44,614 bases of DNA from Candidatus Aquidulcis sp. GTDB lineage: Bacteria > Chloroflexota > Anaerolineae > UBA4142. The notes below the pieces were generated by a model that saw only the letters and a program-made list of their open reading frames with translations, was not told the DNA's origin and made no database searches. Position numbers and translations under genes: made by a program. The DNA is taken from NCBI GenBank assembly GCA_020723345.1, contig DYJA01000054.1:1-44614 (forward strand), in the 5' to 3' direction. Shown one piece after another: positions 1-44,614 of this stretch (the first letter of the stretch is position 1; every line of letters starts with the position of its first letter).

Positions 1-35
1 GCCGTTTGTCCCTGCCACGAACTCAACTCAACCGG

Positions 36-1055
36 CTACCGGCTGAGTAGTAACCCTGATTTGCCTTTTTGTGTCTTGGCCGAAATTTCATTTCGGAAAG
101 CTTCCCAACTGCTGGCATCAAGTTCTGGTAGTTGGTGAGCAATGCTTTCCATTGTCGAGTTGGGATCATCAATATCCGAGAATAACAGAGGAAGTCGGTT
201 GCTTCCTGCCTCAACATCGTAAAAGTAGTTAAATGCCCGCTTTTCCGATGCTTGTTTTGCCAATATCTGTTGATCGGCATGTGACGACGTATAGTTGTTA
301 TTGGGCCGCTTCGCAAAAGGGTATAGATAGGTCACATTTTTGAATGGGATGGGATCAACCCCGCACTTCTTCCATTCGCTACGTTGGTCAGCAGTCAAGT
401 CAGGGTTAGATTCATCGATTGCCAACAAGTCTGTCCCCTTGACATTGAAAATGACCATCGTTACTTTTTCTGCCATACATTGTTGAATAGAGTTCAATAG
501 GAACATGGCATACGAAGTCTTGGTCGCAAGACCGGAGATACCAGCAATGTTCAAATGTGCCCCTTGGGGCCCAAGAAGATACTCTGCTTCAAACTCTATG
601 GGCACTTCTTCTCCATTTGAAGTACAGATGTAACCCGCTGGAATAGGTTGTTTGAATCCACGCAATCCAAGAGCATCTTTGATGCCCTCCACATCAGCCC
701 ACTCAACTGTTGCCCCATCTCGTACCGGCATTTCTATTTCTTGATTATTGTACAGAATCTCCGCCTCGGCAATCGTTGTGCCCAGTCGCTCGTTCTGAGG
801 TTCGGCGTTTAGGTCTCCAAAGTCCGAAGAAACGTAATTTGCTAGATGCCCAGCACTGTCTGTGATATACGATAGTTCTTGAACCATGGCATATGTGAAG
901 CTTGGGCTACCGCCGCGCTGTCTCGGAATGTGAGGAATCCTCACTATGTCGAAAGGGCGTATGATTTCATCCCTGTGTACCCAGAATCTCACAGTGTTGC
1001 CCGTAGTCGGTTTGTTCTCTGTGGCAGTTACTTTTCCGATTGCTTTCGTTTCCAT
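36..1055 (-). CDS. HerA-like ATPase, probably C-terminally truncated
   Basis: The protein resembles HerA/DUF87 DNA-translocating ATPases: an N-terminal beta-barrel-like region (about residues 1-100) is followed by an ATP-binding region with an unusual P-loop, GISGLATKTS, near residues 165-175. HerA hexamers normally pump DNA for a NurA nuclease, and the gene just upstream encodes one. The start at 1055 is chosen because TGAGGTGA lies two bases upstream; an earlier in-frame ATG at 1094 would overlap the nuclease gene. The frame closes at a TAG at 36-38 after 339 residues, before any Walker B or arginine-finger motif, whereas I expect such proteins to be about 500-600 residues. It is therefore a nonsense or frameshift truncation, or the rest continues in another frame outside the window. 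Base composition is AT-richer than the downstream genes, suggesting transfer. Confidence 0.7.
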   Translation of the reverse strand: METKAIGKVTATENKPTTGNTVRFWVHRDEIIRPFDIVRIPHIPRQRGGSPSFTYAMVQELSYITDSAGHLANYVSSDFGDLNAEPQNERLGTTIAEAEILYNNQEIEMPVRDGATVEWADVEGIKDALGLRGFKQPIPAGYICTSNGEEVPIEFEAEYLLGPQGAHLNIAGISGLATKTSYAMFLLNSIQQCMAEKVTMVIFNVKGTDLLAIDESNPDLTADQRSEWKKCGVDPIPFKNVTYLYPFAKRPNNNYTSSHADQQILAKQASEKRAFNYFYDVEAGSNRLPLLFSDIDDPNSTMESIAHQLPELDASSWEAFRNEISAKTQKGKSGLLLSR

Positions 1056-1065
1056 GTTCACCTCA

Positions 1066-2136
1066 CTAGAACAGTGCTTGAAAATGAATATCACTCATGA
1101 AGGAAGATTTAAGATAAGTCTCGGCCATGTAGATCGGATAAATGTGGCTTGCCCATCGCATGTCAGCCTTATAGGGAGTGACATTGCGTTCCCTAAGGAT
1201 GTGACTTGAGATAACGTCGATCCTCTCCCCGTCCAGTCCCGACTCTTTGTCCTCATGATCTATGGCATAACATTCCATCTTTACAATACCTTGGAGCGGG
1301 TTAGCCATCATCGGGCGCGGGCGAATCCGCAAGTACCACATGCCGATAGTCTTCTCTTCCTCCAAGGTTTTGAAGACCGATGTACGCTCTCCGAATTCTA
1401 GCTTGGAAGTAATTGCGCCCACATCTTCCTTGCGTCTACCTTTGCCGATGGTGAAACTAGGGCGGAATGTCTTTGATAAACCGACGACATTGCGGAATTG
1501 GACAATATCGAATTTCTTCTTAAACCTTAGGGGACCATCCACGATGAGAAGGCAATCACTGCCAAGAAGGTGCTGCTCTGCTAACCGCAATACCGTCGCA
1601 ATCTCCAAATCGTGCATTTCACTCATGATTCTGGCCACGCCCAAATCAACGGGATCGCGGTCCGGTTTAACGTCATAGCGCAACAGCATGAATGGAACAG
1701 AGCTTTGCTGATTGATTTGAGATTGAAGGTGATTCAATTCATCTACATTGGCTCGGTCTGGGAAGGCAACGAAGTTTTTGAATGAACAAAATTTTCGCAC
1801 GGGTCTAATCTGCTCATCGTCATCTCGTCTGACCACAGCTACGCCGACTTGACCTGCGACCAAAGGGAGATAACGTCCATTCAAGATAACATCAGCAATC
1901 TTGTATGTTCTGCGGGAACCGTCCAAGAAATAATGCAAGATGGTCGGAATGCGTCTGCCATTCTCCTCAATTCTCTTCTTGCTAGTCGAAAGTTGCGGGC
2001 GCTCAAATGGTACGTCTGCAGGGTGTTCGTCGCTATCCCTGTATTCTGCGAATCGTTCGATGTCAAGGTTGATACGATCACAGGGAAGACAGTTGAAACC
2101 TTCTTGCTTCATGATCGAAAGAATTTGCTTCCCCAT
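1066..2136 (-). CDS. NurA-like nuclease
   Basis: This looks like a NurA-domain 5'-3' nuclease, the partner of HerA in DNA end resection; NurA/HerA-like pairs also occur in anti-phage modules. Visible hallmarks are an LDGSRR block (first acidic metal ligand), LIVDGPL (second acidic strand), GLSKTF, a WYLRIRP...PLQG segment and a HIYPIYMAE block near the C terminus, in the order seen in NurA. The stop is 10 bases before the herA-like start, so the two are co-translated. I chose the ATG at 2136 because GGAG lies 8 bases upstream; the frame stays open to an ATG at 2292 (408 residues), but that extension is Cys/His/Arg-rich and lacks a good ribosome site. It is AT-rich compared with the rest of the window. 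Confidence 0.72.
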   Translation of the reverse strand: MGKQILSIMKQEGFNCLPCDRINLDIERFAEYRDSDEHPADVPFERPQLSTSKKRIEENGRRIPTILHYFLDGSRRTYKIADVILNGRYLPLVAGQVGVAVVRRDDDEQIRPVRKFCSFKNFVAFPDRANVDELNHLQSQINQQSSVPFMLLRYDVKPDRDPVDLGVARIMSEMHDLEIATVLRLAEQHLLGSDCLLIVDGPLRFKKKFDIVQFRNVVGLSKTFRPSFTIGKGRRKEDVGAITSKLEFGERTSVFKTLEEEKTIGMWYLRIRPRPMMANPLQGIVKMECYAIDHEDKESGLDGERIDVISSHILRERNVTPYKADMRWASHIYPIYMAETYLKSSFMSDIHFQALF

Positions 2137-2347
2137 TTGGGCTGCTCCATGGTTTGATTCATCACGCGCTAGTATCATACTCACAACCGCTACATGCGCG
2201 TGCATGGGATTATGTGTTCTCTCTGTTCTAAAATAACGAAGCACCTGCCGCTGCGCGCGAACACGCGAATGACAAGTGCCGATGATCGCCATTGATCCGA
2301 CTGCTTATGCGATCTTCGTCACCAGGGCGATGGTTGAGCGTCCTATA

Positions 2348-2365
2348 TTTTCGTTCGAACGAAAA
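2348..2365. promoter_or_regulatory. 18-bp perfect palindrome, candidate operator
   Basis: TTTTCGTTCGAACGAAAA is a perfect 18-bp palindrome with no spacer. It lies between the divergent nurA-like and HTH genes, downstream of the likely nurA transcription start, where a bound repressor could block elongation. The small HTH protein encoded next door is an obvious candidate ligand, but this is inference. It is not a standard LexA box because the half-sites are in the inverted order. Confidence 0.5.
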
Positions 2366-2422
2366 CGGTCGCAACAGTCTAATCCGAAACCCGCGGGGAC
2401 AAAGAGAAAAATGCTTACATCA

Positions 2423-2450
2423 AGTATATCACAAAGACCCATGAATGCAA
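2423..2450 (-). promoter_or_regulatory. Candidate promoter for the nurA-herA pair
   Basis: Reading leftward, TTGCAT (2450-2445) is separated by 16 bp from TATACT (2428-2423), which predicts a start near 2416. It would give a leader of about 280 nt to the chosen nurA start, containing the 18-bp palindrome. The stretch 2137-2519 otherwise holds only this promoter, the palindrome and the divergent HTH promoter. Confidence 0.45.
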
Positions 2451-2486
2451 AAGTAGCGTACGGGTCCCGAGCGCGGAGACCCGCAT

Positions 2487-2514
2487 TTGACGAATCAGCC
2501 AAACTGCTTATAAT
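2487..2514 (+). promoter_or_regulatory. Promoter of the HTH gene (leaderless)
   Basis: TTGACG (2487-2492), 16-bp spacer and TATAAT (2509-2514). The expected transcription start, about 2520-2522, coincides with the ATG at 2520, so the mRNA should have no leader. No ribosome-binding site precedes the gene, which agrees. Confidence 0.75.
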
Positions 2515-2519
2515 GGTAT

Positions 2520-2723
2520 ATGATGACACGCGACGAATTAGTCGAATTACTCCAAAGGAAGATCAAGCACGCTGGCACCCAGGCGGCAGTAGCAAAAGAA
2601 CTTGGCATCACGGCGGCGTATCTTGGTGATGTTCTGCACGGCAAGCGCGAACCTGGTCCCACTTTACTGGAGGGGCTTGGACTGCACCGCGTGATTACAT
2701 ACGAAAAGGCAGACAAAAAATAA
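2520..2723 (+). CDS. Small XRE/Cro-type helix-turn-helix regulator
   Basis: A 67-residue cytoplasmic DNA-binding protein. Residues 19-45 form a Cro/C1-type helix-turn-helix: TQAAVAKELGITAAYLGDV, followed by the recognition-helix tail and a GKREPGP turn found in short phage-like XRE regulators. There is no extra domain, so it probably acts as a local repressor. It is transcribed divergently from the nurA-herA pair, with an 18-bp palindrome in between, suggesting control of that pair or itself. Two tandem ATGs (2520, 2523) start at the predicted transcription start. The call of the fold is firm; the target is inferred. Confidence 0.8.
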   Translation: MMTRDELVELLQRKIKHAGTQAAVAKELGITAAYLGDVLHGKREPGPTLLEGLGLHRVITYEKADKK

Positions 2724-2753
2724 GCGCGCCAGTTGTCGTTCAACCAACGCGCT
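2723..2753. repeat. Small inverted repeat after the HTH gene
   Basis: AGCGCG (2723-2728) pairs with CGCGCT (2748-2753), and GTTG (2732-2735) with CAAC (2741-2744) inside it. It begins at the last base of the HTH stop codon. No T-run follows, so it is not a clear intrinsic terminator. Confidence 0.4.
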
Positions 2754-2837
2754 ATTATGACAGTGCCAAGCCCCCCTGCCCTACCGTGTGCCGTGTCCCA
2801 TAAAATTGCACGAGGCAAATGCTTGCTGATTTCGCCG

Positions 2838-3003
2838 TATCACGGAAATCCGTGATGCAAAGATCACGGGAAAATACCGTGTTTCCGTGATTGCATTGGT
2901 GCATTGCGTCATCGAATTGCACTAAGTAATTACCCTCGGTTTGGCATATCACGTACATCCGTGATACGAATATCACGGAAAAGTACCGTGTTTCCGTGAT
3001 TGC
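2838..3003. repeat. Two-copy array of ATCACGG/CCGTGAT inverted repeats
   Basis: Two 57-bp copies, 2838-2894 and 2947-3003, match at about 50 positions. Each copy contains two nested palindromes. In copy 1 these are ATCACGG-4-CCGTGAT (2839-2856) and ATCACGG...TTTCCGTGAT (2863-2891). In copy 2 they are ATCACG-6-CGTGAT (2948-2965) and a perfect 10-bp pair ATCACGGAAA/TTTCCGTGAT (2972-2981/2991-3000). A further ATCACGGAAA sits at 3382-3391, at the tRNA-Phe promoter start. No coding potential is seen in 2754-3159. It could be an operator array, a replication or partition site, or a structured repeat. Confidence 0.7.
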
Positions 3004-3035
3004 TTTTTAGACCTGGATGTGCTTAAATAAGAATA

Positions 3036-3114
3036 GGATCGCGTCCCAACCCTTGGCAGGAGAATGAACGCGATCCCGTTCAACAAAGTACCACCGCGCT
3101 TTGGTGTCGGTGGT
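3036..3114. repeat. Two adjacent hairpin repeats downstream of tRNA-Gly
   Basis: GGATCGCGT (3036-3044) pairs with ACGCGATCC (3068-3076), and ACCACCG (3090-3096) pairs with CGGTGGT (3108-3114). They lie 3' of the minus-strand tRNA pair and might serve in transcript ending or processing, but there is no T-run. No third tRNA can be folded from 3010-3159. Confidence 0.5.
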
Positions 3115-3159
3115 CGCGCACTTTACCAACTCACATGGAGTTAGCCCCAGTGACGCCAG

Positions 3160-3231
3160 AGCGGAAGACGAGATTTGAACTCGCGACCTTCTCCTTGGCA
3201 AGGAGACGCTCTACCACTAAGCTACTTCCGC
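3160..3231 (-). tRNA. tRNA-Gly (GCC)
   Basis: Read on the minus strand, the acceptor GCGGAAG (from 3231) pairs with CTTCCGC (3167-3161), the anticodon loop is TTGCCAA (anticodon GCC), and the T arm carries GTTCAAATC. The discriminator is T at 3160 and no CCA is encoded. It is the second gene after tRNA-Phe and shares its promoter. Confidence 0.93.
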
Positions 3232-3233
3232 GT

Positions 3234-3297
3234 GTTAGTTGGATGGTTGGATAGTTTGATAGTTCGCTCGCTGCCGCTTTGCAACTATCCAACTAAC
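3234..3297. repeat. Inverted repeat in the tRNA spacer
   Basis: A 16-nt arm at 3234-3249 (GTTAGTTGGATGGTTG) pairs with 3282-3297 (CAACTATCCAACTAAC) with one G-T mismatch. It fills the spacer between tRNA-Phe and tRNA-Gly. The TAGT-rich arms resemble the element inside the GltD-like gene at 34.6 kb. Confidence 0.75.
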
Positions 3298-3304
3298 GAA
3301 CTAC

Positions 3305-3380
3305 TGGTGCCGAGGCGCAGAATCGGACTGCGGACACCGCGGTTTTCAGCCGCGTGCTCTACCAACTGAGCTACCTCGGC
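3305..3380 (-). tRNA. tRNA-Phe (GAA)
   Basis: Read on the minus strand, the acceptor GCCGAGG (from 3380) pairs with CCTCGGC (3315-3309), the D arm is AGCTCAGTTGGTAGAGC, the anticodon loop is CTGAAAA (anticodon GAA) and the T arm has GTCCGATTC. Discriminator A (3308) is followed by an encoded CCA (3307-3305), unlike the neighbouring tRNA-Gly. Confidence 0.95.
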
Positions 3381-3393
3381 AATCACGGAAACT

Positions 3394-3421
3394 ATTTTAT
3401 GCGTTCTTGCTATTTTGTCAA
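3394..3421 (-). promoter_or_regulatory. Promoter of the tRNA-Phe/tRNA-Gly unit
   Basis: Leftward TTGACA (3421-3416), 16-bp spacer and TAAAAT (3399-3394) predict a start near 3387, seven bases before the tRNA-Phe 5' end. An ATCACGGAAA copy (3382-3391) covers this start. Confidence 0.7.
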
Positions 3422-3430
3422 ATGCGCGTG

Positions 3431-3460
3431 TTGACAAATCCGCGCCATTCCGCTTATAAT
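3431..3460 (+). promoter_or_regulatory. Promoter of the S1-ftsK operon
   Basis: TTGACA (3431-3436), 18-bp spacer and TATAAT (3455-3460), both perfect consensus hexamers. The predicted start is near 3467. It is back-to-back with the leftward tRNA promoter; the two -35 boxes are only 9 bases apart. Confidence 0.85.
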
Positions 3461-3535
3461 GTCGGCAAGGTCGTCGAGTCGCCGCGCGGATGGGGTAGTG
3501 TGATCGGTCGGGTCAAGTCGGTTGCGTATGGATGG

Positions 3536-3583
3536 TCGGTTTTCCCCCAAGTGGATCGGTACGCGCGGGAAAACCGATTTTTT
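3536..3583 (+). terminator. Intrinsic terminator inside the S1 leader (attenuator or sRNA end)
   Basis: TCGGTTTTCCC (3536-3546) pairs perfectly with GGGAAAACCGA (3567-3577) and is followed directly by six T residues (3578-3583). It lies between the strong promoter at 3431-3460 and the S1 gene start at 3620. RNA from about 3467 to 3583 (about 117 nt) would be either a small RNA or an attenuated leader. ATCGGT segments upstream could offer alternative pairing. Confidence 0.75.
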
Positions 3584-3619
3584 ATTGGACGGTTGTCGTG
3601 AAGTGAAGGAGTAGTGCAG

Positions 3620-4639
3620 ATGGATGAGAACAAACCTTGGGAAGAATCGCCAGACGAGAATTATTGGGACGCGGTGCTGAATGCCAAGCAGACGAGTACG
3701 CCGGTCGAAGGAAACACCGCGCCGCCGGCTACTTCGATGGGCTGGACGCGCGCGGAAGCGAGTTACGCGCAAGGCGAGACGCTCGAACTGCGCGTCGTCG
3801 GCTACAATCGCGGCGGCTTGTTGGTCGATTTAGGCGATGTGCGCGGCTTTGTGCCGGCGTCGCAACTGTCCGCGTTTCCGCGCCAGGTCTCGGAAGAAGA
3901 GCGCACGCAGGCGCTCGCGCGCTTCGTCGGCACGACGATGCGCGTCAAAGTAATCGAGTTCGAACGCGCGCGCAATCGTTTGATCTTATCGGAACGCGTC
4001 GCGAATCCGCCGCCGTCGCGCGCCGAGCAAATCCTCGCGGCGATCGAGCCGGGGCAAACGCGCCACGGCGTCGTCCGCAACGTTACCGACTTTGGCGCGT
4101 TCGTCGATCTCGGCGGCGTCGAAGGATTGATCCACGTTTCGGAATTGTCGTGGCAGTACGTCGCGCACCCGCGCCAGATCCTTCAGCCCGGTCAACAAGT
4201 CGACGTGTACGTGATGGAGATCAATCGCGAGCAAAAACGGATCGCCTGCTCGCTGAAACGCCTTAGCCCCAATCCCTGGACTGAACTTTCCACCAAATTG
4301 AAACCCGGTGATTGGACGAACGGAACCGTGACGAGCGTCGTCGCGTTCGGCGCGTTCGTGCGACTCGTGGAAGGCGTGGAAGGGTTGCTCCACGTTTCGG
4401 AATTGACGAGCGGCAGTTCGCAGCAGCCGCGCGATGTCATCCAGGAAGGACAAGCCGTGCGCGTGCGCGTGCTCGAAATTGATGCAGCGCAACAGCGAAT
4501 GAAACTCAGTTTGCGGCAGCCCACGGTCCGCGGCGATGGTGCGGAGCCGGTCGTTTCCAATCCATCCGCGACGTTCAAAATTCCACCGCCCCCGGAACTC
4601 GACGCGGGTTATTGGGATAGTCTTGTCAAATCAGGATAA
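3620..4639 (+). CDS. rpsA: S1 RNA-binding domain protein (ribosomal protein S1-like)
   Basis: A 339-residue protein with three S1 (OB-fold) RNA-binding domains: about residues 51-130, 145-220 and 230-305. The second and third have the classic pattern GxVxxVxxFGAFVxL...EGLxHxSEL. The first is more divergent. It resembles the short S1-type proteins of Gram-positives and Chloroflexota that help mRNA bind the 30S subunit; E. coli S1 has six domains. GAAGGAG (3605-3611) lies 8 bases before the ATG at 3620, which excludes the GTG at 3614. Its stop overlaps the ftsK ATG (TAATG). Expression probably depends on the terminator in its leader. Confidence 0.85.
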   Translation: MDENKPWEESPDENYWDAVLNAKQTSTPVEGNTAPPATSMGWTRAEASYAQGETLELRVVGYNRGGLLVDLGDVRGFVPASQLSAFPRQVSEEERTQALARFVGTTMRVKVIEFERARNRLILSERVANPPPSRAEQILAAIEPGQTRHGVVRNVTDFGAFVDLGGVEGLIHVSELSWQYVAHPRQILQPGQQVDVYVMEINREQKRIACSLKRLSPNPWTELSTKLKPGDWTNGTVTSVVAFGAFVRLVEGVEGLLHVSELTSGSSQQPRDVIQEGQAVRVRVLEIDAAQQRMKLSLRQPTVRGDGAEPVVSNPSATFKIPPPPELDAGYWDSLVKSG

Positions 4640-7089
4640 TGGATCGAGTGACACGTGACAAGGGAAAGTATTTGTTGCATGTCACTCGTCACTTTGCAAT
4701 GGCACAACGACGCGCAAGCAAGGAACAACCTAAACCACCTGCGCCCTTCTGGTCGCGATTCGGGATCAATCTTTCGCCAAAAGCGCAACGCGAGATTGTG
4801 GGCATTGGCTTTTTTTTGTTGGGCGGACTCGTGTCGCTCGCGCTGTTGCGTGTGACGCGCAGTCCTATCGGCGATGGGTTGGCGAATTTGCTGCAAATGT
4901 TTTTCGGCTGGGGCGCGTACGCGCTGCCGGCGTTCGCGTTTGCCGGCGGCGCGCTGCTCCTCCGTCGCGGCGGTGAGAGCGCGAGCGGGATCGCGTGGGG
5001 AAGAATTTTTTCGACGGAGATTCTGTTCGCCGCCGCGCTCGCGCTGATGCACCTGATCGCCGCGCCAACCGATCCCGGCGCGTTCGCGCAGAACGGCGCG
5101 GGCGGCGGCTTTGTCGGGTGGGCGCTGGCGGGCGGAATGTCGTTTCTGATCGGCGCGACGCCAAGCATTATCATTCTCGCTCTGGTTGGTGGACTCACTG
5201 CGCCTGCGGTTCTCGGATTGAGCGCCACGCATCTGCGCGGGTGGAGTGACGCGCTTGCCGCGCGCGCGGAGCAAACGCGATCCGCGCCGGTCAAGACGCG
5301 ACCCGCGCCGAAACCGCCGCCCGATCTCACAACGCTCCGTCGAGCCCAGGACGCGCCGCGCGAAGAAATCGCGCCCAAGCCCAAGCCCGCGCCGATTGCG
5401 CCGACGCGACAACCTGCCGAACCCGCGCCGACGAGCGGCGTGCGTCCGGCGTTCGGCACCAAGCCGCCGATGAAAACCGCGACCGCGTCGCAAACGATTT
5501 TGACGCCGCGCAATCGCGCGCGGCGCAAAACGCCCGCGCTCCCGTCGCTCGATATTTTGGATTTGGCGAGCGAAGCCAAGTACGGCGAGACCGACGCGAA
5601 TCGCAAAGCGCGCCTGATCGAAGAGACGCTCGCGAACTTTGGTATTCCCGCCAAAGTGATCGAAATTCACGCGGGTCCCACCGTCACGCAATTCGGACTC
5701 GAACCTGGGTTTGTCGAACGACGCGGCAGCGATGGGCAAATGCGCCCGCGCAAAGTTTCGGTGAATCGCATCGCCGCGCTGCAACACGATCTGGAACTCG
5801 CGCTCGCCGTCGCGCCGATTCGCATCGAAACGCCGGTGCCTGGCAAACCGATTGTCGGAATCGAAGTGCCGAACCAATCCGTCTCGGTTGTATCGCTGCG
5901 CGGCATCATGGAAAGCGATACATTCAAAAGCAGGAAAAAGAAATCGCCGTTGGCGATTGCGCTCGGGCGCGATGTCTCCGGCGCGTCGAGCGTTGCCGAT
6001 CTGGGCGCGATGCCGCATCTGTTGATCGCGGGCGCGACCGGCTCCGGCAAATCGGTCTGCATCAACGCGATTATCGCGTGCTTGCTCTTCGACAATTCGC
6101 CGGACGATTTGCGTTTGATCATGATCGATCCAAAGCGCGTCGAACTGGTCAACTTTAACGACATTCCGCATTTGCTAGGTCCCGTCGTCGTCAACATGGA
6201 ACAAGTCGTGCCGTGCTTGCGGTGGCTGACGCGCGAGATGGACAATCGTTTTACGCTGTTCGCGAAGGAAAAAGTTCGCAACGTCGACGCGTTCAACGAA
6301 AAGATGAACAAGACGAACGGCGATACGATGCCGTACATCGTCGCGCTGATCGACGAACTCGCGGACTTGATGTTGGCGTCACCGGAGGAAACCGAAAAAC
6401 TGTTGACGCGGCTCGCGCAGATGGCGCGCGCGACCGGGATTCATCTCGTCATCGCGACGCAGCGTCCGTCGGTGGATGTGGTGACCGGTTTGATCAAGGC
6501 GAATTTCCCATCGCGCATTTCGTTCGCGGTGACGAGCAGCGTCGATTCGCGCGTCGTCCTGGATACGATGGGCGCGGAAAAATTGCTCGGCAAAGGCGAT
6601 ATGCTGTACATGGCGAGCGATTCGTCCAAGTTGATGCGCTTGCAAGGATGTTTCGTTTCGGATGACGAACTCGCGCGGCTCGTTCATTTTTGGCGCGAAA
6701 AGGCGATCACCGATCTGCGCGACATTGCGCGCGAAGCCCCGTGGAAGGACATGAGCAGCGCGAAAGAAGGCAGCGATGACGATCTGATCGCGCAAGCCGT
6801 CGAAATCGTGCGGCAGTACGACCGCACTTCGATTTCGTTTTTGCAGCGCAAACTCGGCATCGGTTATCCGCGCGCGGCGCGCTTGATGGATCAACTCGAA
6901 GAGCACGGCGTCGTCGGCGCGGACGAGGGCGGCGGCAAATCGCGCGTCGTCTTGGATCAGGCAACGAGTGTGAAGAATTTTGACGCGGAGGAAACGCCGA
7001 TGAAACGCAAGTCGACGGCTCCCGCGAAAAATTTCAAGACCTTGACGCGGCTGGTGGATAAATTCCGACCGCGCGCAAAATCCAAATAA
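4639..7089 (+). CDS. ftsK: FtsK/SpoIIIE DNA translocase
   Basis: A membrane-anchored ATPase that pumps chromosomal DNA through the closing septum and aligns it for dimer resolution. About four hydrophobic membrane helices (residues 50-190) precede a Pro/Ala/Lys-rich linker (about 205-290), the alpha and beta motor domains with Walker A GATGSGKS (near residue 466) and Walker [12 protein letters not shown], and a C-terminal gamma winged helix (DNA-reading, [13 protein letters not shown]...[15 protein letters not shown]). The total of 816 residues is normal for the family. Two starts compete: ATG 4639, overlapping the S1 stop, and ATG 4699 (MAQRRASK). The 20 residues between them come from a small inverted repeat, so the ancestral start may be 4699. 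Confidence 0.95.
4645..4688. repeat. Inverted repeat at the ftsK 5' end
   Basis: CGAGTGACA (4645-4653) pairs with TGTCACTCG (4680-4688). The GTGACACGTGAC-like arms match the style of the other CGTGAT elements in this window. It encodes the first residues of the long FtsK form in frame. Confidence 0.6.
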
Positions 7090-7099
7090 CGGAGGTTGT

Positions 7100-7348
7100 A
7101 TGCCCCGAACGGAAGAACGTGAAGAGAAAAAGAAAAAAGATGTGATCGAGGCGGAAGGCGTCGTCACCGAGGCGCTGCCGAACGCGATGTTCCGCGTGCA
7201 GCTCGACAGCGGGCACAACGTCCTCGCGCACATCTCCGGCAAAATGCGGATGTACTACATTCGCATTCTGCTCGGCGACCGCGTGACGGTAGAACTTTCG
7301 CCGTACGATTTGACGCGCGGTCGGATTACCTATCGGTTCAAAAAGTAG
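7100..7348 (+). CDS. infA: Translation initiation factor IF-1
   Basis: An 82-residue S1-fold protein that binds the 30S A site during initiation. The conserved core runs from about residue 13: [19 protein letters not shown], then [16 protein letters not shown], and [13 protein letters not shown]. It has an N-terminal extension of about ten highly charged residues ([10 protein letters not shown]) compared with the usual 72-residue protein. GGAGG at 7091-7095 precedes the ATG. Its stop codon lies inside the left arm of a hairpin repeat. Confidence 0.95.
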
Positions 7349-7389
7349 AGACGATTCACCCTGAGCGTAGTCGAAGGGATCGTCTCTAC
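7345..7389. repeat. Hairpin repeat overlapping the infA stop
   Basis: GTAGAGACGAT (7345-7355) pairs perfectly with ATCGTCTCTAC (7379-7389); the loop contains CCCT...AGGG and a CCTGAGCGTAGTCGAAGG core. That core style recurs in other repeats of this window (for example 10572-10600 and 35516-35549). Without a T-run it is not a standard terminator. Confidence 0.75.
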
Positions 7390-7409
7390 GCGCGATGGGA
7401 GGTGTTGCG

Positions 7410-8279
7410 ATGACGACTGTGACGCGCGATGACGTGCGAAAATCTCCAATCGCCGGCTCGTGGTATCCCGGCTCGCCCGACGCGTTGAAGCAAACGGTTG
7501 ACGATTATCTCGCGCACGCGGAATATTTTGCGACGAACGACGAACTTTTCGCCTTAATTTCTCCTCACGCGGGTTATCCCTACTCCGGTCAAACTGCCGC
7601 GTACGCGTATCGTCAATTGCACGCAGGTCAATTCGACGCCGTCGTCCTGCTGGGACCCAGCCACCGCGACGATTTTGGCGCAATCGCGATCAGCAACAAG
7701 AAATTCTACTGGACGCCTCTCGGCGCGGTTGAACTCGATCAAGAATTCGTCGGCGCGCTCGCGCAGAAAATGCAGGTGCGGCGCGTCGGACAGGACAGCG
7801 AACACTCGCTCGAAATTCAACTGCCCTTTCTCCAGCGCGCGCTCGGCGATTTCAAACTCGTGCCGATCATGATGTCGCTGCCGTTCTACGTCGTCGGCAA
7901 AGCCGCGCTGGAACCGTGCGAGCAACTCGCCGCCGCGCTCGCCGACCTCGCGCGCGGCAAACGCGTTCTCTTTGTTGCCTCTTCCGATCTTTCGCATCTC
8001 GAAGATTATGCCGCCGTAAAAAAATTCGACGCGCGCACGGAAGAACTCATCGCCGCGTTCGATATTCCCGGCTTGGTGAAATACATGGGGGAGAGTGGCG
8101 AGTGTCGCGCGTGCGGCGATGCGCCCATCATCACCGCGCTGCTCGCGGCAAAAACGCTCGGCGCGAATCGCGCGCGTGTTTTGGATCGCACCAATTCAGG
8201 CGATGTGACGGGCGAGCGCGAGCGTTCGGAGTACGTCGTTGGGTATATGGCGGTCGGCGTGTACAAAAGTGAAACGTGA
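7410..8279 (+). CDS. amrB: AmmeMemoRadiSam system protein B (MEMO1 family)
   Basis: A 289-residue member of the MEMO1 family, structurally related to class III extradiol dioxygenases; the cellular reaction is unknown. Conserved blocks are SPIAGSWYPG near the N terminus, LISPHAGYPYSG, LLGPSHRDDF, EHSLEIQLPFLQ, VASSDLSH and GDAPIITAL. The HAGY, GPSH and SSDLSH histidines match the putative metal site. GGGAGGTG at 7397-7404 sets the ATG at 7410 rather than 7395. The usual partner genes, AmmA-like and the radical SAM protein, are not in this window. Confidence 0.88.
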   Translation: MTTVTRDDVRKSPIAGSWYPGSPDALKQTVDDYLAHAEYFATNDELFALISPHAGYPYSGQTAAYAYRQLHAGQFDAVVLLGPSHRDDFGAIAISNKKFYWTPLGAVELDQEFVGALAQKMQVRRVGQDSEHSLEIQLPFLQRALGDFKLVPIMMSLPFYVVGKAALEPCEQLAAALADLARGKRVLFVASSDLSHLEDYAAVKKFDARTEELIAAFDIPGLVKYMGESGECRACGDAPIITALLAAKTLGANRARVLDRTNSGDVTGERERSEYVVGYMAVGVYKSET

Positions 8280-9151
8280 TGCGCGATCCTGAATCCCGCG
8301 AAAAGATTTTGCGCGAAGTAAACGCGCCGTACCTTGTCGGCGAAAAGCGCGCGGTATTGGCGGAGTTTCTCGCGCGCCTGGAAGCCGCGCACGGCGGCGA
8401 TGTTCGGCGCGTCATCTTGTTTGGCTCGCAGGCGCGCGGCGATGCGGACGCGGAATCGGATATCGACCTAATGATCGTGACACGCGGCGGCATCGAAACT
8501 CTGCGCGCGGTGAGACAATGGTGCCGCGAGAATTACATGGATTCCATTAGCGAAATCATCTACGCCGAAGAAATGTACCAGGAGGATCAACGCCTCAAGA
8601 TGCCGCTGTACGTCAATATTCGCCGCGACGGCATTGAGTTGTGGGATCCGCAAGCGCAACAAATCGAAGAAGAACGGGCACCGCTAGATTTCGTCGAAGG
8701 AGAATCCCGTATGTTGGACTATGAAACCATTGAAGCGATTCGGGTGTACTTGCGGTACATGAAAGAAGGACTTGACGAAGCCGATATTTTGGAGAAAGCG
8801 GAACACTGGGGTGGCGCGGTATCGAAACTGTATTACGCGGCGTTTGACCTAACGACTGCCGCGCTCTATTGCGTCAACGTCGTGCGCGGCAAGCACAAGG
8901 GCATCAGCGATGCCGTCAACGAATTTCTGGTGAAACCAGGTCTCTTGGAAGCGGAATACGGCAAGATTTACAGGGATCTCATGGATGGACGTTTGAACGT
9001 GGATTATCGTCCGCAAAAAAGAATCAGAGGAGAGAAGATTTTGACTGACGATGAACTGCGTCAGCTTTTGCGCGATGGCGAACGCTACATCGAACGAATG
9101 AAGCGATTTTTGCTCGAACGCGGCGTGGACGAATCTGATTTCGAAGCGTGA
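8279..9151 (+). CDS. Fused MNT nucleotidyltransferase-HEPN protein
   Basis: The N-terminal half is a minimal nucleotidyltransferase with GSQARG near residues 49-54 and the DxD pair in ESDIDL (about 61-64). The C-terminal half (about 145-285) is a HEPN-domain helical bundle with LYYAAFDLTTAALYCVN and GKHKG. MNT and HEPN proteins normally form two-gene toxin-antitoxin pairs in which MNT modifies HEPN; here they are one 290-residue chain, so antitoxin and toxin modules would be made together. I see no clear R-x4-6-H RNase motif, so the HEPN half may be inactive as a nuclease. The start overlaps the amrB stop (GTGATG). An intrinsic terminator follows. Confidence 0.8.
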   Translation: MRDPESREKILREVNAPYLVGEKRAVLAEFLARLEAAHGGDVRRVILFGSQARGDADAESDIDLMIVTRGGIETLRAVRQWCRENYMDSISEIIYAEEMYQEDQRLKMPLYVNIRRDGIELWDPQAQQIEEERAPLDFVEGESRMLDYETIEAIRVYLRYMKEGLDEADILEKAEHWGGAVSKLYYAAFDLTTAALYCVNVVRGKHKGISDAVNEFLVKPGLLEAEYGKIYRDLMDGRLNVDYRPQKRIRGEKILTDDELRQLLRDGERYIERMKRFLLERGVDESDFEA

Positions 9152-9185
9152 TGGGATTGCGAAAAATATCGAATTGAGTATGATC

Positions 9186-9216
9186 AAGTCGGGAGAGTTG
9201 TTTCCGACTTTTTTGT
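9186..9216 (+). terminator. Intrinsic terminator after the MNT-HEPN gene
   Basis: AAGTCGG (9186-9192) pairs with CCGACTT (9204-9210), followed by TTTTGTT. It would end the operon that starts at the S1 promoter, so priA is probably transcribed separately. Confidence 0.7.
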
Positions 9217-9228
9217 TGCGGAATTGAG

Positions 9229-12200
9229 ATGATGAGATACGCCCAGGTTGTTGTCAATTCACCCTTGACCGTTGGCAAACCAATCGAGCAGGATCGCGCC
9301 GTCGCTGAATCGACGCGCGAGCGCGCGTTCACCTATGCGATTCCCGAACGGCTTGCGGATTCCATCGCGCTGGGTCAACTCGTGTGGGTGCCGTTCGGCG
9401 CGCGGCGATTGCAGGGCGTCATCGTCGCGTTTAGCGATTCGTCGCCGGTCGAGCAAACGAAAGAGATCGAAGCAATTGTCGACGCGCGTCCATTTCTTTC
9501 GGCGATTCACCTCGATCTCGCGCGCTGGATCGCGCGGACGTATCTGTGTTCGCTGCACGATGCCGTTGGTTTGATGCTGCCGCCCGGCGTCGAGCAGCAA
9601 ACCGAAATTCTCCTTTCGCTCGCGCCTCCTTCGACTGCCGCTCAGGATGTCGCGCGCGAAAATCTCACCGATAAACAACGCGCGCTCGTTGATGCGCTCG
9701 CGCGCGACGGCGAAACCAAGTTGCGCGCGCTGCCGCGCGAACTCCGCGCAGCGATCAGACCACTCGTGGAACGCGGGATCGTTGTCAAACGGTCAACGGT
9801 CACTCCTCCGCAAGCCCGACCCAAGCGGATCAAGTTCGTGCGTTTGCTTGCAGATGGTGCAACGCTAGATTCGCTGCTAGAAACAGTGAGTCGAAGGAAT
9901 CCGCGGGCAGATGCGCTTGAGTATCTTTCGCAACACGGCAACGTTCCTGTGCCAATCGAAAGAGTTTGCGAGGCGGTGGGCTGTTCCAAAGTCACGCTTA
10001 ACACGTTGGCGGAAAAGAACTGGATTGATGTTTCACCGAGTCAGACGCTAGTTTCGCTGACACCCCAATATTTTGCCGAGTTGCCTTCATTACCAGAAGT
10101 GCAATCGCGCGTTCTCGTCTATCTGCGTGAGCATGGCACAAAAACTGTAGAGGAATTGAAATCGGCAGAAATTTCTACGAGTGACATTCTTCGTTCGCTT
10201 GCCACGAAAGGATACATTCAACGCGGGCGTAGCGAACCAACCGTGACGTTGCGACTGACCCCAGGCGATGCTGTCGAGACAGTCCGCAAGTTGCGCCGTG
10301 TAATGGAACGCTATAGGGTTATCGTAGATTTTCTACGCAACGAGAACAAGTCCGTGTGGATCAGCGCGCTGTACGCAACAGTAGACTGTGAGTTGGAAGA
10401 CATACAGAAACTCGCTGACGCAGGGATTATCGCGCTCGAAGAAGAACAAGTATGGCGCGATTCGCTTGCAGGACGCGCGTTCGATGTCGTCGAGCCGCCG
10501 AAACTGACGCCGGAGCAGGAACGGGTGTGGGACGTGATACGTGTTGCGTGTTCCGTGACACCCAGCACGCATCCTTCGACTACGCTCCGCTCCGCTCAAG
10601 ACGCATCACGCAACACGTTCCTCCTCCACGGCGTCACCGGCTCCGGCAAAACCGAAATCTACATGCGCGCGCTCGCGGAAATCATCGCGCGAGGGAAACA
10701 AGGCATCATCCTCGTTCCCGAAATTTCGTTGACGCCGCAAACGATTCGACGTTTCGGCGCGCGGTTCAAGCGGATCGCCGTCGTTCATTCACAACTCAGC
10801 ATCGGTGAACGGTACGATACGTGGCGGCGCTGTCGCGACGGCTTGGTCGATGTGGTGATCGGCGCGCGCTCCGCGCTCTTCGCGCCGCTGCCGAATCTGG
10901 GTTTGATCGCGATCGACGAAGAACACGACCCGTCGTACAAGCAAGCCGAAATGCCGCACTATCACGCGCGCGAGGTCGCGCTGGAATTGGCGCGGCGCGC
11001 GGGCGCGCTGGTGATTCTCGGCGACGCGACGCCGGATGTGGCGACGTACTATCGCGCGACGCGCGGCGAGTTCGCGTTGTTGGAGTTACCTAAGAGGGTG
11101 ATGGGACACCGTGCTGTTATTGAAAACGAAGCCGCGCAATTCGCAATCGGCAATTTGCAATTGGCAACGCGCGAAGTTGGCGCGGAGTACGCGGACGCGC
11201 GCTATTTGGAACTTCCGCCCGTCGAAATCGTTGACCTGCGCGCCGAGTTGAAGGCGGGCAATCGTTCGATGTTTTCGCGCGCGCTGCAACGCGAGATGAC
11301 GCGCGTGCTCACGGCGCGCGAGCAAGTCATTCTGTTTCTCAATCGGCGCGGCACCGCGACCTTCATTCTGTGCCGCGATTGCGGGCACGTGTTCAAGTGT
11401 CGCCGCTGCGACAATCCGATGACGTTTCATGGAAGTGGCGATCAGTTAGTTTGTCATCACTGCAATCGCCGCGACCGCGTGCCGACGAAATGTCCGCAGT
11501 GCGGCGGCGCGCGCATCCGTTATTTTGGCGTCGGCACGGAAAAAGTGGAAGCGGAAATTCAAACGATGTTCCCCACGGCGCGCACGCTGCGCTGGGATTG
11601 GGACGTGACGCGCGGTAAAGCATCGCACGAAGCGATTCTCGAAAAATTTACTTTGCGGCAAGCCGACATTTTGATCGGAACGCAGATGATTGCCAAAGGA
11701 CTTGACATGCCGTTCGTCACGCTCGTCGGCGTCGTCAGCGCGGATACGTCGCTCAACTTGCCCGATTTTCGCGCAGGCGAGCGAACGTTTCAATTGCTAA
11801 CCCAGGTCGCGGGACGCGCGGGGCGGAGCATTCTCGGCGGCAAAGTGATCGTGCAAACGTACAATCCCGATCATTACGCGATTGTCGCCGCGTCGACGCA
11901 CGATTACCGCGCGTTTTACGAACGCGAAATCGCGTTTCGGCGCGAGCAGGGTTATCCGCCGTTCAATCGGCTGATTCGATTGCTGTACACGCACGCGAAC
12001 GACAAGCGCGCGCAGGAAGAAGCGGCGCGGATGTACGGCGTGCTCTCGACGCGCCTCGCGCAGCGCGGTTTGCCCGCGCTCGATCTGATCGGACCCGTGC
12101 CCGCGTTTTTCCATCGCGTTCGCGGCGGATATCGCTATCAAATCATTTTGCGCGGACCAGACCCGCACGCGCTCGTCGCTGATCTCGCGCTGCCGCTCGG

Positions 12201-12237
12201 TTGGCGCGTCGATGTGGATCCGGTGAGTGTGTTGTGA
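9229..12237 (+). CDS. priA: Primosomal protein N' (PriA helicase), enlarged
   Basis: The replication-restart helicase. The N-terminal DNA-binding domain (about 1-100) contains an AFTYAIPERL block, and the helicase core has Walker A GVTGSGKTE (about 467) and DEEHDPSYKQ. Eight cysteines bind two zincs (CRDCGHVFKCRRC and CHHCN...CPQC). The core continues through GTQMIAKGLDMPFVTLVGVV and QVAGRAGR. At 1002 residues it is far longer than E. coli PriA (732). Three parts explain this: a winged-helix-like region of lower GC (about residues 220-430), a repeat-encoded segment just before Walker A (about 435-463), and a second one near residues 635-648. Key catalytic motifs are intact. Confidence 0.93.
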   Translation: MMRYAQVVVNSPLTVGKPIEQDRAVAESTRERAFTYAIPERLADSIALGQLVWVPFGARRLQGVIVAFSDSSPVEQTKEIEAIVDARPFLSAIHLDLARWIARTYLCSLHDAVGLMLPPGVEQQTEILLSLAPPSTAAQDVARENLTDKQRALVDALARDGETKLRALPRELRAAIRPLVERGIVVKRSTVTPPQARPKRIKFVRLLADGATLDSLLETVSRRNPRADALEYLSQHGNVPVPIERVCEAVGCSKVTLNTLAEKNWIDVSPSQTLVSLTPQYFAELPSLPEVQSRVLVYLREHGTKTVEELKSAEISTSDILRSLATKGYIQRGRSEPTVTLRLTPGDAVETVRKLRRVMERYRVIVDFLRNENKSVWISALYATVDCELEDIQKLADAGIIALEEEQVWRDSLAGRAFDVVEPPKLTPEQERVWDVIRVACSVTPSTHPSTTLRSAQDASRNTFLLHGVTGSGKTEIYMRALAEIIARGKQGIILVPEISLTPQTIRRFGARFKRIAVVHSQLSIGERYDTWRRCRDGLVDVVIGARSALFAPLPNLGLIAIDEEHDPSYKQAEMPHYHAREVALELARRAGALVILGDATPDVATYYRATRGEFALLELPKRVMGHRAVIENEAAQFAIGNLQLATREVGAEYADARYLELPPVEIVDLRAELKAGNRSMFSRALQREMTRVLTAREQVILFLNRRGTATFILCRDCGHVFKCRRCDNPMTFHGSGDQLVCHHCNRRDRVPTKCPQCGGARIRYFGVGTEKVEAEIQTMFPTARTLRWDWDVTRGKASHEAILEKFTLRQADILIGTQMIAKGLDMPFVTLVGVVSADTSLNLPDFRAGERTFQLLTQVAGRAGRSILGGKVIVQTYNPDHYAIVAASTHDYRAFYEREIAFRREQGYPPFNRLIRLLYTHANDKRAQEEAARMYGVLSTRLAQRGLPALDLIGPVPAFFHRVRGGYRYQIILRGPDPHALVADLALPLGWRVDVDPVSVL
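10540..10617. repeat. In-frame palindromic element inside priA (first)
   Basis: CGTGTTGCGTG (10540-10550) pairs with CACGCAACACG (10607-10617). The interior has a CCTTCGACTACGCTCC-type core matching the 35.5-kb repeat. It is read through as about 28 residues between the TPEQERVW helix and Walker A, a place where PriA proteins normally have a short linker. Confidence 0.78.
11137..11163. repeat. In-frame repeat inside priA (second)
   Basis: CAATTCGCAA (11137-11146) and TTTGCAATTG (11154-11163) form an imperfect inverted repeat that encodes AAQFAIGNLQLATR. This lies between the LLELPKR and VEIVDLR blocks, where the family usually has a short loop. Confidence 0.5.
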
Positions 12238-12285
12238 GTGGATGTTGGAGATTGCGTTTTGCGCGAATCGCAGTAGAATGGGAAT

Positions 12286-12402
12286 ATGAAACGGCGAGCA
12301 ACGCGGGTGATCGTGGAAAAGAAACTGAATAAACGCGCGATTAGGTGCGAACCGACAAAACATCGTGGTCAAAATCACCGCCAGGACATCGTGGTCATTT
12401 GA
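12286..12402 (+). CDS. Possible 38-residue small protein or truncated gene start
   Basis: A short frame encoding MKRRATRVIVEKKLNKRAI then running into the repeat cluster. TTGCGT, a 16-bp spacer and TAGAAT (12274-12279) place a transcription start near its ATG, the same leaderless layout as other genes here. The frame enters the first repeat at 12352, so it could be the surviving 5' end of a gene cut by an element. I do not recognise it. Confidence 0.25.
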   Translation: MKRRATRVIVEKKLNKRAIRCEPTKHRGQNHRQDIVVI

Positions 12403-12625
12403 AACTGTTCGTACCGCCAGAACATCGTGATCACAATGCAGTTCGTAACATCAGGACATCGTGGTCATGACAAGGCAAAAACATTGTTTTTCTGGGCAAA
12501 TTGTGAAAAAATCTGTTGCACAACCGCCAGATTGACCACGATGTTATGGCGGTTGTTGCAGCTCAACTGACCACGATGTTGTGGCGGAACTTTCAGCACG
12601 TATGACCACGCAGATGTCTTGGCGG
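12352..12625. repeat. Cluster of seven 20-bp repeats, four direct then three inverted
   Basis: Copies of CCGCCAGGACATCGTGGTCA or its variants start at 12352, 12378, 12414 and 12448. Reverse-complement copies start at 12533, 12568 and 12603 (the last has 3 extra bases). Spacing is mostly 34-36 bp. The 65-bp middle is AT-rich and has no gene. Multiple terminal repeats facing each other are seen at the ends of some transposable elements (IS21-type), so this may be a non-autonomous or internally deleted element; a binding-site array is the alternative. It fills the gap 12238-12765 with nothing else convincing. Confidence 0.75.
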
Positions 12626-12765
12626 TTCGCATCCCACTCCAACATCAACGCCCGTTCCGCCCATGGCAACTGCGCCAAGTGTAACCGCGGAGATGAACTT
12701 GGGGCGCTACAATTTTGGAAATCTGAGGGTGAAAGAAGTGACAGTGTAAAGCGCCAAAACGGTTG

Positions 12766-12794
12766 TTGACAGTTCCAGCGCGGTACGCTATTAT
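12766..12794 (+). promoter_or_regulatory. Promoter of the STAND gene (leaderless)
   Basis: TTGACA (12766-12771), 17-bp spacer and TATTAT (12789-12794). The expected start, 12801-12803, falls on the ATG at 12803. The upstream GTG at 12797 would lie before the transcript begins and is excluded. Confidence 0.8.
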
Positions 12795-12802
12795 TCGTGC
12801 CG

Positions 12803-15037
12803 ATGGACACCCTCAGAATCCTCGTCAGCGGTATCACCGAGGATATGGCGCTCGAACGCGACGCGCTCTCACGCGCGCTCATGTCCTTGCGGATCCCGTC
12901 CGCGCGCGTCGAAATCGAGTATGCCGACGAACGATTGCCGCGCGCCGAAATTCTGAACCGGGTGTACGGCTGCGGAATCTATCTGGGCGTGTACGAGCCA
13001 ATGCGCTATGGGCGCATTCTTCCGACGGACGATCTCTCGGTCACCGAGTTGGAATTCAACTCCGCGCAGGAACAGAGAAAGCCCACGCTGATCTTTATCC
13101 GCAAAGCCAGCGAGGTCGAGCGTGCCAGCGCGCGTCAAGAACAATTCCTCGAGCGCGTGATCGCTACCGGCGCAGGCAATTTCGGCGTTTTCGATTTCGA
13201 CGATCCGGAACAATTAGTGAATCTCGTCGCGGGCGTCGTGCAGGAATTACTCGTCGGACAATTCCATTTCCAAGTCACGCGCCCACCGTTTCAGGTTCCG
13301 CGTATGCTGGAAACCTACGTCGGACGCGAAGACGTTTTCAAGCAAGTGGTGCGCGCGCTCGCGCCCGGCAAACCGGTGGTCATTCACGGACGCGCGTCCG
13401 TCGGCGGCTTGGGCAAAACCGAATTGGCAATCCACCTCGCCCACCAACTGCGCGAGCAATTCCCGGACGGCATCCTCTGGGCAAACATCCCAACCGCGCG
13501 CCCCATCGATATGCTGGCGATTTGGGCGCGCGCGTACGGCGGCTTGGGAGTTCTCGGACGCGGCGATTTGCGCTTTGAGTTTCGCCCATTACCGCTCGAA
13601 GCGCGCCAGATGGCGGAGGTTAACGCGCGCGTCGACGTGCTGCGCGAGCGCGTGCGCGGCAAACGCATCCTCGCGATCCTGGACGGCGTAGTCGACGAGC
13701 GCGACGACGAGCAACTCGCGCTCTATCTCCGCGCCTTGCGCGATTGCACCGTGATCGTCACAAGCCGCGTGATGCGCCTGCCCGCGCTGGACATCGCCCG
13801 CGCGAGCGCGGTCGAAGTGCCCCGGATGACCGACGTGGAAGCGTGGGATCTGTTCACGCGCATCGTCGACGCCCAACGCGTCGCGAGCGAGCACGTCGCC
13901 TTTGCGCGAATTGGTCAAATGCTCGACTGGATGCCGCTCGCGCTCGATTTGATCGCGTGCCAGTTGCGCGAGCACGAAAGTTGGAGCGTGACTGCTTGCG
14001 CGCAAACAGTCGAGGAAGAACGCCATCGGCTCGAATCGATCAAGTACGGTTACACCGCCGCGCGCGGAGTGCAAACGGCGATGAACCTGAGTCATCAGAA
14101 TTTGGAGCCGGAGGAAAAGAAATTCTTCAATTGTCTTGGCACGTTCACGGGAGACGATTTTGACGCCGACGCCGCGCGCTCTGTTACCGAGACCATCCGT
14201 TCCACCGCACAAGCAACCTTGAGTCGCTTGAAAAAGTTGTCACTGGTGCGCGAAAGAGGACGCCTGGGTCGATTTATGCTCCATCCGGTCCTGCGGCTGT
14301 TCGCGCACACCAAATTGGAAGACCCCGAAGCCGACTGGCGCATGGCAACCTACTATTGCGCCTTGGCAAAGGAACAGGGCAAGAAACTGCAAGGCAATGA
14401 ATTTCACGGCGCGCTCGCGATCCTCGACACCGAATTGAGCAATATGTTCGCGGCGCACGCGTGGGCGCGGTTGCGCAACAATCGGGTCGGTTGGGAATTG
14501 TGCCGCGACCTGGTCTATGGCGCGATGACTTATTACTTTAATCTCAAGGCGATGTGGAGCGATTGGATCGCGTGGAGTACGATCGGGATCGAGGCGTGCC
14601 AAAAACTCGGCGACGAACACAGCGCCAGCGGCATCGCCGGTGGGCTGGGCATGGTGTATTATCGCCAGAAAGATTTGGATCAGGCGTCCGAATTCTACAA
14701 GGAAGCGCTCGCGATCATGGATCGCCTGGGCGATGCTTCCGGCGTTGCGACGATTCACATGAACCTGGGCAACGTGCAAACCGAAAAACAACAGTGGCAA
14801 GAGGCAATCGACTCGTACGCCAAATCGTTGCAGATTCACGAACGGCTCGGCAATATGCGCGGTCTCGCGCAGACGCGCGCGAATATGGGAATGCTCTACG
14901 CCAAGTACGGCGACAAACTCAAAGCGCGCGCGAATTTTCTCCAGGCGCTGGAAATGTTCGTCCATCTCGACGCCGAGCGCGAGGCGGACATTGTCCGCAA
15001 GTGGCTCAACAACATCGCTCCGCCTGACTTTCGCTGA
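12803..15037 (+). CDS. DUF4062-NB-ARC-TPR STAND NTPase, candidate defence sensor
   Basis: Residues 4-100 match DUF4062: LVSGITEDMALERDAL, a CGIYLGVYEP strand and a SVTELEFNSA helix. This domain often sits at the N terminus of STAND proteins. Residues about 170-420 form an NB-ARC-type ATPase with P-loop GRASVGGLGKT (about 196-206), Walker B ILAILDGV and VIVTSR. A winged-helix region with FMLHPVLRLFAH follows, then tetratricopeptide repeats (about 600-735: GMVYYRQKDLDQASEFYKEAL and similar). The layout fits a sensor (TPR), an ATP switch and an effector, as in NLR-like anti-phage proteins; some in this class instead regulate transcription. It is monocistronic, with its own promoter and terminator. 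Confidence 0.85.
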   Translation: MDTLRILVSGITEDMALERDALSRALMSLRIPSARVEIEYADERLPRAEILNRVYGCGIYLGVYEPMRYGRILPTDDLSVTELEFNSAQEQRKPTLIFIRKASEVERASARQEQFLERVIATGAGNFGVFDFDDPEQLVNLVAGVVQELLVGQFHFQVTRPPFQVPRMLETYVGREDVFKQVVRALAPGKPVVIHGRASVGGLGKTELAIHLAHQLREQFPDGILWANIPTARPIDMLAIWARAYGGLGVLGRGDLRFEFRPLPLEARQMAEVNARVDVLRERVRGKRILAILDGVVDERDDEQLALYLRALRDCTVIVTSRVMRLPALDIARASAVEVPRMTDVEAWDLFTRIVDAQRVASEHVAFARIGQMLDWMPLALDLIACQLREHESWSVTACAQTVEEERHRLESIKYGYTAARGVQTAMNLSHQNLEPEEKKFFNCLGTFTGDDFDADAARSVTETIRSTAQATLSRLKKLSLVRERGRLGRFMLHPVLRLFAHTKLEDPEADWRMATYYCALAKEQGKKLQGNEFHGALAILDTELSNMFAAHAWARLRNNRVGWELCRDLVYGAMTYYFNLKAMWSDWIAWSTIGIEACQKLGDEHSASGIAGGLGMVYYRQKDLDQASEFYKEALAIMDRLGDASGVATIHMNLGNVQTEKQQWQEAIDSYAKSLQIHERLGNMRGLAQTRANMGMLYAKYGDKLKARANFLQALEMFVHLDAEREADIVRKWLNNIAPPDFR

Positions 15038-15043
15038 GAAAAC

Positions 15044-15083
15044 AAAAACCCGTTTCCCGCCGGAGGCGAGAAAACGGGTTTTT
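15044..15083. terminator. Bidirectional terminator between STAND gene and ribokinase
   Basis: AAAAACCCGTTT (15044-15055) pairs perfectly with AAACGGGTTTTT (15072-15083), with A- and T-runs on the two sides. It serves two converging genes. Confidence 0.85.
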
Positions 15084-15085
15084 CA

Positions 15086-16003
15086 TTACCGACTTTTGTT
15101 GAGAAAATTATCCACCTCGATCTTCGATGGCAACGAGGGCTGCGCGCCAAACTGCGTCACCGATAGCGCCGCGACCGCGCTGGCGTACCGAATCGCCGGT
15201 TCCATTTCCTCGCCGCGCGCGAGCGCGACCGCGAGACCGCCGTTGAACGCGTCCCCCGCCGCCGTCGTGTCAACCGCTTGAACGCGAAACGCCGGCACGA
15301 TCTGCATCTGCGCGTGCGATGCCCACAACGCGCCGCGTTCGCCAAGCGTCATCACGACTTGACACGCGCCCAGCGCGAGCAACTGCTGCGCCGCGCTTTC
15401 GATTCCGCTTTGCGTCGCCACGACTTGCCCCGTGAGAATCGCGGCTTCGGTTTCGTTCGGCGTGACGATCACATCTTGCAGCATTTCGCGCGGCAGCGCG
15501 CGCGCCGGAGCCGGATTGAGAATGACGCGAACTGCGTGCTTGCGCGCGAGTCGAATCGCCGCCGCGACCGTTTCCAGCGGAATTTCCAGTTGGACGACGA
15601 GCGCGCCCGCCGCGCGAATCACATCCTCCGCGTGCGCGACGTGTTCCGGCGTGAGCGTGCTATTCGCGCCCGGCGCAACGCCGATCAAATTTTCGGCGGC
15701 GCGATCGACCATGATCAACGCGACGCCCGACGACGCGCGCTCATCGCGCGTGACGAAATCGCAATTGATTCTTTCCGCGCGATAATTCGCCAACGCTTGA
15801 TCGCCCATCCAATCGCGACCGAGGCGCGATACAAACGTCACCTCGCCGCCGAGTCGCGCCGCCGCGACGGCTTGGTTCGCGCCCTTGCCGCCCGCCGCAA
15901 CCGCAAATTCGCCGCCGAGAATCGTTTCGCCGGGTTTCGGCAGATGTTCGCACTTTAAAATCATATCCGTGTTCGCGCTGCCGACGACGACAATTCGTTT
16001 CAC
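15086..16003 (-). CDS. rbsK: Ribokinase
   Basis: A PfkB-family sugar kinase that makes ribose 5-phosphate from ribose. It shows the N-terminal GSANTDMI strand, the GGKGANQAVAAARLG signature, and the C-terminal anion hole and catalytic base in DTTAAGDAFNGG. Its length of 305 residues is normal. AAAGGAG sits just upstream of the second of two GTG codons, so 16003 is preferred over 16012. It is the last gene of the LacI-linked catabolic run, which suggests that ribose is released by the upstream ADP-ribosylglycohydrolase-like enzymes. Confidence 0.93.
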   Translation of the reverse strand: MKRIVVVGSANTDMILKCEHLPKPGETILGGEFAVAAGGKGANQAVAAARLGGEVTFVSRLGRDWMGDQALANYRAERINCDFVTRDERASSGVALIMVDRAAENLIGVAPGANSTLTPEHVAHAEDVIRAAGALVVQLEIPLETVAAAIRLARKHAVRVILNPAPARALPREMLQDVIVTPNETEAAILTGQVVATQSGIESAAQQLLALGACQVVMTLGERGALWASHAQMQIVPAFRVQAVDTTAAGDAFNGGLAVALARGEEMEPAIRYASAVAALSVTQFGAQPSLPSKIEVDNFLNKSR

Positions 16004-16048
16004 TCGCGTCACTCCTTTCCTGACTCCGATCAGCCGAAACTAAAATGG

Positions 16049-16114
16049 AACCGCGAAGACGCCAAGAGCGCGAAGATCTATTTTTTTCTTTGCGTCCCTC
16101 GCGTCTTTGTGGTT
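16049..16114. repeat. Inverted repeat between ADP-ribosylglycohydrolase and ribokinase genes
   Basis: An AACCGCGAAGACGC arm (27 nt, 16049-16075) pairs imperfectly (about 20 of 27) with 16088-16114. The loop ends in a run of seven T. It abuts the stop of the upstream gene. Confidence 0.7.
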
Positions 16115-18198
16115 CAAGACATTTGCCTTACCTCGAATCGCTCGTACCGCGTGTGGCTTGCGAAATTCGAAAACCCAATTTGTCCGCGCAAGTACGGCTG
16201 ATCGGTATCCTGCCACGTTAGTAATTTCCGATCATCGATCGTCGCGGTGATCGTCGCGCCAACCACTTGCACGTTCAAACGATAACGCGCGCCGCAAGTC
16301 CATTCGTAATGCATTTCCGCGACCGGTCGGTAGCCACCCGCGTTTTTGTAGATCACCAGCCGATTGTTCGGCGCGAGTCCCACCGCGTACGAACGCCGCG
16401 CGCCTTGCACGCGCACGTTGACGTTGTGACACTCGCCGACGATGGGCACGAAATCGACTTGCAGCGACAGATCGCGCCACGCGGGATCGCCGGTGTACGT
16501 TTCGCTGATCGCCGCGCCGCTACCGTGATACGCGCCATTTTCGATGCGCCAATAGCCGCGCAAAAACGTCCACTGGCTGATCGCGCCGTACTCCGCGCGC
16601 TCCAATCTGAAATTGTTCGAGAAATTCACCGCGCCCGACCAATCGAGCGATTCGATCCACAATCGTCCGCTCCACGGATCGCCCAACGTCCTGAGGACAA
16701 TTCCCACTTGCGACAACAGCGCGTTTTCCAGGTGCGGAACACTGAACGTCAGGGCGCGCCACTCGCCCGGTGTCAACTCCGTCCCGTGCGCCTGATGCGC
16801 GACGCGCTGATTGTCGTCCCACACAAACAGCGCGGCGAGCAAACCGCGCGGCGCGTCCGCGGGCAAGCCGACGCGCGCGGTGATCGTTTGTCCCGGATAA
16901 ACTTGCGGCGAAAAACTCGCGCCGTAAAAATTCGCGCTCAATTCAGCCGGACGCACGTACGTTTTGACGAACACGCGCGCCTCACTCTTTTTCCCCAAGC
17001 CGCGTACGGTTGCTTGCAGCGCGTCCGGCGCAACCTGGCGCAGATCGATCACCTCCGCGCCGCGCGCGTCGGCGAGAAATCCTTGCGTCGCGCCGGGGAA
17101 CTTGAAATGCAAACGCGATTGCGCGTCAGTCGCGCGTCCGGCGATTTGCTCGCCAAGACGACAAAACAAATCGGCGCAACCTGGGATCGTCATCCAGTTG
17201 CGCGCGCCGATCATGCTCGCGCCGACGAGCGCGTCGTTCATCGCGACGCGCCAGTGTTGCTCGATTCCCCCCAGTCCAACCGCGACGCCGATGATCGCGC
17301 CGACATTGCCGGCGTTGCAGTCCGTGTCCCAGCCCGCGTTCGTCGCGATGCAAACTGTACGCGCCAGACTCGTGGTGAGCGCAGTCGAACCATCGCCATC
17401 GCCGTACAGCAAAGCCAGAACAACAACGCCCGCGTTTGGAATAATGTGTACCGCGCCGGGATAACGATCATACCCAAAATTCTGCGCGATGAATTGATAG
17501 CCCGCGCGCCAATCATCCGGGTGCGCACGGTAAAAATCGAGCACGGCGCGCGTGACGCGCGCGTACTCACTTTCCGCCGGGATCACGCGCAACCCAGTTT
17601 CGACGAGCACGATCGGATCGCGCGTCGAGAACGCCTGGCTCACGAGCGCGGCGATGAAACGCGCGCCGTGAATCCCTTCGCCGTCGTGCGTGACGCTGCT
17701 CGCGCGCGCGGCAAGGTCCGCCGCGCGTTCAGGATCGTTCGGCGCGACGAGCCCCCAAATGTCGGAAAAGATTTGTCCGCCGATTTGCTCCGCGACCGCT
17801 TTGCCGTTTTGCGTGATCGAACCGGAACGCGGCGCGGAAATTCCGTTCGCGAGATTCAAGTACGCGGTGTGCTCGGTCGAGACGCCGTAGCCGCCCCACC
17901 ATAACGTCCCGCGCTGATCGCCGAGATAGTTCAGCAACGTCTCGCCGATTTGTTCGGCAGTTACGTTTGCGCCGAAATCTTCAAGCGCGCGAATGTACAC
18001 CATCGGCGCGGCAGTGTCGTCGTCGGGCTTGAAAATTTTGCCGGGCGCGAGCGGCGCGAAATCGTTTACCTCGCCGAGATTGTTCGCGATTTCGTCGTAC
18101 GTCCACGTTTCGACCGGCGCGCCGAGTCGCACGCCGATGCACTTGCCGAGCCATCCGGCGTAGACGCGTTCGCGATAATCACTGGGCAATGTCGTCAT
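16114..18198 (-). CDS. ADP-ribosylglycohydrolase-family protein with C-terminal beta-sandwich extension
   Basis: The N-terminal half (about residues 1-365) has the all-helical ARH/DraG fold motifs: GWLGKCIGVRLGAPVE, the metal-binding PDDDTAAPMVYIRALED, and GWDTDCNAGNVGAIIG. These enzymes hydrolyse N- or O-ribosidic bonds to ADP-ribose or related compounds. Residues about 440-694 form extra beta-rich domains, with a C-terminal concanavalin/DUF1080-like part (WRDLSLQVDF, VGLAPNNRLVIYKN), suggesting glycan or sugar-conjugate binding. GAAGGAT before ATG 18198 sets the start. No signal peptide is seen, so it is probably cytoplasmic. True substrate unknown; the transporter and ribokinase neighbours favour a small ribosylated compound over protein substrates. 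Confidence 0.83.
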   Translation of the reverse strand: MTTLPSDYRERVYAGWLGKCIGVRLGAPVETWTYDEIANNLGEVNDFAPLAPGKIFKPDDDTAAPMVYIRALEDFGANVTAEQIGETLLNYLGDQRGTLWWGGYGVSTEHTAYLNLANGISAPRSGSITQNGKAVAEQIGGQIFSDIWGLVAPNDPERAADLAARASSVTHDGEGIHGARFIAALVSQAFSTRDPIVLVETGLRVIPAESEYARVTRAVLDFYRAHPDDWRAGYQFIAQNFGYDRYPGAVHIIPNAGVVVLALLYGDGDGSTALTTSLARTVCIATNAGWDTDCNAGNVGAIIGVAVGLGGIEQHWRVAMNDALVGASMIGARNWMTIPGCADLFCRLGEQIAGRATDAQSRLHFKFPGATQGFLADARGAEVIDLRQVAPDALQATVRGLGKKSEARVFVKTYVRPAELSANFYGASFSPQVYPGQTITARVGLPADAPRGLLAALFVWDDNQRVAHQAHGTELTPGEWRALTFSVPHLENALLSQVGIVLRTLGDPWSGRLWIESLDWSGAVNFSNNFRLERAEYGAISQWTFLRGYWRIENGAYHGSGAAISETYTGDPAWRDLSLQVDFVPIVGECHNVNVRVQGARRSYAVGLAPNNRLVIYKNAGGYRPVAEMHYEWTCGARYRLNVQVVGATITATIDDRKLLTWQDTDQPYLRGQIGFSNFASHTRYERFEVRQMS

Positions 18199-18268
18199 AC
18201 ATGATCCTTCAAGTTGTTTGGCACACACATTGTAACGCAATTTCGTTCGCGCACGAAATCCGCAAATC

Positions 18269-19828
18269 TCATTCTCCAACGCGCTGGACGCGGTCAATGA
18301 TCGTTCCGTCGACCCAGGTCACAACGCCGATGGTCTGCTCGCTCGTGCGCGCGGGCTGCGGCGCGCCGCCGCAAATCGCTTCCGCTTCGGCTTTCAATTC
18401 CACGAGCGTTCGCAGCGGCAGCTTGGAATCGCGCAGCGCGTCGAACAAATCTTGGCGGCGCGGATTGATCGCGATGCCGCGCTCGGTGACGACGACGTCG
18501 ATCAGTTCGCCGGGACCGCACAACGTCGTGACGCGATCCCGAATGATCGGCACGCGGTCGCGGAACGATGGCGCGGTTAGAATCGTGCAGCGCGAAAACA
18601 ACGCGTCCTGCCAGCCGCCGATCCCGTGCAAGAGGTAGCCGTCCGAATGCGAGACGACGTTCGCGTTGAAATCCAAATCAATTTCGGTCGCGCCCAGCAC
18701 CACGCAATCGAGCAGCGCGGCAAAATTACCTTTGCCGTGATAATTGTAACTCGTGAACGGACTCGTCGGCAGATGGCGCGGATTGTCGCGCAACGAGCGC
18801 ACGCCGTCGAGATCGAAACTTTGTCCGTCGAGAATGTAATCGCACAAACCTTGCTCGAGTAGTTCGACGAGATAACGCGTGCTGCCGCCGCGAATAAAAC
18901 GCGCTTTGATCTTGGCATCGCGCATCATCGCGCCGAGAAAAATCGTGAACGCGAGCGACGTGCCGCCCGCACCGGCTTGAAACGAAAAACCGTCGCGCAT
19001 AATTCCCGCGTCGCGCACGAAACGCGCGGCGTACTCCGCGATCAGCAAATGATCCGGCGATTTGGTGATCTGCGTCGTGCCCGAAACGATTTTTGCCGGG
19101 TCGCCCACTTGATCCACGACGACGACTTGATCGACGTAATTGCCTTGAATGTGCCACGGGACGCACGGGAACGGCACGAGCGTATCGGTGACCGCGATAA
19201 CATGATCGGCGTACTGCGCGTCGGCGAGCGCGAAACCAAGCGGACCGCACGCCGCGCGCCCGCCAACGCCGGAGCAATTGCCGAACGCGTCCGCCGCCGG
19301 CGCGGCAATGATCGCGATGTCGACGCGCACGTCGCCGTCTTGAATCGCGCGATAACGCCCGCCGTGCGAGCGCAAAACCGCCATCCCGCGCATTTTGCCC
19401 TGCGACGCGTACCGACCGATCGGTCCGTTTAAACTTCCTTCGATGTGATGAATCAGCCCGCTGTCGAGATGCGCGAGCAGCGGCGCGTGCGCGGGAAATA
19501 CCGCAGACGGAAACCACACGAGATCGCGCACGCCGAGTTCTTTTGCGGACGCGAAGATTTGCGCGCTCACCAAATCGCCATCGCGAAAGTGATGATGCGA
19601 CGAAATCGTCATGCCATCGCGCAGACCGGCGCGGCGCAGCGCTTGTACCAAACTCGGCGCGACCTTGTTGCCATCGGCGGGATACTGCGCGCACGAACGC
19701 AGCGGCGGCGCGGCTTTGCGCGCTTGCGGAATAAATTTGCCGACGCCTTGAAACGGCGTGACCGCGCGCCCGTTCACCTGGGTTGGCACGATTCGTCCAG
19801 CGGCATTTTCAGTGTGATTCATCTTCAT
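18269..19828 (-). CDS. citF: Citrate lyase alpha subunit-like (CitF)
   Basis: The alpha subunit of citrate (or citramalate) lyase transfers citrate onto the acyl-carrier thioester. Family blocks include ISSHHHFRDGD, HIEGSLNGPIG, AAPAADAFGN, GAGGTSLAFTIFLG, and the C-terminal VTERGIAINPRR. The length of 519 residues is normal. Two starts are possible (19828 and 19822); neither has a strong ribosome site because a long hairpin repeat fills the 60 bases to the citDE stop. It lies directly after citDE, giving all three lyase activities in two genes. No citC, citG or citX is in the window, so how the carrier is loaded is unknown. Confidence 0.88.
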   Translation of the reverse strand: MKMNHTENAAGRIVPTQVNGRAVTPFQGVGKFIPQARKAAPPLRSCAQYPADGNKVAPSLVQALRRAGLRDGMTISSHHHFRDGDLVSAQIFASAKELGVRDLVWFPSAVFPAHAPLLAHLDSGLIHHIEGSLNGPIGRYASQGKMRGMAVLRSHGGRYRAIQDGDVRVDIAIIAAPAADAFGNCSGVGGRAACGPLGFALADAQYADHVIAVTDTLVPFPCVPWHIQGNYVDQVVVVDQVGDPAKIVSGTTQITKSPDHLLIAEYAARFVRDAGIMRDGFSFQAGAGGTSLAFTIFLGAMMRDAKIKARFIRGGSTRYLVELLEQGLCDYILDGQSFDLDGVRSLRDNPRHLPTSPFTSYNYHGKGNFAALLDCVVLGATEIDLDFNANVVSHSDGYLLHGIGGWQDALFSRCTILTAPSFRDRVPIIRDRVTTLCGPGELIDVVVTERGIAINPRRQDLFDALRDSKLPLRTLVELKAEAEAICGGAPQPARTSEQTIGVVTWVDGTIIDRVQRVGE

Positions 19829-19836
19829 ACGTAACG

Positions 19837-19891
19837 TAGGACAAGTTTTCAGAACTTGTCCGTGTCGGACAAATTCTGAAAATTTGTCCTA
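19837..19891. repeat. 25-bp-arm hairpin between citDE and citF
   Basis: Arms 19837-19861 and 19867-19891 pair over 25 positions with two mismatches (cores AGGACAAG / TTTGTCCT), with a 5-base loop. It contains the citDE stop codon (19889-19891) and nearly fills the intergenic gap, so it will form a strong hairpin in the operon mRNA. Confidence 0.85.
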
Positions 19892-21193
19892 CGACACATC
19901 GCGCACGCGCGGTTCCCATTCCTCCGGCAGGCGCTCCATCGCGCGCGCAAGCCGAATCGTCCGCCGCGCGCGTTCGACGACCGGCGCGTCGATCATCTTG
20001 CCGTCGAGCGCGACGACGCCCGCGCCGCGCGCGCGTGCCTCCTCGAATGCCTGCACGATCCGGCACGCGCGCTCGATTTCCTCCGGCGTTGGCGCGAACG
20101 CCGCGTGCGCGATCTGAACTTGGCGCGGGTGCAGACAGCCGATGCCCTCAAAACCGAGCGCGCGCGCGTCGCGCACGAACGCGCGCAAACCGGTTTCGTC
20201 CGCGACATCGCCGAACACGGAACCAAGCGGCGTCACTCCGGCGGCGCGCGCCGCGTTGACGATCTGACTGCGCGCCCACAAACTCTCGCGTCCCTCCGCC
20301 GTGCGCTCCGCGCCGATGTCTTTGGCGTAATCCTCCAAACCAATCGCCAGCGCGACGACGCGCGGCGACGCGCTCGCGATTTCGAACGCGCGCAAAACGC
20401 CGCGCGCGCTTTCGATGATCGGAATTAGAAAGATTTCCGGTCTTGTCATTGCGAGGAGCGTCCTGAGTGGAGCAGCGTCGTTTTGCTGCGAAGTCGAAGG
20501 ATGCGACGAAGCAATCCCCAAGTCGCGTGGAGATTGCTTCGCTTCGCTCGCAATGACAAGGTCCATCGCGCGTACCTCGTCCGCGTCTTCGACTTTGGGA
20601 ATCAAAAACGTGTGGACGCCGTGGGGAATGAGCGCGCGCGCGTCGTCCAGTCCGCGCGGGAGTGGGTTGACGCGCACCATTTTCTCTGCGCCGTAGAAAT
20701 TCACCGCGCGCAGCGCGTTCCGCACGAGAATCTGCGCCGCGTCTTTTTCGTCCGGCGCAACCGAATCTTCGAGATCGAGAATGATCGCGTCCGGCTGGCG
20801 CAATCCGGCGTTGACGAAAAACTTGGGTGTGTTGCCGGGCAAGTACAAGCGCGTGCGGCGCAGACGTTCGCGCGTCGTCGCGTACTGCGTCGCCGGATTG
20901 ATGTCGGGCAGGCAGACGCGCGCGTTGTCCGGGCGCAATCGCTTGACCGCCGCTTCGACGCGCGCCATCAGCGTGTACGGCAGCGCGCCGTTGTCGTCTA
21001 GCGTGACCGACAGATCGGACGCGTCGAGCGCGGTCAGTGTCGCGGCAATCGTCGCGCGAATCGAATCGCCGTACAGCGCGGCGACTTTGCTTTTGATCGC
21101 AATCGTCGGCGCGTGATCTGTTTGCTCGACCGACACCCAGCAGTCGGAGCGGACATCCGCGCCGCGCGTTCCGGCGCTCGCTTGGTTAGTCAT
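19889..21193 (-). CDS. citE: Fused citrate lyase acyl carrier (CitD) and beta subunit (CitE)
   Basis: Residues about 5-100 match the CitD acyl carrier: an AGT...RSD serine block, KSKVAALYGDSIRATI and the DDNGALPYTLMARVEAAVKRL helix. Residues about 115-434 are the CitE lyase: TRLYLPGNTPKFF, DAIILDLEDSVAPDEKD, VRVNPLPRG, FLIPKVED, GLEDYAKDIG and IGCLHPRQV. CitD and CitE are normally separate polypeptides. The serine thought to carry the prosthetic group is kept but displaced by a few residues. A repeat element inserts about 39 residues in frame (about 211-250). The start at 21193 (MTNQAS) is chosen because the frame upstream is repeat-derived. Confidence 0.87.
   Translation of the reverse strand: MTNQASAGTRGADVRSDCWVSVEQTDHAPTIAIKSKVAALYGDSIRATIAATLTALDASDLSVTLDDNGALPYTLMARVEAAVKRLRPDNARVCLPDINPATQYATTRERLRRTRLYLPGNTPKFFVNAGLRQPDAIILDLEDSVAPDEKDAAQILVRNALRAVNFYGAEKMVRVNPLPRGLDDARALIPHGVHTFLIPKVEDADEVRAMDLVIASEAKQSPRDLGIASSHPSTSQQNDAAPLRTLLAMTRPEIFLIPIIESARGVLRAFEIASASPRVVALAIGLEDYAKDIGAERTAEGRESLWARSQIVNAARAAGVTPLGSVFGDVADETGLRAFVRDARALGFEGIGCLHPRQVQIAHAAFAPTPEEIERACRIVQAFEEARARGAGVVALDGKMIDAPVVERARRTIRLARAMERLPEEWEPRVRDVS
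20442..20560. repeat. In-frame palindromic element inside citDE
   Basis: CTTGTCATTGCGAG (20442-20455) pairs with CTCGCAATGACAAG (20547-20560); inside, GAAGCAATC (20508-20516) pairs with GATTGCTTC (20532-20540). In the protein frame it reads VIASEAKQSPRDLGIASS, a peptide I recognise as the translation of a common bacterial repeat. The same family occurs at 43551-43656, with a remnant at 37230-37248. Confidence 0.9.
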
Positions 21194-21243
21194 CGCGTTT
21201 AGCTTCAGAAAAGTGAGACTGTCGCATGCCCACCAACTCACCA

Positions 21244-21308
21244 ACCGCAGAGGCGCAGAGAGCGCAGAGTTTATGATTTTTTCTCTGCGCCTCTGCGGTC
21301 TCTGCGGT
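21244..21308. repeat. Inverted repeat between the binding-protein and citDE genes
   Basis: Arms 21244-21269 and 21283-21308 share ACCGCAGAGGCGCAGAG-type units in opposite orientation, around an A/T-rich loop. The arms are built of short shuffled units rather than one perfect palindrome. It lies in the gap 21194-21329, which holds nothing else. Confidence 0.75.
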
Positions 21309-21329
21309 CAATTGAGATGAAGGGATGTG

Positions 21330-22766
21330 TTATTTGCCCAGCGTCGCGTAGTTTTTGTCGAGGCAGGTCTGTGCAGTAGCCGTTTGCTCTTTGACGATGG
21401 CGTCCAAATTGCGTTCGCCTTTCACGACATAGCGCGACCAGATGTTGTCCAGCGCGGGACTAACGCAGTCGGAGAAATACTGCGAGCGCAGATAGTTTGC
21501 AGTTCGCGCGGGCTTTTGCAATTCTTTCCAAAAGACACCCAGGATCGGATCGCTGGGCCACTTGAGCTCTTCCCAAACCGAGGGAAGCGCGGGCGTGTAG
21601 ATGTCCGCCATCAACTTGCCGGCTTCGGGTCCCGTGAGCCAATCGAGGAACTGCCACGCCTCTTGCTTGTTCTGGCTTTTCTTCGACAGATAGTAGACGT
21701 AGGAATCCGTCCAGGCAATCTGATCGGTCTTTTCGTCGAAGCGCGGCGGCGCGACGACCGCCCATTTGAACTTGGTCTGTTCTTTCAGCGCGGGCAATTC
21801 CCAGGTCGAGATGTGTTGCATGCCAACCTTGCCTGAGAGGAAAACCAACTCGCCGAATTGTTCTTGCATCGCGGCGGGCGGCGCGACTTTGTCGATCGCG
21901 CTCAGATCGAGACAGAACTTGAGCGCGTTGATACCGGCGGGCGAGTCCATGAAACCGGCGACCTTGCGTCCATCCGGGCTGACCAATTCGGCGCCCATAT
22001 TGTACGAGAAAGACGACCATTGGAAACAGCCCACACTCCCGACGATGGCGTCAATTCCATACTGATCTTTCTTGGCGTCGGTCAACGCGATCGCAGTCTT
22101 GCGAAAATCCTGGATCGTCCAACCCTCTTTGGGATAAGCCACTCCCGCCGCGTCGAACAGATCCTTGTTGTAAGCGATAACGCCGGGCGTCGCGTCGCGC
22201 GGCACGCCGTAGTATTTGCCGTCGTAGACCGCGCGCATGTTGCCGATAGGGAACCAACGCTTCGCGGCATCGATCTTGGACGCCTGCATGTACGGCGTCA
22301 GGTCTTCGAGATGACCTTGCGTCGCAAAGTCGGTGGGCCAATAGTGATACCAGATGTCGGGTCCCTGACCGGCGGCAAGCGCGGTCAAGACGCGCGTCGC
22401 GAACGCGCGGCTGGGAAAGAGCGAGACGGCGATCTTGACGTTGGGGTACTTGGCTTCATACGCGCGCGCCAATTTAAAGTGCATCTCGCGCGTCGCCGCG
22501 GTGTCGCGACCCTTCTCAGTGCCCCACCACGTGATCGTTACGACTTGGTCTGGCTTGCGCGTCGCCACCGGTGCCGGTGTCGGCGTCACGACTTTGATCA
22601 CTTCTTTAGGCACTTCTTTGACGACTTCCTTGATCACTTCCTTCGGCACTTCCTTGATCTTTTCGATGACGACCGGCGTCGGCGTTGCCGATGGCGTACA
22701 GGCGACCAGGATCAACGCGATCGCGATCAGTGCGACAAGCGCGTACACGATTCTTTGGGCGTTCAT
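21330..22766 (-). CDS. ABC transporter sugar-binding lipoprotein
   Basis: A family-1 extracellular solute-binding protein that captures a sugar-type substrate outside the membrane. The N terminus is a lipoprotein signal: hydrophobic stretch, then a VACTPS lipobox with Cys near residue 24. A Lys/Glu/Val-rich linker with repeated KEVPKEV units (about 33-60) precedes the binding domain. That domain has ITWWGTEKG, FPSRAFATRVLTALAAGQGPDIWYHY, and DATPGVIAYNKDLFD. AGGAGG lies about 9 bases before the ATG. It is the third gene after two permeases in the same direction. A sugar or nucleoside-like substrate is inferred from ribokinase and ADP-ribosylglycohydrolases nearby. Confidence 0.9.
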   Translation of the reverse strand: MNAQRIVYALVALIAIALILVACTPSATPTPVVIEKIKEVPKEVIKEVVKEVPKEVIKVVTPTPAPVATRKPDQVVTITWWGTEKGRDTAATREMHFKLARAYEAKYPNVKIAVSLFPSRAFATRVLTALAAGQGPDIWYHYWPTDFATQGHLEDLTPYMQASKIDAAKRWFPIGNMRAVYDGKYYGVPRDATPGVIAYNKDLFDAAGVAYPKEGWTIQDFRKTAIALTDAKKDQYGIDAIVGSVGCFQWSSFSYNMGAELVSPDGRKVAGFMDSPAGINALKFCLDLSAIDKVAPPAAMQEQFGELVFLSGKVGMQHISTWELPALKEQTKFKWAVVAPPRFDEKTDQIAWTDSYVYYLSKKSQNKQEAWQFLDWLTGPEAGKLMADIYTPALPSVWEELKWPSDPILGVFWKELQKPARTANYLRSQYFSDCVSPALDNIWSRYVVKGERNLDAIVKEQTATAQTCLDKNYATLGK

Positions 22767-22936
22767 TTCTTCTTTTCCTCCTGCGATTTTTCATCAGATT
22801 GATTGTCGATTATCCATTGACTAGCGACAAACATTCATCGTTGAAGCCCTGCCTCCTTCCGTTTTTTGTTCCGGGATTCGTTGTAATCCGAGTTGCGCGA
22901 TCCTCTGGGTGATCCGCGTGAACACATTTTAGGTGC

Positions 22937-23824
22937 TCAACCTTTGATGCTCACGGAGGCGATCCCACCCAGCAGCCGACGTTGGGCAAAGAAAAACAAA
23001 ACCACCGGCGGAATCATCGCCAGCAACGAACCTGCCATCAGCAGATGCCAACTCGTATCGCGTGTGCCCCGGAAGAAACTGAGCCCGAGCGACACAGTGA
23101 ACATTTCTGGATCATTCAAATAGATCAACGGTCCCATGAAATCGTTCCAAACATTCACAAACGTGAACACCGCGACGAGTACCATCACGGGCATGCAGAT
23201 CGGCACGATGATGTACCGCAGAATTTGTAAGCGCGTCGCGCCGTCGATTGTCGCGGCTTCATCCAAATCGCGCGGAATCGTCAGCATATATTGACGCACC
23301 ATGAAAATGAGAAACGGGCTGCCCGTAAACGCAGGAACGATCAGCGGCAGATAGGTGTTGACCCAGCCCAATTTCGCAAAGAGGATGAAACGCGGCACGA
23401 GCGTGATCTGACCGGGAATCATCAGCGTCGCCAGCAAAATCAGAAACAACACATTCCGTCCCGGAAAACGCAGCCGCGCAAAGCCGTACGCGATCAACGT
23501 CGTGGAGATCAACTCGCCGATCACGTTAGCGACGACCAAGAATCCAGAGTTGATGATGAATCGCCCGAAAGGAACTTCTTGAAAGACGCGCGCGAAATTT
23601 TGAAATTGCGCGGGCGCAGGAATCCAGGTCGGCGGCAGCGCAAAGAGTTGGCTTTCCGATTTGAGCGCGGTCACGATCATCCAGTAGAACGGCGTCACAA
23701 ACAAAACCCCCACGCCGATCAAAACGAGATAGCCACCCAGCGCGCTGATCAGTCGCCGAATTTTTCCCCAGCGAATCGTCGCGCGCGACGCGGCAAGCGC
23801 GGTTAGGGTTCGATCGGTTTCCAT
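22937..23824 (-). CDS. ABC sugar permease, MalG/UgpE type
   Basis: An inner-membrane permease of the carbohydrate-uptake type with six helices. It has VTPFYWMIVTALKSESQLF near the N terminus and the EAA loop DEAATIDGATRLQILRYIIVP (coupling to the ATPase). It ends with the typical C-terminal IASVSIKG. At 295 residues it is of normal size. It starts 11 bases after the upstream permease stop, with GAGGGGTG as ribosome site. No ATPase gene is in the run, so a shared MsmX-like ATPase elsewhere is likely. Confidence 0.92.
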   Translation of the reverse strand: METDRTLTALAASRATIRWGKIRRLISALGGYLVLIGVGVLFVTPFYWMIVTALKSESQLFALPPTWIPAPAQFQNFARVFQEVPFGRFIINSGFLVVANVIGELISTTLIAYGFARLRFPGRNVLFLILLATLMIPGQITLVPRFILFAKLGWVNTYLPLIVPAFTGSPFLIFMVRQYMLTIPRDLDEAATIDGATRLQILRYIIVPICMPVMVLVAVFTFVNVWNDFMGPLIYLNDPEMFTVSLGLSFFRGTRDTSWHLLMAGSLLAMIPPVVLFFFAQRRLLGGIASVSIKG

Positions 23825-23835
23825 TGGACACCCCT

Positions 23836-24771
23836 CTACTTTTGCTCGGATTCGTAATACACCCAGTAGGGCGAACTACGGAAGACCAACAGCGTGATCG
23901 CAAGAACGATCAGCGCGAGGATCCACGCCAGGGCAGACGCGTAGCCCATTTGCAGCGAGACCCATGCCTTGTTGTAAATGTACAACATGTAAAAGAACGT
24001 CGACCTGAGTGGACCGCCACCGGTTGCGACGAACGCCGTCGTGAAAGTCTGAAAGACGCCGATCAGTTCCATCACCACCATGTAGAAAATCGTCGGGGTC
24101 AGCATCGGCAGCGTCACGTGCTGGAATTGGCGCCAGGCGTTCGCGCCGTCGATCTGCGCGGCTTCGTAGAGATGCGCGGGAATATTTTGAATCCCCGCCA
24201 GGTAAATGACCGCGCTGCCGCCGACGCCCCACAGACCGATCATCAAAATTCCGTACAACGATGTGTCCGGATCGCCGAACCAATTCGGTCCCTCGATGCC
24301 GATGAACCTCAACACGGTGTTGAGCAAACCGTAACGCGGATTGAGAATCCAAGCCCAGACCAGCGTCGCCGCGATGCTGGGCGAAACATACGGCAAATAA
24401 AAGAGCGTCCGAAAAATTCCAATCCCTTTGAGTTTCAAACTCATCACCATTGCCACCGCCAAACCACAAACTGTCGAAATCGGCAGATACAGCAAGGAAT
24501 AACCGAACGTCACTTTGAGCGATTGAATGAAATCTGGATCAGACGTCAAAATACGCACGTAATTATCCAAGCCGATCCAGCGCGGGTCGCCCACGATGTT
24601 CCACGCGGTAAAACTCAGGATGAACGACGCAAGAACGGGACCCGCCATGAAAACGACGAACCCGACGATCCAGGGAGAGATGAAGCAATAACCCGCGAGC
24701 GCCTCTCGCCGCGCGCTAGGGCTCATCTGCTGCCACGACTTCAAAGGGCTGAACCGATTGACGATCTGCAT
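23836..24771 (-). CDS. ABC sugar permease, MalF/UgpA type
   Basis: The partner permease, 311 residues with six helices. It has the N-terminal GYCFISPWIVGFVVFMAGPV helix, a WIGLDNYVRIL periplasmic stretch and the EAA loop YEAAQIDGANAWRQFQHVTLP. GAGGTGA precedes the ATG. It is the first transporter gene, after a 165-base gap containing repeats downstream of the second ADP-ribosylglycohydrolase gene. Confidence 0.92.
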   Translation of the reverse strand: MQIVNRFSPLKSWQQMSPSARREALAGYCFISPWIVGFVVFMAGPVLASFILSFTAWNIVGDPRWIGLDNYVRILTSDPDFIQSLKVTFGYSLLYLPISTVCGLAVAMVMSLKLKGIGIFRTLFYLPYVSPSIAATLVWAWILNPRYGLLNTVLRFIGIEGPNWFGDPDTSLYGILMIGLWGVGGSAVIYLAGIQNIPAHLYEAAQIDGANAWRQFQHVTLPMLTPTIFYMVVMELIGVFQTFTTAFVATGGGPLRSTFFYMLYIYNKAWVSLQMGYASALAWILALIVLAITLLVFRSSPYWVYYESEQK

Positions 24772-24813
24772 TGATTCACCTCGCTAGCAATAGGTATGCT
24801 CGAAAATAATTTC

Positions 24814-24918
24814 GGACACGGATAAACACAGATGAACACAGATCAAAAAACAAGAATCAGTGTGTATCAGCGTTCACACTTGCCCTGGCGGTAACGCAAG
24901 TGCCAGGGTCAGTGTCCC
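24814..24918. repeat. Composite repeat in the gap before the permease genes
   Basis: GGACAC (24814-24819) and GTGTCC (24912-24917) flank ACACAGAT-rich arms, and inside them CCCTGGC (24883-24889) pairs with GCCAGGG (24902-24908). The ACACAGATGAACACAGAT style recurs at the 5' end of a sco gene (40076-40104). I see no LacI operator here. Confidence 0.6.
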
Positions 24919-24936
24919 GCTAAAGCATAATGGAAA

Positions 24937-25920
24937 TTAGCGAATTAGATCGGCTAACTGTTTTGCCAAATCCACGATGTCTTCGTGCGCGGCGAATTTC
25001 AAACACACCCCCGCCGGACACCGCACCGCTTCGACCCAGTTCGGCGGAATGACGCCAATGCCGTGCCGCGCGCCGGACAGCGCGCCAACAACCGCGCCGA
25101 GTGTGTCCGCGTCGCGCCCAAAGTTGCACGCCCAAAACACCCCGCGCCGAAAATCACCGTCAGTCAAACGAAAGAGCGCGTAAATCTGCGGAATTGCTTC
25201 CGGACTTGCCGAGTGCGATGGCGTCCAGAGTTCCGTGTGCAAACGCTCCCACGCGTTTTCGATTATGCGCTCGTCGTCGCAAATCTGCATCGCGCGCGCC
25301 ATCGCGCGACCGAGCCACGAATCTTCCGGGATTTGCGCGATGCCGGTTCGCACGATTTCGTCCACACTCGCGCCAACCATCGCAACGGCGACGCTCGCAG
25401 CGACGGCTTGCGCCGCCCAGATGCCATCAGCGAAATGGCTGATCTGCGATTCGATCTCCGCAAGCGCGGCGGCGCGTTGCGGCTCGCCCGCGCAGATGAT
25501 GCCGACGGGCGCGATTCGCATTGCCGCGCCATCGTCGTAATTCGCGACGTTGTCGCGACCGGAGAGCGGGGGCTTGACCCCACGCTGAAGATTCGCGACC
25601 GCGCCGTACAACGGCTGTCCGCCGCGCTCAAAGACGCCGCCCTGATCGAGGATGCGCTTCTGCCATGAACCCAGGAGCGCGTCGGTCGTCAGATTGCCGC
25701 CGCAGTCCAGCAACGTGCGCGCGGTAAGCAGCGCGAACTCGGTATCGTCGGTGCTTTTCGCGTTGTCGTACAGATTGGTGACGATGCCATAGCGTTTGCG
25801 ATACTCGTCCTTGCGGCCCAAATCGCCGAGCGCGTCGCCGACGGCGAGACCGACGAGACAACCCAGGGCGCGCTCCTGGCAGAGCGTTCGCTGTGCGATC
25901 AATTCGGCGCGTGTGATCAT
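24937..25920 (-). CDS. ADP-ribosylglycohydrolase-family protein
   Basis: A 327-residue ARH/DraG-fold hydrolase without extra domains. Motifs are GCLVGLAVGDALGDLG, the first metal site STDDTEFALLTARTLL, and the second metal site GRDADTLGAVVGALSGARHG, so the dimetal centre is intact. AAGGAG six bases before ATG 25920 fixes the start; the frame is open further upstream but that part is the control region. A LacI-type operator lies 76 bases upstream. It is the first gene of the LacI-linked run and the second ARH-family protein of the cluster; it probably cleaves a ribosidic bond in an imported compound. Confidence 0.87.
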   Translation of the reverse strand: MITRAELIAQRTLCQERALGCLVGLAVGDALGDLGRKDEYRKRYGIVTNLYDNAKSTDDTEFALLTARTLLDCGGNLTTDALLGSWQKRILDQGGVFERGGQPLYGAVANLQRGVKPPLSGRDNVANYDDGAAMRIAPVGIICAGEPQRAAALAEIESQISHFADGIWAAQAVAASVAVAMVGASVDEIVRTGIAQIPEDSWLGRAMARAMQICDDERIIENAWERLHTELWTPSHSASPEAIPQIYALFRLTDGDFRRGVFWACNFGRDADTLGAVVGALSGARHGIGVIPPNWVEAVRCPAGVCLKFAAHEDIVDLAKQLADLIR

Positions 25921-25951
25921 GATCTCCTTGTAAAGATAAAGTCCGGATTCA

Positions 25952-25989
25952 AACCTTGCGAAGGATGCAGGCTCCACTTTCGCAAGGTT
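25952..25989. repeat. Inverted repeat in the 5' leader
   Basis: AACCTTGCGAA (25952-25962) pairs perfectly with TTCGCAAGGTT (25979-25989), with a 16-base loop. It lies between the operator and the ribosome site of the ADP-ribosylglycohydrolase gene, so it is in the mRNA leader. Confidence 0.75.
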
Positions 25990-25995
25990 CGTGCT

Positions 25996-26009
25996 TGGGA
26001 ACGTTCCCA
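25996..26009. promoter_or_regulatory. LacI-family operator for the catabolic operon
   Basis: TGGGAACGTTCCCA is a perfect 14-bp palindrome with the central CG typical of LacI-family sites. It is identical to the core of the site in front of the lacI-type gene (28084-28099). A matching -10/-35 could not be assigned with confidence. The rest of the 25921-26119 gap holds only the leader hairpin. Confidence 0.8.
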
Positions 26010-26119
26010 CAAGTGAGCAAAAAAAATCTGACGCATTTATTTCGGCCGGTTGCTTCACTACGCGAGTGATGATACGAATTGCGTCAATCGTCAAAACTTC
26101 CTCGTCTGTTTGAAAACGG

Positions 26120-26276
26120 CTAGATCGTTCCGCCCCCATAGATGCGCCCCATGGCAAAGACCCGGTCTACCCATCCCTTCAAGACCGCCGGCAAACCACC
26201 ACAACGGGAATTGCCAGATCATCAACTCACACCCCTCCAGTTTCTGCATCTCCGTGAGCTGCGCGAAACATGGCAT
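26120..26276 (-). pseudogene. Remnant of a flavodoxin-fold NAD(P)H quinone reductase
   Basis: Reading leftward from 26276, one frame gives EMQKLEGCELMIWQFPLWWFAGG, split here as EMQKLEGCELM and IWQFPLWWFAGG. After a frameshift near 26187 the next frame gives VLKGWVDRVFAMGRIYGGG and stops at 26120. Together these are the FPLWWF...LKGWxDRVFA signature of MdaB/NQO-type quinone reductases. Only about 50 residues of a roughly 200-residue protein remain, with one frameshift, so it is dead. It lies between the catabolic operon and an AT-rich methyltransferase gene. Confidence 0.75.
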
Positions 26277-26328
26277 GATTGAAACTTTTCAGTGCGGTTG
26301 TTGGACCACCTTGGGCTAAGGAGTTATT

Positions 26329-26889
26329 CTATCCTTTCTTTGGCAACCCAACGAAACGCGGCACGCGCGAGCAATAGTCTCGATACGATTGCCCATATAC
26401 TCGAGTGAGATGGCTTTCTTCCACGCGCGCCATCAAATAAGCCAGTCCGAGATAGGATAGCAAGCCAATCCACCCTAGCGTTCTGCCCCAAGCAATCACG
26501 ACTCCCAAGATCAACAAGCCATAGCCCACAAACTGGGGGTTGCGGCTGAAACTGTACAAACCGCTGGTTGCCAAGCCGGGAGTATCATTCCCTAGCCATC
26601 GCGAGAATTCGCGGAACAGGTCCATCGCGTAAACCACAATTCCCAATCCCACCACCATCAATGAGATGCCCAGCCAAGCAAGATCACCCATCGGTGGAAT
26701 TTCGTCCACTCCCCAGACTAACACTCCAACGAACATCCCATTGACGATGAACATAGTCACATGCACCAATAAGCCAAACCAACTCAATTTTCCGCGCTGA
26801 TAGTACTCTCTTCGTAGATACCACAATGCAAAAACGGTGAATCCAACAAAGAACAATCCGAAAACCGTTAGTATCAAAACTTCCGACAT
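26329..26889 (-). CDS. Isoprenylcysteine/phospholipid-type membrane methyltransferase
   Basis: A 186-residue integral membrane protein of the ICMT/PEMT-like superfamily, which methylates isoprenylcysteine or lipid head groups using S-adenosylmethionine. Four to five hydrophobic helices are visible. The C-terminal cofactor signature is present as GLYSFSRNPQFVGYGLLILG and ends with the EESHL...YGQSYRDYCSRVPRFVG block. GGAAGGAG upstream of ATG 26889 sets the start. Base composition is clearly AT-richer than the neighbours, and a dead quinone-reductase fragment follows it, so both may be transferred DNA. The substrate is unknown. Confidence 0.8.
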   Translation of the reverse strand: MSEVLILTVFGLFFVGFTVFALWYLRREYYQRGKLSWFGLLVHVTMFIVNGMFVGVLVWGVDEIPPMGDLAWLGISLMVVGLGIVVYAMDLFREFSRWLGNDTPGLATSGLYSFSRNPQFVGYGLLILGVVIAWGRTLGWIGLLSYLGLAYLMARVEESHLTRVYGQSYRDYCSRVPRFVGLPKKG

Positions 26890-26990
26890 TTGATAGCAAC
26901 TCCTTCCAAGTCGCCCAACTATATCTTGGGCGGAACATTTCCGCACAAGACTCCGCTGGGGTTGTTATACAGAATTTTTCCGCGTAAAAA

Positions 26991-28019
26991 TCAGCCGCGC
27001 GACGGCGCGCACGAACCGCGTTCGACGAGGCGGCATGGCAAAACACAGCGGCGTCCTTCGCGCGGCGCTTTGCCCGCGATGCGCTCGATCAGGAACTGCG
27101 CGGCTTGGCACCCGACTTCGTACTTTTGCTTCGCCATCGTCGTCAGCGGCGGCGTCGTCATCGCTGCCGGATAAATATCGTCCATGCCGACAATCGAAAC
27201 ATCGCCCGGAACTTTGACGCCCAATTGCGCGGCGCGCTGCATTGCCGCAATCGCCAAAATATCGTTCGAAGCAAAAACCGCGGTGGGCGGTTTCGACAGA
27301 CTCAGCAAGGTTTGCATCCCGCGCTCGCCGCCCGCGCGATCAAAAGGTACTTCGACGATGAGCGATGAATCGGCGCGCAAGTGGTTGCGCTTGACGAAAT
27401 CGGCGTACGCCTGAAAACGCGCGTAACCGGGATCGGTGTTGTAACGACCGTAAATGAAACCGATGCGGCGATGTCCCATTTTGTAGAGGTACGCGAGCGC
27501 GTCCAGCGTGCCGCGATACGTATCGGAACCAGCCATATCGATCTGGGGAAAACCATCGCGGATGCCGAGGATCACCGTGGGGATGCCGGTCGCGCGCAGT
27601 TCGCGGCAGTGGATGATCGTCGGATTGATCGCGATGCCGTCGAAGCGATTGCGCTGCGCGGTTTTGAGAAACTGGGATTCGCGATGCGGATCCCAATCGC
27701 CGTTGCCGACGACGACGGAATAGCCGGAGTGCTCCATCGTGTCTTGCAAACCGCGCGTCACCTCCGACCAAAACGGATTGGCGATGTCGGGCGCGATCAG
27801 CATGACCGTGTGCGTGCGCGCGGTGCGGAGACTGCTCGCGATCGCGTTTTGCTCGTAACCGAGTTTGCGGATCGCGCGCGCGACCGCTTGGCGCGTTTCC
27901 GGCTTGACGGAAGCCGTGTCGCCTTGCAAAACGCGCGAGACGGTGGACTTGCTGACTCCGGCGGCGCGCGCGACGTGAATGATCGTGGGACGGCTGGGCG
28001 GATCCTGGCGGGCACTCAT
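26991..28019 (-). CDS. LacI-family transcriptional repressor
   Basis: The N-terminal helix-turn-helix and hinge (IIHVARAAGVSKSTVSRVLQG, then IRKLGYEQNAIASSL) bind the operator. The remaining periplasmic-binding-like domain (from about residue 55) senses a ligand: VMLIAPDIANPFWSEV, GIAINPTI, AVFASNDILAIAAMQ, DVSIVGMDDI. Its length of 342 residues is typical. ATG 28019 is preferred over the TTG at 28025; neither has a clear ribosome site. Its own operator overlaps its transcription start and an identical core sits before the ADP-ribosylglycohydrolase gene. It therefore probably represses itself and the ARH-ABC-cit-rbsK run until a sugar-like inducer binds. Confidence 0.92.
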   Translation of the reverse strand: MSARQDPPSRPTIIHVARAAGVSKSTVSRVLQGDTASVKPETRQAVARAIRKLGYEQNAIASSLRTARTHTVMLIAPDIANPFWSEVTRGLQDTMEHSGYSVVVGNGDWDPHRESQFLKTAQRNRFDGIAINPTIIHCRELRATGIPTVILGIRDGFPQIDMAGSDTYRGTLDALAYLYKMGHRRIGFIYGRYNTDPGYARFQAYADFVKRNHLRADSSLIVEVPFDRAGGERGMQTLLSLSKPPTAVFASNDILAIAAMQRAAQLGVKVPGDVSIVGMDDIYPAAMTTPPLTTMAKQKYEVGCQAAQFLIERIAGKAPREGRRCVLPCRLVERGSCAPSRG

Positions 28020-28083
28020 CGGCAATCGTTTCTGAAAACGCCTGCGCTTTCAAGCGCGGGACACGCTCCCAAGCGGCAATATA

Positions 28084-28099
28084 TTGGGAACGTTCCCAA
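28084..28099. promoter_or_regulatory. LacI-family autoregulatory operator
   Basis: TTGGGAACGTTCCCAA, a perfect 16-bp palindrome. It covers the predicted transcription start (about 28098) of the lacI-type gene, the classic position for repression. It shares its 14-bp core with the site at 25996-26009. Confidence 0.87.
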
Positions 28100-28104
28100 A
28101 ATCA

Positions 28105-28133
28105 ATCATACATCAGATCGCCAGGATTGTCAA
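28105..28133 (-). promoter_or_regulatory. Promoter of the lacI-type gene
   Basis: Leftward TTGACA (28133-28128), 17-bp spacer and TATGAT (28110-28105) predict a start near 28098, inside the operator. The leader to ATG 28019 is about 79 nt. Confidence 0.85.
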
Positions 28134-28193
28134 TTGAAACTTTTGTTCCATCGCACGCAGACAACACGGAAGAAAATTCGGGGGATGAACTAT

Positions 28194-29735
28194 TCACGGC
28201 GCGAACATCGGATTCGTCAGCCAAATCTGCGCGAGTAAAACGAGGATGAGCAAAACAAATGCCGGTATAAAATTGCGCCACGTTAGTTTGACAACCAATT
28301 TGTCCGCGCGGGTCGACGCGAGCGCGCGCGAAAATTCATCCGGCGCGCGCCAAAAGAGCGACAGCGGTTCAGTCGCGAACGCGCGCTTGAGACGCGGCAA
28401 GCGATTGCGCGTGAGCCGACCGTCTTCCCAGGTGTTGCCTTCGCGGTTCAAGCAATCCTCCGGCGGACAGCCGATCACGCGTACGTCCGTTGCCCCGGCT
28501 TGGATCACGCGCCCGACGATGTCGGGATGCGCCGCGCCGACGCACGGCAGCGCGACGACAATCGCGTCGCGCCGCGCGCGCGCGTTGTGCGCCGCGTGTC
28601 GTTCGCACGTCAACACGACGGGGCGACCCGGCTCGCGCTGCACGCGCGTCTCGAGCGCGCGGCAGATCGCCTCGGTCGTCAAATCGCCGAGCGTGATTGC
28701 GTCATCGTCGCACGCGCCGATACAGATGCCGCACGCCACACACAGATCAGGATTTTCCACCGCGATGAATTTGTGGGGCGCGCCGTCGGTGCGGGGCTGC
28801 ATCGTGATCGCGGTGTACGGACAATCGGTCGCGCAAACGGTACAGCCGGTGCAGCGCGCGGGATCGATCATGAGGCGCGGCAGTTTTTTCTGCGGCGGCA
28901 GCCAGGGCAAAATCCCAGCCGCGACGATGATCGCGACGAGCGCGAGCCAGACCCAGGGCGAATTCCACGTCGCGTTGAAAGCGATGGGCAGGTAGAACAA
29001 ATAGAGCAAGTCAATCGGAAATGCGCCGGGCGCAGTCGAAAGACTTGCTTTTGGCAACATGCCGACCGGCGCGATGATCGACACGACCACCAGGACGACC
29101 GTCAGACCGATGAGCCAGTAATTGTCGAGCAGCCACTTGGGACGCCGCAAGCGCGCCAAGTGAATCCACAGCGCAACGCCGATGAGCGCGGAAAACGCGA
29201 GGTGCGCCAGCAAAACGATCATGATGAAAATCCAATCGTTCCCTTTCTGCGCGGCGGCGATCAAATTCTCGATGGACAATGCGCCGCGCCGCAAAATATT
29301 GTCGAACGATTGGGTGATCGCCAGCGCGCGTTCGTCCCAGATCAGCCAGTAGCCGGTGATCCCGGCGAGCCAGATCGGCGCAATCATCACGACGCCGGAC
29401 ACCCACGCGAGCCAGCGCGCGCCGCGCAGACGATTTTGGACGAGCAGACGCAAGCCGTGAATCAGACTGACGATCACGAGCGCGTCAGACGCGTAGCGAT
29501 GCGCGGCGCGCACAATGCGCGCGAGGAATTGCTGTTCAATGCGCGCGACGAACAGGTACGACGCGTCAAAGCCAACTTGGAAAAAGAGAACGAGGAATAG
29601 ACCGGTAATCGAAACTACACCGAGCAAAAAAACCGCGATTTGCCCGGTGTAGTAAAACGGATTCAGTTGCGGCGCGCCGACCAGCCAATTGACCGGGCGC
29701 TCCAGCGCGAGCAAGGCGCGTTCGAGCCGACGCAT
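28194..29735 (-). CDS. Cytochrome b-ferredoxin-MvhD-like fusion protein
   Basis: A 513-residue membrane protein joining three electron-transfer modules. Residues 1-275 are a cytochrome b with two bis-histidine hemes (H79/H93 and H178/H192, both pairs 14 apart). Residues about 285-345 carry two [4Fe-4S] motifs (C295-x2-C-x2-C-x3-C305 and C332-x2-C-x2-C-x3-C342). Residues about 370-445 resemble the MvhD/FrhD iron-sulfur subunit of hydrogenase-heterodisulfide reductase complexes, with cysteines at 377, 398, 423 and 428 (CPPEDCLNREGN). A last helix is at 488-506. The gene starts 3 bases after the cytochrome c stop and ends the respiratory run. It may link a soluble low-potential donor to the quinone pool. 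Confidence 0.85.
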   Translation of the reverse strand: MRRLERALLALERPVNWLVGAPQLNPFYYTGQIAVFLLGVVSITGLFLVLFFQVGFDASYLFVARIEQQFLARIVRAAHRYASDALVIVSLIHGLRLLVQNRLRGARWLAWVSGVVMIAPIWLAGITGYWLIWDERALAITQSFDNILRRGALSIENLIAAAQKGNDWIFIMIVLLAHLAFSALIGVALWIHLARLRRPKWLLDNYWLIGLTVVLVVVSIIAPVGMLPKASLSTAPGAFPIDLLYLFYLPIAFNATWNSPWVWLALVAIIVAAGILPWLPPQKKLPRLMIDPARCTGCTVCATDCPYTAITMQPRTDGAPHKFIAVENPDLCVACGICIGACDDDAITLGDLTTEAICRALETRVQREPGRPVVLTCERHAAHNARARRDAIVVALPCVGAAHPDIVGRVIQAGATDVRVIGCPPEDCLNREGNTWEDGRLTRNRLPRLKRAFATEPLSLFWRAPDEFSRALASTRADKLVVKLTWRNFIPAFVLLILVLLAQIWLTNPMFAP

Positions 29736-29738
29736 GTT

Positions 29739-30872
29739 TTACTTTTGCCACGCGCGCAAGAACGCGATCGCGTCCGCGAGTTGCTGCTCGCTCAACTTGC
29801 CGGTGAAACTACGCATCGCCGTGCCGTCTCTGCCCGCGAAAAGCAAGCGCAATACTTCGGCATTCGTGCTTTTCTGAATGAACTCGTTCGGTTTCAGTTT
29901 GCGCCCGACGCCGCCTTGACCTTCCGAACCGTGACAGCCGGAGCACGCGTCCTTGTATACTTTTTGCCCATTCTTTTCGTCGCCGATGGGCCAGTTGTTA
30001 CGCAGCGCGCCGAGATCGGTCAACGCTTGCTTGAGTTGATCTTTCTCGATCTGCGAAATGATCGGATCAAAGCGCGCGGCGGCGGGACCGAACGCGAGCG
30101 GTTTCGCTTTCCGCAGATAGAACAACGCATCGGCGGAATCATTTTGGTTGACCGAAAAGAGCGCCGAGTCGAGCATATTGGCGACTGTCGTTGCCGGCGC
30201 GACGCGTTCGCCCTTGCGCCACGCGCCAATCAACGCGATCAAGTCGTCGACTTGGTTTGACGCGAGCACGCTGTTCCAAATCGGCATTCCTTTGGCGGGG
30301 CGTCCGTTCACGATGGTTTGACGGTACCAATCGTCGTTCATGTTTTTGAGACGCGTTGGATTGTTGAGCGACGGAGCCGATCCGCCCTTGCCTTCGTCGC
30401 CGTGGCAAATCGCGCACGAACCGGCGAAGAGCGTCGCGCCGCGCACCGCGCTGGGCTGCATCGCCGTCACGATTTCGGGCGCGGTCGGTTCCCACGCGCG
30501 CAAAAAGGAAACGATGCCGCGAATATCCTCGTTCGTGAGCGGACCGCCGTTGATCTGTCCCCACGCCGGCATTGTGGTATTCGGTCGCCCGGCGAGAATC
30601 GTCGCGAACAGTACTTCATCGGACGCGGTGGTCAGCAATTGTTTGCTGTTCAACACGTTGCCCGCGCCGCCTTCGCCGCGCGTGCCGTGACACGACGAGC
30701 AGTTGTCGACGTACAAAGTGCGACCGTGCGTCAGATGACTTTTTTGCGCTTGCTTGCTCGCCGCCGCAAGTCGATCCGACTCACTCAACCAGGCAAAGCC
30801 GGTCGCGATGACAAGCAACAACGTCGCAATCAAGCCAATCCAAACATATCGGTTATAGTTTTCGTTCTGCAT
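29739..30872 (-). CDS. Triheme membrane-anchored cytochrome c
   Basis: One N-terminal helix (YVWIGLIATLLLVIATGFAWL) anchors a periplasmic part with three CxxCH heme sites: CSSCHGTRGEGG, CAICHGDEGKGG and CSGCHGSEGQGG. Each lies in a class-I cytochrome c domain followed by a methionine-containing helix (for example TTMPAWGQ and KGMPIW). It sits 12 bases after the Rieske gene, so it probably acts as the cytochrome c1/f equivalent of this bc-type complex. GAGG is 9 bases before ATG 30872; ATG 30878 is possible but too close to it. Confidence 0.9.
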   Translation of the reverse strand: MQNENYNRYVWIGLIATLLLVIATGFAWLSESDRLAAASKQAQKSHLTHGRTLYVDNCSSCHGTRGEGGAGNVLNSKQLLTTASDEVLFATILAGRPNTTMPAWGQINGGPLTNEDIRGIVSFLRAWEPTAPEIVTAMQPSAVRGATLFAGSCAICHGDEGKGGSAPSLNNPTRLKNMNDDWYRQTIVNGRPAKGMPIWNSVLASNQVDDLIALIGAWRKGERVAPATTVANMLDSALFSVNQNDSADALFYLRKAKPLAFGPAAARFDPIISQIEKDQLKQALTDLGALRNNWPIGDEKNGQKVYKDACSGCHGSEGQGGVGRKLKPNEFIQKSTNAEVLRLLFAGRDGTAMRSFTGKLSEQQLADAIAFLRAWQK

Positions 30873-30883
30873 AATCATTTTCC

Positions 30884-31381
30884 TCACGCGCGCGTCGTCT
30901 GCTTGGGATCAAAGCGTTCACGTTGAATCGGACTCCCCGTGTCCACAAACACTTCGCCGCCTCGGATCGTGATCGGGAAAAGATCGAGCGGGCGCGGCGC
31001 AGGTCCGCCGACGAGGACGCCGGTCTTGTCGAAGATCGAGCCGTGACAGGGACAGTGAAATTGCTTTTCGCCTTCGACGTACGGCACCGTGCAGCCGAGG
31101 TGCGTGCATTTTTGCCACAGCGCCAAAAAACTACCATCGTCCAAGCGATAAAGATAGAATCGTCCGGCTTTGATCGCGGTGACACTGCCCGGCGCAAAAT
31201 CGGTCACTTTGCCCGCGCGCACGACTCCGCCAAAGCCGCTCGCGCTCACCGGTTGAATGAAACGCCAGAGCGCGGCGAGCGTCTGCGCCCCCAGGATCGT
31301 GAGCGAGCCAAGCCAAGCGAGTTGGAGAAATTGGCGGCGACTGAGACTATTTTTCTTCGATTGAGTGATCTGAATTGTCAT
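30884..31381 (-). CDS. petC: Rieske iron-sulfur protein
   Basis: The [2Fe-2S] subunit of a quinol-cytochrome c oxidoreductase. A twin-arginine-type signal/anchor (SRRQFLQLAWLGSLTILG) is followed by the head domain with CTHLGC and CPCHGS, giving two Cys and two His cluster ligands plus the extra disulfide cysteines. The ending is GPAPRPLDLFPI. GGAG lies 9 bases before ATG 31381. It is encoded between subunit IV and the triheme cytochrome c. Confidence 0.95.
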   Translation of the reverse strand: MTIQITQSKKNSLSRRQFLQLAWLGSLTILGAQTLAALWRFIQPVSASGFGGVVRAGKVTDFAPGSVTAIKAGRFYLYRLDDGSFLALWQKCTHLGCTVPYVEGEKQFHCPCHGSIFDKTGVLVGGPAPRPLDLFPITIRGGEVFVDTGSPIQRERFDPKQTTRA

Positions 31382-31398
31382 CGCGAGAATCTCCAATC

Positions 31399-32175
31399 TC
31401 AAAAGTTATTCAGCGGATTGTATCCGTCCGGCATGTCCCAGGGGAAAAACAATTTAAAGCCGGGACCGCGAAACAGAAATCCCGCGACGGTCAACACAAT
31501 CGCCGAAAACAAAAGCAGCGTGAAGAGCGCGAGCAGAATTTGGCGCGCCGTCGCCTTCTGCCCGGAGGTTCGCGCGACGACGAACACCGGGATCGCGACG
31601 ATTGCCGCCATGATCAGCGCGGGAATCACGGCTTGAGCGAGAAGCGGCGGCAGCGCGTCGCGCAGCAACTCGCGCACTGGAAACGCGTTGTCGAGCACGA
31701 CATAGACCGGCATCACGCTCAGCGCGTAGATCGCGGTGAACCACACGACGCGTTTTTCGCGCGCGCCGCCGAACCACTTGCCCGCGCCGACGCGGCTGCG
31801 GTCGAGGTACGGGACCGCCAGCAGGAACAAGACGGCGAGCGTCGGAATCAAGACGCCGGCAACCGTCGGGTGCATGTGTTCGAGCAGTTCCTGCAAGCCC
31901 ATAAAATACCACGGCGCTTTGGCGGGATCGGTCGTCACGAGCGGATTCGCCAATTCTTCGAGCGGCGCGTTTTTGAGCAGCGCGACGATCATCAACAGCG
32001 CGCTCACGCCCAGCGCGATCACCAATTCAAGCAGCGCGACGACGGGAAACGCGAACACGGTGTTATCGGGTCCCTTGTCCGCCATCGTCGTCGGCGCGCC
32101 GCGCACGAGTTCGACGAGTGAGTAGGTTTTCATACTGCTCTGGGCAAAGGGTTGTTCAGTTTTTACTTCAGCCAT
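31399..32175 (-). CDS. petD: Cytochrome b subunit IV-like (C-terminal half of cytochrome b)
   Basis: A 258-residue membrane protein matching cytochrome b helices E-H, plus additional C-terminal helices. The quinol-oxidation-site motif is KAPWYFMGLQELLEH, with PWY in place of the usual PEWY. That form is known from several bacterial b6-type complexes. GAGG precedes ATG 32175, eight bases after the cytochrome b6 stop. It forms the split cytochrome b together with the upstream gene. Confidence 0.9.
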   Translation of the reverse strand: MAEVKTEQPFAQSSMKTYSLVELVRGAPTTMADKGPDNTVFAFPVVALLELVIALGVSALLMIVALLKNAPLEELANPLVTTDPAKAPWYFMGLQELLEHMHPTVAGVLIPTLAVLFLLAVPYLDRSRVGAGKWFGGAREKRVVWFTAIYALSVMPVYVVLDNAFPVRELLRDALPPLLAQAVIPALIMAAIVAIPVFVVARTSGQKATARQILLALFTLLLFSAIVLTVAGFLFRGPGFKLFFPWDMPDGYNPLNNF

Positions 32176-32182
32176 ATCAACC

Positions 32183-32905
32183 TCATGTCTCATTTGCCGC
32201 AAGTCCGCCGTCCTTGCGCACGCGCCAGATGTGGAGCGCGATCAACAACGCGAGGAACGCGGGAATGACCATGATGTGCAACGCGTAAAAGCGCGTCAGC
32301 GCGTCCTGCCCCACTTCGGGTCCGCCGAGCAGAATCTTTTTGATCGTCGCGCCCATCAGCGGTTCGTACGACGCGATGCTCGTGCCGACGGTGATCGCCC
32401 AGAACGAAAGTTGATCCCAGGGCAAGAGATAGCCGGTGAAACTCGCGCCGAGCGTGAGGATCAGCAACACGACGCCGACGCCCCAGTTGAATTCGCGCGG
32501 CGGTTTGTACGCGCCGGTATAAAACACGCGCGCCATGTGCAGGACCGCCGCCAGCACCATCAGGTGCGCGCCCCAGCGATGCAGATTGCGGAAGAGTTGC
32601 CCAAACGGAACCTGGGTCTGCAAAATGACAATGTCGCCGTACGAGCGCTCGACCGACGGGACGTAGTAAAACATCAGCAGCGTGCCGGTGATCGCCAAGG
32701 TCACGAACAAAAACACCGTGATCACTCCGAGTCCGAACGAATAAGTCACCTTGAGACTTTTGAGATTGACCTTGACCGGGTGCAGGTGAAAGAAAATATT
32801 CGTCGTCATCACCAGCGAGCGGTCGAGCGGATTATCGGGAAACCCGTGCCGGAAAAAGGATCGCCAAACGCGGGAACGGGTGACTGCATCAACAAGTGAA
32901 GCCAT
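32183..32905 (-). CDS. petB: Cytochrome b6-type subunit
   Basis: The N-terminal four-helix half of cytochrome b, 240 residues. Heme ligands are H109/H123 and H210/H225; the second pair is separated by 14 residues as in b6, not 13 as in mitochondrial cytochrome b. Other marks are the GTLLMFYYVPS and GASFTGYLLPWDQLSFWA segments. CGGAG is eight bases before the ATG. It starts the b6-IV-Rieske-cytochrome c unit. Confidence 0.94.
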   Translation of the reverse strand: MASLVDAVTRSRVWRSFFRHGFPDNPLDRSLVMTTNIFFHLHPVKVNLKSLKVTYSFGLGVITVFLFVTLAITGTLLMFYYVPSVERSYGDIVILQTQVPFGQLFRNLHRWGAHLMVLAAVLHMARVFYTGAYKPPREFNWGVGVVLLILTLGASFTGYLLPWDQLSFWAITVGTSIASYEPLMGATIKKILLGGPEVGQDALTRFYALHIMVIPAFLALLIALHIWRVRKDGGLAANET

Positions 32906-32922
32906 GAATCCAACTCCGGAAA

Positions 32923-32984
32923 GTGTTCAGTGTCCAGTATTCAGTGTCCAGTGTTCGGTTCACTGAATACTGAACACTGAATAC
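32923..32984. repeat. 24-bp-arm inverted repeat between petB and the flavoprotein gene
   Basis: Arms 32923-32946 and 32961-32984 pair over 24 positions with two mismatches; they are built of CAGTATTCAGTG-type units. A TACTGATAACTG tail runs into the last codons of the upstream flavoprotein gene. Confidence 0.85.
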
Positions 32985-32987
32985 TGC

Positions 32988-34979
32988 TTACTGATAACTG
33001 ATTACTTCTTTGAACCGAAACGCTTCCATCGTGATCGCGTTGGTGGGACAGCGTTCGGCGCAAAGCGCGCAGCGCGTACACGCCTCATCGTCCTTGATCA
33101 TCGCGGCGATGGGCACATCAGTTTTGTGCGCGTCGATTACGCGCGCGAGCGTTTCATCGCCGGTCATTTGATCGAGGCGCACGATTTTCAAACAGTTCCA
33201 CGGGCACACGTCCACACAGCCGTTGCACAGAATACATTTTTCCGCGTCGAAGATCGTGTTGACGCTGCACTCGAGACAGCGCGCGCCTTGATCGACGGCT
33301 TGCGCTTCCGAATAGCCGAGTTCGATCACCGATGTTCCGGTGCGGCGATCCACCGGCAGTCCGGGCACTTTGGCGCGGCTGCGTTTCGTCCAATCCGCCG
33401 GCATCGCGTGCTCCGACAGTTCCGTCCACTCGGTAGTCACCGTCGTCGTCAGCGCGCGACTCTGGATCTGCTGCTCGATTCCAAGCGCGGCGAGGTGTCC
33501 ATCGCGAACCGCGTGAATGATCAGGCGCGGACCGTACGCGACATCGCCGCCGGCGAACACATCGGGCGCGGACGTTTGCCCGGTCGCCGGATTGATTTCG
33601 ACGAGACCGCGCGGCGAAAGTTTCACGTCGCTCGCGCCGCCTAGCGCGGCGAGATCGGCGGCTTGACCGATGGCGAGGATCACGGTGTCACATTCCAGCA
33701 CGCGTTCGGTGCCGGGTTTGAACTTTGGATTGAACCGGCGATTTTCGTCGAACACCGACGCGACCTCGATCACTTCCAAGCCGGTGACCTTTTCGTTTTT
33801 GCCGATGATGCGATTCGGTCCCAGGCGCGGCTGCATCTGAATGCCTTCTTCGAGCGCTTCTTCGATCTCAAAGCGCGACGCCGGCATTTCTTCCCACGAT
33901 TCGAGCGCGATCATTTTCACGTCCGCGACGCCAAGCCGCAGCGCGGTGCGCGCGACATCGAGCGCGGTCTTGACGCTTTCTTCTGCTTCTTCGGCGCGCG
34001 CTTCGGTGTCGCCGAGCGCGGCTTTTTGCGCCGCCGTCGCTTGACCGAGACGCAACGCGGTACGCGCGGCATCCATCGCGACGTCGCCGCCGCCGACGAC
34101 GATCACGCGCTTGCCCAGCGTCACTTTGTAGCCGAGGTTGTAGTTGAGCAACAGATCGACCGCGTTGATCACTCCGTCGAGATCCGCGCCTTCGACGCTC
34201 AACGCGCGACCGCGCATCAAGCCCAGACCCAGGTACACCGCGTCGTGCGTCCGGCGAATTTCCGCGAGCGCGATATCTTTGCCGACGCGCGTGTTGAAGT
34301 GAATCGTCACGCCGAGATCGAGGATGGATTGAATTTCCAAATCCATCGCTTGCTGATCGATGCGGTACACCGGCACGCCGTAACGCAACATGCCGCCAGT
34401 CTTGGGACCCGCTTCGTAAATCGTCACCTGATGCCCCAGCCGCGCGAGATCGTGCGCCGTCGCGAGGGACGAAGGACCCGCGCCGATAACCGCGACTAGG
34501 CCGCGTTTGCGTCCCGATGTCGCCGCGAGCGCGTCCAAATTCTCGCGCGACCAGCGCGCCGGAGAGTAGTCGGATAGTCGCGTAGTCGGATAGTCGGTTG
34601 GTCGTAATGCGTCCGCGACTTTTTGACTACTTGACGATTCGACTACGCGACTACGCCCCGGCAAATGCTGCGCCGCTTCGGGACCAAAGCGTTCGGTGAG
34701 CACACGCTTGAGCGGGCGAATCGCCACCGGCTCGAAATCGGGACCGATCGCGCTGCGCCGGCACATCTTTTCGCACGGCGCGCCGCAGATCCGTCCGCAC
34801 GTCGTCGAAAGCGGATTCGGCGCGTGCGCGATCTTGTAACCGGTGCCCAAGTCGCCGCGCGCAATCGCGATGACGTACGCGCGCGCGTCGGTCAACACGG
34901 GACACGCGGCTTGGCATTTCACCATCGCGCGCCAATGCTCGATATCGGGGACGATGACGTTGAATTTTGCAACAGCCAT
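32988..34979 (-). CDS. GltD-like FAD/NAD(P) oxidoreductase with N- and C-terminal iron-sulfur regions
   Basis: This 663-residue protein resembles the small subunit of glutamate synthase and related flavoproteins. Its N-terminal cysteine cluster (CQAACPV, then CGRICGAPCEKMC) binds [4Fe-4S]. FAD binding is at VIGAGPSSLATAHDLARLGH and NAD(P) binding at VIVVGGGDVAMDAARTALRLG. The C-terminal ferredoxin-like part has CILCNGCVDVC and CTRCALCAERC. No large glutamate synthase subunit is nearby; within a respiratory run it may pass electrons between NAD(P)H, ferredoxin and the quinone pool. Two oddities: a repeat element encodes about 30 residues near 109-138, and an ARTALRLG block is duplicated around an acidic insert. 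Confidence 0.87.
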   Translation of the reverse strand: MAVAKFNVIVPDIEHWRAMVKCQAACPVLTDARAYVIAIARGDLGTGYKIAHAPNPLSTTCGRICGAPCEKMCRRSAIGPDFEPVAIRPLKRVLTERFGPEAAQHLPGRSRVVESSSSQKVADALRPTDYPTTRLSDYSPARWSRENLDALAATSGRKRGLVAVIGAGPSSLATAHDLARLGHQVTIYEAGPKTGGMLRYGVPVYRIDQQAMDLEIQSILDLGVTIHFNTRVGKDIALAEIRRTHDAVYLGLGLMRGRALSVEGADLDGVINAVDLLLNYNLGYKVTLGKRVIVVGGGDVAMDAARTALRLGQATAAQKAALGDTEARAEEAEESVKTALDVARTALRLGVADVKMIALESWEEMPASRFEIEEALEEGIQMQPRLGPNRIIGKNEKVTGLEVIEVASVFDENRRFNPKFKPGTERVLECDTVILAIGQAADLAALGGASDVKLSPRGLVEINPATGQTSAPDVFAGGDVAYGPRLIIHAVRDGHLAALGIEQQIQSRALTTTVTTEWTELSEHAMPADWTKRSRAKVPGLPVDRRTGTSVIELGYSEAQAVDQGARCLECSVNTIFDAEKCILCNGCVDVCPWNCLKIVRLDQMTGDETLARVIDAHKTDVPIAAMIKDDEACTRCALCAERCPTNAITMEAFRFKEVISYQ
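34575..34653. repeat. In-frame palindromic element inside the GltD-like gene
   Basis: TAGTCGCGTAGTCG (34575-34588) pairs perfectly with CGACTACGCGACTA (34640-34653); weaker pairing extends on both sides of the cores. The protein frame stays open and reads a Ser/Asp/Tyr-rich stretch, VVESSSSQKVADAL then TDYPTTRLSDYSP, between two conserved parts of the protein. Confidence 0.87.
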
Positions 34980-34995
34980 TGTGGGATCCAGTTCA

Positions 34996-35049
34996 CGTGA
35001 TACGTGATGCGTGATACGTGACAGACATCTTCACGCATCACGTATCACG
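34996..35049. repeat. Perfect 19-bp-arm inverted repeat
   Basis: CGTGATACGTGATGCGTGA (34996-35014) and its exact reverse complement (35031-35049), with a 16-base loop. It lies between the cytochrome c lipoprotein and flavoprotein genes, 16 bases before the flavoprotein start, so it fills the leader and leaves little room for a ribosome site. Confidence 0.92.
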
Positions 35050-35062
35050 CAACACGCATCAT

Positions 35063-35473
35063 TCATTTTTCCGACAACAGATACGCGATCAAATCCGCGA
35101 TTTCTTGTGGGGACAAATCCTCGCTCCACTTTTGGTACATATCGCCTTTGTTGTAATTCTCGACGACGTACGCATCGGGTTTGAAGAGGGATTCCTTGAG
35201 GTACTCTTCCGCGCTCATGCCGGGCACGCGCGTCGCCGCGCGAGTACCGGTGCCTTTGGTGTACGGCGCTTTTTCCGCCTTGCCTTCCGATTCATCGTAC
35301 TTGTGGCAAGTCACGCACCCTTCCGTTGATTTCTTGCCGAGCGTGCTTTTGTTGTACAACGCCTTGCCGCGCGCGACATCGCCGGGACCCGCCGCGCCGC
35401 CACCGCCGCCGCACGCGGACAAAACGATCGCGCCAATCGCGAGTAGGATGATTGCAAGAATCAATTTACGCAT
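35063..35473 (-). CDS. Monoheme cytochrome c lipoprotein
   Basis: A 136-residue exported cytochrome c. The lipobox LSACGGG places the lipid-anchored cysteine near residue 21. The single heme site is CVTCHKYD and the probable axial methionine is in YNKGDMYQKW. It ends with a typical DLIAYLLSEK helix. AGGAG is eight bases before the ATG. It is next to oxidase subunit I and may carry electrons between the bc-type complex and the oxidase. Confidence 0.9.
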   Translation of the reverse strand: MRKLILAIILLAIGAIVLSACGGGGGAAGPGDVARGKALYNKSTLGKKSTEGCVTCHKYDESEGKAEKAPYTKGTGTRAATRVPGMSAEEYLKESLFKPDAYVVENYNKGDMYQKWSEDLSPQEIADLIAYLLSEK

Positions 35474-35496
35474 CGGATTTTCTCCTGATGATGATT

Positions 35497-35568
35497 CGTG
35501 ATGCGTGATGCGTGACCCTTCGACTCCACTTCGTTCCGCTCAGGACGCATCACGCATCACGCATTACG
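35497..35568. repeat. 19-bp-arm inverted repeat before the cytochrome c gene
   Basis: CGTGATGCGTGATGCGTGA (35497-35515) pairs with 35550-35568 with one mismatch. The loop has the CCCTTCGACTCC...GCTCAGGACGC core also found in the priA element. It lies in the 98-base gap after oxidase subunit I. Confidence 0.9.
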
Positions 35569-35571
35569 TTC

Positions 35572-37212
35572 TTACTTCCAAACGACAAAACCGGGCGAGA
35601 AGAATTGGATCTGGCTGATCAACTGAATGAGAATGGGACCGTACGCGACGAGGATCAGCACGACCGTACCAACTAACCAGGGCTGCCAATTGTTCAGCCA
35701 CGCCGGAATCGTTTCTTGATGCAACGGTTCGGCAACCGGCATCTCGACTGTCTCGGTCTGTTTGTTCAAGACGGTCTTGAGCATGACGACGACGAACAAG
35801 AGAACCGACACGAACAGGATCATGCCGCCGATGCCGACCTGCAAGCGCGGGAACAGCCAATCCGCCGCGCCGTAGTTATCGTTCGCGACGCCGAGCATCG
35901 TGCGGCGCGGCGCGTCGAGCAAGCCCAGGCGATGCAGCCCGTTCGAGAAAATGATCATCCCGACGAACCACACCCACGCCTGCGCGATTGCCGCTTTCGC
36001 GCCCCACAATTTCTTGCCAGTGAGATGCGGCACCAGCCAATACAAAACGCCGATGAAGGTGAGCGTCACGCCGCTGCCGACGGTGAGATGAAAGTGACCA
36101 GGAATCCACGCGGTATTGTGAACGACCAGGTTGACATCGTACGACGCGTTGACCATGCCGCCGATCCCGCCGAACGCAAAGATGATCATCGCGAGCGTCT
36201 GCGCGGTGAACGAGGGTTCGTTCCACGGCAAGTTGCGAATCCACATCAGCAAACCTTTGCCGCCGCGCGCGCGCCCGCCGTTTTCTAGTGAGGCAATGAC
36301 GTTGAACGCGGTCAACAAACTGGGGAAAAACACCGCAAAAGTCAAAACCGCATGGACATACTTCCAACCGGCGGAAAGACCGGGATCGACGAACTGATGA
36401 TGCAGCCCAATCGGCGTCGAAAGCAGCAGGAACAACCAGAATGCCAAGCGCGCGAGTTGTTCGCTGAACAGTTTGCCCCCGGCTTGCTTGGGCATCATTC
36501 CGTACCAAGAAATGTACGCGGGCAGCAACCAAAAGTACACCAGCGGGTGACCGGTGAACCAGAAGAGCGTGCGCGACAACTGCGCGTCAATGCCGCCCAC
36601 CAAACCGAGCGACCAGGGCAGAATCAAGACGAGGATTTCGGACGCGATGCCGAGCGTGCAGATTTGCCACAGCACCATCGTGATGAGCGATGCGAACGCG
36701 AGGAACGGCGTCGTCGCGCCTTTGTTGTCTTTGCGCCACGCCCACCACGTCGTCAGCATACTCCAACCGCTCATCCAACTGCCGACGACGACGAGCGTCA
36801 AACCGAGATAGTAGTACCACGGCGCTTGCAACGGCGGATACATCGTGTACAGCACCGAAGCAAGATTGAGCAGCAACGGCACCGCCGCCATCAACAAGCC
36901 GACGACCATCACGCTGAACGCCGCCCAACTCAGTTTAGGGAACGCCAAGCCGCGGTTCAAACTCTTGGCGACGATCAGCGTCAAAAAGCCCGTGATGAAA
37001 AACGTCGTCCACACCAACGCGTTGAGCACGCCGTGCAAAGTCAGTCCTTGATAGTACGACTGCAGACCGACCGATTGCAGAGCGGGGTAGAGATTGATCC
37101 CCATGTGCTCCAACCCTTGGAGCGGACCAAAAAGTGTACCGACTACTAGCGCGAGGATGGCAACCAAGACATGCCAACCCGCGATTTTCTTTTCGACTGC
37201 GAAAGCGTTCAT
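35572..37212 (-). CDS. ba3-type (B-family) cytochrome c oxidase subunit I
   Basis: The catalytic heme-copper subunit, about 12-13 helices, 546 residues. The active-site helix [21 protein letters not shown] carries the Cu-B histidine and the cross-linked tyrosine, HHQF gives further Cu-B ligands, and [13 protein letters not shown] holds the heme ligands; [10 protein letters not shown] gives the low-spin heme histidine. It lacks the D-channel style of A-family enzymes and fits the B family (Thermus ba3). GGAG lies four bases before the ATG. It follows the heme O synthase gene in a full oxidase operon without subunit III, as usual for this type. Confidence 0.93.
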
Positions 37213-37229
37213 GGTTCTCCTTTTTCATT

Positions 37230-37248
37230 GTCATTGCGCCGCAATGAC
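37230..37248. repeat. Short remnant of the TCATTGCGAG repeat
   Basis: GTCATTGC (37230-37237) and GCAATGAC (37241-37248) are the bare ends of the family seen at 20442-20560, with the middle missing. It lies in the 50-base gap between ctaB and oxidase subunit I. Confidence 0.6.
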
Positions 37249-37262
37249 TGGGTGAACGATTG

Positions 37263-38156
37263 CTAGAATAGGGTCGCGCAGTAAATCGCCAGCAAGACCA
37301 AGCCGAGGTAGATGTTGGAACATTTGAAAAGATGGATGGCGTGGGCTTGGGGTTGCCGCATCAACCGCGCGGAATGCTGCGCTAACCACAACGTGGCGAT
37401 GCCGACGGGCGCGAGATAGAGCCAACCGAGTTTGGGATCGACGCTCAACAACAACGCGGCGATGGCGGTAGCGGCGGCGTGCAGAACGATCCATCGCGCC
37501 GTCGCGCGCGCGTTCGTCACGATCGGCAGCATCGGAATGCCCGCGCTCGCGTAATCGTCGCGATGCGCTTGCGCCAGACTCCAAAAGTGCACCGGCGTCC
37601 ACACAAAGACCAACAGCGCGAGCGCCACGGCAGTCGGGTGCGACCAGTCGCCGGCTGCCGCGCTGCCGCTCAACACCGTGCAACTGCCCGCCGCGCCGCC
37701 GATCACGATGTTGAGAATCGTGCGCGGTTTGAGCCACATCGTGTACACGCCGACATAGATCAGCGCGCCCAGCGCGACAAACAACGCGAGCCACGGATTG
37801 ACCGCCAACGCGATGCCGAAGGCGAGAACGATCATGCCCGTGCTCAATCCGAGCACGATGTGCGCGTGGGCTGAAGATTGAGTCGTCAGCAACCGCCCGC
37901 GCGTCCGGCGCATCCGCGTGTCTTGCTCGCGCTCCAAGTACTGATTGATCGCCGACGCGCCGGCAGAAGAGAGTGTGCCGGTCACCACCAATAAAATCAG
38001 ATGCTGGATCGCCAGCCGCCCGCCGCTTGCCAACAACGCGCCGCCGAGCGATGCCAGCACGAGCAATCCCACGCTGCGTAGTTTGAACAATTGGATGAGC
38101 GCGCTCAGACGCGGCAGAGCGACGCTGTTTGGCACGCGCGCGGTGGTTGTGTTCAT
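37263..38156 (-). CDS. ctaB: Heme O synthase (protoheme farnesyltransferase)
   Basis: A UbiA-family membrane prenyltransferase that attaches a farnesyl group to heme B. The Asp-rich motif is NQYLEREQDTRMRRTRGR, with the second conserved region VFVWTPVHFWSLA...RDDYASAGIPMLP. Nine or so helices, 297 residues, as expected. ATG 38156 lies two bases after the subunit II stop; the frame continues upstream to 38609 but that is a shadow of subunit II. Supplies heme for the oxidase of the same operon. No ctaA is seen. Confidence 0.95.
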   Translation of the reverse strand: MNTTTARVPNSVALPRLSALIQLFKLRSVGLLVLASLGGALLASGGRLAIQHLILLVVTGTLSSAGASAINQYLEREQDTRMRRTRGRLLTTQSSAHAHIVLGLSTGMIVLAFGIALAVNPWLALFVALGALIYVGVYTMWLKPRTILNIVIGGAAGSCTVLSGSAAAGDWSHPTAVALALLVFVWTPVHFWSLAQAHRDDYASAGIPMLPIVTNARATARWIVLHAAATAIAALLLSVDPKLGWLYLAPVGIATLWLAQHSARLMRQPQAHAIHLFKCSNIYLGLVLLAIYCATLF

Positions 38157-38158
38157 GG

Positions 38159-38635
38159 CTACTTGACGGTGAGCGTACCGAACATGTTTTGATGTCCGAC
38201 GCCGCAGTACTCCGTGCAGACAAAGTCGTACGTGCCGGGTTGATTGAACGTCGCGGTCATCTTGCTGACCTGACCGGGCAGAACCTGCACGTTGATGTTC
38301 GTCCCTTCGAGTTTGAACCCGTGTTGAACATCCGCGCTCGTCACGTAAAAAGTCACGGTCGAGCCAACCGGGATTTCGATCTTGTCCGGACGGAATTTCC
38401 AGGGGTTGGCTTCCGCGCGGACGTAAACCTCGTACTTTTTCGGCGCGAGTTGGCGCACACCCGGATTTGAGAAATTGCCGGACTGCGCGACAGTATTCGG
38501 ATTGACCAGCGCTTCCGGCACCGGCACCTGCACGCCGAGCATAAAGCCCGCCACGCCGACGGTGATGGAGATCACTGCCAACACCGCGATGCTGAGTCCG
38601 ATCCACCATTTTTCGTACTGATGTACTTGAATCAT
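38159..38635 (-). CDS. ba3-type cytochrome c oxidase subunit II
   Basis: One N-terminal helix (WWIGLSIAVLAVISITVG) and a cupredoxin domain that holds the dinuclear CuA centre: H in DVQHGF and the C-x3-C loop CTEYCGVGHQNM. This 158-residue form with one anchor helix matches B-family subunit II. GAGGGGGAC precedes ATG 38635, and the start overlaps the subunit IIa stop (ATGA). Confidence 0.94.
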   Translation of the reverse strand: MIQVHQYEKWWIGLSIAVLAVISITVGVAGFMLGVQVPVPEALVNPNTVAQSGNFSNPGVRQLAPKKYEVYVRAEANPWKFRPDKIEIPVGSTVTFYVTSADVQHGFKLEGTNINVQVLPGQVSKMTATFNQPGTYDFVCTEYCGVGHQNMFGTLTVK

Positions 38636-38754
38636 CGCGTTGTCCCCCTCTCCATCAAAGTCAAAAAGACCCACGACCACAGGGCAACGAGCGTCACCAA
38701 ATAGATCAGCACGATCGTCAATGCCCCTTTCGGTTGTTCTTCATTTTGCGACAT
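38632..38754 (-). CDS. Oxidase subunit IIa (CbaD-like) single-helix protein
   Basis: A 40-residue protein, MSQNEEQPKGALTIVLIY then one hydrophobic helix ending WVFLTLMERG. Its size, EQPKGAL start and position just before subunit II match subunit IIa of ba3-type oxidases, which supplies the missing second helix of subunit II. AAGGAGGAG lies just upstream of ATG 38754. The stop overlaps the subunit II ATG by four bases. Confidence 0.87.
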   Translation of the reverse strand: MSQNEEQPKGALTIVLIYLVTLVALWSWVFLTLMERGTTR

Positions 38755-38853
38755 AAGCGCTCCTCCTTGAGTTCTGATTTCACACATCTGATCGACAAGC
38801 GCAGTTGATTGTGGATTGCTGTGGCTCACCCCCCTTGCTTGCAAATTCCGGCT

Positions 38854-39321
38854 TTACATTCCTTGCTCGCGAATTTCCACTTGAACGTTGATTTCGCCTG
38901 ACTTGGCGAAGACCAACGTCAGCGGCAGTTTGACGCCGTTGTTAAATTCAACTTTCTTGTCGATGCACATGATGTGCAACCCGCCGACTTTGAGTTCCAC
39001 TTGACCATTGGCGGGAATTTCGATCGTGCCGCCGGTCACCGGGCGCATGCCCATCGTGCCATTCGACATTTGGTACGACTCGTGCAGTTCCACCGTGGTG
39101 CACGCGCTCGACCGCGCGGCAGTCAACTTGTCCGCTGCCGCGCCGGTGTTGCGAATCACCATGTAAAACGCGCCGGCTTGCGCGATCTTTGGCGAAGGCC
39201 GTCCCCACATCCCTTCGACTGCGATTTTCGGCGCGGGCGCCAGGGTGGGAGTTGGCGTCGCAGTCGCGCACGCAGCCAGTACCAGCACACCCATAAGCAC
39301 GCAAAACACAGTCAGTCTCAT
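38854..39321 (-). CDS. PCu(A)C-type copper chaperone lipoprotein
   Basis: A 155-residue exported protein of the DUF461 family that delivers Cu(I) to the CuA site. The lipobox is VLAACATA. Copper ligands are visible in HESYQM...GMRPV and, after the usual spacing, GGLHIMCI (pattern H-xn-M-x21-H-x-M). GAGGTGA precedes the ATG. It lies between sco-like genes and the oxidase genes, as expected for oxidase assembly. Confidence 0.92.
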   Translation of the reverse strand: MRLTVFCVLMGVLVLAACATATPTPTLAPAPKIAVEGMWGRPSPKIAQAGAFYMVIRNTGAAADKLTAARSSACTTVELHESYQMSNGTMGMRPVTGGTIEIPANGQVELKVGGLHIMCIDKKVEFNNGVKLPLTLVFAKSGEINVQVEIREQGM

Positions 39322-39365
39322 TTTTCACCTCAAGAAAAAATTTTTCACGTATCCCGCATCACGTT

Positions 39366-40082
39366 TCACTTTCGCAACAAATATTGCAAATCAGACGCCA
39401 TGTCCTCGGCGGGAGTACCAAAAGGAAAAACGAGTCGCAAATAACCGTTCCGATCGATAACCATCACCGTCGCCGTGTGATCCACCAAATAGCCGAGCGC
39501 GGAATCGCTGTCGTGTTTTTCGTAGTAGATGCCGTAGTACGTCGCCACCTGCGCGGTCTCGTCGGGCGTGCCGCGCAAACCGAGAAACGTCGAGCTAAAG
39601 TGAACGACGTAATCGGCGAGCACCGGGATCGTGTCGCGTTCGGGGTCGACCGTGATCATCAAGACTTGGACCTGATCGGCATCCCTGCCCAGGAGTTTGC
39701 GCGCTTGAGCAAGTTCCGCAAGTGTGGTTGGACACACATCCGGGCAGATCGTGTATCCAAAGTACAGCAGGACGATCTTGCCGCGCAAATCGCTCAACGC
39801 GACGCGTTGTCCGACGTGGCTCATCAACGAAAAATCTTGCGCGGGCAACGGCGATTGAAGAATCGCGCCGTGAAAGGTGTGCGGCGTCAGCCAGCGTCCG
39901 ACGAGCAACACCGCCGCGCCGAGCAAAATCATTCCGACGAGGATCGCGCCGAGAATACATCGCTTGTCATTTCGAGCGGAGCGAGAAATCTCGTTATAGC
40001 GGCAACGAGATTTCTCGTCGCAAAAACCGCTCCTCGAAATGACATGCTGACCAGTTACGATTTTCAAATTATCTGTGTTCAT
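39366..40082 (-). CDS. Sco1/SenC-type copper chaperone with repeat-derived N terminus
   Basis: A thioredoxin-fold protein that matures the CuA centre. The CPDVCPTT motif, DPERDT and DHTATVMVID histidine region are present; a membrane anchor (about residues 43-64) precedes the domain. The first 40 or so codons are made of two repeat elements: ACACAGAT units give MNTDN, and a TCATTTCGAG palindrome gives EISRSARNDK. The only internal ATG, at 39932, would cut the anchor helix to about 12 residues, so either the repeats now supply the start or an unusual codon is used. No ribosome site is clear before 40082. Confidence 0.85.
   Translation of the reverse strand: MNTDNLKIVTGQHVISRSGFCDEKSRCRYNEISRSARNDKRCILGAILVGMILLGAAVLLVGRWLTPHTFHGAILQSPLPAQDFSLMSHVGQRVALSDLRGKIVLLYFGYTICPDVCPTTLAELAQARKLLGRDADQVQVLMITVDPERDTIPVLADYVVHFSSTFLGLRGTPDETAQVATYYGIYYEKHDSDSALGYLVDHTATVMVIDRNGYLRLVFPFGTPAEDMASDLQYLLRK
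39965..40044. repeat. Palindromic element at the sco 5' end
   Basis: TGTCATTTCGAG (39965-39976) pairs with CTCGAAATGACA (40033-40044); inside, CGAGAAATCTCGTT (39982-39995) pairs with AACGAGATTTCTCG (40004-40017). Both pairs are perfect. Same family as 44479-44580. Confidence 0.93.
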
Positions 40083-40111
40083 CTGTGTCTATCTGTGTCC
40101 AATTTCCGGTC

Positions 40112-40795
40112 TTACGGCGGGGAACACAAAAACACATGCGCGGCTTCGTACGCGTAACGCGCCGCGCCGGCGCTGTTGCGCGCTTCGTCGACAATCAAGC
40201 GGAGATCGCGCAAGAGCCGGTCGGTTGCCGGCGTCGCGGTCTTGTAGTACGCGCGAACGATGCCCCAGCCATCCACGAGCACGAACAGCGGATCGAAAGT
40301 GAAGGTGTCATCGGGATTTGGCGCGTAGTAGAGATTGAATCCGCCGCCGAGCGCGTACTTGAGCCGCGTCGCGTCGCCGGTCGCGATGCGCCAGCGCGTC
40401 GCGTCTGCGCCGACCTGGGTCGCGTACGCGCGCAAGCGTTCCGGCGTGTCGCGCTCCGGATCGAACGAAATCGTCACGAGCGCGACCGGAATTTCGCCCG
40501 CGTCGATTTCGCCGAGACGATTTTGCAGCGCGCGCATGACCGCGCTCGTTTGCGGACACGCGCCGCCGCAATTCGCGTACGTGAAATTGTAAAGCACGAT
40601 GCGCCCGCGCAAATCTTCATTCGTGAGGCGCGCGCCATTTTGATCGACGAGGGAAAAGCCCGGCGCAAGTGTGATGCGCGGCAACACTTGAATCGGGCGC
40701 AGAGTCGTGAATGCCAAAATGCCGACGACGGGCAACGCAATCATCACGTAGAGCAGCCGGGTCGGTTTGAGGAGTGGAATGACTGACGCTGTCAT
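40112..40795 (-). CDS. Second Sco1/SenC-type protein
   Basis: A 227-residue membrane-anchored thioredoxin-fold protein with the CGGACPQT metal/thiol motif, SFDPERDTPERL and a hydrophobic anchor at about 14-32. It differs clearly from the other Sco, so the two are old paralogues and may serve different steps (thiol reduction versus copper transfer). It is the first gene of the respiratory run. The promoter at 40804-40832 places the transcript start within two bases of its ATG. Confidence 0.88.
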   Translation of the reverse strand: MTASVIPLLKPTRLLYVMIALPVVGILAFTTLRPIQVLPRITLAPGFSLVDQNGARLTNEDLRGRIVLYNFTYANCGGACPQTSAVMRALQNRLGEIDAGEIPVALVTISFDPERDTPERLRAYATQVGADATRWRIATGDATRLKYALGGGFNLYYAPNPDDTFTFDPLFVLVDGWGIVRAYYKTATPATDRLLRDLRLIVDEARNSAGAARYAYEAAHVFLCSPP

Positions 40796-40803
40796 TTGGC
40801 AAC

Positions 40804-40832
40804 AGTGTAACGCCTGCGTGACAGAATGTCAT
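40804..40832 (-). promoter_or_regulatory. Promoter of the respiratory run (near-leaderless)
   Basis: Leftward ATGACA (40832-40827), 17-bp spacer and TACACT (40809-40804) predict a start near 40797, two bases before ATG 40795. Confidence 0.55.
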
Positions 40833-40888
40833 CAGCCGAATGGAGCGCGCCGAACTAGAAAAAGGGACTAGCCAAAAATGGAGAGGAG

Positions 40889-41539
40889 TTAGCCAGAAGG
40901 ATTAATCCCGCGCCGCGCCGCCCAGGCGGCGGCTTGCGCGCGGCTGCGGAGGTGCAATTTGTCGAGGATCGAACGGAGGTGCGCTTTGACAGTGTGCGGC
41001 GAAAGCGCCAACTGCGCGGCGATTTCTTTGTTGCTCATGCCGCGCGCGACCAATTCCAGCACCTCGCGTTCGCGTGCGGAGAGTTCTTCTTCGTTGGGCG
41101 CGCCGGCGGTTTGCGGCGCGCGCGTCGCAAATTCGGTGAGCAGTTTCACCGCCATCGCCGGCGCGATGATCGCTTCACCGGCGCAGACGTGCTGAATCGC
41201 CGACACGACTTCAGCGCCGCTCATGTTTTTGAGCAAGTAGCCGCGCGCGCCGGCGCGAATCGCGTCGAACAGATCGCTTTCTTTTTCGGAAATCGTGAGC
41301 ATCAAGACGTGCATTTGCGGATGATGTTCGCGCAATCGCCGCGCCGCTTCAACGCCGCCGATGCCGGGCATGTTCACGTCCATCAGCACGACGTCCGGCT
41401 TGAATTCCCCGGCGCGCACGAGCGCGTCTTCGCCGCTCGCGACCGTGGCGACGACGCGCATCTCCGGCGCGTCGTTGAGCAGGCGCGCCAGTCCTTCGCG
41501 AAACAAAAAGTGATCGTCGGCAATCAGGATTTTGATCAT
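40889..41539 (-). CDS. NarL/LuxR-type response regulator
   Basis: A 216-residue regulator. The receiver domain (1-120) has the acidic pair ADDH, the phosphorylated Asp in VVLMDVNMPG (about residue 54), LMLTIS and the lysine of LLKNMS. The LuxR-type DNA-binding domain (about 150-210) has LSAREREVLELVARGMSNKEIAAQLALSPHTVKAHLRSIL. Its start overlaps the kinase stop (ATGA), so the pair is translationally coupled. Confidence 0.95.
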   Translation of the reverse strand: MIKILIADDHFLFREGLARLLNDAPEMRVVATVASGEDALVRAGEFKPDVVLMDVNMPGIGGVEAARRLREHHPQMHVLMLTISEKESDLFDAIRAGARGYLLKNMSGAEVVSAIQHVCAGEAIIAPAMAVKLLTEFATRAPQTAGAPNEEELSAREREVLELVARGMSNKEIAAQLALSPHTVKAHLRSILDKLHLRSRAQAAAWAARRGINPSG

Positions 41540-43491
41540 GATCTTTTCTTTGTCGGAATCACAACCGCGATCCGCGTGCCTTGCCCGGGTCCAGTTGCGA
41601 CGGTGAACACGCCGCCCAAACTTTGCGCGCGCTCGCGCATAATCGCCAAGCCGTGACTGTGATACGCGCGTCCTGCCTGACTCGCGTCGGGCAAACCGCG
41701 TCCGTCGTCGGTGATCGTCATTTCGATTTCCGTTGCGGACACACCCAGCGCGATCAGCACACTGCGCGCGTGGGCGTGCTTGCGAACATTCGTCAACGCC
41801 TCTTGCGCGATCCGCAACAACTGCATTCCGATTTCCGGCGCGACAGTCGCGTCGTTCGGTTCGGCAGAAAAGCGCGCGGCGATCCCAGATTGTCGCGCAA
41901 ACTCTTCGACGTACTCGGTAAGGCGCGCCGCAATCGCGCGGGGATCGTTGACGCTGAGCCGCAAGCCGTCAATCGCCTCGCGCACGTCGACGTACGCCGC
42001 GTGGATCGACTGACGCATTTCCGCGAGTTCGCGCAGCGTCGCGTCATTGCGCCCAGTCGCAATCAATCCATCGAGGCGTTCGGCTTGCAAACCGAGGCAA
42101 CTGAGCGTTTGCGCGAGTCCATCGTGAATTTCGCGCGACAGCCGATAGCGTTCTTCGAACAGCGCCATCTGTTCGACGCGCGCGTACAACTGCGCGTTCC
42201 GAATCGCCAGCGCGATTTGGTGCGCCATCGTCGCCAGCAATTCGATGTGATTGTCGGTGAACGTGCGCTGCCGTTTCGACGCGAGAAAGATCGCGCCAAA
42301 CGTTTCGTCTTCGATGATGAACGGCGCGGCGACGACGGAAAGTAATCCGTGTCCATTCGGCGCAACGCTCGACTGCACGACCGGCGCGCCGGTTTGACGC
42401 GCCGCTTGCGCGAGTTGCAAACCGAGTTGGAAACGCGCGTCGGCAAGATCATCACCCAGTTCGCGCCGCGCGCGGCACATCCACGTTTGCGTGGTGGGAT
42501 CGTACAAAAAGATGCCGCCCGATTGCGCTTCCCAGCCGCTCGCCGCGATGTCGAGCACTTGCGCCGCCAAGTCGTTGAGTTGCTGCGCGTTTTGCGAAGC
42601 GCGGTCGAGCGCGTGCAGCGTATCCACTTGACGCGTGCGTCGGCGCACGCTATCGAGCGCATTCGCGATCACGCCGCCGAGAATATTGAGCAGACGAATG
42701 TGATCTTCAGGTGGACCCTCGACCGTCGGAAAATACGCGGCGATGATCCCGACGCGTTCTTGTTCGCGCAGGATGGGCAAGCAGATGAGCGAACCGATCC
42801 CTTCCGCGCGCGCCTCGTCGTGCAAACCGACAAACAACGGACAATCGCTCGACGCCGGGGTTTTGAGTTTGGAACATTCGCGGCAGCGCGCGGCGGAAAC
42901 GCCTTGGTCGATTTTGACGCGCATCGCGCGGAGATAGCGATCGCTCAAGCCCCACGCCATATCGAGTTTCAGACGATTGCCGGTATCGTCGAACGTTACG
43001 ACGCTCGACGCGCGCGCGTCCGTCAATTCGACCGCGCCTTGCGCGGCAAGTTCGAGGACGGTTTCTTCGTGATTCGCGTCGCTGACGTGTTTGCCGAGTT
43101 CGTTGAGCGCGAGGAGTTTGCGATGATTGAATTCCAACTCGGCGAACGCCGCGCGCAATTCGCTTTCCACGCGTTCGCGGTGCGCGAGCGCGTTCGCCAG
43201 CGTCGTCAGCGCGAGCCACGCCGCGACGATGCCGGTGACGCCGTACACGGCGACTTCGACCGGCACGCGCCACGCCGGCGCGATGTGAACGAGGATACCG
43301 GAGAGGAAAATTTGGTGCAGCGCAACCAGGAAGAGAATCACGCCGACGGCGAGCCAGCGCCACGCAAACACGCGCGCGCTGGTGAATCGCGCGCGCGGAA
43401 AAGTGGCGAGTGCAGTCCCCGGCGGAATCTTCGAGTCCCCGGTCGAATTCTGGGCGGCGCCGGTTGAGGGCGCCATCGTCGGAATTCCCAT
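41536..43491 (-). CDS. NarX-like sensor histidine kinase with GAF domains
   Basis: Two N-terminal membrane helices (about 43-105) without a clear extracytoplasmic domain, then two GAF domains (about 130-290 and 295-440), a HisKA_3 dimerisation helix with phospho-acceptor in SREIHDGLAQTL, and an HATPase with EALTNVRKHAHA, DDGRGL and GLAIMRERA. A C-x2-C...C-x8-C-like cysteine set in the first GAF (CRECSKLKTPASSDC) could bind a metal or iron-sulfur cluster and sense redox state or oxygen; this is inference. The location beside the oxidase cluster suggests respiratory control. The promoter starts transcription on the ATG. Confidence 0.9.
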   Translation of the reverse strand: MGIPTMAPSTGAAQNSTGDSKIPPGTALATFPRARFTSARVFAWRWLAVGVILFLVALHQIFLSGILVHIAPAWRVPVEVAVYGVTGIVAAWLALTTLANALAHRERVESELRAAFAELEFNHRKLLALNELGKHVSDANHEETVLELAAQGAVELTDARASSVVTFDDTGNRLKLDMAWGLSDRYLRAMRVKIDQGVSAARCRECSKLKTPASSDCPLFVGLHDEARAEGIGSLICLPILREQERVGIIAAYFPTVEGPPEDHIRLLNILGGVIANALDSVRRRTRQVDTLHALDRASQNAQQLNDLAAQVLDIAASGWEAQSGGIFLYDPTTQTWMCRARRELGDDLADARFQLGLQLAQAARQTGAPVVQSSVAPNGHGLLSVVAAPFIIEDETFGAIFLASKRQRTFTDNHIELLATMAHQIALAIRNAQLYARVEQMALFEERYRLSREIHDGLAQTLSCLGLQAERLDGLIATGRNDATLRELAEMRQSIHAAYVDVREAIDGLRLSVNDPRAIAARLTEYVEEFARQSGIAARFSAEPNDATVAPEIGMQLLRIAQEALTNVRKHAHARSVLIALGVSATEIEMTITDDGRGLPDASQAGRAYHSHGLAIMRERAQSLGGVFTVATGPGQGTRIAVVIPTKKRS

Positions 43492-43497
43492 GCGCCC

Positions 43498-43526
43498 ATT
43501 CTAGCGGACAGATGCGAGTTTGTCAA
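43498..43526 (-). promoter_or_regulatory. Promoter of the two-component pair (leaderless)
   Basis: Leftward TTGACA (43526-43521), 17-bp spacer and TAGAAT (43503-43498). The predicted start, about 43491, is the A of the kinase ATG. No ribosome site is present. Confidence 0.8.
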
Positions 43527-43550
43527 AACATTGGATCGGGTTTTGTCATT

Positions 43551-43656
43551 GTCATTGCAAGGACGGTTTTTGTCCGAAGCAATCCCCAAGCCGCTCGGGA
43601 ATTGCTTGCTTCGGCTTCGCTCAACACCGCAATCGCTGCGCGCTCCTCGCAATGAC
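43551..43656. repeat. TCATTGCGAG-family palindromic element
   Basis: GTCATTGCAAGGA (43551-43563) pairs with TCCTCGCAATGAC (43644-43656) with one mismatch; the inside has GAAGCAATCCCC as in the citDE insertion. It is the intergenic member of that family. Confidence 0.9.
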
Positions 43657-43681
43657 GCAAGCACGCGATTCTCATTTTACT

Positions 43682-44452
43682 TTACGCGGACGCAATCGTT
43701 TGCCGCACCTGCTTCAACCCGGCGGCTGCCGCGCCATTGAGAAATCTGACGTCGCTGCCCATCGGGATATAACGAAATCCTTGTTGGACGCGCTGCGCCG
43801 CCAAGTCCGGCGCGCCGGTATCGATGCCGGGAATCTTGCCGGTGTTACGACACGCCTGCACGACGCGCTCCAACGCGCGCGCGTGTTCGTCGCGTTTCGG
43901 AATTTCGCGCGGGTGGAAGCCGAGCGACAACGCCAAATCTTGCGGACCGATCATGCAGCCGTCGATGCCCGGCACCGCCATGATCGCTTCGGCATTTTCC
44001 ACCGCGAGCGCGCTTTCGATCTGCACCGCGACGAAAAGTTCGTCGTTGATCTGATCCGTATAATCGTTGCCGTACGCGAGCGCGCGTCCAAAGCCGAACG
44101 AACGCTCCGCGACCGGCGGATAGCGGCACGCCTTCGCGACGGCTTGCGCTTGCTCGACCGTGTCCACCATCGGAATGATGATGCCGAGCGCGCCGGCATC
44201 GAGCATTTGCCCGATCAAAGTGAAACTGTTGTACGCGACGCGCGCGAATGGCATCGCCGGTCCCGCGCAGACCGCTTGCAAACCCTGGATCAGCGAGTCG
44301 GCGCCCCACGAGCCGTGCTGACCGTCGATCATCACAAAGTCAACGCCGCAATGACTCAAGAATTCGGCGGCGACCGGCGAACCGAGTTTCGCCGAATACC
44401 CCAGCGCCGGTTCGCCGCGCAACATTTTTTGTTTGGCGAGATTGGTTTTCAT
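43682..44452 (-). CDS. HpcH/HpaI-family aldolase (2-oxo-acid aldolase)
   Basis: A 256-residue class II pyruvate-type aldolase: VDFVMIDGQHGSW (catalytic His), RVAYNSF, LDAGALGIIIPMVDTVEQA, VQIESALAVEN (metal-binding Glu), and MIGPQDLALSLG (metal-binding Asp). Such enzymes split 4-hydroxy-2-oxo acids to pyruvate and an aldehyde. AAAGGA precedes ATG 44452; the longer frame to 44560 is repeat-derived. Exact substrate unknown. Confidence 0.9.
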   Translation of the reverse strand: MKTNLAKQKMLRGEPALGYSAKLGSPVAAEFLSHCGVDFVMIDGQHGSWGADSLIQGLQAVCAGPAMPFARVAYNSFTLIGQMLDAGALGIIIPMVDTVEQAQAVAKACRYPPVAERSFGFGRALAYGNDYTDQINDELFVAVQIESALAVENAEAIMAVPGIDGCMIGPQDLALSLGFHPREIPKRDEHARALERVVQACRNTGKIPGIDTGAPDLAAQRVQQGFRYIPMGSDVRFLNGAAAAGLKQVRQTIASA

Positions 44453-44478
44453 TTTGTCCTTTGAGATACTGCTCGGTC

Positions 44479-44580
44479 TGTCATTTCGAGGAGGCATCCT
44501 GAGCGAAATCGGAGCGAGGTGGAGATGGAGTCGAAGGATGCCGACGAGAAATCTCCTCATCGCAAGCCGGAGATTTCTCG
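44479..44580. repeat. TCATTTCGAG-family palindromic element
   Basis: GGCATCCT (44493-44500) pairs with AGGATGCC (44535-44542), and CGAGAAATCTCC (44545-44556) pairs with GGAGATTTCTCG (44569-44580). The TGTCATTTCGAGGAG end at 44479 has a degenerate partner near 44587-44602. The remaining bases to 44614 show nothing else. Confidence 0.85.
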
Positions 44581-44614
44581 CTCCGCTCTCCTGAAAATGG
44601 ACGGTTGCGCGAGC

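Follow-up and report, generated by a model that had tools for sequence, protein, structure and literature searches.

A cytochrome b fusion gene in a ba3-type oxidase operon

The window analyzed here, a stretch of 44,614 nucleotides from Candidatus Aquidulcis sp. (Chloroflexota; contig DYJA01000054.1), carries on its reverse strand a long run of genes in the order COX2–CtaB–COX1–cytochrome c–GltD–b6–subunit IV–Rieske–trihaem cytochrome c–fusion. The oxidase at the head of the run is of the ba3 type: its B-family subunit I (35572–37212) matches the Thermus ba3 oxidase (PDB 1xme/1ehk, E about 9e-147) and has the active-site tyrosine in the motif GHPLVYF, and a CuA subunit II is encoded upstream (38159–38680; Pfam COX2, 3e-10). 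An oxidase composed in this way needs a cytochrome c-type electron donor. A UbiA-family haem O/A synthase (CtaB/CyoE, 37263–38165, start uncertain; Pfam UbiA, 4e-46) lies between the two subunit genes, and a PCu(A)C copper chaperone (38854–39321; Pfam PCuAC, 2e-30) and two SCO1/SenC proteins (39366–40082 and 40112–40795; Pfam 1e-43 and 1e-23) are encoded ahead of them. Still farther upstream, we observed genes for a GAF-domain histidine kinase (41536–43491) and a LuxR-type response regulator (40889–41539). A related kinase gene precedes the ba3 operon at four other loci (L056, L058, L061 and L068), and this recurrence indicates that the kinase may control the operon.

Downstream of subunit I, a gene for a mono-haem cytochrome c with a lipoprotein-like signal (35063–35473) is followed by a Rieske/b6 module comprising a GltD-like FAD/NAD(P) Fe-S flavoprotein (32988–34979), an ExtP-like cytochrome b6 (32183–32905), a subunit IV-like protein with five predicted TM helices and APWY at the Qo-motif position (31399–32202), a Rieske [2Fe-2S] protein (30884–31402; Pfam Rieske, 2e-13) and a membrane-anchored trihaem cytochrome c with three CXXCH motifs (29739–30887). 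The first-pass annotation had placed the fusion gene at the end of a b6-type operon; the b6 genes are indeed present, but they make up only the distal part of the longer run headed by the oxidase.

The fusion ORF (28194–29735, reverse strand) begins with ATG 3 bp downstream of the trihaem cytochrome c gene and encodes 513 amino acids, with Pfam matches over cut-off to Cytochrome_B (3e-11), Fer4 (9e-9, in two stretches), Fer4_7 (8e-8) and FlpD (7e-7). The cytochrome b part (residues 1–278; 28902–29735), delimited by Pfam, hhalign and AlphaFold2 (AF2), spans TM helices A–F and contains the haem ligand pairs H79/H178 (p-side) and H93/H192 (n-side), with the sides assigned by homology to cytochrome b/b6. 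These four histidines, invariant in 41/41 aligned family members, align onto the haem ligands of the b6 protein of the same operon (profile alignment, hhalign E 9e-17). The two-cluster ferredoxin part that follows (residues 287–350; 28686–28877) has eight cysteines (295, 298, 301, 305, 332, 335, 338 and 342) that are likewise invariant in all 41 members. Next comes an FlpD/MvhD-like domain (residues 372–445; 28401–28622) with C377, H380, C398, C423 and C428, recognized by Pfam and by aligning it with other FlpD domains encoded in this genome; the last TM helix then follows (residues 486–506; 28218–28280). The AF2 model (mean pLDDT 92, pTM 0.90) has seven TM helices, six of them in the cytochrome b part (26–50, 70–99, 107–131, 167–194, 205–221 and 260–278). 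In this model, helices A–D and E–F are ordered as in cytochrome b6 and subunit IV, ahead of the Fe-S and FlpD domains and the seventh helix. The Fe-S/FlpD part is predicted to be cytoplasmic and the C-terminus to lie outside, an assignment made mainly by cytochrome b homology, together with the positive-inside rule and AF2; loop charges broadly agree with a cytoplasmic location of the N-terminus and of the B–C, D–E and Fe-S segments. The combination of a cytochrome b, two [4Fe-4S] clusters and an MvhD-like part in a single ORF, as first proposed, was thus confirmed by Pfam, alignment and AF2, with the qualifications that the FlpD domain is divergent and that the seventh TM helix had gone unmentioned. 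We also observed that residue 29 (29649–29651), which aligns with Cys35 of b6f, the holder of the extra haem, is tyrosine in the window and histidine in most of the family; judged from the alignment, this residue could serve as an additional ligand close to the n-side haem.

Distribution of the family and its linkage to ba3 and eNOR reductases

Homologues of the fusion protein were found in 72 of 396 genomes of the class (about 18% of those sampled), with relatives 65–69% identical to the window protein within its family and about 29–55% identical across the class. Scanning genome contigs with the single window protein returned two close relatives only. In the phylum samples, which overlap the class sample and in which only strong single-sequence matches were counted, the family was seen in this class alone. 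The protein tree splits into two clades (support 100/100) according to the type of reductase encoded nearby—a ba3 O2 reductase or an NO-reducing eNOR. For 40 family members, we surveyed the surrounding DNA (up to 20 kb) on contigs of metagenome-assembled genomes. In the ba3 clade, which includes the window, a ba3-type subunit I gene lies upstream on the same strand at every one of the 18 independent loci whose upstream sequence reaches 5 kb or more (L054, L066 and L067, too short to score, were left out), and its tyrosine motif GHPLVYF was found wherever the stretch could be read. In the eNOR clade, 29–38% identical to the window protein, subunit I was present at 17 of the 19 loci whose upstream DNA extends over 3.7 kb or more. 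There, glutamine replaces the cross-link tyrosine (GHP[AS]QQ[VI]N, 15/15 readable loci)—the published eNOR signature in subunit I (PMC8756737)—and an upstream subunit II carries the CuA-type motifs CNEYC or CNEFC. As to the other two loci, L084 is short and L072 has a copper ATPase and no subunit I within 7.8 kb. Genes for copper-type P-ATPases are neighbours in this clade, joined at part of the loci by a DsbD_2 protein. We further noted that at L071 (4858–7130) and L083 the fusion gene and subunit I (and II) are encoded on different strands, so that the linkage survives rearrangement.

Outside Chloroflexota, where plasmid records were surveyed, we identified a family member on the alphaproteobacterial Defluviimonas plasmid NZ_CP156080.1, in the order CuA subunit II–eNOR subunit I–CyoE–SCO–fusion, with the TM helix and β-domain encoded by a separate 172-amino-acid gene directly downstream. 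RefSeq names this fusion protein 'cytochrome b N-terminal domain-containing protein'. On plasmids of Thermomicrobium and Thermus, subunit I of the eNOR-like operons has no fusion gene beside it; hence, the fusion is not obligatory for eNOR. A Haloarcula match was rejected as an eNOR since it carries the tyrosine motif. The survey of ba3 and eNOR loci therefore points to an association with CuA haem-copper reductases in which the protein lineage tracks the gas reduced. Linkage of homologues to a known complex of different function was what the first-pass annotation had itself set against its proposal, and the homologues are found consistently beside a ba3 O2 reductase or an eNOR.

Most homologues are longer than the window protein (680–830 amino acids) and, according to AF2 of L056 and the alignments, continue beyond the last TM helix with a β-rich domain of about 110 residues that is predicted to be periplasmic. 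This domain is missing from the window protein and its near relative L049, both of which end directly behind the helix and are thus truncated relative to the family; from the alignment, the seventh helix of the window protein is the stump of the larger periplasmic domain common to most homologues. In seven homologues of one subclade, the C-terminus also carries a mono-haem cytochrome c of the same family as the cytochrome c that the window encodes as a separate gene (36–45% identity, E 1e-20 to 1e-26)—a single event in the tree (7 rows, support 100/100). At cytochrome c-fused loci with upstream DNA, no gene separates the oxidase from the fusion gene. Among ba3-clade loci with neither the cytochrome c fusion nor an intervening b6 module, five of six have a free cytochrome c gene between COX1 and the fusion gene.

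The b6 module occurs in part of the ba3 clade only, at one of two positions: between the cytochrome c and fusion genes, as in the window, or after the fusion gene (L056 and L057). Orthologues of the window GltD are present in 5/5 genomes with the module and in 0/18 without it, which leaves the proposed role of this flavoprotein as donor without a counterpart in the wider family; GltD was accordingly rejected as a general partner of the fusion. Moreover, seven genomes (G079, G199, G123, G142, G230, G268 and G372), three of them at least 92% complete, have no whole PF00033 cytochrome b other than the fusion. Together, the GltD distribution and these genomes indicate that the function of the family needs neither GltD nor b6; we regard the b6 module as a passenger. 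Many members of the class without the fusion protein encode close b6 relatives as well.

The FlpD-like domain scores 29.7 bits against a curated cut-off of 22.3, and the profile matches 33/39 family members at E ≤ 0.01. The domain is nevertheless divergent in sequence: the canonical CCxxC set is absent, with T-C-E-R-H standing where canonical FlpD has CCNWC. C377, C398, C423 and C428 are kept in 21/21 ba3-clade rows and 14/20 eNOR-clade rows (35/41 in total); all four are lost jointly in one monophyletic eNOR subclade in which the haem and ferredoxin ligands are all retained. This joint loss suggests that they hold one shared cluster and that this cluster is dispensable, contrary to an essential MvhD cluster and arguing against an obligatory entry of the HdrA–MvhD type. 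Among the ORFs scanned in the operon of the window and in the genes that recur beside the family, none was recognized as HdrA-like, and HdrA as donor, also proposed initially, finds no support in the operons examined. As a separate observation, the genome of the window (G000) has seven other, canonical FlpD genes, three with an in-frame TGA (C34:7046–7411, L092; C34:18642–19010, L093; C40:17021–17392, L094). In L092 and L093, the TGA (read as U) falls on a Cys position of a GC-x-x-x-x-CH motif, which suggests a selenoprotein FlpD/MvhD in this bacterium.

Proposed electron delivery and its alternatives

Tentatively, the explanation we favour is that the fusion protein belongs to an undescribed transmembrane electron-delivery family dedicated to CuA-type ba3 (O2) and eNOR (NO) reductases. 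For the scheme that we infer—direction of electron flow, donor, acceptor and cofactor loading alike—a cytoplasmic carrier would reduce the [4Fe-4S] clusters, optionally via the FlpD-like cluster; electrons would then pass by way of the n-side haem b and the p-side haem b to the outer face, where they would reduce the mono-haem cytochrome c of the operon and, through it, CuA of the oxidase. In one subclade, the putative receiving cytochrome c is part of the same polypeptide; the window lineage has lost the periplasmic domain and encodes a Rieske/b6/GltD/trihaem-c complex in the same operon. The linkage to subunit I, the tree split by reductase type and the Defluviimonas linkage support this reading, as do the cytochrome c fusion, the invariant ligands, the topology and the need of the oxidase for a cytochrome c-type donor. 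Of the direct path that the first-pass annotation had drawn from a soluble low-potential donor to quinone, what stands is that a single polypeptide is able to connect a bis-haem cytochrome b with an Fe-S module in the cytoplasm; most of the wiring envisaged finds no support. Several findings count against delivery. The window copy lacks the periplasmic domain and only one subclade has a haem c of its own, so part of the family has no inbuilt exit to cytochrome c; additionally, a soluble donor gene is not conserved in the operons. Genomes without another cytochrome b have an NrfD protein, several of these on a contig with another oxidase, and only G372 (76% complete) lacks both; cytochrome c could therefore be reduced by another route. 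Finally, the nearby copper-assembly genes (SCO, PCuAC and Cu-ATPase) fit a role in maturation equally well.

That role is the main and strongest rival to electron delivery, if on balance unlikely: the fusion would do a job like that of CcoG or CrpH, sending electrons outward so that copper stays in the Cu(I) state, or SCO thiols in the reduced state, while CuA/CuB is being inserted. The vectorial electron transfer is the same as in the delivery scheme, and the acceptor differs. Besides SCO, PCuAC and haem O synthase in the window, SCO and CyoE adjoin the gene in Defluviimonas, and the Cu-type P-ATPase and DsbD_2 protein do so in the eNOR clade. The order of parts—TM, 2x[4Fe-4S], TM, periplasmic β-domain—is strikingly like that reported for the cupric reductase CcoG, whose two [4Fe-4S] clusters are accompanied by an Ig-like domain in the periplasm at the C-terminus (PMC7558416). 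CrpH, a PepSY_TM protein that supports haem-copper oxidases (HCOs) in a haem-dependent manner, is a precedent for a second such protein (PMC13038864). The layout of two clusters between TM parts with a β-domain at the C-terminus is found in L056; in the window copy the β-domain is absent. However, no homology of the β-domain or TM part to CcoG of the same class was detected (hhalign probability 0.7% for the β-domain) and the fusion family has no match to Pfam FixG_C; the ferredoxin parts alone align, and CcoG homology was looked for and not found outside them. One would not expect a copper reductase to carry a fused cytochrome c from the oxidase-donor family, and the alignments revealed no conserved outer-side Cys/Met metal site.

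We regard as improbable the quinone-linked complex suggested at the outset, in which a GltD- or HdrA-like donor would pass low-potential electrons through the Fe-S/FlpD part to the haems b and on to quinone. The cytochrome b fold with both haem sites is present, the GltD-like gene lies within the same gene run, and the cytochrome b residues R76, G128, Y129 and D134 are conserved, so that with many such residues retained quinone pockets may persist. On the other hand, neither a PEWY-type Qo motif (PPWY and PWY variants included) nor any xxWY was found in the alignment of 41 members. The region reads PIDLLYLFYLP in the window and D242-x-x-[YF]-L-x-F-L-P in the family, with D242, in the EF loop, conserved in 40/41 members. 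A Rieske gene occurs only at loci with the b6 module and is absent from most, which, together with the replaced motif, leaves quinone unsupported as a partner. Against it also stand the missing GltD orthologue in 18/18 genomes that have the family without the b6 module, the dispensable FlpD cluster, the lack of an equivalent to Cys35 of b6f (tyrosine or histidine in the family) and the constant partner itself: a CuA oxidase, fed by cytochrome c and not by quinol. Less probable still is a quinol-driven bifurcation powered by O2 or NO, in which one electron would go to the outer cytochrome c and ba3/eNOR and the other through the haems b and [4Fe-4S]/FlpD to a cytoplasmic low-potential reductant (ferredoxin or NAD(P)H). 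Very doubtful, and already disfavoured for the family, is a pairing of the fusion as second cytochrome b with the b6/subunit IV of the operon in an asymmetric complex III: the tight c3–fusion order of the window, with its 3-bp gap, and the grouping of the seven members that share this order (88/92) speak for it, but the b6 module is missing from many ba3-clade loci and all eNOR-clade loci, and the seven genomes in which the fusion is the sole whole PF00033 cytochrome b led us to reject the b6 heterodimer as a general rule.

Novelty and comparison with known systems

Each part of the fusion protein belongs to a known family; what appears to be new is how they are combined and the link of this combination to ba3 and eNOR reductases. 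No NCBIfam or Pfam model and no PDB chain covers the whole fusion, and a description was not found in the open-licence full-text literature—one elsewhere, e.g., in work on eNOR operons, is possible. Of the new type of quinone-linked or bifurcating complex that the first-pass annotation considered, the arrangement is undescribed in the literature and libraries searched, and the quinone link is not supported. As an unnamed companion of O2 and NO reductases, the protein occurs in about 18% of the sampled genomes of this class, and one alphaproteobacterial plasmid encodes a member as well. Were it to act as an electron donor, it would represent a new way into terminal reductases, one needing no bc1 complex of its own. 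As an assembly factor, it would join CcoG and CrpH as another kind of reductase that supports HCOs. Whichever holds, a gap would be closed in the understanding of how ba3 enzymes are supplied, and likewise eNORs, a little-studied source of N2O; the cytochrome c-fused homologue (L056 type, 801 amino acids) offers a single-polypeptide target for testing.

The anammox NAD(P) oxidoreductase-linked Rieske/cytochrome b complexes (Kuste4569–4574 and Kustd1480–1485) resemble the neighbouring module of the window, not the fusion. Their hallmarks of a b6-like protein, a five-TM subunit IV and an NAD(P) oxidoreductase (PMC12954380) are all present in the module, which further shares a Rieske protein and a multihaem cytochrome c; the latter is trihaem rather than hexa- or octahaem, and the module is located in a ba3 oxidase operon. 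In the anammox complexes, an N-terminal histidine of b6 is associated with a proposed extra haem b; among the operon b6 proteins, aligned with one another, FFHLH(P/S)VK is conserved and may include a counterpart. With the cytochrome b6/Rieske-cytochrome b superfamily (b6f, bc1 and ExtP-like b6), the fusion itself has in common the four-helix bis-haem core with the same four histidines; its profile matches PDB b6 at 1e-28, and helices E–F resemble subunit IV. It differs in the added C-terminal 2x[4Fe-4S], FlpD and TM parts (plus, in most homologues, the periplasmic domain), in having neither a PEWY/PWY motif nor a consistent Rieske partner, and in being tied to ba3/eNOR. As at the C-terminus of HdrA2, ferredoxin precedes FlpD, and NCBIfam NF040770 matches partially (9e-16), whereas the HdrA flavoprotein part is absent, the FlpD cysteine pattern is altered, the protein is membrane-bound and the cluster is lost in the eNOR subclade. 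CcoG/FixG offers the likeness in layout set out above, along with gene linkage to a haem-copper oxidase and a Cu-ATPase. In the fusion, however, the TM part is a bis-haem cytochrome b, the β-domain is not detectably FixG_C, an extra FlpD domain is present, ba3 or eNOR takes the place of cbb3, and one subclade carries its own cytochrome c.
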